33,967 nucleotides of DNA from Solirubrobacterales bacterium (lineage in GTDB: Bacteria; Actinomycetota; Thermoleophilia; Solirubrobacterales; Solirubrobacteraceae). A program made the position numbers and the translations under genes. Below, one piece after another: positions 1 to 33,967 of this stretch. The stretch is from positions 1 to 33,967 of the forward strand of contig JAFAPR010000120.1 of NCBI GenBank assembly GCA_019247075.1, in the 5' to 3' direction. The notes under the pieces were generated by a model that was not told the origin of the DNA, did no database searches, and saw only the letters and a program-made list of their open reading frames with translations. The stretch's first letter is position 1. Every line of letters starts with the position of its first letter.

Positions 1-20
1 TCGCTGTCACAATCGACTAC

Positions 21-1076
21 GTGAGTGATCAGGTTGTCCTTCCCGGCCCGGAGCACCCCACCGGGACCGTAGCCCGTGCGTTCGCGGACCGCATTCAATC
101 CCGCGAGGAACGCGAGCTTTCGCCTCTGGCGACGCGCTCCTACCCCGCGACGCGGTTGCGTCCCGAGCCTGACTGCGGGCTGCGCACCCCGTTTCAGCGC
201 GACCGCGATCGGATCGTCCACTGCAAGGCATTTCGCCGCCTGAAGCACAAGACGCAAGTGTTCGTGGCCCCCGTCGGCGACCACTACCGCACGCGGCTCA
301 CACACACGCTCGAGGTCACCCAGGTGTCGCGCACGATCGCGCGGGCGCTGCGGCTGAATGAGGACCTCGCGGAGGCGATCGGCCTCGGGCACGACCTCGG
401 GCACCCGCCCTTCGGGCACATTGGGGAGGAGGCGCTCGATCGCTGCCTGCGCACGCGCTTCGGCCGCAGCTTCCACCACAACGAGCAGTCACTGCGCGTG
501 GTCGACGTGCTCGAGCGCGACGGCCGCGGGCTCAACTTGTCCCGGCCTGTCCGCGAGGGAATCCTTCACCATTCCTGGCACGCCCCGCCGCCGTCGACGC
601 TGGAAGGGGCGATCGTCCGCTACGCAGACCGTGTGACCTACATCAACCACGACATCGACGACGCGCTGCGGGCCGGGGTCATCGCGGTCGAAGATCTGCC
701 CGCGGACGCCATCGCGGTGCTCGGAGACAGCGGCCCGCGCCGGATCGACGCGCTCGTGCACGACCTGGTGGAGCACTCCGAGCCGGCCGGCGAGATCGTG
801 CAGGGCCAGGCGGCGGCTGTGGCGATGGCTGCCCTGCGCGAGTTCATGTTCGATCGCGTCTATCTGGGCGCGGAGGCCAGGCGAGAGCACGCCAAGATTG
901 AGCTGGTCATCCGCTCCCTGTTCGATCACTACTGCGCGGCGCCCGGCGAGATACCGGACACCATCCCCGACGGCTCGCTGCAGCAGCGCGTGACCGATTA
1001 CCTTGCAGGCATGACCGACCGGTTTTGCATTCGCGCCTTCGAGGGGCTGAGCGTGCCGGTCGCGTTCGCGTCGTGA
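21..1076 (+). CDS. dgt: Deoxyguanosinetriphosphate triphosphohydrolase-like protein (HD domain)
   Basis: Predicted dNTP triphosphohydrolase of the HD superfamily, which removes triphosphate from dNTPs, classically dGTP, in the cytoplasm. The 351-aa product shows HD metal ligands in order: H95 in RLTHTLEV, H124-D125 in GLGHDLGHPPFGH, and a later Asp in the YADRVTYINHDIDD stretch. The N-terminal segment with FRRLKHKTQVF is typical of the family. Length fits the short actinobacterial class rather than the roughly 500-aa E. coli enzyme. The start is GTG at 21, near the window edge, so an upstream start cannot be fully excluded. It ends 10 bases before dnaG, suggesting co-transcription; a dgt-dnaG pair is common in actinobacteria. 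Substrate preference cannot be read from sequence. Confidence 0.93.
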   Translation: MSDQVVLPGPEHPTGTVARAFADRIQSREERELSPLATRSYPATRLRPEPDCGLRTPFQRDRDRIVHCKAFRRLKHKTQVFVAPVGDHYRTRLTHTLEVTQVSRTIARALRLNEDLAEAIGLGHDLGHPPFGHIGEEALDRCLRTRFGRSFHHNEQSLRVVDVLERDGRGLNLSRPVREGILHHSWHAPPPSTLEGAIVRYADRVTYINHDIDDALRAGVIAVEDLPADAIAVLGDSGPRRIDALVHDLVEHSEPAGEIVQGQAAAVAMAALREFMFDRVYLGAEARREHAKIELVIRSLFDHYCAAPGEIPDTIPDGSLQQRVTDYLAGMTDRFCIRAFEGLSVPVAFAS

Positions 1077-1086
1077 GTCCGCAGCA

Positions 1087-3000
1087 GTGACGCGGTACAC
1101 GTCCGACTCGCGCGAGCGCGTGCTGGACGCCGTCGACATGGTCGCGCTGGTCTCCTCGCGCACCGAGTTGCGGCGGCGCGGCGTCAACAGCTACTTCGGC
1201 CTATGCCCGTTTCACGACGAGCGCACGCCATCGTTCCACGTCTCGCCGGACGAGAAGCTCTACCACTGCTTCGGGTGCCAGGCCTCCGGCAACCCGCTCA
1301 CTTTCGTGATGGAGACCGAGGGCGTCGAGTTCAGCGGCGCCCTGGAGATGCTCGCCAACCGGTTCGGCGTCAGGCTCGAGAGCGAGCGTGAGGATCCCCA
1401 GGCTGCCGCCCGCCGGCGGAGCCGCGAGCGCCTCTACACGCTGCTAGAGCGCGCCACCGCGTACTACGCCCGCTACCTGTGGGAGGCGCGCGAACCCGCG
1501 CAAGCCCGACAGTATCTGGTGGGCCGTGGCCTCGACGAGCAGATCCTGCGCGAGTTTCGGGTGGGGTATGCGCCGAGCGCCTGGGATCGCATCCTGGTGG
1601 CCTCCCGCGGTGCGGGCTTCTCCGACGATGAGCTGTTGGCCGCGGGACTGGTGCAGCGATCGCGTACGGCTCCCGGACGACTCTACGACCGCTTCCGCGC
1701 CCGGATCGTGTTCCCGTGCGCAGATCTGCGCGGACGCGTGGTGGGCTTCGGTGCCCGCGCGATGCGCGACAACCAGCCGCCGAAGTACCTGAACACCGCC
1801 GACGGCGAGCTGTACCACAAGCGCCAGATCCTCTATGGGGTGCAGGTCGCGCGTGCGGTCGCGGCGCGCGCGGGGACGGTGATCCTGGTGGAGGGATACA
1901 CCGACGTCCTGGCCCTCCACGGCGCGGGGCTGCGCAACGCGGTGGGCATCATGGGGACGGCGCTGACCGAAGAGCAGATCGAGCAGCTGCAGAAGATCGC
2001 GCCGGTGCTGTTGCTGTGCCTGGACGCCGACAGCGCCGGCCAGGAGGCGATGGTGCGGGCGGCCGCGCTGGCGCGCAAGCGCGCGCTCGAGCTGCGCGTG
2101 GTGCCGCTGCCCAGCGGCCAGGACCCCGCCGACCTGGTGGCGGGGGAGGGGGCGGACGCGTTGCGCGAGCGCGTCGGGCAGGCCGTGCCGTTCGTCTCCT
2201 TCCAGGTACAGCGGATCCTCGAGCGCGCGGATGTGCGCAGCGTCGAGGGACGCGACCAGGCGGTGCGCGCTCTGCGCCCCCTTTTCGCCGAGATGTCGCC
2301 CGGCCTGCTGCGCGATGAGCTGGGCCGCCGGGTGGCCGACGTGCTCGGGCTCGGACCCGAGCGGCTGGGTGAGCTGTTCACGCGTCGCGAGTCCCCTCCG
2401 TTGTCGGCCTCGTCGTCGCGGGCCGGCCCCAGGGCGCCGGTGGAGCTTTCCAGGATGGTCGACCCGGCGGTGCGCCGGGAGCGCGCGTTCCTCGCTCTGT
2501 GCGTCGCGGTGCCTGCCGAGGGCGAGCGGGCGCTCGAGCGGATCGACAGCGACGAGCACATCACGAGCACACGGCTGCGGCGAGCGGCTGGCCACCTCCG
2601 CGGCCGGCTGGAGGCGCCGCTGAGCGGGCTGCCACCCGACGACGAAGAGCTGGCCCGGACGGTCGCGGATCTCGTCGAGCGCGCAGGGCGGGCCGGCGTG
2701 GTTGCACCCGGTCGCATCGAGCAGCAGTGGCTGTACCTCGAGCTTGCGCGGCTGGACCGGGCCATCCGCCGGGCGCGATCAGGGGTGGCGGTGACGGGGG
2801 CGCGGCCGTCTGGGGGTCGGGGTGATGGAGGCGGGGACGTCGAGGACGCTGTTCGGGGCGCCGATGTCGCTGAGGAGACCCGGCGCGGGGAGGTCGCCGA
2901 GGAGGTCCGGGGTGCCGACGTGCAGACCCTTGCGCGCGAGAAAGAGGCCGTCCGCGCGGCGATCCAGGAGCTAGACGCGCGGCTCGAACGCCCGGTCTAA
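1087..3000 (+). CDS. dnaG: DNA primase
   Basis: Replicative primase that makes RNA primers for DNA synthesis. The N-terminal CHC2 zinc-binding domain has ligands C40, H43, C61 and C64. The catalytic TOPRIM domain follows, with E269 in LVEGYTDVLALH and the acidic pair D313/D315 in CLDADSAGQ. Start is GTG at 1087, ten bases after dgt. At 637 aa it is somewhat longer than typical (about 580-600). The extra length is largely a charged, glycine-rich segment near the C terminus (roughly residues 570-620) in which VRGADV appears twice, followed by a helical tail that would be the helicase-interaction region. The sigma-factor gene rpoD, often next to dnaG in bacteria, is not downstream here. Identification is secure from the zinc and TOPRIM motifs. 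Confidence 0.97.
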   Translation: MTRYTSDSRERVLDAVDMVALVSSRTELRRRGVNSYFGLCPFHDERTPSFHVSPDEKLYHCFGCQASGNPLTFVMETEGVEFSGALEMLANRFGVRLESEREDPQAAARRRSRERLYTLLERATAYYARYLWEAREPAQARQYLVGRGLDEQILREFRVGYAPSAWDRILVASRGAGFSDDELLAAGLVQRSRTAPGRLYDRFRARIVFPCADLRGRVVGFGARAMRDNQPPKYLNTADGELYHKRQILYGVQVARAVAARAGTVILVEGYTDVLALHGAGLRNAVGIMGTALTEEQIEQLQKIAPVLLLCLDADSAGQEAMVRAAALARKRALELRVVPLPSGQDPADLVAGEGADALRERVGQAVPFVSFQVQRILERADVRSVEGRDQAVRALRPLFAEMSPGLLRDELGRRVADVLGLGPERLGELFTRRESPPLSASSSRAGPRAPVELSRMVDPAVRRERAFLALCVAVPAEGERALERIDSDEHITSTRLRRAAGHLRGRLEAPLSGLPPDDEELARTVADLVERAGRAGVVAPGRIEQQWLYLELARLDRAIRRARSGVAVTGARPSGGRGDGGGDVEDAVRGADVAEETRRGEVAEEVRGADVQTLAREKEAVRAAIQELDARLERPV

Positions 3001-3153
3001 AGCCGCCGCGCCCATGACCCCGTCTCGCGCGCCGCGGCGCCCGTCGGTCCGCCCCCCTAGCGCACCCCTTAAAGTCACAAAGTTGTCACGGTTTGCAGGG
3101 CTTTTATGGCTGATTCCGTCCGCCCCGGGTGGGAACATCCGTTCGATCACCAC

Positions 3154-3159
3154 AAGGAG
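3154..3159 (+). promoter_or_regulatory. Ribosome binding site deciding the HNH gene start
   Basis: AAGGAG lies 7 bases before a GTG at 3167. The open frame extends upstream to an ATG at 3014, but that extension is Arg/Pro-rich and not protein-like, so the Shine-Dalgarno match sets the start at 3167. Upstream, TTGTCA at 3083-3088 could be a -35 box, but no convincing -10 was found. Confidence 0.65.
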
Positions 3160-3166
3160 ATCGAAC

Positions 3167-3904
3167 GTGGACAAGTCATCTATCCAGCTGCTGCTGGCCC
3201 AAGGCGAGAGCATCGAACGGATCGCCGGGCGCTTCGGCAAGGACCCCTCGAGCATTTCGTACTGGATGAAGAAGTACGGGCTGGCATCGCCCTACGCGGA
3301 GAAGCACGCGGCGAAGGGGGGGATCGAGCGGGAGCGGTTGGAGGCATTAGTCGATGCTGGGCTCTCAATCGCAGAAATCGGCGCCGCTGTGGGACTTAGC
3401 AAAGCGACGGTCCGGCACTGGCTGAGGCGATACGAGCTCCGGACCCGCGGGTCCGCCGAGCGGAAGGCAATTGCAGCAAAGCGAGCAGCGCGAGACGCCG
3501 GCGCGCTCACGCTCACCATGCCTTGCCCGCGGCATGGGGACACGACCTTCATCCTGGAGGGGCGCGGGTACTACCGTTGCAAGGAGTGCCGAGCCGAGTG
3601 CGTTGTTCGCCGCCGCCAGAAGGTGAAGGCCATCCTGGTGGCTGAGGCAGGCGGGCGGTGCGCGATCTGCGGCTACGACCGCCACGTGCGCGCCCTCCAG
3701 TTTCATCACCGCGATCCTTCGCTCAAGCGGCTAGATATCAGCGGCCGGGGAGTCACGTATTCGATCGAGACGCTCCGGGCAGAGGCCGAAAAGTGTGTTC
3801 TCCTTTGCGCCAACTGCCACGTAGAGGTCGAGACCGGAATGGCCCGGCTACCGCTAGAGTTGGCCTCGCTGACCGGCTCCCGAGAATCGGGCGATCCTGG
3901 GTAG
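3167..3904 (+). CDS. HNH endonuclease-like protein with two helix-turn-helix domains
   Basis: A 245-aa protein with a clear modular layout. Residues 1-40 and 53-92 each form a Hin/resolvase-like helix-turn-helix (SIERIAGRFGKDPSSISYW and SIAEIGAAVGLSKATVRHW). Residues 120-145 hold a zinc-ribbon-like set C120, H123, C138, C141. Residues 157-225 are an HNH module with C165/C168 (CAICGY), the FHH pair H180/H181, and C214/C217/H218 (CANCH). HNH proteins usually cut nucleic acid using one metal; the double HTH suggests sequence-specific DNA binding. Role unknown: it could be a homing-type nuclease, a repair or regulatory protein, or a relict. It ends 14 bases before tRNA-Asn, a common integration locus, but no att repeats or integrase were found. 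GTG start chosen by the AAGGAG site. Confidence 0.75.
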   Translation: MDKSSIQLLLAQGESIERIAGRFGKDPSSISYWMKKYGLASPYAEKHAAKGGIERERLEALVDAGLSIAEIGAAVGLSKATVRHWLRRYELRTRGSAERKAIAAKRAARDAGALTLTMPCPRHGDTTFILEGRGYYRCKECRAECVVRRRQKVKAILVAEAGGRCAICGYDRHVRALQFHHRDPSLKRLDISGRGVTYSIETLRAEAEKCVLLCANCHVEVETGMARLPLELASLTGSRESGDPG

Positions 3905-3917
3905 CACAGCGGATTAC

Positions 3918-3990
3918 TCCGGGGTAGCTCAACAGGAAGAGCAAACGGCTGTTAACCGTTAGGTTGCGGGTTCGAGCCCCGCCCCCGGAG
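3918..3990 (+). tRNA. tRNA-Asn (anticodon GTT)
   Basis: A full 73-base cloverleaf. The acceptor stem TCCGGGG (3918-3924) pairs with CCCCGGA (3983-3989), with discriminator G at 3990. The D stem is GCTC/GAGC. The anticodon stem AACGG/CCGTT encloses loop CTGTTAA with anticodon GTT at 3951-3953. The T stem GCGGG/CCCGC encloses TTCGAGC. The 3' CCA is not encoded. It probably follows the HNH gene in the same transcript or has its own promoter. Confidence 0.97.
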
Positions 3991-4021
3991 CTCTCTTTCA
4001 CGACGCTCAACACAGCCTCCG

Positions 4022-4318
4022 GTGAAGCTCTACGTCTGCTATGGCACCTGGAAGAACGGACCTCGCACCCATCCCTGCGGGGTGGCGTTCGAGGCGCTCA
4101 GGGACGCTGGCTACATTCCGGAGGTGATCCGCTCTTACGGCCTCGGACCTTTACCCGGGATCTTCAACTTCACCCCCGGCCGGCGCGAGGTCAAGCGACT
4201 GACGGGCAACTACTGGGTGCCGGTCATGGTCGGCGACGACGGGACCGTGGTCCAGGGGTCCAAGAAGATCGCCGAGTGGGCGCAGGTGCATCCGGCTCGG
4301 GGAGTCGCCGCTTCGTGA
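4022..4318 (+). CDS. Glutaredoxin / GST-N-terminal-fold small protein
   Basis: A 98-aa protein beginning MKLYVCYGTW, with a beta-alpha-beta pattern, a proline preceding a strand (NYWVPVMV) and a terminal helix (GSKKIAEWAQ). This resembles the thioredoxin-like N-terminal domain of glutaredoxins and glutathione S-transferases. Cys6 and Cys18 are present but there is no CxxC, so a monothiol or non-catalytic role is likely. GTG start at 4022. The stop overlaps the next gene by 4 bases (GTGA), indicating translational coupling, and SBP56 follows. Context suggests a thiol or sulfur-related role, but this is inference; fold assignment is moderate and function unknown. Confidence 0.7.
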   Translation: MKLYVCYGTWKNGPRTHPCGVAFEALRDAGYIPEVIRSYGLGPLPGIFNFTPGRREVKRLTGNYWVPVMVGDDGTVVQGSKKIAEWAQVHPARGVAAS

Positions 4319-4530
4319 GCGAACCGGGATACCCGGCGGGCGCGTCGCAACCGTTCCGCGTGGCCGAGCTCAAAGACTGGGAGTTCCACGGCGCCACCTG
4401 GCGGACGCTCGAGCTCCAGGAGAAACTTGCCGTGATCGAGCTTTGCAGCTGCTCGGGCGAGCCGATGGACCGCGTCGAGTCCCACGACCCCGAGTTGATC
4501 GAGTACGTTCGTAATCACCGAGACGACTGA
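4315..4530 (+). CDS. Small protein of unknown function
   Basis: A 71-aa acidic protein starting with GTG at 4315 inside the upstream stop (GTGA overlap). I do not recognise a family. Visible features are a WEFHGATWRTLELQEK strand/helix pattern, a CSCSGEPMD segment with two cysteines spaced CxC, and an acidic C-terminal helix ending NHRDD. The 9-base gap to SBP56 and the overlap with the glutaredoxin-like gene support a genuine three-gene operon. The CxC could bind metal or take part in thiol chemistry, but nothing proves it. The same frame is open far upstream through the tRNA region, which is not coding. Confidence 0.6.
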   Translation: MSEPGYPAGASQPFRVAELKDWEFHGATWRTLELQEKLAVIELCSCSGEPMDRVESHDPELIEYVRNHRDD

Positions 4531-4539
4531 GGAGGATCC

Positions 4540-5952
4540 GTGCAGCACACAGCCGACCCCACCTTCTACCGCTCCCCCGCCGCGGCGATCGCTGCGCCCG
4601 GCGAGACGCTCGCCTATGTCGCCGCCTTCGACCCGCGGGGGGTCAAGCACGACGCTATCGCCGTGGTCGACTGCGACGCGAGCTCTGACAGCTTTGGGCG
4701 GGTCGTCGGCTGGTCGGAGCTGCCGACCGCCGGCAACGAGTTGCACCACTTCGGATGGAATGCCTGCTCGAGCGCCCTTTGCCACGAGGGGCATGGCGAG
4801 AACGGCGCGCTGGAGCGCCGCTACCTGGTGGTCCCGGGCATCCGCTCGTCGCGCACGTACATCCTCGACACCAAGCCGGATCCCCGGCAGCCCCAGGTGG
4901 CGCGCACGATCGAGCCTGAGGAGCTCGCGAGCAAGGCCGGCTACTCGCGGCCGCACACGGTCCACTGCGGACCCGGCGGGATCTTCATGTCGAACCTAGG
5001 CGGGGCGAACGGCGATGATGGCCCGGGAGGCGTGGCGCTGATCGACCACGACACCTTCGAGGTCACGGGCGCCTGGGAAACGGACCGCGGCGACCAGTTC
5101 CTCGCCTACGACGTCTGGTGGCACCTGAACGATGACGTCGCGATCACCTCCGAGTGGGGGACGCCGGCCATGATCGAGGGCGGCCTGAACCCCGAGGACC
5201 TGCTCGGGCGACGGTTCGGCCACCATCTCGACTTCTGGAGCCTGTCCGGCGGCAAGCTGATCCAGCGAATCGACCTGGGGGACGAGCACCAGATGGTCCT
5301 CGAGCTCCGGCCCGCTCACAACCCGCAGAAGCGGTGGGGGTTCGTGGGCGTGGTGATCAGCGTCGAGGACCTCTCCGCGTCGGTGTGGCTGTGGCACCGG
5401 GACGGTGATGGGTGGGCGGCCAAGAAAGTGATCACGATCGCCGCGGAGCCCGCCGACGAGTCTGAGCTCCCACCCGCGCTCAAGCCGTTCGGAGCGGTGC
5501 CGCCGCTGATCAGCGACATCGACCTGTCCGTCGATGATCGCTGGCTGTACGTCTCGTGCTGGGGCACCGGGGAGCTCAAGCAGTACGACGTCTCGGATCC
5601 CCACAACCCCAGGGAGACAGGGTCGGTGCGCCTCGGCGGGGTGGTGGGCCGCGAGCCACACCCGGCAGCGCCGGAGCTCGCCCTGGCCGGTGGCCCGCAG
5701 ATGGTCGAGATAAGCCGGGACGGCCGGCGCGTGTACTTCACGAACTCGCTGTACGCCGCCTGGGATGAGGTCTTCTACCCGAACGGAGTCGGGGCCTGGA
5801 TGGCGCGAGTCGACGCGGACCCCGACGGAGGCGGCATGACGGTCGACCCCAGGTTCTTCCCCCACGGCGATGACTTCCGCGGCCTGCGCGTTCACCAGAC
5901 GCGACTCCAGGGAGGGGACGCCTCAAGCGACTCCTACTGCTTCGTCGAGTAG
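4540..5952 (+). CDS. Selenium-binding protein SBP56 family (methanethiol oxidase-like)
   Basis: A 470-aa beta-propeller protein of the SBP56 family, whose characterised members include methanethiol oxidase (methanethiol to formaldehyde, H2S and H2O2, with copper). Family-like blocks include GWSELPTAGNELHHFGWNAC near residues 66-85, SRPHTVHCGPGGIFMSNLG near 132-150, the GHHLDFWSLSGGKL block and SDIDLSVDDRWLYVSCWGTG. Length matches the family (about 460-480 aa). GTG start at 4540, preceded by GGAGG at 4531-4535. Last gene of the operon with the glutaredoxin-like and 71-aa proteins. Despite its name the family does not contain selenocysteine, and no in-frame TGA occurs here. Substrate is inferred only from the family. 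Confidence 0.9.
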   Translation: MQHTADPTFYRSPAAAIAAPGETLAYVAAFDPRGVKHDAIAVVDCDASSDSFGRVVGWSELPTAGNELHHFGWNACSSALCHEGHGENGALERRYLVVPGIRSSRTYILDTKPDPRQPQVARTIEPEELASKAGYSRPHTVHCGPGGIFMSNLGGANGDDGPGGVALIDHDTFEVTGAWETDRGDQFLAYDVWWHLNDDVAITSEWGTPAMIEGGLNPEDLLGRRFGHHLDFWSLSGGKLIQRIDLGDEHQMVLELRPAHNPQKRWGFVGVVISVEDLSASVWLWHRDGDGWAAKKVITIAAEPADESELPPALKPFGAVPPLISDIDLSVDDRWLYVSCWGTGELKQYDVSDPHNPRETGSVRLGGVVGREPHPAAPELALAGGPQMVEISRDGRRVYFTNSLYAAWDEVFYPNGVGAWMARVDADPDGGGMTVDPRFFPHGDDFRGLRVHQTRLQGGDASSDSYCFVE

Positions 5953-6005
5953 CGCCGGGTGCTGCATTAGCCGACCAGGGGCGCCGAGGCTTCCACGAAG
6001 GACCC

Positions 6006-7232
6006 CTAGCGAGCGCGGCTGAGCGCGAACTCCTCCACCAGCCCGGCCGCGCGCGTGGCTCCGTCGTTGGCGGCCGCCCAGGCGGCAAGCTCGGCGGCGC
6101 GGGCCCCAAGCCCCGGCTCGGACAGAGCGTGGCGAACGGCGAGCCGCAAGGTGGCAGGGGAGAGGAGACGCCATGGCAGCCGGACGCCCACCCGGGCCCA
6201 CGCGGCGCGCGCCGCATTCTCGGCCATGTCGCCCGCGTGCGGCACGGCGAGGACCGGGCAGCCGCAGGCGAGGGCTCTGACCAGCGTGCCGTGGCCGGCG
6301 TGGGTGAGCACCAGGTCGCATGCAGGCATGGTGCGCGAGTAAGAGACCCACTCGACCAACCGCGCGTTCGCCGGGACGTCGACGGCGGCACCGAGCGGCC
6401 GGCGGTTGGTGGTCGCGAGCACGCGCACCCTCTCGCCTCCGAGCCCGGAGAGCGCGGCACGGAGCAGACGGTGATCCGGATCCTGGGCCGTCGAGGGAGC
6501 CACCAGCACCAACGGGTCTTCGCCCGGCGGGGGCGCCACGTCGTGGTAGGGCGGCTCCCACAGCAGCGGACCGATGACGCGCGCGTGCGGGGGCCAGGCG
6601 CGGGGATACTCGAGCTGGGGGAAGGTCGCCACCAGCGCCAGCTCGGCGCTGATCCCTCCGTGCGGCCGCATCAGCGGCTCGAGCCCGAGGCGCATGCGCG
6701 TCTCGTTGAGCTCCGCCCGGCCACGCTCTACGCCGATCCGCAGCGGGCGCGCGAGGGCACGCCACAGGCCGCGACCCCACGCGGTGCGGGGCAGACGGGC
6801 GCCGAGCGCGTACGGTGGCAGGCCAGGAGCCGCGACTGGATAGACGTGGGGCACGAGCGTGGCCACGGGCAGTCCTTCGAGCTCTCCGGCCAGCGCGGGC
6901 GCGAGCGTGAGGATGTCGTGGAGGACCGCATGGGGCTCGGTCTCGGCCAGCGCGCGCCGCGTCCGGGGCGCGGCGAGCAGGACCGCCTCGTAGGGCTTGA
7001 CGGGCCTCTCCGGGGTGGGGAAGACCGGGTACTCCGGGGCAGCCAGGAAGCGCATGCCGGCGCCCTCCGCGTACCCGCGCCAGCGCTTCCACGTCTCGAA
7101 GACGACCTCGTGCCCGCGCTCCACGAGCCGCGCGCCGAGCGCGAGCATCGGAAACGCGTGCCCCGGGTCGCCGAAGGCCGCCAGAAACAGCCGGAGCTTC
7201 CGCCGCGCGCGTCCAGGACCCTCAGGCCGCAA
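6006..7232 (-). CDS. UGT/MGT-like glycosyltransferase (GT1-type)
   Basis: A glycosyltransferase with GT-B architecture, predicted to move a sugar from a nucleotide donor to a small-molecule or lipid acceptor. The N terminus has the family start FLAAFGDPGHAFPMLALG. The C-terminal donor-binding block contains THAGHGTLVRALACGCP followed by HAGDMAENA, the equivalent of the UGT signature. About 408 aa from a TTG at 7232, chosen because the conserved N terminus begins soon after; the exact start is uncertain. It overlaps the end of the LLM oxidoreductase gene by 11 bases and so probably sits last in an SDR-LLM-GT operon. Acceptor unknown. The 53-base gap to the convergent SBP56 gene holds no clear terminator. 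Confidence 0.82.
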   Translation of the reverse strand: MRPEGPGRARRKLRLFLAAFGDPGHAFPMLALGARLVERGHEVVFETWKRWRGYAEGAGMRFLAAPEYPVFPTPERPVKPYEAVLLAAPRTRRALAETEPHAVLHDILTLAPALAGELEGLPVATLVPHVYPVAAPGLPPYALGARLPRTAWGRGLWRALARPLRIGVERGRAELNETRMRLGLEPLMRPHGGISAELALVATFPQLEYPRAWPPHARVIGPLLWEPPYHDVAPPPGEDPLVLVAPSTAQDPDHRLLRAALSGLGGERVRVLATTNRRPLGAAVDVPANARLVEWVSYSRTMPACDLVLTHAGHGTLVRALACGCPVLAVPHAGDMAENAARAAWARVGVRLPWRLLSPATLRLAVRHALSEPGLGARAAELAAWAAANDGATRAAGLVEEFALSRAR

Positions 7233-8256
7233 GCTCTGCAATGGAGCGCAGTTGGGCGATGCGGCCCTCGGAGGAGACAGCCATGGGCGCGACCATGAGC
7301 GTGCCGACGCCGGCCTCGCGGAAGGCGGCCAGCCGATCACGCACGACGTCGCGCGGGCCACACAGCGAGATTAGGTCGATCAGCTCATCGGGGATCGCCG
7401 CGCACGCCTGCTCCCGCTTGCCGGCGAGGTACAGATCCTGGATTTCCCTGGCGGCCTGTTCAAAGCCGTAGCGCTGCACGAGCTGGTTGTAGAAGTTCTG
7501 CTCGCGCGACCCCATGCCGCCGACGTACAGGGCCACTCCCGGCCGCATCGCATTGCGCGCAAGCTCGAGGTCCTCGGACACGAAGGCGTTGACCATGGGA
7601 GCGATCTCGAAGCCATCGAGCGACCGCCCAGCCCGCGCCGCGCCCTGCTCGAGCAGCGTCCTCAGTTCGGAGATGTGTTCGGGCGAAAAGAAGGTCGGGA
7701 TCCAGCCGTCCGCGATCTCGCCGGCTAGGCGGGTGTTGTTGGGGCCGATTGCCGCGAGGTAGATCGGGATGCGCTCCTGGACCGGCGCAATCGTGAGCTT
7801 TAGCGCCTTCCCGGGCCCGTCGGGGAGGGGAAGCTGGATCGTCTCGCCCGCGAACGACACCCGCTCGCGGGCGAGCGCTATCCGCACCACCGCCACGTAC
7901 TCGCGCGTGCGCCGCAACTGGCGCGCGAAGCGCTGGCCGTGCCACCCCTCGGCCACCTGGGGGCCGGAGGAGCCGATGCCGAGCACCATCCGCCCCTCGG
8001 AGAGCTGGTCGATTGTGGCGGCAGTCATGGCCGCCATCGCGGGCGTGCGCCCGGGCATCTGGAAGATCGCCGAGCCCAGGCGGATCGTCGACGTTTGCGC
8101 CGCCAGCCACGCCAACACGGTCGCCGCGTCCGAGCCGTAGGCCTCGGCGGTCCAGGCCGAGTGATAGCCGAGCCGCTCGGCCTCGCGCACGACCTGGAGC
8201 TGGTCCGCGGAACCCATGCCGAGCCCCCAGTAGCCCACATGCACCCCAAGCTTCAT
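7222..8256 (-). CDS. LLM class (F420-dependent type) oxidoreductase
   Basis: A 344-aa luciferase-like TIM-barrel flavin/F420 oxidoreductase. Supporting motifs are the N-terminal strand KLGVHVGYWG, the EAERLGYHSAWTAEAYGSD block, TIRLGSAIFQMPGRTPAMAA, and DQLSEGRMVLGIGSSGPQV, which is diagnostic of bacterial LLM proteins. It ends with a conserved C-terminal barrel segment (CGPRDVVRDRLAAFREAGV). Members of this subgroup usually use coenzyme F420; the cofactor here is inferred. ATG start at 8256, 26 bases after the SDR stop. Its last 11 bases overlap the predicted glycosyltransferase start. Substrate unknown; clustering with an SDR and a glycosyltransferase suggests a shared pathway on a lipid or small molecule. 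Confidence 0.9.
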   Translation of the reverse strand: MKLGVHVGYWGLGMGSADQLQVVREAERLGYHSAWTAEAYGSDAATVLAWLAAQTSTIRLGSAIFQMPGRTPAMAAMTAATIDQLSEGRMVLGIGSSGPQVAEGWHGQRFARQLRRTREYVAVVRIALARERVSFAGETIQLPLPDGPGKALKLTIAPVQERIPIYLAAIGPNNTRLAGEIADGWIPTFFSPEHISELRTLLEQGAARAGRSLDGFEIAPMVNAFVSEDLELARNAMRPGVALYVGGMGSREQNFYNQLVQRYGFEQAAREIQDLYLAGKREQACAAIPDELIDLISLCGPRDVVRDRLAAFREAGVGTLMVAPMAVSSEGRIAQLRSIAELAA

Positions 8257-8282
8257 CGTGGCCCCGGTCGCGTCACGACGAC

Positions 8283-9008
8283 CTAAGCGCCCGTCTCGCC
8301 CACGCGTTGGAAGACGATCTCCGGCACCAGGCAGTGGGGAGACACCCGAAGCAGCATGCGCACCGCCTCGGCGATGTCCTCCGGTCGGATCATCTGCTCG
8401 GGAGGGACCGAGCCCTTGACGAAGTCGGTCATGGCCGTGTCCACGAACGCCGGACACAGCGCGCAGGACTTGATTCCCTGCGTGGAGAGCTCCTTGTTCA
8501 TCGCCTGGGTGAACCCGATCACGCCATGCTTGGTCGCCGAGTAGACCGAAAGCCACGGTTGGCCTGACTTGCCCGCGATCGAGGACATGTTGACCACCAG
8601 CGCATTGCGATGTTCCTGACCCGCGGCCCTCAGCAGCTCGACGGACTCGCGATAGAAGAGCATGGCCGCGCGCAGGTTGACCCGGAGCTGCATGTCGAGG
8701 TGCTTGGCGTTTAGCTCGGAAACCTGCTGGCCGATGCCGATGCCGGCATTGTTGACGAGCACGTCGAGGCGGCCGAAGCGCTCGCGGTGGGCCGCGACTG
8801 CCGAGCGGACCACCTCCTCCGCGGAGACGTCGCCCGCGACCTGCTGGACCTCGCCTCCCTCCTGCTCGAGCTCGGCCACGGCCGCGGCCAGCTTCTCTGG
8901 CCGCCGCGCCACCGCCGTCACCCCGTGACCCTCCATCAGCAGCATGCGCGCGATCGCCAGCCCGATCCCGCTGGAGGCGCCGGTCACTATTGCCGCTCGC
9001 TGTGCCAT
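8283..9008 (-). CDS. Short-chain dehydrogenase/reductase (SDR)
   Basis: A 241-aa classical SDR with all hallmarks: the TGASSGIG cofactor loop (residues 9-16), the NNAG strand (86-89), catalytic Ser around 142-143 (NMSSIAG), and the YSATK motif with Y156 and K160. Basic residues after the second strand (ARRPEK) suggest NADP(H). ATG start at 9008. First gene of a probable minus-strand SDR-LLM-glycosyltransferase operon. Only 38 bases separate this start from the divergent malate synthase start, so promoter elements must be very compact or lie inside coding sequence. Substrate unknown. Confidence 0.93.
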
Positions 9009-9046
9009 TCCGTTTACCCGGGGCGGGGGAGTGTAAGGATGAGGGT

Positions 9047-10639
9047 GTGGCCGTGCCTGCCGCCATAGAGCTGCTAGGAGCGGTCGAACCGCGGTTCGAC
9101 GAGGTGCTGACCCCCGGCGCGCTTGAGTTGGTCGCCGAGCTGCAGCGGCGCTTCGGCGACAGGCGGCAGGAGCTGCTGGAGCGGCGAGCGGAGCGCCGCA
9201 AGCGATTGCTTCGAGGCGAGCCGCTGCACTTTCTCCCCGAGACGCGCGAGATCCGCGAGGGGGATTGGACGGTGGCGCAACGGTCGGCCGAATTGCGCAG
9301 GCGGTGGGTTGAGATAACCGGCCCCACCGACCGCAAGATGGTCATCAACGCCCTGAACTCCGGCGCGAACGCCTTCATGGCCGACTTCGAGGATGCGAAC
9401 TCTCCTACCTGGCGCAACATGGTCTCGGGTCACCTCAATCTGCGCGACGCGATCGAAGGAACGATCGCCTACGACTCCGCCGACGGCCGGCGCTACCAGC
9501 TCGAGCCTGAGCCGGCCACGCTGCTGGTGCGACCGCGTGGCTGGCACCTGCCGGAGCGCCACCTGCTGATCGCGGGAGAGCCGGTGGCCGGCGCTCTGTT
9601 CGACTTCGGGCTCTACTTGTTTCACTGCGCGCCGCGACTGCTGCGCGCGGGCTCGGGCCCCTACTTCTACCTGCCGAAGCTCGAGTCGCATCTCGAGGCG
9701 CGGCTGTGGGACGACGTGTTCTCCTTCGCCGAGGACGCCCTGGGGACCGCGCGCGGGTCGATCAAGGCAACCGTACTGATCGAGACCCTTCCTGCGGCAT
9801 TCGAGATGGAGGAGATCCTATTCGAGCTGCGTGAGCACGCGGCGGGGCTGAATGCGGGCCGCTGGGACTACATCTTCTCCGCCATCAAGTGCTTTCCCGA
9901 CCGGCGCGAGATGGTGCTGCCCGACCGCGGCGCCGTGACGATGACGGTGCCCTTTATGCACGCCTACACGGAACTGCTCGTGGCCACCTGTCACCGGCGG
10001 GGCGCCCACGCCATCGGCGGGATGGCAGCGCTCATTCCCTCGCGCGGCGACGATGAGGCGAACTTGCGAGCTATCGATGGCGTACGGGCCGACAAGCAGC
10101 GCGAGCTATCGCAGGGCTATGACGGCAGTTGGGTCGCCCACCCGGACCTCGTGCCGGTGGTACGCGAGGTGTTCGAACGGGGGCTCGACGGGGCGGACAA
10201 TCAACTCGAGCGCCGCCGCGACGACGTGCGGGTCACCCCGGCGCAACTGCTCGATCTTCCTGCCACGCCCGGGCGCATCACCGAGGCCGGGCTCCGCGCC
10301 GACGTCAACGTGGGCTTTCAGTACCTGTCGTTCTGGCTCACCGGACGGGGAGCGGCCGCGATCAACTCACTGATGGAGGACACCGCGACGGCGGAGATAT
10401 CACGCACCCAGGTATGGCAATGGGTCCACCACGGCGTGGAGCTCGAGGACGGTCGCCCGGTGACCGCGGAACTGGTCCGGCAGGTCCTGGATGAGGAGTC
10501 GGACAGGATCCGGCGGGCGGTTGGGGAGGAGCTATGGCGCGGAGGGCGTCCGGGCGAGACGCGGACGCTGTTCGAGCACGTCGCGCTCTCGGACGAGCTG
10601 ATCGAGTTCATGACGCTCCCGGGCTATGCGTGCTTGTAG
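9047..10639 (+). CDS. aceB: Malate synthase A
   Basis: Condenses glyoxylate with acetyl-CoA to give malate in the glyoxylate shunt. The 530-aa length matches malate synthase A (E. coli AceB is 533 aa) rather than the about 720-aa G form. Diagnostic blocks are [20 protein letters not shown] near the active site, [18 protein letters not shown], the signature-like [12 protein letters not shown] and the C-terminal [12 protein letters not shown] start at 9047 is preceded by AAGGA at 9035-9039; a second in-frame GTG at 9053 is possible. Isocitrate lyase is not in this window. Divergent from the SDR operon and convergent with a small membrane protein gene. Expression on acetate or fatty acids would be expected, but no regulator site was seen. 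Confidence 0.95.
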
Positions 10640-10695
10640 CTGATGCCCCACGGCACGACGTCCGCCGCGACGCGCCAGGGCCCGGTCCGGCGAGT

Positions 10696-11133
10696 CTAGG
10701 CTTTGGGCCGCTCGACCACCTCGACCACGTGAACGACCCGCTCGGTGCAGATCTCATGCGCGATCAGCCCGGCACAGGCCAGCGCGGCGATGAGCAGGCC
10801 GTTTGCCAGCGTCAGCCAGCGGCTCACGTGAGGGGTGAACACTGCAACGCCCACGATCTGCCAGATCGCGACGCTGGCCATCACGCCCGCCAGCACCGAC
10901 CACAGCCCCAGGCCACGGCCCAGGATCTGGAACTCGAAATAGCCGATGAGATGACGTTGGTGGACGAGCCAGGCGACGAAAAGCAGCGACAGCGAGCAGC
11001 TCACGATTCCGATGCCGAGACCGACCCCCTTGACCGCGCCCGGACCGAAGGCGACCGCGGCGACGATCAGGAGCACCGCTCCACCCAGGGCGCCAAGGTT
11101 GAAGAAGAAGCGCTGCCGTCGAACGATCTTCAC
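10696..11133 (-). CDS. Small four-helix membrane protein, unknown function
   Basis: A 145-aa integral membrane protein with four hydrophobic segments, roughly residues 11-33, 38-57, 74-97 and 107-126, and short charged ends. The N terminus MKIVRRQRFFFN is basic, so likely cytosolic. No family recognised. Its ATG at 11133 overlaps the TGA of the upstream M28 peptidase gene (ATGA), so the two are translationally coupled, which suggests a joint function at the membrane. The nearby HVVEVVERPKA tail is soluble. Codon use looks like that of the neighbours. Confidence 0.7.
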   Translation of the reverse strand: MKIVRRQRFFFNLGALGGAVLLIVAAVAFGPGAVKGVGLGIGIVSCSLSLLFVAWLVHQRHLIGYFEFQILGRGLGLWSVLAGVMASVAIWQIVGVAVFTPHVSRWLTLANGLLIAALACAGLIAHEICTERVVHVVEVVERPKA

Positions 11134-12353
11134 TGATTACCGCCTGCCGACAGCGTATCCCTACCCGCACGGGCGCGCAAGAACTCACGACATACGGCGA
11201 TCGCATCCTCGATCGTCTGCCAGTGCAGGGCCTCCGGGGTGTCCGTGGGCCAGTGGTAGTTGACAGGAAAGTTGGTGTAGTCGACCGAGGCCAAGGTGGC
11301 GACCTTGTAGCCCGCCCGAAGCGCGATCAGCGCGTCCGTGGCCGCCACGGTACGCAGGCCACGCTTGACGGCCACGCCCGCGGCGGCGGCCGCGGCCGCC
11401 AGCGACTGGCGCATCTGCACGGGGTAGTCCCGCATCCGCAGCATTCCCTCGCCCTCGAGCACGACCAGCGTCGGGCCACCCAGGCATTCAAGACAGAGCA
11501 TCTCGGTCAGCCCGGGCTCCAGCTCGGGGAAATGGCGGCGCGCAAATCCACGCATGCCCTCCATGAATGACTCCTCCGAGCCGGTGGAGACCAGCATCAC
11601 CCGCAGCGCCTCCGGAGGCCGGCGAGCGAGGTCGTCGGCGAGCGCCATGAGCGCGCCGACTGCACTGAGGTTGTCGTTGGCGCCCGGAACCACATGGGAA
11701 GTGCCGATGTCGGCCAGCGTGGCGGTTGCGGCCAGCGCGAGCGCGGCGCCCGCCGTCAGCAAGCGGCGTGTACCGGCCAGCGCGGCCCCGCAGACGAGCG
11801 CGGGGCCAAGCCAGACCGCGTACAGGATGGGCACGGTGTGGCTGGCCCGCGCGTGGAGCTGCGGGGCGAGGCGGGGCGCGATCCGGGGGAGCGCGGGGTG
11901 GAAGACGAGCCCGCTGTGAGCCGCGTCATGGTGGGCGAGGACGACCACGACCCTCCTGGCTCCCGGGTCGCCGGCGTGAGCGACCACGTTCCAGGTGCTG
12001 CGGTGCGGCAGCACCAGGCGTCGAAACCACAGGCCTCCGCCGGACGCCTCGTCCCACACGGCGGCGGCGCCGATACCGGCCGCCACCGCCCCCAGCAGGC
12101 GGCCCGCGAAGCCTCCACGGCGTGCCGCAAGGGCGCCGGCCGCGGCAAGCAGGTTGGCGAGGCCCAGCGGCCACCAGTAGCCGCCGTGGGCCCGTTCCTC
12201 CTCCACGGCTGCTTGAAGCCCGCGGTGGCGCAGGCAGGCGGCAATCCACTCGGCAGCTCTGCGCTCGCCCGCTGAAGCCGATGCTCGCTCCATCGCGGCG
12301 AGCTCGCCAATTGCACTGCGCCAGCTTGGCGCGTCGCGCCGACGATCGTCCAT
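11130..12353 (-). CDS. M28-family zinc metallopeptidase with membrane segments
   Basis: A 407-aa aminopeptidase-like protein of family M28. The di-zinc site is visible: H142/D143 within LAHHDAAHSG, bridging D227 in VVPGANDNLSAVG, catalytic E260/E261 in STGSEES, and a C-terminal His in NYHWPTDTPE. Two hydrophobic stretches are unusual: about residues 61-100 after the N-terminal helix, and about 175-215 inserted between the first His and the bridging Asp. This suggests membrane anchoring with the peptidase folded around it. ATG start at 12353. Coupled by a 4-base overlap to the downstream membrane protein. Substrate unknown; M28 members cleave amino-terminal residues or act on peptides and modified amino acids. 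Confidence 0.85.
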   Translation of the reverse strand: MDDRRRDAPSWRSAIGELAAMERASASAGERRAAEWIAACLRHRGLQAAVEEERAHGGYWWPLGLANLLAAAGALAARRGGFAGRLLGAVAAGIGAAAVWDEASGGGLWFRRLVLPHRSTWNVVAHAGDPGARRVVVVLAHHDAAHSGLVFHPALPRIAPRLAPQLHARASHTVPILYAVWLGPALVCGAALAGTRRLLTAGAALALAATATLADIGTSHVVPGANDNLSAVGALMALADDLARRPPEALRVMLVSTGSEESFMEGMRGFARRHFPELEPGLTEMLCLECLGGPTLVVLEGEGMLRMRDYPVQMRQSLAAAAAAAGVAVKRGLRTVAATDALIALRAGYKVATLASVDYTNFPVNYHWPTDTPEALHWQTIEDAIAVCREFLRARAGRDTLSAGGNQ

Positions 12354-12424
12354 CGCCCCAGTTCTATAACGTCTGAACTGTCGTCGATCACCGATCGTTT
12401 CTTCCGGGCACGGAGGTGGAGCAG

Positions 12425-13636
12425 GTGAAGGAGCGGCAGACCTCTCAGCAGCGCGGCGAGGGTGCGAGCACCGCGGCGTCCCGCGTTGGCCAGGCCGAGG
12501 TGCGCCCCGTACGCGGCCGCCGAGAGTTGCAGGCCTTCATCCGGCTACCGTGGCGACTGTACCGCGGCCACGCCAACTGGGTGCCGCCACTGCTGTCCGA
12601 GCGCAAGCGCCACCTCGATCGCGGCCGCAACCCCTTCTTCGAGCACGCCGAGGCCGAGTACTTCCTGGCCTGGCGTGACCGGCAGCCGGTGGGCCGGATC
12701 ACCGCGCACGTCGACTACCGCCTGAACGAGTTCCAGAACAACCGCTGGGGCCTGTTCGGGTTCTTCGAGTGCGAGCGCGATCCCGCCACCGCCGCGACGC
12801 TGCTGGACCGCGCCCAGGCATGGTTGCGCGACCGCGACCGCGAGCGGATGCTCGGTCCCTTCGACTTCACCACCAACCACGAGTGCGGGCTGCTCGTGGA
12901 GGGTCATGAGCTTGCGCCGCAGATCCTCGAGAACTGGCACCACCCCTACTACCGGCAGCTGCTCGAGGGCTACGGCCTCACCAAGGCCATGGACCTCTAC
13001 AAGTGGGAGATCATGCCCGACGACCGCGACAAGATGCTCCCGGTCATCGACGAGCTTGCAGACCGGCTCGAGCCGGAACACGGCATCCGCCTGCGACGCA
13101 TGCGGCGGCGCAATTTCGAGGCGGAGGTCCGCGCCTTCATGGGGGTCTATAACGAGGCCTGGTCGCACAACTGGGGCTTTGTGCCACTCACCGACGCCGA
13201 GCTGTCCCACATGGCCAAGGAGCTCAAACCCGTGCTCGATGAGGACTTCGCTTGCGTGGCTGAAACCCCCGGAGGAGAGATCGCGGGCGTTTCGCTGTCG
13301 CTGCCCGACTACAACAAGGTCCTGGCGGAGCTCAACGGACGGCTGCTTCCGCTCGGGTGGGTCAAGGCACTCATGATCAGGCGCAAGATTGACGAGCTTC
13401 GCGTGTTTGCGCTTGGCGTCAAGCCCTCCTACCAGCATACGGGCGTGGCCGCGGCGCTCTACCGGGACATCTGGGACTCGGTCTTTCGCCGCGGGTTCAA
13501 GCGCGTCGAGACTGGCTGGATCCTCGAGGCGAACGAGCCGATGAACCGCGCGATGGAGGCGCTGACGGGGCGCACGGTCAAGCGGTACCGAATCTACGAG
13601 CGGCCGCTCGACGCTCGCGGCGGGGCCACGGCCTGA
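12425..13636 (+). CDS. GNAT-like N-acetyltransferase domain protein
   Basis: A protein of about 403 aa resembling uncharacterised bacterial proteins annotated as N-acetyltransferases. It has WRLYRGHANWVPPLLSERKR near the N terminus, GPFDFTTNHECGLLVEG in the middle, and a C-terminal acetyl-CoA-binding-like segment ALGVKPSYQHTGVAAALY, equivalent to the GNAT motif A (Q/RxxGxG/A). Start: GGAGG at 12412-12416 sits 8 bases before GTG 12425; an earlier GTG at 12416 overlaps that site and is unlikely. Single gene, divergent from the M28 gene. The acyl acceptor cannot be inferred. Two hundred bases after the stop (13637-13865) show no gene. Confidence 0.75.
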   Translation: MKERQTSQQRGEGASTAASRVGQAEVRPVRGRRELQAFIRLPWRLYRGHANWVPPLLSERKRHLDRGRNPFFEHAEAEYFLAWRDRQPVGRITAHVDYRLNEFQNNRWGLFGFFECERDPATAATLLDRAQAWLRDRDRERMLGPFDFTTNHECGLLVEGHELAPQILENWHHPYYRQLLEGYGLTKAMDLYKWEIMPDDRDKMLPVIDELADRLEPEHGIRLRRMRRRNFEAEVRAFMGVYNEAWSHNWGFVPLTDAELSHMAKELKPVLDEDFACVAETPGGEIAGVSLSLPDYNKVLAELNGRLLPLGWVKALMIRRKIDELRVFALGVKPSYQHTGVAAALYRDIWDSVFRRGFKRVETGWILEANEPMNRAMEALTGRTVKRYRIYERPLDARGGATA

Positions 13637-13865
13637 AGCGCGGCAGCTCTTTCTGAAGAGAACGCCGTGATCAGAGCTTCCACCGTAGCGGCAGAAGAGC
13701 GCCTCCGCCCCGAGACGCTCTTACCCCCGTGCCGCTGCGACATTTGCCGGCGACTCGCCCCCGCCCCCTTGCCCCTGCAGGATCGCCACCGGCTCACTCA
13801 TATGCGGGATTATGCGTCCCAGACTGCGATCTCGCACTAGGGTGGGCACCCCAGAGTTTTCTCGC

Positions 13866-14447
13866 ATGCGAAAGATTCAAAGCCAGGCGGTTCATCACAT
13901 CACGCTGGTGGGCGCCGACCGCGAGACCTCGATCGGCTTCTGGGAGGGTGTGCTGGGTATGCCGTTCGTATTCGAGCAGCCCAACCTCGACAACCCGTCC
14001 GAGAGTCATCTCTACTTCGACCCCGGCGATGGCAGGCTGATCACAGTGTTCACCGACGCGCGCCGCGAGCCAGACTCGAGCCGGACCTCGACCGAGGTAG
14101 GCTCGGTGCACCATCTCGCCTTCGCCGTCTCTCAGGCGACGTTTGCGCAAACGGTGCAGCGGTTGGAGGAACGCGGGATTCGCCACAGCGGCGTCAAGGA
14201 CCGCGGCTTCATGGACTCGATCTACTTCGAAGACCCCCTCGGTCTGTTGATCGAGCTGGCCGCCTACCGCTTCGAGCCGCCCGCGGGGTACACACACGCC
14301 GAGGTGCTGCTGGAGGCGCACCGGATCCGTGTCTCCAACGATGACTACAACATCGCTCCCGTCCACCTGGCGGACGCGATCGAGCACCTGCAGCGCGCGC
14401 GCGGTTCGCTCTCCGAGGACCGCTCGCCCAAGGACCCCTACCGGTAG
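13866..14447 (+). CDS. VOC (glyoxalase/dioxygenase-fold) protein
   Basis: A 193-aa vicinal-oxygen-chelate protein. The first beta-alpha-beta-beta-beta module starts HHITLVGADRETSIGFWEGV, and the second has VHHLAFAV followed by DRGFMDSIYFEDPLGLLIEL. His in HHI, His in VHH and Glu in IEL are plausible metal ligands. Start: the ATG at 13866 is followed directly by the conserved fold; an upstream in-frame ATG at 13812 adds a short Arg-rich tail and is less likely. It lies 5 bases before the MhqO-like gene, forming a three-gene cluster with it and an MhqD-like hydrolase. Function is probably in aromatic or quinone handling; the reaction is unproven. Confidence 0.8.
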   Translation: MRKIQSQAVHHITLVGADRETSIGFWEGVLGMPFVFEQPNLDNPSESHLYFDPGDGRLITVFTDARREPDSSRTSTEVGSVHHLAFAVSQATFAQTVQRLEERGIRHSGVKDRGFMDSIYFEDPLGLLIELAAYRFEPPAGYTHAEVLLEAHRIRVSNDDYNIAPVHLADAIEHLQRARGSLSEDRSPKDPYR

Positions 14448-14452
14448 CGCCG

Positions 14453-15385
14453 GTGCAGCTGGACGGCATCCATCACATCACCTGCATCACCGCCGACGCG
14501 CCCATCAACGTCGACTTCTACGCCCGGGTGCTCGGCCTGCGGCTGGTCAAGCAGACCGTCAACTTCGACGCGCCGGACGTCTACCACCTCTACTACGGAG
14601 ATGAGCGCGGGGCCCCCGGTTCGATTCTGACCTTCTTCGAGTTCCCCGGGGCCGCGCCCGGGCGGGCCGGGGCGGGCATGATCCACAGTCTGCGCTGGCG
14701 CCTTTCAACGCCCGAGGCGCTGGAGTTCTGGGCCGGGCGTCTGGAGAGCGAGGGCGTCGCCTGCGAGCATGTGCCGGGCGAGTCCGCCCTGCGCTTTCGC
14801 GATCCGGAGGGCCTTACCCTTGAGCTCGCGGTTGTCGCGACAGCTGATCCGCCGTTGGCCGCGGAGAGCGAAGGCATCCCCTCCGAACACGCGCTGCTGG
14901 GCTTCGATGGCGTGCGCGCGTACAGCCACGGGCTCCGCACGGCGGAGCGGCTGCTCACGGAGGTGATGGGCTTCACACAGGCCGCCCCGGGCGCCTATGT
15001 CCTGCAAGGTGGCCGGCGCAGCGCCAGCTACGCATACGATGAGCCGCCAGCGGCGCTTGGCTTGCAGGGAGCGGGGACCGTGCATCACATCGCCTGGTGC
15101 GACCGCGACTCAGACCACGAGGCCTGGCGAGAGCACCTGCACGAGGTCGGCGCGCACCCCACGCCCATAATCGATCGTCAGTACTTCCTCAGCGTCTACT
15201 TCCGGGAGCCGCAGGGGGTGCTCTTCGAGCTGGCGACCCCAAGCCCTGGGTTCGCGGTCGACGAGGACCCGGACCACCTGGGCGAGGAGCTCCGCCTCCC
15301 ACCGCGCTACGAGCATCTCCGTGGTCGGCTCGAGCAGCTCCTGACGCCACTCGAGAACCCCCGGACGCGGGCCGCGCGGCCGTGA
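14453..15385 (+). CDS. Ring-cleaving dioxygenase, MhqO/MhqA-like
   Basis: A 310-aa double-module VOC protein related to the MhqO/LinE-type ring-cleavage dioxygenases acting on hydroquinones or catechols with Fe(II). Module one begins IHHITCITADAPINVDFYAR. Module two carries VHHIAWCDRD and the diagnostic FELATPSPGFAVDEDPDHLG, which includes the Glu ligand and the characteristic tail motif. GTG start at 14453, 5 bases after the preceding VOC gene. It overlaps the following hydrolase by GTGA. In Bacillus subtilis mhqO and mhqD are also neighbours in the mhqNOD operon that detoxifies methyl-hydroquinone, so this arrangement supports the assignment. The exact substrate here is unknown. Confidence 0.85.
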   Translation: MQLDGIHHITCITADAPINVDFYARVLGLRLVKQTVNFDAPDVYHLYYGDERGAPGSILTFFEFPGAAPGRAGAGMIHSLRWRLSTPEALEFWAGRLESEGVACEHVPGESALRFRDPEGLTLELAVVATADPPLAAESEGIPSEHALLGFDGVRAYSHGLRTAERLLTEVMGFTQAAPGAYVLQGGRRSASYAYDEPPAALGLQGAGTVHHIAWCDRDSDHEAWREHLHEVGAHPTPIIDRQYFLSVYFREPQGVLFELATPSPGFAVDEDPDHLGEELRLPPRYEHLRGRLEQLLTPLENPRTRAARP

Positions 15386-16056
15386 GCGAGCGTGACCTCC
15401 TGGACCACCAGCTGCGCCCGGCCCGGGGGCGGCCGGAGGGAGCGCTGGTGCTGATGCACGGGCGGGGCACCGACGAGTTCGACCTGCTGCCGTTGCTGGA
15501 CGCGCTTGACCCTGAGCGCCGCCTGGTCGGTGTCACCCCCAGGGCGCCGCTCGAGCTCCCGCCCGGGGGCTTTCACTGGTATGTCTCGCGTGCCGTCGGC
15601 TACCCCGACCGCGACACTTTCTTCGAGGCATTCGCCAGCCTCGAGTGCTGGCTCGACGGCCTTTGCGCCGCGCTCGAGGTTCCTTGGTCGCGAACGGTGG
15701 TCGGAGGGTTCTCCATGGGCGCGGTCATGTCCTACGCGCTCGCGCTGGGGGCGGGTCGGCCGTCGCCAGCGGCACTGCTCGCGTTCAGCGGCTTCATCCC
15801 GACCGTCGATGGCTTCGAGCTCGATCTATCGGCACGGCGCGGCCTGTCGGTTGCGATCGGCCACGGGACCCAGGACCCGGTGATCCCCGTGCAGTTTGGG
15901 CGCGACGCGCGTCGCCGGTTGGTGCAGGCCGGCGCGCGTGTGCTGTACCGCGAGTCGCCGATGTTCCATGCCATCGACCCCCTGTTCCTCCAGGTGCTCC
16001 GGAACTGGCTCTCGGAGGTAATCCAGGGCGTTCCCGCCGCCGACCGGCGGCCATAG
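15382..16056 (+). CDS. Carboxylesterase/phospholipase-type alpha/beta hydrolase, MhqD-like
   Basis: A 224-aa serine hydrolase of the carboxylesterase/lysophospholipase 2 family. It has HGRGTDEFDLLPL around the oxyanion region, nucleophile S111 in GFSMG, acid D165 in GTQDPVIP and base H196 in MFHAIDP. GTG start at 15382 overlaps the dioxygenase stop by 4 bases; the longer open frame upstream is not coding. The family usually has about 200-230 aa. As the partner of an MhqO-like dioxygenase, it may hydrolyse ring-cleavage products or quinone adducts, as proposed for MhqD; this is inferred from family and context. Confidence 0.87.
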   Translation: MSERDLLDHQLRPARGRPEGALVLMHGRGTDEFDLLPLLDALDPERRLVGVTPRAPLELPPGGFHWYVSRAVGYPDRDTFFEAFASLECWLDGLCAALEVPWSRTVVGGFSMGAVMSYALALGAGRPSPAALLAFSGFIPTVDGFELDLSARRGLSVAIGHGTQDPVIPVQFGRDARRRLVQAGARVLYRESPMFHAIDPLFLQVLRNWLSEVIQGVPAADRRP

Positions 16057-16320
16057 GCCAGCGGGGGCAGGGTTGCACGGGCGACTGGGCGCGCCAGCTA
16101 GCGCGCCGCGAGCGCCGCCTGGGCCGCGTTGTATCCCCTTACACTGGCATTCAAGAGCAGTGGCGGTTAAGCGCTCGGTCATCATCTCGGCGGTTCGGAG
16201 GCCCGGGAACAAGCTCGGGTCATCGCTGCGCGCGCGTTGCGACGTCTGCCCCTGCGGCCTGACGGCCAGCGCATACGGCGGCGGCCGTGCCCCTGTACTC
16301 CGCCGTCTGAGAACCGGCGC

Positions 16321-17241
16321 ATGAGCGAGGCGTGGCCAGCGCTGAACTACGAGCAGTGGAGCGCGACCTGCGACACTCTGCATGCGCACACGCAGACCCT
16401 CGGCAAGCTCGCCGTGGCCCTCGCTCCGCCAGAGCCCCAGCTTCAGCACACGGCGTTGCGGCTGACAGCCCGGGGATTCGAGACGGCGCCGCTGCCGGCA
16501 CCCGACGGCTCGGGCGCGCTGGTGGGCGGGCTGGACCTGCACGCCCACGAGGGCTTCGTCGAGCACAGCGACGGCCGGGGGCGGCGCGTGGCCCTGACGC
16601 CGGACCGTCCCGTGGCCGAGGTCACGAGGGAGATGCTCGCCGCGGTTCGGGCGCTCGTCGGCGCCGTGGAGATCAACACGACGCCGCAGGAGGTGTCGTG
16701 GACCGTGCCGCTGGACGAGGACTCTGAGCACTCGAGCTACGACACGGGCGCGGTGGCCTCCTACTTGGCCGTCGTCACGCGGGCGGCGCTTGCGCTGGCC
16801 GCGTTTCGCGCCCCGTATCGGGGCCGCGCGACGCCGGTCAACGCGTGGTGGGGGTCCTTCGACCTTGCCGTGAGTCTGTTCTCAGGGCTGGCCGCCGAGC
16901 CTCCCTCCGATGACTTCATCATGCGCAATGCGATGGACTCGCAAGAGATCGCCGTCGGCTGGTGGCCGGGCGACCCAAACTACGGCAAGGCGGCGTTGTA
17001 CGCCTATGCCCATCCGGCCCCAGAAGGCTTCGCCGACGCCACGCTGTCGCCTCCCGCCGCCCGCTGGGAGGGCCACCTCGGGGAGTACGTCCTGGACTGG
17101 GACGACGTCACGTCGAGCTCCGACCCGCACGGGACAGCGGTCGCGTTCGCCCGCTCGGCTTTCCAGCACTCCTGCCTGGTCTGTGGGTGGGATCCCGCTC
17201 TCGCGGGCAGCGCCGAGGGGAAGCCGCCGCCCCTGAGGTGA
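16321..17241 (+). CDS. DUF5996-family protein
   Basis: A 306-aa protein resembling the DUF5996 family, seen mainly in actinobacteria and of unknown function. Recognisable blocks are WPALNYEQWSATCDTLHAHT at the N terminus, INTTPQEVSWTVPLDED, FDLAVSLFSGL, and GWWPGDPNYGKAALYAYAHP. The charged, Trp-rich motifs suggest a soluble protein. ATG start at 16321; the frame extends upstream to 16237 with Arg/Pro-rich non-coding sequence. It stands alone on the plus strand, convergent with OsmC. The 264-base stretch before it (16057-16320) shows no gene or clear promoter. Confidence 0.8.
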   Translation: MSEAWPALNYEQWSATCDTLHAHTQTLGKLAVALAPPEPQLQHTALRLTARGFETAPLPAPDGSGALVGGLDLHAHEGFVEHSDGRGRRVALTPDRPVAEVTREMLAAVRALVGAVEINTTPQEVSWTVPLDEDSEHSSYDTGAVASYLAVVTRAALALAAFRAPYRGRATPVNAWWGSFDLAVSLFSGLAAEPPSDDFIMRNAMDSQEIAVGWWPGDPNYGKAALYAYAHPAPEGFADATLSPPAARWEGHLGEYVLDWDDVTSSSDPHGTAVAFARSAFQHSCLVCGWDPALAGSAEGKPPPLR

Positions 17242-17258
17242 GCGGAACGCCCTGAACG

Positions 17259-17741
17259 CTATCGGGCCGGCGCGACGATCGGCTCGTGCCTCACGGGGAA
17301 GTTGACCGAGCTCGCGATGAAGCAGAGCTCGCCTGCCCGGTGATGAAGTTCGCGCGCGGTGCCGACCATGGCAGGTTCGGCGACGGCCACGCGCGGCTTG
17401 AGCACCACCTCCCTAAAGCGCCCTCCTCCGTCCGGATCCTCCTCCATCGAGCCCTCGGCCCGGTCCTCGTACCCGACCACCACCACGCCATCAGCGGCGC
17501 AGAGGTGCAGGTAGGCCAGCATGTGGCACTGGCTGAGCGCCGCGACCAGCAAGCGCTCGGGATCCCAGCGGCCAGGGTCGCCCCGGAAGGCGGCGTCGGA
17601 GCAGCCAAAGATCGCGGGGCGCCCGTCCGCCCTCACCTCGTGGTCGCGAGTGTAAGCGCGATAACCGCTCGTACCGGTGCCGCGGTTCCCCGTCCAGACC
17701 ACGGTCACGGCGTAGCGGTGAGTTTTTCCAGGTATAACCAC
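17259..17741 (-). CDS. OsmC-family peroxidase-like protein
   Basis: A 160-aa OsmC/Ohr-superfamily protein. These enzymes reduce organic or fatty-acid hydroperoxides using two cysteines. C72 in LSQCHMLAYLHLC and C140 in ELCFIASSVNFPV occupy the conserved positions, and RWDPERLLVAALS is the typical preceding helix. GTG start at 17741. It follows the DsbA/FrnE-like gene by 32 bases on the same strand, suggesting an operon of redox genes with nitroreductase upstream. Regulation is not visible; no OhrR or OxyR site was recognised. Substrate specificity is unknown. Confidence 0.88.
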   Translation of the reverse strand: MVIPGKTHRYAVTVVWTGNRGTGTSGYRAYTRDHEVRADGRPAIFGCSDAAFRGDPGRWDPERLLVAALSQCHMLAYLHLCAADGVVVVGYEDRAEGSMEEDPDGGGRFREVVLKPRVAVAEPAMVGTARELHHRAGELCFIASSVNFPVRHEPIVAPAR

Positions 17742-17773
17742 GCCAGCCTAGGCCTTTGACCCTATGCGGCCCG

Positions 17774-18421
17774 TCACGGTGCCTGCCGCTCGCCGTCTTG
17801 CGCGTCGTAGCCAAGGCGCTCGAGCACGCGCTCGAAGACGTCGTGGGGCTGGGCGCCCGGGATGAGCACGCGCGCGTCGACGAGCCATGCCGGGACGCCC
17901 CCTGCGCCCAGCTCGAGCGCGGCGCGCGTCTCTGCTTCGATCCGCTCCAGGTAGCGTCCGTCAGCCAGCGCCTCGATGATCTCGTGCTCCTCCAGCCCGA
18001 CGGCGGTTCCCTCTTCCACCAGCACCCGCTCGCCGCCGATGTCGCGGCCACTGGCCCAGTAGGCGGAGAACAGCCGCGGGTGCAGGGCCTCGAACGAGCC
18101 GCGCTCCCGCGCCAGCTCGGCGACCATCAGCGCGCCTCGCGAGTTGGGGACCTTGTCGAGCGTCCCGGCGAAGGGCAGTCCGGCGCTCTCGAACAGCGCC
18201 CGCCGCCGCTCGGCGAACCCGGCGCCGTAGCGGCGCTCGAGTTCGGCGAGCGGGATGCCTTCGGGGGGGTACTCGGGGTGCAGGTCAAACGGTTTCCACA
18301 CAAGCCGCGCGCCGAACCGGCGCTCCAGCCACGCCGCCCGCTCCAGGCCGACGTAGCAGAAGGGTCATATGTAGTCGCTCCAGACCGCGATCTGGGGCGC
18401 GCCATCCACGGTCTCGGCCAT
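17774..18421 (-). CDS. DsbA/FrnE-like thiol oxidoreductase; candidate selenoprotein with in-frame TGA at codon 19
   Basis: The reading frame from ATG 18421 is MAETVDGAPQIAVWSDYI, then TGA (18367-18365), then PFCYVGLERAAWLERRFGA and the rest of a normal FrnE/DsbA-like protein. Total length is 215 codons. The family motif is Cys-Pro-x-Cys in SDxxCPxCYxG; here TGA replaces the first Cys and Cys22 is kept, giving a possible U19-P-F-C22. No frameshift or second stop was found. Later blocks KVPNSRGALMVAELARE, RLFSAYWASGRDIGGERVL and GVPAWLVDARVLIPGAQPHD match the family, including the cis-Pro region. TGC to TGA needs one base, so a nonsense mutation or read error is the alternative. A hairpin after the TGA fits a bacterial SECIS. 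Neighbours are nitroreductase (71-base gap) and OsmC (32-base gap). Confidence 0.72.
18328..18367 (-). promoter_or_regulatory. SECIS-like hairpin following the in-frame TGA
   Basis: On the minus strand, after TGA (18367-18365) and 7 bases, GCTACG (18357-18352) pairs fully with CGTGGC (18333-18328), including one G-U. Three more pairs (18351-18349 with 18334-18336), a bulged G at 18348 and two G-C pairs (18347-18346 with 18337-18338) lead to the loop TGGAGCG (18345-18339). The loop begins 19 nt after the TGA and has G at its second base, within the usual geometry of bacterial SECIS elements. In GC-rich coding DNA a hairpin can occur by chance, so this is supportive rather than proof. Confidence 0.5.
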
Positions 18422-18492
18422 ACCGACAGCCTAAAGACCCGTGGAAGTTCGACGATGCCGTGCCCCCCGCATGCCCTGCCCCCGGTCGCGCA

Positions 18493-19002
18493 TCAGTCAA
18501 GGTAGGTGATGAAGTTTTCCGCGGGTAGGCGGTCCGGCGGCCTCTTTTCCTGCCAGGGCCAGCCGAGATGGATCAGCGCGACGAACCGCTCGCCCCGCGG
18601 GATCGCTAGAGCATCGAGGCCTCGCTGCGTCCTGAGCACCCCTGGAGTACGCCAATAGCCCGCCAGGCCCCTGCCGTGAGCCGCGAGCAATACGGCATAG
18701 ATCGCGCAGGCGGTGGCACAGAGATCCTCCTGATCTTGAACTGGGTCCTCGGAACGGAGTGCGGTCGCCGCCACCAGCGTCGGCGCGCGGTCCAGCTTGG
18801 GCGCCGCTTCGGGGCCGGCCGATTCCTTCAACTTCGCCCGCGCGAGCGGGCCGATGACCCGGAAGCGCCACGGGTTTGTGAGGTGGTGGTTTGGCGCCCA
18901 CCGCGCCACCTCCAGCAACTCGTCCAGCAAGTCGCGCGTCACGGGGTCCGGCCGGAACGCTTTGTGCGTGCGTCTGCTCCGAATCGCGCTCTCGACGTCC
19001 AT
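18493..19002 (-). CDS. Nitroreductase-family flavoprotein
   Basis: A 169-aa FMN-dependent nitroreductase-family enzyme (NAD(P)H-dependent reduction of nitro or quinone groups). It has AIRSRRTHKAFRPDPV (FMN phosphate contact), APNHHLTNPWRFRVIG (FMN-binding helix and strand), an internal Cys-containing helix CATACAIYAVLLAAHGRGLA, and the FVALIHLGWPWQEKRPPDR C terminus. Short members of 170-190 aa are usual for this group. ATG at 19002 is used; an adjacent upstream GTG at 19005 is equally possible. First gene of a probable minus-strand operon with the DsbA/FrnE-like gene and OsmC. Substrate unknown. Confidence 0.88.
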   Translation of the reverse strand: MDVESAIRSRRTHKAFRPDPVTRDLLDELLEVARWAPNHHLTNPWRFRVIGPLARAKLKESAGPEAAPKLDRAPTLVAATALRSEDPVQDQEDLCATACAIYAVLLAAHGRGLAGYWRTPGVLRTQRGLDALAIPRGERFVALIHLGWPWQEKRPPDRLPAENFITYLD

Positions 19003-19131
19003 CACAATCCCGTCTCGGGTGGTCCGCCGGCCGAGCGGCCCGCGGTCGTGTACTCGCCAGACATCGAAGTGAGCCTAGCTTGAGCGCGACCCTTGCCTAC
19101 CACTTATCTGTGTGCTGAACTGCCCCGCTAG

Positions 19132-19845
19132 ATGGTTGACGCCGCCCCCGAATCCCCGGATCGCACGGGACATCCGCGGCGCGCCACGTCGCTGCGCTGG
19201 TCCTTCGCGCTCGCCGCGCTCGCCGTGCTCGCAATCGTCCTCTGGGGCGGCTACGGTCGTCATTGGGCCTGGACAGGCATCAACGGTAAGACCGCCACGC
19301 TGTGGGATTGGCTTCACCTCCTGCTCTTGCCGATCGCGGTCGGCATCCTCCCGCTTTGGCTCAGTCACCGCACACGCGTGGCGACCGGGCCCAAGCTCCT
19401 TGGTCTATCGCTTCTGGTGGCCTTCGCCGTTGTGGTGCTCGCCGGTTACATCATTCCGTGGGCCTGGACAGGATTTGTCGGCAACAAGCTCTGGGATTGG
19501 CTGGAGTTGCTCGTGTTGCCGCTCGCGGTTGCGCTCACTCCCGTCCTGCTCGAGCTGCGCGACAGGTGGACGGTCCGTCACTCGCTTGTTGCCTTGACGG
19601 CGCTTGCCGCTTTCGTGGTGGTGGTGCTGGGAGGCTATCTCGGTAACTGGGGGTGGACAGGATTCCGCGGTAACACCTTCTGGAACTGGCTGCATTTGTG
19701 GCTTTTGCCTTTGCTGATTCCGATCCTCGTCCTCCTGATGTCACAGCGGCCGGCCATGTCAGGGGTGATCATGCTCGACGAGGACGGGCAAGCGCAAACA
19801 CACGGGGAATCGCTCGGCACCGCTGCTCGCACCAGCGCCGAGTAG
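19132..19845 (+). CDS. Membrane protein built of three tandem repeats
   Basis: A 237-aa protein with no recognised family. Six hydrophobic segments fall into three similar units. Each unit has a membrane helix, a turn containing G-Y and W-x-W-T-G, a WxW motif, and a second helix rich in Leu and Pro. WTG occurs at residues 47-49, 112-114 and 176-178; WDW/WNW occurs at 58-60, 121-123 and 184-186. The period is about 64 residues. N and C termini are hydrophilic. ATG start at 19132; no strong Shine-Dalgarno. The repeats suggest internal duplication and a pseudo-three-fold bundle. Possible transporter or sensor, but function is unknown. Confidence 0.72.
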   Translation: MVDAAPESPDRTGHPRRATSLRWSFALAALAVLAIVLWGGYGRHWAWTGINGKTATLWDWLHLLLLPIAVGILPLWLSHRTRVATGPKLLGLSLLVAFAVVVLAGYIIPWAWTGFVGNKLWDWLELLVLPLAVALTPVLLELRDRWTVRHSLVALTALAAFVVVVLGGYLGNWGWTGFRGNTFWNWLHLWLLPLLIPILVLLMSQRPAMSGVIMLDEDGQAQTHGESLGTAARTSAE

Positions 19846-19907
19846 GGGCGCCGTTGCGTCCTGCTTAGGTCTTCGTGACCTCTTCTCCTCGTGGCGTCAC
19901 CAGTTGG

Positions 19908-21419
19908 TCATGCGGCTTGCTTCTCCAAGTCAGCGGTATTCAGAGCGGGCACGTCATGGTCTGGCGTGCCTGCGTCGGCCAGCTTCAGCTCGGGTGGTGA
20001 GCTGGTGTGTCGCAGCAGCACGAACGCAAGAGCGATCCCGGCGGCGAGGGTCGCCGCGCCGGCGGCGAACGCGAGGTGGTAGCCACCGATGAGCGACGTG
20101 CTGAGGCCGCGGTGGGCGGCCAGAAGTGCCTTGGTGTGATTGGCGGCGACGGTGCTGAGGACGGCCAGTCCGAGCGCCCCGCCGATCTGCTGCGAGACAT
20201 TCGTGATCCCGGATCCGAGTCCCGCCTCCGCTGCGGGGACGTCGGCCATGGCGATCGTCAGAAGCGGCATGAACGCGCTGCCGATGCCGAGCCCGATCGC
20301 GAAGCAGGCTAGAAAGATCGTGGGGACGAAGGTGGTGTGGGGGCCGACGTTGGCGAACAGGAGCAACCCCACAACCGCGCTGGCCATACCGCCCATCAGC
20401 ACCGGCAGCGACCCGCAGCGCGCGACCAGCCAGGCGGCGATGCCCTGCGACAGGACCGCCACCGTGAGCGTCCACGGCAGGAAGGCGGCGCCCGCTTGAA
20501 GGGCGCTGTAATGGCGGACGTGCTCGAGATAGAGCGTGGCGAGGAAGAAGGTCGAGTACATGCCCGTCACGAGTACGGCTCTGACGAGGCTGGCGTTGAC
20601 CAGCCCCCGCAGCCGGAGGATGTCCAGCGGCATGATCGGGTTCTCGATGCGGGCCTGTAGAGCCCCGAACCCCGCCATGAGTGCCAGAGCGAGACCACCA
20701 AAGCCGAGCACCAACGGGGAGGCCCAACCATGGCTGGTCGACTCGATGATCGCGTAGATGGCGCTCATCAGCGACGCGGTGACGAGCAGCGACCCGATCC
20801 AGTCGATTCCCTGCGCGAGGCCGAGTCCGGGGTCGGACCGGATCAGCGCCCGCCCGAGCGCGAACGCGATCGCGCCGATCGGAAGGTTGACGAAGAACAC
20901 CCAGTGCCAGCTGAGCGTCTCGGTCAACAGCCCACCGGCGAGCAGCCCGAGGGAGCCGCCCGCCACCGAGACGAAGACGTAGGCGCTCATCGCTCGCGCT
21001 CGCGCGGAGGGCTCGGGGAACTCGGTGACGATGATCGCGAGGATCACGGAGGCCTGCGCGGCGGCCCCGACCCCTTGCACGAACCGGGCGCCGATCAGCG
21101 CCCCCCCGCTGGGGGCGAAGCCGCACAGGAACGAGGCCGCGGTGAAGATCACGAGCCCGGCGAGAAACACGCGCTTGCGTCCGACGAGGTCACCGAGCCT
21201 GCCGGCGAAGAGCAAGAGGCTGCCGAAGGTGACGAGGAACGCATTGACGACCCAGGTGAGATTGGCCTGGCTGAAGTGAAGGTCGTGCTGGATGGAGGGC
21301 AGCGCAACGTTCACGATCGTGACGTCGAGGACGATCATCAGCTGCGCCAAGCAGACGACCATGAGCGCCGTCCACCGGCGGCGGTCCGATACGGGTGTGG
21401 GGGCGGTGGCGAGGTTCAT
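19908..21419 (-). CDS. MFS drug-exporter-like transporter, DHA2/EmrB-QacA type
   Basis: A 503-aa major facilitator with about 14 membrane segments, as in the DHA2 family of proton-driven multidrug exporters. It carries the motif VLDVTIVNVALPSIQHDL (motif D1) in helix 1, GRLGDLVGRKRVFLAG (motif A) between helices 2 and 3, and GARFVQGVGAAAQASVIL with a later GSLGLLAGGLLTE, close to motif C. ATG at 21419 is preferred because the in-frame ATG at 21425 overlaps the Shine-Dalgarno-like GGGAT. Divergent from the TetR gene at 21539, whose three palindromic operators lie over its promoter, so TetR-repressed efflux is likely. Substrate not inferable. Confidence 0.92.
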   Translation of the reverse strand: MNLATAPTPVSDRRRWTALMVVCLAQLMIVLDVTIVNVALPSIQHDLHFSQANLTWVVNAFLVTFGSLLLFAGRLGDLVGRKRVFLAGLVIFTAASFLCGFAPSGGALIGARFVQGVGAAAQASVILAIIVTEFPEPSARARAMSAYVFVSVAGGSLGLLAGGLLTETLSWHWVFFVNLPIGAIAFALGRALIRSDPGLGLAQGIDWIGSLLVTASLMSAIYAIIESTSHGWASPLVLGFGGLALALMAGFGALQARIENPIMPLDILRLRGLVNASLVRAVLVTGMYSTFFLATLYLEHVRHYSALQAGAAFLPWTLTVAVLSQGIAAWLVARCGSLPVLMGGMASAVVGLLLFANVGPHTTFVPTIFLACFAIGLGIGSAFMPLLTIAMADVPAAEAGLGSGITNVSQQIGGALGLAVLSTVAANHTKALLAAHRGLSTSLIGGYHLAFAAGAATLAAGIALAFVLLRHTSSPPELKLADAGTPDHDVPALNTADLEKQAA

Positions 21420-21431
21420 GAACATCCCAAC

Positions 21432-21460
21432 TTGTCGAGGGTTGACTTCGGGGCTAAAAT
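21432..21460 (+). promoter_or_regulatory. Predicted promoter of the TetR gene
   Basis: TTGTCG (21432-21437) is followed by a 17-base spacer and TAAAAT (21455-21460). The spacing is ideal and the -10 has 5 of 6 consensus bases. The operator at 21461 begins directly after the -10, so it would cover the transcription start and permit autorepression. Confidence 0.65.
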
Positions 21461-21518
21461 GGAGGCCACCTCCGAAATATCTGGAGGCAACCTCCGAAAC
21501 TATATGGAGGCAGCCTCC
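21461..21518. promoter_or_regulatory. Three tandem palindromic operators, GGAGG-N3-CCTCC
   Basis: Three 13-base palindromes start at 21461, 21483 and 21506, with centres 22 and 23 bases apart, close to two helical turns. Centres are CCA, CAA and CAG. All are followed by a G. The third lies inside the 17-base spacer of the minus-strand MFS promoter, and the first follows the TetR -10 box. Even spacing on one helical face suggests cooperative binding of TetR dimers. Binding by the adjacent TetR is inferred from position. Confidence 0.8.
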
Positions 21519-21527
21519 GTTTGTCAA
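21499..21527 (-). promoter_or_regulatory. Predicted MFS exporter promoter
   Basis: On the minus strand the consensus TTGACA (21527-21522) is separated by exactly 17 bases from TATAGT (21504-21499). The spacer contains the third operator, so repressor bound there would exclude RNA polymerase. This is the strongest promoter match seen in the window. Confidence 0.8.
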
Positions 21528-21538
21528 GCCCAATTGCC

Positions 21539-22129
21539 ATGAGCACCGCCCAAGTGGCACCCGAGACCCGGCTCGCACGCCCCAAGCGAGCCGACGCGCG
21601 CCGCAACTACGAGAAGATCCTTAACGTCGCGCGCGAGGCGTTCGCCGAGGGCGGAGAGTCGACCGCGCTCGAGGAGATCGCGCGCCGTGCCGGCGTCGGG
21701 ATCGGCACGCTGTACCGGCACTTCCCCAGCCGGCAGGCGCTGTTGGAGGCCTTGTACGTCAACGAGGTCGAGGAGGTCTGCCGCTCCGCCCAGCAACTTG
21801 ACGGCGCCGATCCGTGGGAAGCGCTCAGCGAGTGGTTCGAGCGCCTGATCGGCTATCTCGCCACAAAACGGGCGCTCGCGGGCGAGCTGCTCAACTACCT
21901 TGACCTGGACGCTCCCCTCTTCCAGGAGTGCCGTACCTCGCTTTACGCCGCCGGTGCGCCGCTGCTCAAGCGCGGGCAGGACGCCGGCGTGGTACGACCG
22001 GACGTTGAGTTCTTGGAGGTCATGCACATGGTGGTCGGGATTGCCAAGATCCCAACCACCGATCCGGGGCAGATCGAGCACATCCTGCGCATAGCGCTCG
22101 ACGGTCTCCGATATCGCGCCGAGGGGTAG
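21539..22129 (+). CDS. TetR/AcrR-family repressor
   Basis: A 196-aa regulator. The N-terminal domain has RRNYEKILNVAREAFAEGG followed by helix-turn-helix ALEEIARRAGVGIGTLYRHF, the classic TetR DNA-binding signature. The C terminus is the helical ligand/dimer domain. ATG at 21539 is used; an upstream in-frame start at 21521 overlaps the MFS -35 box and is unlikely. There is no clear Shine-Dalgarno. Divergent from the MFS exporter and likely represses both through the three palindromes at 21461-21518. The inducer is unknown and may be an exporter substrate. Confidence 0.92.
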   Translation: MSTAQVAPETRLARPKRADARRNYEKILNVAREAFAEGGESTALEEIARRAGVGIGTLYRHFPSRQALLEALYVNEVEEVCRSAQQLDGADPWEALSEWFERLIGYLATKRALAGELLNYLDLDAPLFQECRTSLYAAGAPLLKRGQDAGVVRPDVEFLEVMHMVVGIAKIPTTDPGQIEHILRIALDGLRYRAEG

Positions 22130-22502
22130 GCCTGGCATCCGGGGGTTGGGGAGCGGCCGCTGGTCTCGAGCGCGCCGATGCCGATAGCAGCCGAGCTCGC
22201 GCACTGCGACCGGACGGGCCCTCCATAGGGCCCGTCGCCGGCCGCCCAGTCATAGATCACCCCTGACTTCATATGTCCCAGGACTTTTGTGTCTGCCTGG
22301 GGTGGCACGACACTCCCGACCGCCGGAGCGGGCCGCCCGCGTAGCGCGGGCGCGTGATCCGGCTGGACGCCGAAGCGTCCCGGCCGAGTGGGCGATCCGC
22401 TGGGCCACTCATCGTAGCCGCCGAAAGGGTCCCAGGCGGGCGCTAGCCGACTTTTTGCGGTCGCCCCGGCCACGCACTCACCGTGCTGGCAAACTCGACA
22501 GG
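22130..22502. other. Intergenic region with a strong hairpin, no recognised gene
   Basis: Between TetR and LysE there are 373 bases without a convincing gene. An inverted repeat, GACGGGCCC (22213-22221) and GGGCCCGTC (22228-22236), forms a 9-bp hairpin with a TCCATA loop. It lacks a following T tract, so an intrinsic terminator is doubtful. The open frames here are Arg/Pro-rich shadows. A minus-strand frame could be a degraded remnant, but I do not recognise it. Confidence 0.5.
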
Positions 22503-23144
22503 ATGCCGGCCTGGTCGACTCTTCTGTTGTTCGCGAGCGCCAGCATCGTCCTGCTGGCGATCCCGGGACCGGCAGTGGTCTACGTCGTGATGCGAAGCGT
22601 CGAGCAAGGCCGGAGCGCGGGGCTCGTGTCCGTGCTCGGTGTCGAGCTGGGCACCCTCACGTACGCCCTAGGCGCCGCGTCGGGCCTCTCCGGGCTCCTG
22701 GCGGCGTCCGCGGAGGCGTTCACGGCCGTCAAGTACGCGGGCGCGGCTTATCTGCTCTACCTTGGCGCGCGAAAGCTGCTCGAACGGGAGCAGCGGGAGC
22801 AGCCGGCGGCAAGCAGGCGATCGCGACTGTTTCTCAATGGCCTGGTGGTCCAGCTGCTGAACCCGAAGATCGCGATCTTCTTCGTGGCGTTTCTGCCTCA
22901 GTTTGTAAATCCCGCTCGTGGAGCCGTCGCCGTGCAGATGCTGCTTCTCGGCACGTTGTTCACGTCGTTGGCGCTCGTGAGCGATGGCGCCTATGCCCTG
23001 GCCGCCGGAGCGATCGGCGGCTGGCTGCGGAGCAACAGGCGTGCGCGACGCCGCCTCACGGTGGCGAGTGGCGGCGTTTATATCGGCTTGGGCGTTGCAG
23101 CGGCTCTGAGCGGAGGCGGCCCTTCTCGCTCCTATCGCGCCTGA
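22503..23144 (+). CDS. LysE/RhtB-family amino-acid exporter
   Basis: A 213-aa membrane protein of the LysE/RhtB translocator family, usually exporting amino acids or related metabolites. It shows the conserved first helix with AIPGPAVVYVVMRS, GRSAGLVSVLGVELGTLTYAL in helix 2, AGAAYLLYLGARKL, FLNGLVVQLLNPKIAIFF and FLPQFVNP, all strongly family-typical. Six hydrophobic segments and about 210 aa are standard. ATG start at 22503; the same frame stays open to 22287 but upstream residues are Arg-rich and unlikely to be protein. Single gene, convergent with the P450. No adjacent LysG-like regulator; substrate unknown. Confidence 0.92.
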   Translation: MPAWSTLLLFASASIVLLAIPGPAVVYVVMRSVEQGRSAGLVSVLGVELGTLTYALGAASGLSGLLAASAEAFTAVKYAGAAYLLYLGARKLLEREQREQPAASRRSRLFLNGLVVQLLNPKIAIFFVAFLPQFVNPARGAVAVQMLLLGTLFTSLALVSDGAYALAAGAIGGWLRSNRRARRRLTVASGGVYIGLGVAAALSGGGPSRSYRA

Positions 23145-23196
23145 AGGATCCCGCTTTGCCGCCCAAGGACGGAGCCTCCGCACGCGCCGTCGCCGG

Positions 23197-24465
23197 TCAG
23201 CCGGCGATCAGCTCGCCGCCTCGTTCGGGGACGACCACGAGCATGCTGCGCTTGGCCCGCTCGCTTTCGGGGCGGGCTGGACGGAGTTTGAGCTTCGCCG
23301 CGGCGCGCAGCACCTCGCGCATTTCCATCTCCGCAAACGGGGCTCCGGCGCAGCGCCGCACCCCGCCTCCGTACGGGATCCACGACGGGTTGAAGGCCGG
23401 ACCCTCGAGCCAGCGCTCGGGCCAAAACGCGCCGGCCCGCGGCCACAGGTCCTCGCGCCGCATCGCCAGCCACAGGCACGCGGCGACCTGCACGCCGGCG
23501 GGGAGGTCGCGGCCCGCGATTTGCACCGGCTCGAGCAAGAGCCGCGGCGCGATCGTCAGGGCGGGACGGACGCGCAGCACCTCCTTGACGACCGCGTCGA
23601 GATAGGCGGGGTCGTTCTCCGCGAGGCGCGCGTGCACCCGGGGGTGGCGCACGAGCCGCTCAAACGCCCACGCCAGCGAGGCGGCGGAGCTGTCATGCCC
23701 CCCGACCAACAGCGCCACCAGCTGGTCGCGCAAGTGCTGTTCGCTGGGCGGCTTTCCCTGCTCATCGCGCTGCTCCATCAGCAGCGCGACCAACGAGTCC
23801 CGGTCCTCATCGGCGCGTCGGCGCGCAAGCAGCTCGTACAGCAACGCGTCGAAGCGCTCGACCGCGACCCGGAACCGGCCCCAGGGGCTGCGCGGACCGA
23901 GATCGCGCCGCACCAGCACCATGCCCAGCACTTGAGGAAAAGAGCGCACGACCGCAAGCGTGTCTTCGATCGCGTCGCGCAGCCGCCGCAACTCGACCTC
24001 CTCGGCTGCGCCGAACAGGACGCGCAGGATCACCTCGAGCGTCAGCGCTCGCATCCGCTCAAGGGCGACCACTCGCCCCTCCCACGAGCTCAGCTCGCGC
24101 TCGGCCAGCTCCGCGACCAACGGTGCAAACGCCCGCATCCGTTCGCCGTGGAACGGACGCTGCAACATCCTCCGCTCGCGTAGGTGATCCTCCCCGTCTA
24201 ACAGCAGGATGGAGTGCGGTCCCGCGAATGGACGCAAAAACTCCCAGCTGCGGCCGGCTGGCGCGATCGCGGGATCGAGGCCGAACACCTCCCGCACCGC
24301 GTCGGGGTGCGAGAACAGCACCATCGGCTCCTCCGTCCAGTACGTGCGAATCGTGACCGGATCGCCAAAGCGCGCGTGCACCCGCTCCAGGAACGCCGCC
24401 GGCCTGGCCATCCACTCGAGCGTCTGCCACACGGAGGGAGAGCGCGGACCCGGCGGCATCGACAC
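23197..24465 (-). CDS. Cytochrome P450
   Basis: A 422-aa soluble-type bacterial P450. The I helix has LVGGHDSSAAS (oxygen-activation region), the K helix has ExxR in KEVLRVRP, and the heme-binding loop is IPYGGGVRRCAGAPFAEME with C372 as the proposed iron ligand. The usual Phe at the start of the heme loop is Tyr here (PYGGG). Start is GTG at 24465, or ATG two codons later. No ferredoxin or reductase gene adjoins it, so redox partners are elsewhere. Convergent with LysE and downstream of the DksA-like gene on the same strand, 35 bases apart. Substrate unknown. Confidence 0.94.
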   Translation of the reverse strand: MSMPPGPRSPSVWQTLEWMARPAAFLERVHARFGDPVTIRTYWTEEPMVLFSHPDAVREVFGLDPAIAPAGRSWEFLRPFAGPHSILLLDGEDHLRERRMLQRPFHGERMRAFAPLVAELAERELSSWEGRVVALERMRALTLEVILRVLFGAAEEVELRRLRDAIEDTLAVVRSFPQVLGMVLVRRDLGPRSPWGRFRVAVERFDALLYELLARRRADEDRDSLVALLMEQRDEQGKPPSEQHLRDQLVALLVGGHDSSAASLAWAFERLVRHPRVHARLAENDPAYLDAVVKEVLRVRPALTIAPRLLLEPVQIAGRDLPAGVQVAACLWLAMRREDLWPRAGAFWPERWLEGPAFNPSWIPYGGGVRRCAGAPFAEMEMREVLRAAAKLKLRPARPESERAKRSMLVVVPERGGELIAG

Positions 24466-24500
24466 GAGGCGATCCTACGCCAGCCCCCGCGAGACAGTAA

Positions 24501-24842
24501 TCAGGGAAGGTGTCGGTAGCGCTCGTCCTCCTCGGCGGTCCGTTCAGCGGTGGGGAGCGCCTCCAGCCGAGCGTCTGAAATCGGCTCACCACTCTCGACG
24601 GACAGGCCGTAGGTTCCGGCCTCGAGCCGTGCTTGCGCTCGTTGGACCGCGTTCAGCTCGGCGAGGAGATCGTCGCGCCGTCCCGCGTCGAACTCATCCT
24701 CGTAGAGGCTCTCGGAATCCACGTCCCCCGACTCGAGGCGATCGGAAGACTCGAGTGGGCCCTCGCGCTTGAGCCTCGCGAGTGCCTTCTCGATTCGCCC
24801 GCGCTCGCGCGCGAGGAGTTGCTGGGCGCGGTCCGGATCCAT
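24501..24842 (-). CDS. TraR/DksA-like protein lacking zinc cysteines
   Basis: A 113-aa protein with an N-terminal coiled helix and a C-terminal TraR/DksA-like segment GTYGLSVESGEPISDARLEALPTA. Canonical members have YGxCxxCG and a second CxxC, a C4 zinc site that positions the coiled coil in the RNA polymerase secondary channel. Here the four Cys positions read S81, S84, T102 and E105, so no zinc site can form. An acidic stretch (SESLYEDEFDAG) lies between the helices. It may retain fold without zinc, as in some reduced-cysteine DksA variants, or have another role. ATG start at 24842. Upstream of the P450 on the minus strand. Confidence 0.75.
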   Translation of the reverse strand: MDPDRAQQLLARERGRIEKALARLKREGPLESSDRLESGDVDSESLYEDEFDAGRRDDLLAELNAVQRAQARLEAGTYGLSVESGEPISDARLEALPTAERTAEEDERYRHLP

Positions 24843-24913
24843 GGTGACAGCGGCGTGAACGCCTCAGGGTTAACCCTATGCGAACTCGGCGCGGCTATCG
24901 GATCGGTTTGTTG

Positions 24914-24959
24914 AACCAGGCAGCGGGTCGCCACGTTTGGGAGGCGACCCGCTGTGGTT
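24914..24959. terminator. Large near-perfect hairpin between PadR and the DksA-like gene
   Basis: CAGCGGGTCGCC (24921-24932) and GGCGACCCGCTG (24943-24954) are perfect 12-base arms with a 10-base loop. They extend by AACCA/TGGTT after a 2-base bulge, giving 17 pairs. It lies 31 bases after the PadR stop on the minus strand. No T tract follows on that strand, so a terminator of the non-canonical type or a regulatory RNA structure are both possible. Confidence 0.55.
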
Positions 24960-24989
24960 GACCGCTCGTTAGTTGCAGCGCCCCAGCGC

Positions 24990-25685
24990 TTACACCTCGC
25001 GCGACTGCTCGTCGGCGTCGTTGTCGTGCGTGTCCTCGGCGAGGATGCGGTAGAGCGCGCGCCGGGTGTCCTGCAGCAGCGTCCGTGCACGGTCGCGTTG
25101 AGCCCGGTCACCGACCGAGGCGACCTGAAAGGTAGCCTTGCCGATCTGGATCACGAGCGGGGCGAGCTCGGTCAGGGGGTTGTCCGCGTCCTGCACGCCT
25201 TGCTCCCAGGGGGCCGGTTCATCGGCCCGGCTGTCCAGATGCTCGCGACCGGCGTCGGTTATCTCGAACCGGCGGTTTCCCTCGGCCTCGGCCGAGTGGA
25301 TCAGGCCCTCGTCCTCGAGCTGAGCGAGCGTGGGATACACCGAGCCCGGGCTGGGGCGCCAGAGCCCTTCGCTGCGCTCCTCGATTGCCTGCATCAGTTG
25401 ATAGCCATTGCGCGGCTCCTCGGCCAAAAGTCGCAGTAGCGCGAGGCGAACATCGCCGCGGCGTGCGCGACCGCGACCGTGGCGGTGCGGGCCCCAGCCG
25501 GAACCGCCGAACGGGCCGCCCCTCCACATGCGCCGCAGCGCGATCAGGTCGTCGATGTCTTCGAATCGGGGACGGCCGTGGCGGCCCTCCCCTGCGAGAA
25601 GCCAGTTCGGTGGGCCGTGGCGATGCCCGTGCCGCTTCGCCCGCCTGGCGCCCCGCCATTCCTGAGCAAATACATCGCTGGTCAA
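24990..25685 (-). CDS. PadR-family transcriptional regulator
   Basis: A 231-aa regulator. After a basic, Gly/His/Arg-rich N-terminal region (roughly residues 8-80), the winged-helix PadR domain runs through RLALLRLLAEEPRNGYQLMQ, SPGSVYPTLAQLEDEGLI and RRFEITDAGREHL. A C-terminal helical stretch follows (KATFQVASVGDRAQRDRAR). Start is TTG at 25685, set by AAGGAG at 25692-25697 six bases upstream; the earlier TTG at 25712 is less likely. The promoter (TTGACA-N17-TATCGT) and a palindrome over its -10 box indicate autoregulation. Targets are unknown; the divergent DUF6308 gene starts only 74 bases away. Confidence 0.9.
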   Translation of the reverse strand: MTSDVFAQEWRGARRAKRHGHRHGPPNWLLAGEGRHGRPRFEDIDDLIALRRMWRGGPFGGSGWGPHRHGRGRARRGDVRLALLRLLAEEPRNGYQLMQAIEERSEGLWRPSPGSVYPTLAQLEDEGLIHSAEAEGNRRFEITDAGREHLDSRADEPAPWEQGVQDADNPLTELAPLVIQIGKATFQVASVGDRAQRDRARTLLQDTRRALYRILAEDTHDNDADEQSREV

Positions 25686-25706
25686 ATCAATCTCCTTTCT
25701 GCGATA

Positions 25707-25740
25707 GCTCAACGATATATCGTGAGCGCTCGCTTGTCAA
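25707..25740 (-). promoter_or_regulatory. PadR promoter with overlapping palindromic operator
   Basis: Minus-strand TTGACA (25740-25735) and TATCGT (25717-25712) are spaced by 17 bases. The palindrome GCTCA-A-CGATA / TATCG-TGAGC spans 25707-25727 and contains the perfect ACGATATATCGT core (25712-25723), covering the -10 box. Repression by PadR of its own promoter is the natural reading. The same sequence may also affect the divergent plus-strand gene. Confidence 0.75.
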
Positions 25741-25759
25741 GAGGTGAAACTATGGCGGG

Positions 25760-26452
25760 ATGAGCCGCACGGGCGACCGCGAAGCGGGCTATGGTGCCGC
25801 ATCCGCCCCGCATACACTCGTCCTTGTGCCGGGGTCGGCGAGATCGTCATTGCGACCGGTCGTCCTTCGAAACGGCGCCGACATCGAAGATCCGCTGAGG
25901 GTCGTGCTGGGCTTCCTCGAGGCTTACGGTCATTTCGACTTGAGCGACCCGTCGGGCCCGGCGTCGTTCGGCGAGTCTGATCTCAGGACGGCGAACCGGG
26001 CAGGAGCTCGCATCTCCGCGGCCGAGATCGCGGCGATCCTGGGACGCCGCCGCGCGATCGAACGAGCCCTACGGGCGATCGCTCCCGATGCTTCGCTGGC
26101 GGGAGCCGCGAACGAGGTGCCGTGGCTGGCGCTGAGGCGCCTCTTCGACGCGTTCGCGGACATCCGCGGCGTCGGGTTCTCGAAGATGACAAAAGCGCTT
26201 CATCGGAAGCGCCCAGCGCTGATCCCGATGCTCGACAGCGTCGTCCAGAGGTACTTGGCAAACGGCGAGCTCGGAGTGCACGCTGCGTTCGGAGAGCGCG
26301 CTCTCGGCCTCGTACGAGCTTACAAACGCGACCTGGACCGCAACCGGGCGGCGATGCGTGTGCTCCGGCGGGAGCTCGCGAGACGTGGTCACCAGCTCAC
26401 CGAGGTACGAATCATCGATCTGCTGATCTGGTCAGTCGAGGCCGCCGCCTGA
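25760..26452 (+). CDS. DUF6308-family protein
   Basis: A 230-aa protein of the DUF6308 type, unknown function and found mainly in actinobacteria. Blocks include a central helix set AAILGRRRAIERALRAIAPD, FDAFADIRGVGFSKMTKALH (a helix-hairpin-helix-like stretch) and RKRPALIPMLDSVVQRYLAN, and a C-terminal RIIDLLIWSVEA. The HhH-like GVGFSK region hints at nucleic-acid contact, but this is weak. ATG at 25760 is used; a GTG at 25826 is a possible shorter start because residues before it are poorly conserved-looking. Divergent from PadR. Confidence 0.7.
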   Translation: MSRTGDREAGYGAASAPHTLVLVPGSARSSLRPVVLRNGADIEDPLRVVLGFLEAYGHFDLSDPSGPASFGESDLRTANRAGARISAAEIAAILGRRRAIERALRAIAPDASLAGAANEVPWLALRRLFDAFADIRGVGFSKMTKALHRKRPALIPMLDSVVQRYLANGELGVHAAFGERALGLVRAYKRDLDRNRAAMRVLRRELARRGHQLTEVRIIDLLIWSVEAAA

Positions 26453-26471
26453 CGCTGGGCGTCCGGGCAGC

Positions 26472-26666
26472 TCAGAGCGGGCCGCCTGAGGCTGGCGCAC
26501 CCTCGACGATTGGATTCGCCGCCAACGAACCGGACCCGCCGACCCCGACGGTTTTGCAGGCCGGCCCCGCCGCCGCGGTCCTACTGCCACCGCACGCCGC
26601 GATCAGCAAAGTGCACGCGCCCACCAGCGCGACGCCGGCCGCCCGATGATTCGAGTTCGCCCTCAT
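26472..26666 (-). CDS. Small predicted lipoprotein
   Basis: A 64-aa peptide with a type II signal: basic start MRANSNHR, hydrophobic core AAGVALVGACTLLI and lipobox LIAAC with lipidated C25, then a Gly/Ala-rich tail. Mature size is only about 40 residues with one further cysteine (C37). No family recognised. The signal is convincing, but its short length and GC-rich surroundings leave room for chance. ATG at 26666, with only weak GAG before it. The gene faces the DUF6308 gene and no partner can be named. Confidence 0.5.
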   Translation of the reverse strand: MRANSNHRAAGVALVGACTLLIAACGGSRTAAAGPACKTVGVGGSGSLAANPIVEGAPASGGPL

Positions 26667-26763
26667 CTCGCGGCTTGACGCCGTGCGTTGAGATCAGGTC
26701 GCCAGCTTGACCTGTGAGGTCGTGGTCCTCGTCAGGGATCTGCGAGGACAAGGTCAGGCGTCA

Positions 26764-27111
26764 TCATTCCGAGCTCGGCCGCGATTGTTTGCGACCCAGA
26801 ACGTACATCGCGCCAGTTCCGATCACGACTCCTGCCAGGAATGCCGGGCCGCGTCGCCTGGGTTTGGGCGCCTCGACAAGCCCGAAAACCTCGGCCACCA
26901 TCGGGCCGTATATGACCGCGATCGAACCAAGGGTCGTTGCGGCGGCGCCAAGCCGCTCCATCTGGGCACGTGTCGTACGCCAGACCACGACCTTGCCAAC
27001 GCGCCATCCGAGCTTCGTCGGAGGAGCTGCGGCCCGCCGAAGCGTCGGGTGGCGGACCATCGCTACCGCCGCCGTGGCTCCCATCCGCGCTTTTGTGGTC
27101 TTACTCGGCAT
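26764..27111 (-). CDS. Conserved-looking membrane-associated protein, unknown function
   Basis: A 115-aa basic protein. Residues about 1-55 are rich in Arg, Lys and Thr with amphipathic helices (RRAAAPPTKLGWRVGKVVVW). A hydrophobic stretch, AAATTLGSIAVIYGPMVAEV, and a second near the C terminus, PAFLAGVVIGTGAMYVLG, would be one or two membrane segments. It ends with a short basic tail GRKQSRPSSE. Start ATG at 27111; the frame is open upstream to 27237 but that stretch overlaps the end of the TetR gene. No family identified. Lies after the TetR gene on the same strand, 65 bases downstream. Confidence 0.55.
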   Translation of the reverse strand: MPSKTTKARMGATAAVAMVRHPTLRRAAAPPTKLGWRVGKVVVWRTTRAQMERLGAAATTLGSIAVIYGPMVAEVFGLVEAPKPRRRGPAFLAGVVIGTGAMYVLGRKQSRPSSE

Positions 27112-27176
27112 GATCCATACCCCGACCTCGCCCTGCATCGTACTGGCGGGGCGAAGAACAAGTCGCCCGGTGCCGG

Positions 27177-27827
27177 TTACAGCAGTGCCTTGATCATCGC
27201 TTCGGCTACGAATTTGCCGTAGCGCTCGAGGGTCCATCCGCGTCGCAGGACGAGAAGCTGGTAGAGCTCGGGGGAGCTGTATGTCCAGAGGATGTCTGCG
27301 GCCCGCGTGAGCGGCATGTCCGGCCGAAGGTGGCCGGCGTCGCGGAGGCGGCGGGCATTGTCGGTCATGCGCTTGAGCCGGTCGGCATCAAGTTCATCCT
27401 GGAGGGCGCGCACATCGGGATCGGTGGCAGCAGCGTCGCGGACCAGGAGGAGGATCGGCGAGACACGCGGCGCGAGCTCAGCGACGAAGTCGCCCCATGC
27501 GTTGATGACCTTGCGCGGGTCGGGTTCCCGTTGTTGGATCGCCTCGGACCTGCGCTCGGCGGGGATCGGACCTTCCCCTGCGAGTGCATGGTCGCGGATC
27601 GCCCGGATTAGTCCGGGCTTGCCACCGAAGGACTTGTAGACGGTGTCAGCCGATACGCCTGCCGCGACGGCGATCGCCTGGACGGTGGTTGACGAGTAGC
27701 CGCTTGTGAGGAACATCCGCTCTGCCGTTTGGATCACCCGACTGCGGCTTTGGCGAGCCTGCTCGCGGCGACGGGTCGAGTCGTAGGAACGGCTTGGCTT
27801 GACAGCGGACGCTGAACGGCCGATCAT
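27177..27827 (-). CDS. TetR-family repressor
   Basis: A 216-aa TetR regulator. Residues about 15-70 include RREQARQSRSRVIQTAERMF and the helix-turn-helix TVQAIAVAAGVSADTVYKSF, followed by a helical ligand domain with a TetR_C-type RRLRDAGHLRPDMPLTRAAD. ATG start at 27827 immediately adjoins the operator-like palindrome at 27828-27851; no Shine-Dalgarno fits, so a leaderless transcript or a slightly different start is possible. Divergent from an NTF2-like gene and an NmrA-like gene, which it probably represses. The ligand is unknown. Confidence 0.88.
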   Translation of the reverse strand: MIGRSASAVKPSRSYDSTRRREQARQSRSRVIQTAERMFLTSGYSSTTVQAIAVAAGVSADTVYKSFGGKPGLIRAIRDHALAGEGPIPAERRSEAIQQREPDPRKVINAWGDFVAELAPRVSPILLLVRDAAATDPDVRALQDELDADRLKRMTDNARRLRDAGHLRPDMPLTRAADILWTYSSPELYQLLVLRRGWTLERYGKFVAEAMIKALL

Positions 27828-27851
27828 TTCGTTCCAGTCTACTGGAACGAA
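27799..27851 (+). promoter_or_regulatory. Divergent promoter with TetR-type operator
   Basis: Plus-strand TTGACA (27799-27804), 17 bases, then GATCAT (27822-27827) forms a plausible promoter for the NTF2-NmrA pair. The perfect inverted repeat TTCGTTCCAG-TCTA-CTGGAACGAA spans 27828-27851, over the expected start site. The -35 and -10 boxes lie inside the TetR coding start. Binding of the adjacent TetR is inferred. Confidence 0.7.
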
Positions 27852-27860
27852 TGGAAAGGC

Positions 27861-28271
27861 ATGAGCGAACCGCGACAAATGGTGCAGCGACTCTTGCGGG
27901 CGATCAATCATCACGACCTCGAAGCGCTCGTGGCGTGCTTCGCGGAGGGCTACGAGAACGAGACCCCCGCGCATCCCGCGCGCGGGTTCCGCGGCAGCGC
28001 TCAGGTGAGACGGAACTGGAGGCAGATCTTTGCCTTCGTGCCGGACCTCCGCGCCGACGTGACGCGGACGGCCGTCGACGGCGACGTGATCTGGACCGAG
28101 TGGGAGATGACCGGCACGCGCCGAGACGGGAGCGCGCACTGCATGCGCGGGGTCGCGATCTTCGGCGTGGATGGCAGTGTCGCGCGGTGGGCGAGGTTCT
28201 ATCTGGAGCCCGTGGATCTCGCTTCCACTACGGTCGACGACGCCGTGCGCGAGCACCTGGAGCGCCGATGA
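27861..28271 (+). CDS. NTF2-like / SnoaL-type protein
   Basis: A 136-aa small alpha+beta-barrel protein. LLRAINHHDLEALVACFAEG and GFRGSAQVRRNWRQIFAFVPDL are typical of the nuclear transport factor 2-like superfamily, and DVIWTEWEMTGTRRDGS is a matching strand pair. Such proteins bind small hydrophobic molecules or act as isomerases or cyclases; the role here is unknown. ATG at 27861, with GGAAAGG just upstream. Its stop overlaps the NmrA-like gene by ATGA, so the two are coupled and share the TetR-controlled promoter. Confidence 0.85.
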   Translation: MSEPRQMVQRLLRAINHHDLEALVACFAEGYENETPAHPARGFRGSAQVRRNWRQIFAFVPDLRADVTRTAVDGDVIWTEWEMTGTRRDGSAHCMRGVAIFGVDGSVARWARFYLEPVDLASTTVDDAVREHLERR

Positions 28272-29089
28272 TCGCTATCGCAGGCGGAACCGGCCGCCTC
28301 GGGTCGCTCGTCGTGAGGCGGCTCGCCGAGCGCCAGCTTGACGTGCGGGTGATCGCGCGGGACCCCGCCCGCGCTGTCCACCCCCGCGATCTTCCGGTGG
28401 AGATCGTGAGCGCGGACGTCCGCGACCGGTCAGGCATCTGCGCTGCCCTGCAGGGCGCGAGCACCGTTCTCTCCGCCGTCCAGGGATTCGCCGGACCCGG
28501 CAGAGTCTCTCCGCAATCGGTCGATCGCGACGGCAACGCGAACCTCATCGACGCCGCGGCAGACCTCGGCGCCGACGTGGTCTTGATGTCCGTGGTCGGT
28601 GCCTCGGCTCAGCACCCGATGGACCTGTTCCGTGCCAAGCACGCCGCCGAGCAATACGTCATCGCTAGCCGCACCCGGTGGACCATCGTGCGCGCCAGCG
28701 CCTTCCTCGAACTCTGGGAGAACATCATGAGCAAGCCGATCGTGTGCGGCCGCGGCGAGAACCCGATCAACTTCGTCTCGGTGCACGACGTGGCCGCCGG
28801 TGTCGAGCGAGCGATCCTCGACCCGAGCGTCAGAGGCCAGCTCATCGAGGTCGGCGGACCACAGAACCTCACCTTCAATGAACTCGCGGCACTGCAACAG
28901 CGCGCGCGAGGCGAGACAGGAAAGATCCGCCACATCCCACGCGCGATTCTGCGCGCAGCAGCACCGCTGAGCCGGCAGGCGCGGGCGGCGCTTGCGATGG
29001 ACACAATCGACATGACCTTCGACACACCCCACCCAGACCTCGAGATCAAGCGTCCGACCGAGCCTCTTAAAGCTTTCAGCCGGCGGTAG
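28268..29089 (+). CDS. NmrA-like NAD(P)-binding protein
   Basis: A 273-aa Rossmann-fold protein of the atypical SDR/NmrA type. The N-terminal cofactor loop is AGGTGRLG (residues 5-12), followed by basic ARDPAR after the second strand, which suggests NADP(H). LMSVVGASAQHPMDLFRAKH and RWTIVRASAFLELW follow, and the later INFVSVHDVAAGVERAILDP is diagnostic of this group. The usual YxxxK catalytic pair is not obvious, so it may be a redox sensor or quinone reductase-like enzyme. ATG at 28268 overlaps the NTF2-like stop. It ends the operon; 29090-29295 shows no gene. Confidence 0.87.
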   Translation: MIAIAGGTGRLGSLVVRRLAERQLDVRVIARDPARAVHPRDLPVEIVSADVRDRSGICAALQGASTVLSAVQGFAGPGRVSPQSVDRDGNANLIDAAADLGADVVLMSVVGASAQHPMDLFRAKHAAEQYVIASRTRWTIVRASAFLELWENIMSKPIVCGRGENPINFVSVHDVAAGVERAILDPSVRGQLIEVGGPQNLTFNELAALQQRARGETGKIRHIPRAILRAAAPLSRQARAALAMDTIDMTFDTPHPDLEIKRPTEPLKAFSRR

Positions 29090-29295
29090 TCCCTCCCGGA
29101 GTCTCTCCGCTCTCACCCCACGCATCGTCGTCGCAACCAAAGCTCGGAGGTGCCCACACCTCTACCCCGCGCGGGGTCCATGGGTCGATCCGTTCGAGAT
29201 CGTCCATTACGAGCGCGACCAGGGAGCTGGCTCGACAACGGGTACGCTCAGGAGCCGTGGCGCGTGGTGCAGGTGCTGCTTCTCCTCCGGCGACA

Positions 29296-30564
29296 ATGAG
29301 CAACAGCGTCAGCCGCTTCAGTGCATTGGCCCTCGTAGCTTTGAGCATGACCGTGATGGCTGCGGGGTGCTCGTCGAGCGCCACGAAACGGGGCAACGCA
29401 CGAACAGCCACGATGATCGCGCCGCCACCCCGGCCGACGCTCCGCTCGCTGATCCAGACCGGGACGGTGACGAGCGCCACGGTAGCCGGCTTCACCTTCG
29501 GGGACGCCCGGACGGGCGTGACCTTCGCCTGTAGCGTGGACGGGACCGCCTTCGCGCCCTGCACGAGCCCGGACGACCTGAGCGGCGTGGGCACGGGCCA
29601 GCACACCTTCGCCGTGCGGGCGAGCGACGCCTCGGGCGGCGTGTCGACGCCCGTGTCGCTCTCGTGGACGGTCAGCCAGCCCGCGGTCGCGGATCCCTGC
29701 GGCCAGGCCTCCGCGCCCCCGCCGACCTACAAGCACGTGATCGTGATCGCGTTCGAGAACGAGAACCTGAGCGACATCGTTGGCGCGGCCCAGACGCCCT
29801 TCACCACGCAGCTCGCGCACGAGTGCGGCCTGGCCACCCGAGACTTCGCCGTCGCACGGCCGTCGCTCCCCAACTACATCGCGCTCACGTCCGGCTCAAC
29901 GCAGGGCATCACCGACGACGCCCCTGCGAGCAAGCATCCGCTCGCGGTCGACAACGTCTTCCACCAGATCGAAGCGGCCGGGTCCTCGTGGCGCGAGTAC
30001 TCCTCGATGATGCCCACGCCCTGCGACGCAACCAACGACCCCGGGGCGCCGAACTCGTACTACACGGTCAGCCACGAACCGGCCCTCTACTACAGCGACC
30101 TAGCCTCATCCTGCCCCACATCGGCCATTCCCCTGGGCACGACCACCGCAGGCGCCCTAGCGAGCGACCTGGCCAACAACAAGCTGCCTGCACTGGCCTG
30201 GATCGGGCCATCGGACGACGGCGGCGACAGCGTTCTCGGCGGCGAGGTCGACCCCACGCTTGGCGACTTCTTCCTGCGCGACTGGATTGGCCGCATTACG
30301 AGCTCCGCGGCCTACCAGGCGGGCACGACCGCCGTAGTCATCACCTGGGACGAGGGCGACTTCAAGCACGCCAGCACCAGTGCGGCCTACCAGAACGTGC
30401 CGCTCATCGTCGTCGCGCCCTCCATCGCCACCGGCGCGACCACCGCGGTCACCGTGAACCATTACGCCGTGCTGCGTGCCGTGGAGAGTATGCTGGGGCT
30501 GCCGTTCCTCGGCGCGGCGGCTGACCGAAGCACGCCGGACCTTCGGGCGCTCCTCGGGTTCTGA
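29296..30564 (+). CDS. Lipoprotein phosphoesterase with Ig-like domain
   Basis: A protein of about 422 aa with a lipoprotein signal, SALALVALSMTVMAAGC (C25 lipidated). An Ig-like beta domain follows (about residues 55-130; FACSVDGTAFAPCTS and TFAVRASDASGGVSTPV), then an alkaline-phosphatase/phosphoesterase domain of the PF04185 type: HVIVIAFENENLSDIVG, ARPSLPNYIALTSGS and VVITWDEGDF. Asp and Glu in the first motif, an Asn/Ser-rich second motif and Asp in the last fit phosphate and metal binding. A GTG at 29257 gives a 13-residue longer start with AGGAG two bases ahead, but that spacing is poor. Surface phosphatase activity is inferred. Confidence 0.83.
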   Translation: MSNSVSRFSALALVALSMTVMAAGCSSSATKRGNARTATMIAPPPRPTLRSLIQTGTVTSATVAGFTFGDARTGVTFACSVDGTAFAPCTSPDDLSGVGTGQHTFAVRASDASGGVSTPVSLSWTVSQPAVADPCGQASAPPPTYKHVIVIAFENENLSDIVGAAQTPFTTQLAHECGLATRDFAVARPSLPNYIALTSGSTQGITDDAPASKHPLAVDNVFHQIEAAGSSWREYSSMMPTPCDATNDPGAPNSYYTVSHEPALYYSDLASSCPTSAIPLGTTTAGALASDLANNKLPALAWIGPSDDGGDSVLGGEVDPTLGDFFLRDWIGRITSSAAYQAGTTAVVITWDEGDFKHASTSAAYQNVPLIVVAPSIATGATTAVTVNHYAVLRAVESMLGLPFLGAAADRSTPDLRALLGF

Positions 30565-30632
30565 CACCACGGCGAGGAGCCGGGCCGCGACTTCCGCGTC
30601 CGAATGCGGCTCCGGACGCTTAAGAGCAAATG

Positions 30633-31529
30633 TCAGGCGAGGATCTGCTCGATGACGTCGAGAAGTACTCTGCCGGCGGCGAAATCGGTCGAGTCGAGGC
30701 TCGGGTTGTAGATGGTCACGTCCATCCCGGCGATCAGGCCGCTTTGTAGTAGCGGCCGTGCGAGTGCGATCACCTCGGTGGGGGCTAGGCCTCCCTTAAT
30801 CCGCCAGTCGACGGCGGGCATGAGCGCGTCATCGAGGCAATCCGCGTCGAGATGCAACCAAACGCGGTCGAGTCCTCTGGCGGCAAGGAACGCAGCAGCG
30901 TGGTTCGCGGCGTTCTCCATGCCCGCTGCGCGAAGCTCGGCCAAGTTGCGCACGAGCATCGGCTCGCGGTAGACGTCCTGACTGCCACCTTCCAGTTGCT
31001 CGGCCCTGTCACGGTGGCCGTAAACCACGCACGCCTCGGGCGCGACGAGCGGACCGCGCCCCTCGAGGTCGGCAATCAGGGCCGGGCCATGGCCCGTCGC
31101 GATCCAAAAGTCGCTGTCCGACAGCTCGCCCGTGCCATCCGGAAGATCCCAATAGTCGGTGTGGCCATCGAGCAGAACGAGCCCGAGGGACCCCCGCCGC
31201 CGTAGAGCCAGCAGGCACCCGAGCAGCACACTATCGTCGCCACCAAGAACGACCGGGAAGCCACCACTATCGAGGATCAGCTCGATCTGGTTGGCCTGTT
31301 CGGTAGCGACCGCCGCAGCCGCTGGCACGTTGCGGGCGCCGAGCGCAGGGTCGCGCCGATGGTCGAATTCAGGCGCCCGCAAGATGCCGGCCACGGTCGC
31401 GCCGACTCGCTCGGCTAGGCCGAGCTCGAGCAGAATCCCGCCCAGCCGCTCGACGCCGCTCGGACGCAGCCCAAGGTTCGTCTCGACGTACAGCACACAG
31501 CGTGGGCCCGTCACGCTACGCGTTGGCAT
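30633..31529 (-). CDS. Arginase/ureohydrolase-family protein
   Basis: A 298-aa binuclear-metal ureohydrolase-fold protein. Visible ligand blocks are GGDDS (residues 96-100), DGHTD (121-125) and LDADCLDD (227-234). The canonical GGDHS block has His as a manganese ligand; here position 99 is Asp. Later DVTIYNPSLD matches the family C-terminal block. Many relatives hydrolyse arginine, agmatine or guanidino compounds, but with this substitution the activity is uncertain. ATG start at 31529. Alone on the minus strand; convergent with the phosphoesterase. Confidence 0.85.
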   Translation of the reverse strand: MPTRSVTGPRCVLYVETNLGLRPSGVERLGGILLELGLAERVGATVAGILRAPEFDHRRDPALGARNVPAAAAVATEQANQIELILDSGGFPVVLGGDDSVLLGCLLALRRRGSLGLVLLDGHTDYWDLPDGTGELSDSDFWIATGHGPALIADLEGRGPLVAPEACVVYGHRDRAEQLEGGSQDVYREPMLVRNLAELRAAGMENAANHAAAFLAARGLDRVWLHLDADCLDDALMPAVDWRIKGGLAPTEVIALARPLLQSGLIAGMDVTIYNPSLDSTDFAAGRVLLDVIEQILA

Positions 31530-31695
31530 GTCATCGGCTTGACCGACGCTGGCCAGCGACAGCCGCGCATGGCTTCCTGTGACTCAGCGCTCAACAGATC
31601 CGGTGCCGATGTTGTCTGTCCCAGCTCGATCACGTGGTCATCCGGTTCGGTCGAGTGCTGTGGCAGATCGTCGCTGTTGCGACCGCGTCGGGCTT

Positions 31696-32648
31696 CTATG
31701 CGGCCGCGAGCGCTCGTGCGCGGGCGTGGCGGCGGTAGCGGCCGGGGGCGAGCCCGCGATGGCGCGTGAACGCGCGGGAGAACGAGTATTCGGAGCGGTA
31801 GCCGACGGCGGCCGCGATCGCGGCGACGGTGTCGTCGGTGTCGCGCAGCCGCTGGGCGGCGAGGTCCATGCGCCAGCGCGCGAGGTACTCGGGCGGCGTC
31901 TCGCCGACCAGGTGGGCGAAGCGGCGAGCCAGCGTTGCGCGCGACACGCTGACCTCGCGGGCCAGCGACTCGATCGTCCACGGCTCGCCCGGCCGCTGGT
32001 GGATGGCGTTCATCGCCCGGGCGATGACCGGGTCGCGCAGCGCGAGCAGCCACCGTCGGTGGCGTCGTCGTCCTGCGTGCGCAGCCATGCTCGCATCGCG
32101 TGGATCAGCAGCACGTCGATCAGCCGCCCTACGGCGGCCCGGGAGCCGGGCGGGCGGCCGCCGAGCTCGAGCGCGAGCAGCCTCAGTGTCGCGGCGACGG
32201 CTCCGTCGTCGCCGGGCATCCCGGCCGGGACATAAAGCACCGGCGGCAGTTGGGACATCAGGGGGTGGGCGACCTCATGGTCGTAGTCGTAGGCCGCGCA
32301 GAGCATGCGCGTCCCGGCGCCGGGACCCTGGATCACCATGTCGCCGTCGGGCGTGCGCGGAATGCCCGTCTCGAATCGCGCCAGTGAATCCGTTCGGGCG
32401 TCGGCCGAGGACACCAGCTCATGTGGCGTGTTGGTAGGCAAAAGAACGACATCGCCGGGCATCAGGTGCTGCGGCGCGCGCCCGGGCCTGCGCAGCCAGC
32501 AGCTGCCCGCAACCACCGCGTGAAAGGCGGCGCCGGGGACCGGGTCGATGCTCACGCCCCACGGCTCGTAGGCGATCAGCTGGGCCATCACGCCGCACGA
32601 GACGCGGCTGAGGTCGAACACGTCGGCGAGCGGGTCCACGACCATCAC
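31696..32648 (-). pseudogene. AraC-family regulator, frameshifted
   Basis: Two overlapping minus-strand frames together make one AraC protein. The first (32648 to about 32053) carries the cupin-like sensor domain with AFHAVVAGSCWLRRPG and HLMPGDVVLLPTNTPHEL. The second (about 32055 to 31696) begins WLLALRDPVIARAMNAIH and holds the C-terminal AraC HTH: SLAREVSVSRATLARRFAHL and DDTVAAIAAAVGYRSEYSFS. The frames join if one base is restored near 32053 (GAC-GGN-TGG). No slippery heptamer is seen. Either a real disabling deletion or a sequencing error. Divergent from the redoxin gene, its likely target. Confidence 0.72.
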
Positions 32649-32662
32649 AGCTTATCGCCGTC

Positions 32663-32692
32663 CAGCTCAGAACTCCGCGACAGGTTGAGCTG
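32663..32692. promoter_or_regulatory. Inverted repeat between AraC and the redoxin gene
   Basis: CAGCTCA (32663-32669) and TGAGCTG (32686-32692) are perfect 7-base arms separated by 16 bases. Placement in the divergent region, about two helical turns between half-sites, suits a dimeric regulator. A clear promoter was not resolved. Binding by the AraC-like protein is inferred. Confidence 0.4.
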
Positions 32693-32799
32693 AACGGCAA
32701 TCGATTTGCGCTTCTGATGCATTGCTCTACCTAGCAAGCGCTCCTACTCTGCCTCTCGACACCCACAGAACCACCCACTTCACGAAGGAGCGCGACACG

Positions 32800-33282
32800 A
32801 TGCAATTGCTCAACCCCGGCGACCAGTTCCCGCCCCTCACGATCACCCCGGTCGACGGCGAGGCGATCGACCTCCCGGACGCGCTGGCCGGGCACTTCGC
32901 CGTGATCCTGTTCAACCGCGGCTCGTGGTGCCCGTACTGCAACGCCCAGCTACGCGCCTTCCAGCGCGACGCCGAGAAGCTCGAACGCCTGGACGTCAAG
33001 GTCATTTCTCTGTCGGTCGACGACGAGGCCACCGCCCGCGAGCTGATCGCCAAGCACGGCCTGACGTTCCCCGTCGGCCACAGCGCCGACGCCGCCGCGA
33101 TCCACCAGGCGACTGGTGCGTTCGTCAACGCGGACCCGGTGCACCTGCAGTCCACCGGGTTCGTCCTCGATCCCGACGGCAACGTGGTCGTCAGCGTCTA
33201 CTCAAGCGGCGCGATCGGCCGTCTGGTGCCTGAGGACGTCGCCGGCCTCGTCAACTACATCAAGTCCAAGCAGCCCGCATGA
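32800..33282 (+). CDS. Redoxin / peroxiredoxin-like protein with CPYC site
   Basis: A 160-aa thioredoxin-fold protein of the AhpC/TSA-redoxin type. FAVILFNRGSWCPYCNAQL places C44 and C47 in a CxxC after the first strand, and VKVISLSVDDEATARELIAK and FPVGHSADAAAIHQATGAF follow as in Prx-like proteins. The expected activity is thiol-dependent peroxide reduction or disulfide chemistry. ATG at 32800 with AAGGAG at 32785-32790; an earlier in-frame ATG at 32722 lacks a ribosome site. Divergent from the broken AraC regulator. Prx-like CPYC proteins often have selenocysteine homologues, but here both positions are Cys. Confidence 0.88.
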   Translation: MQLLNPGDQFPPLTITPVDGEAIDLPDALAGHFAVILFNRGSWCPYCNAQLRAFQRDAEKLERLDVKVISLSVDDEATARELIAKHGLTFPVGHSADAAAIHQATGAFVNADPVHLQSTGFVLDPDGNVVVSVYSSGAIGRLVPEDVAGLVNYIKSKQPA

Positions 33283-33313
33283 CCATAACCACGACGACCG
33301 CCCGCGAGCCCGC

Positions 33314-33415
33314 ATGCCCCACACAATGACTCCCGACGAGATCCATGGCCTCCTCAGCCACGGCACACGCACGGCCAAGCTCCTACCAGCGGGCCCGGCG
33401 GACAACGCCACGTGA
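33314..33415 (+). pseudogene. Possible remnant of a PPOX/F420-type oxidase N terminus
   Basis: A 33-codon reading frame, with MTPDEIHGLLSHGTRTAKL from the ATG at 33326, resembles the start of pyridoxamine-5'-phosphate-oxidase-fold F420 proteins (DEIxxFLxxGTRTGKLATV). It then degenerates to LLPAGPADNAT and stops. No downstream continuation of that family was found, so it is probably a truncated relic, or chance. Weak evidence. Confidence 0.3.
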
Positions 33416-33636
33416 TGCTGGTGGGTTCATGCTCGATAGCAAGGAGGTGGTGTCACGACACGGGGCGACTCAGTCAAGGGCCGTCGCTGACCTCACAAGA
33501 CACGGACCTGCGGACCGTGCGCCTCGCAGCGGTCCGCGGGATCCGCGCCGTCACCCGCTCGACGAGGGACTACGTTGTGGACGCGATGGCCCGCCAGATC
33601 GAGGAGATCCGCAACCTGCCCGAAGTCGGGCGCTGA
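33412..33636 (+). CDS. Hypothetical small ORF
   Basis: A 74-codon frame starting GTG at 33412, inside the preceding stop (GTGA overlap). The C-terminal part, RSTRDYVVDAMARQIEEIRN, has a believable amphipathic helix pattern; the N-terminal part does not. A ribosome-like AAGGAGGTG at 33441-33449 leads into a different frame, so this may be a frameshifted or decayed gene. It ends 15 bases before the VOC gene. No family recognised. Confidence 0.3.
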   Translation: MMLVGSCSIARRWCHDTGRLSQGPSLTSQDTDLRTVRLAAVRGIRAVTRSTRDYVVDAMARQIEEIRNLPEVGR

Positions 33637-33651
33637 AAGAGAGGAAAAGAA

Positions 33652-33967
33652 ATGACTGATTCCCCGCAGCAGCAGAACCCATCCGGACACCGCAGCCCCC
33701 TCGGCCAGGCCGCCGAGGAGCAGGGGACCGTGCTGACGCAGATGCTGATCGTCGCCGACATCGAGCGCTCGGTCCGCTTCTACCGTGACGTCCTCGGCGC
33801 CATGTTCGTACGCGACAACGCGCCGGCGATGCTGGCTTCTACAACGGCTGGATCATGATCAACACGGGCGGCGGGCCCACGCCCGACAAGCCCGACGTGA
33901 TCCTCGAGCCGCCGTCGGATCCGTCCGTCGTCGATAGCTTCCTCAACGTCCGCGTTGCCGATCTCGA
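33652..33967 (+). pseudogene. VOC-family protein, frameshifted and cut by the window end
   Basis: ATG at 33652, preceded by GAGGAAAAG, starts a VOC protein with LTQMLIVADIERSVRFYRDV and LGAMFVRDNAPAM. The frame then stops at 33856-33858. A second frame continues the family with GFYNGWIMINTGGGPTPDKP and DPSVVDSFLNVRVADL to the window edge. One base appears missing near 33833. Real inactivation and sequence error cannot be separated here. The rest of the gene lies beyond the window. Confidence 0.7.

Follow-up and report, generated by a model that had tools for sequence, protein, structure and literature searches.

The window, that is the whole stretch of 33,967 nucleotides of Solirubrobacterales DNA that was analysed, carries on its minus strand a 215-codon gene, here called Sec-frnE (18421-17774), which according to Pfam DSBA and an AlphaFold2 model would encode an FrnE/DsbA-like oxidoreductase when it is read through an in-frame TGA. 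The frame runs ATG...ATA TGA CCC TTC TGC...TGA, with its sole internal in-frame stop at codon 19 (18367-18365, minus strand) and the next in-frame stop being the terminal TGA of the gene (17776-17774, minus strand). Read as selenocysteine (Sec19), a reading that draws on the TGA and Cys codons found at this position in 58 close orthologues (36 and 22, respectively), codon 19 opens the redox motif U19-P-F-C22 (18356-18367, minus strand) at the N-terminus of the first thioredoxin-fold helix, and the product around the site becomes ...VWSDYI-U-PFC-YVG..., where P20-F21-C22 directly follow codon 19 and Cys22 is the only Cys in the translation. The read-through product matches Pfam DSBA over residues 10-200 (105.1 bits, cut-off 25.6); the conserved part of the gene likewise begins at about residue 10, and the start codon of the 215-codon frame is putative.

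The original prediction had placed a single in-frame TGA on the first Cys of a CPxC motif and had described Cys22 and the downstream codons as intact. Both points hold, as the 215-codon frame has no other internal stop and a scan of named genomes gave 80 loci with Cys (77) or TGA (3) in the corresponding column, a ratio which is not a frequency since the scan used six patterns, one of them a Cys-codon pattern, and favours Cys forms. The three named TGA loci (L009, L010 and L012, titled Actinobacteria or actinobacterium) look like copies of L104, L136 and L135, and were not counted twice.

Sec-frnE is flanked by an OsmC-like gene (17259-17741) and a nitroreductase-like gene (18493-19005), both on the minus strand. 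By tblastn, neither gene was matched at the loci of the other 57 orthologues or at L009, most of these loci having flanks of just 0.6 to 1.5 kb, and there is thus no evidence of an operon partner. Rfam matches the window only once, at a tRNA that lies far from Sec-frnE and is identified as tRNA-Asn by ARAGORN. The codon before the TGA (18368-18370) is ATA, a rare codon in GC-rich genes, in the window and in six other TGA forms (G008, G021, G032, G336, G379 and G677); it is ATC or CTC in 24 of the 29 remaining TGA forms, and ATA also occurs in three Cys forms.

Conservation of the in-frame TGA

Matches to the product at E 1e-15 or better were found in 83 of 201 near genomes, the source genome included. 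The five best of these are 59-100% identical to it and each has one TGA, at codon 19; the matches beyond these five have at most 38% identity, with CP(F/W/Y)C in the 24 whose motif was inspected. The Sec-frnE orthologue is therefore patchy, being present in 5 of the 201 near relatives. Six of the weaker matches have a TGA or TAG somewhere inside. A wider set came from profile searches, which matched 55 of 399 genomes of the class at E 1e-45 or better and 8 of 396 genomes of the phylum, one of the eight (G677) being new; adding the genus members G008 and G021 gave 58 genomes. Families f1 to f10 belong to one class.

Among these 58 close orthologues, 36 have TGA in the column and the other 22 have a Cys codon (TGC in 19, TGT in 3). 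The presence of TGA at one and the same codon in so many orthologues is more than chance would give. All 36 TGA forms retain the PxC that directly follows the TGA, and identity to the window protein is 39-77% across six aligned TGA relatives. No other stop was found within the matched stretches of the 58 orthologues, apart from a TGA at residue 195 in two rows, which, in a match of 196-197 residues, was taken as the terminal stop. Upstream of the TGA, the first strand (VWSDYI) is mostly kept among orthologues, and within the window's own family the eight codons before it show 0.25-0.29 differences per site versus 0.59-0.70 at codons -17 to -10, a stretch that may precede the start codon in some genes. 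The same eight codons show no excess of third-position change.

The locus thus combines an in-frame UGA aligned with the Cys of homologues and conservation on both sides of it, the pattern by which selenoproteins are recognised. The original prediction had held that close homologues should have either Cys or TGA with conserved downstream codons in this column, and that random stops and decay in relatives would speak against selenocysteine; the column behaves as anticipated, and such decay was looked for and found in none of the 58 orthologues. In viral contigs no relative of Sec-frnE was found. In plasmids, 638 records have a match, every one below 60% identity.

Selenocysteine machinery and its co-occurrence with the TGA form

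The four components that the original prediction named for a search of the source genome (selA, selB, selC and selD) are all present. Rfam (64.4 bits, cut-off 47) and ARAGORN agree that a tRNA with anticodon UCA is tRNA-Sec, and selA (442.9 bits, cut-off 267.9) and selB (298.5 bits, cut-off 242.25) are neighbouring genes on the same contig. The selD gene (L098; 366.1 bits, cut-off 125) has an in-frame TGA of its own in the motif GAGUACK, suggesting that SelD of this genome is probably a selenoprotein too; SelD itself is described as a common selenoprotein in the accessible text of an earlier study (PMC1794560). Judging from this gene content, the source genome, a draft in 367 contigs with 87% completeness and 2.9% contamination, makes selenocysteine.

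Across the orthologue set, the TGA form tends to occur together with markers of selenocysteine synthesis. selA is present in 27 of 36 TGA genomes versus 4 of 22 Cys genomes (Fisher p 3.4e-5), counting among the 27 a fragment in G364 that scores under the family cut-off, and tRNA-Sec, under stricter filters, in 20 of 36 versus 2 of 22. The 21 tRNA loci besides that of the source genome are all tRNA-Sec by ARAGORN. At least one of selA and tRNA-Sec occurs in 30 of 36 TGA genomes versus 4 of 22 Cys genomes (p 1.3e-6), counts that are phylogenetically non-independent. The TGA genomes with neither marker (G310, G336, G366, G368, G379 and G410) are 69-88% complete, and four Cys-form genomes with selA (G238, G246, G261 and G299) argue against a strict link. 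In genus g102 a marker was found in 7 of 7 TGA genomes and 0 of 5 Cys genomes, and selA is present in 71 of the 201 near genomes, all five TGA genomes among them. The tree needs just three changes between TGA and Cys, a number too small for co-occurrence to be tested independently of phylogeny, and an independent-contrast test with its three independent pairs has no power.

A predicted SECIS hairpin

The TGA of Sec-frnE is followed by 45 bases that form a hairpin of -24.3 kcal/mol, which is predicted to be a bacterial SECIS element (18323..18362, minus strand) from its folding, from synonymous recoding and from published limits. Its core stem spans 18357-18328 and its apical loop, UGGAGC (18345-18340, minus strand), lies 19 nt after the UGA. 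The available text of a recent review gives the limits of such elements as a loop of 3-9 nt with G in the first two loop positions, an upper stem of 4-16 bp, a spacing of 16-37 nt and an energy of -7.5 kcal/mol or lower (PMC13188914). The loop, spacing, stem and energy of the window hairpin lie inside these limits, as do the structures of 28 of the 36 TGA genes; 14 of the 22 Cys genes also pass, and this filter therefore does not discriminate. Against dinucleotide shuffles, the window hairpin is mildly unusual (z -1.0 to -1.5).

Comparison with synonymous sequences separates the two forms. The minimum free energy of the 15 codons after the TGA was compared, for each sequence, with that of random synonymous recodings encoding the same peptide. 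The mean z was -1.30 in the 36 TGA genes versus +0.19 in the 22 Cys genes (p 2.4e-6), and for nine segments further along the TGA genes it ranged from -0.42 to +0.15 (p 2.1e-9), both p values being from Mann-Whitney tests in which rows were treated as independent though related. Within one genus, the fold after the codon is -9.8 to -12.4 kcal/mol in Cys forms (L143, L144, L145, L149 and L150) versus -22.0 to -28.6 kcal/mol in TGA forms (L135-L141). RNAalifold gave no consensus structure for the 36 aligned post-UGA regions, we think because the upper stem, as seen by eye, pairs in two registers one base apart. When a 13-pair stem was counted in one register, 72.2% of cells were paired in TGA forms versus 67.5% in column shuffles (none of 500 as high), and 66.3% versus 66.2% in Cys forms, a covariation count that is supportive but modest, as relatedness alone can produce such an excess. 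By the recoding comparison, the hairpin is selected beyond the protein sequence, and this only after the codon in TGA forms, which is what a bacterial SECIS would be predicted to look like.

Fold, known relatives and proposed mechanism

The AlphaFold2 model, made from seven TGA orthologues with Cys substituted for Sec, has a mean pLDDT of 90.4, with a first strand at residues 10-15 and a first helix at 20-36. Residue 19 stands at the start of this helix, the place of the attacking Cys in thioredoxin-fold enzymes. Pro177 of the GGVPAW loop (17891..17893, minus strand), invariant in the seven aligned TGA forms, occupies what we take, by position only, to be the place of the thioredoxin-fold cis-Pro. 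In Foldseek the top ranks are five entries of Deinococcus radiodurans FrnE, followed by SCO1869 of Streptomyces coelicolor. This fold, and the position of UxxC where the first helix begins, place the product in the FrnE/DsbA family (PF01323); COG2761 is the FrnE group.

FrnE of D. radiodurans (PDB 5cnw and others; sequence match at E 1.1e-14) shares the fold and has a CP(W/F)C site, but with Cys in place of Sec and with a C-terminal CxxxxC that the Sec-frnE product is without. The closest solved sequence is SCO1869 (PDB 3gl5; E 1.7e-19), which has CPWC at the same place and is about 28% identical in the fold alignment, but is likewise a Cys form. The available text of work on the D. radiodurans protein describes it as a cytoplasmic disulfide reductase, proposes that the C-terminal CxxxxC regenerates its active site, and gives the FrnE proteins of D. 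maricopensis and S. roseofulvus as being without that motif (PMC8945050). Carried by many but not all FrnE proteins, CxxxxC thus does not define the family, and its absence from the Sec-frnE product does not set this product apart from it. Membership in NCBIfam NF041057 (Rcas_1661 family (seleno)lipoprotein), a thioredoxin-like family whose name allows for selenoproteins, was also considered and was rejected, with 22.9 bits against a cut-off of 190.

A mechanism can be proposed from the machinery, the hairpin and the conservation, in which SelB carrying Sec-tRNA(UCA) would bind the hairpin a few bases past codon 19 and selenocysteine would be inserted at the UGA. The enzyme would have a thioredoxin fold with a helical insert and, following the chemistry of the family, would use Sec19 as the attacking selenolate and Cys22 as the resolving thiol, reducing or shuffling disulfides through a selenenyl-sulfide intermediate. 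With no other Cys in the protein and no C-terminal CxxxxC, an outside thiol donor would be needed, and regeneration might be carried out by an outside thiol or the thioredoxin system.

Alternative readings of codon 19

The original prediction that this TGA is read as selenocysteine is supported by the presence of tRNA-Sec, selA, selB and selD, by TGA relatives that show no decay, and by a hairpin confined to the TGA form. Taken together, these observations indicate that the product of the gene is almost certainly, as far as sequence can tell, a selenoprotein from the FrnE branch of the DsbA superfamily, and that the UGA at codon 19 very probably encodes selenocysteine as the attacking residue of the UPFC site. 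A nonsense mutation in a young pseudogene, or a sequencing or assembly error, would need only one base change (TGC to TGA), and the genome is assembled to draft level (367 contigs). Such an origin is nevertheless extremely improbable, as the same codon is TGA in 36 of the 58 close orthologues, across many genera and with no decay, the six aligned relatives are as far as 39-77% identity from the window protein, and the hairpin after the TGA is selected in TGA forms only.

The TGA could also be a real stop, giving either a short upstream peptide or a product restarted downstream that would be without the redox motif. A 175-codon open reading frame does begin at GTG 18301, and the eight codons before the TGA lack the third-position excess that marks coding constraint. 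Those codons are, however, far better conserved than codons -17 to -10, with VWSDYI mostly kept, and PxC after the TGA is retained in every TGA form; in the model, dropping residues 10-18 would moreover lose the first strand of the fold (10-15). A real stop is consequently very unlikely, if slightly less so than a mutation or an error. Finally, UGA might be read as Cys or Trp through a changed code or natural suppression, a reading that would fit the Cys carried at this column by the Cys orthologues. However, the genome has a full Sec system with a tRNA that reads UGA, and the TGA form tracks the Sec machinery and the downstream hairpin, as would be expected for selenocysteine and not for a general reassignment. 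Moreover, Sec-frnE itself terminates in TGA, and reading of UGA as Cys or Trp can be given hardly any weight. The selenocysteine reading corrects the interpretation of genes that a standard open reading frame call would take as broken or start past the active site.

Relation to earlier selenoprotein catalogues

Selenoproteins of this kind are already known, since DsbA-like proteins with UxxC have Sec in place of the first Cys, as in Sec-frnE, a likeness that consists of the Pfam family (PF01323) and the motif alone. As far as their accessible text goes, the Sargasso Sea survey of 2005 describes nine DsbA-like selenoproteins assigned to COG2761 with UxxC (PMC1088965), a 2006 study reports four in bacteria, with three named hosts of which two are deltaproteobacteria and one belongs to the Firmicutes/Clostridia (PMC1794560), and a 2016 study counts 45 in 41 organisms (PMC5029168). 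The family is listed with PF01323 and UxxC in the available parts of a 2022 review (PMC9312934) and of a 2026 review, where it appears as 'DsbA-like protein form 1' (PMC13188914), and two DsbA-like selenoproteins are reported from Asgard archaea (PMC11227280). The members named in these accessible parts (e.g. NIP15863.1) include marine metagenome, deltaproteobacterial, clostridial and Asgard proteins, whereas Sec-frnE is actinobacterial. A literature search for 'selenoprotein' with 'COG2761' returned, in the text available for it, no paper besides PMC1088965, and one for selenocysteine with Thermoleophilia gave none on Sec-frnE by title and opening of the abstract.

The claim of a new selenoprotein, as originally made, thus stands for the Sec-frnE gene and its lineage as judged from these accessible sources but not for the kind, the DsbA-like COG2761 family with UxxC having been published in 2005 (PMC1088965); the clade itself may or may not sit inside the earlier counts. 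With Sec-frnE, this selenoprotein family, on which little work has been done, gains an actinobacterial branch; the known kinds of system are unchanged.

Probable Sec/Cys switches within the clade

The history of the column was followed in a tree of 57 of the 58 orthologues with 14 Cys outgroup rows; the partial sequence L187 (153 residues) was counted among the orthologues but left out of this tree and of a second one without the outgroup. In the tree with the outgroup the Cys rows of the clade fall in three places. One is a subclade of five rows of a single genus inside TGA rows (SH-aLRT 100), which together with the nearest TGA rows forms a group of ten (SH-aLRT 97); another is the single row G238; and the third comprises 15 rows of family f5 (support 98). 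The tree without the outgroup requires 3 changes, and so do its bootstrap trees over the 5th-95th percentile range. The clade therefore needs at least three switches between Sec and Cys, in either direction, if these trees are right. The outgroup rows are all Cys. Two FrnE proteins of other families in the class (L167 and L168) are much more divergent and also have TGA at this column; both are long branches whose place is unsure, L168 falling among the Cys outgroup rows, and they may have gained Sec separately or be what is left of an older Sec form.

G677 (L188 / L162, f49), a TGA form that belongs to another group of the phylum, sits next to the window's family (support 96), a placement suggestive of transfer or of a misplaced contig. 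This placement and the presence of the orthologue in only 5 of 201 near relatives imply that wide loss or transfer must have occurred. A broader proposal is that the clade is an actinobacterial subfamily of FrnE absent from earlier catalogues, spread over several families of one class, in which Sec is ancestral and Cys arose on loss of the machinery. We regard this as a tentative idea, somewhat less probable than its opposite; if true, the clade would serve as a natural experiment on what a cytoplasmic disulfide reductase gains from Sec.

For the five-row genus subclade, a change from Sec to Cys is the best reading, judged from the tree and from Sec markers not having been found in any of the five Cys genomes. 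One genus holds both states, some of its species having TGA and Sec markers and others Cys and no markers that were found, and this split is a candidate for a clean case of Sec loss. Sec and Cys forms so closely related as to share a genus, in species with or lacking the Sec machinery, would allow the cost and benefit of selenocysteine to be measured in a disulfide oxidoreductase.
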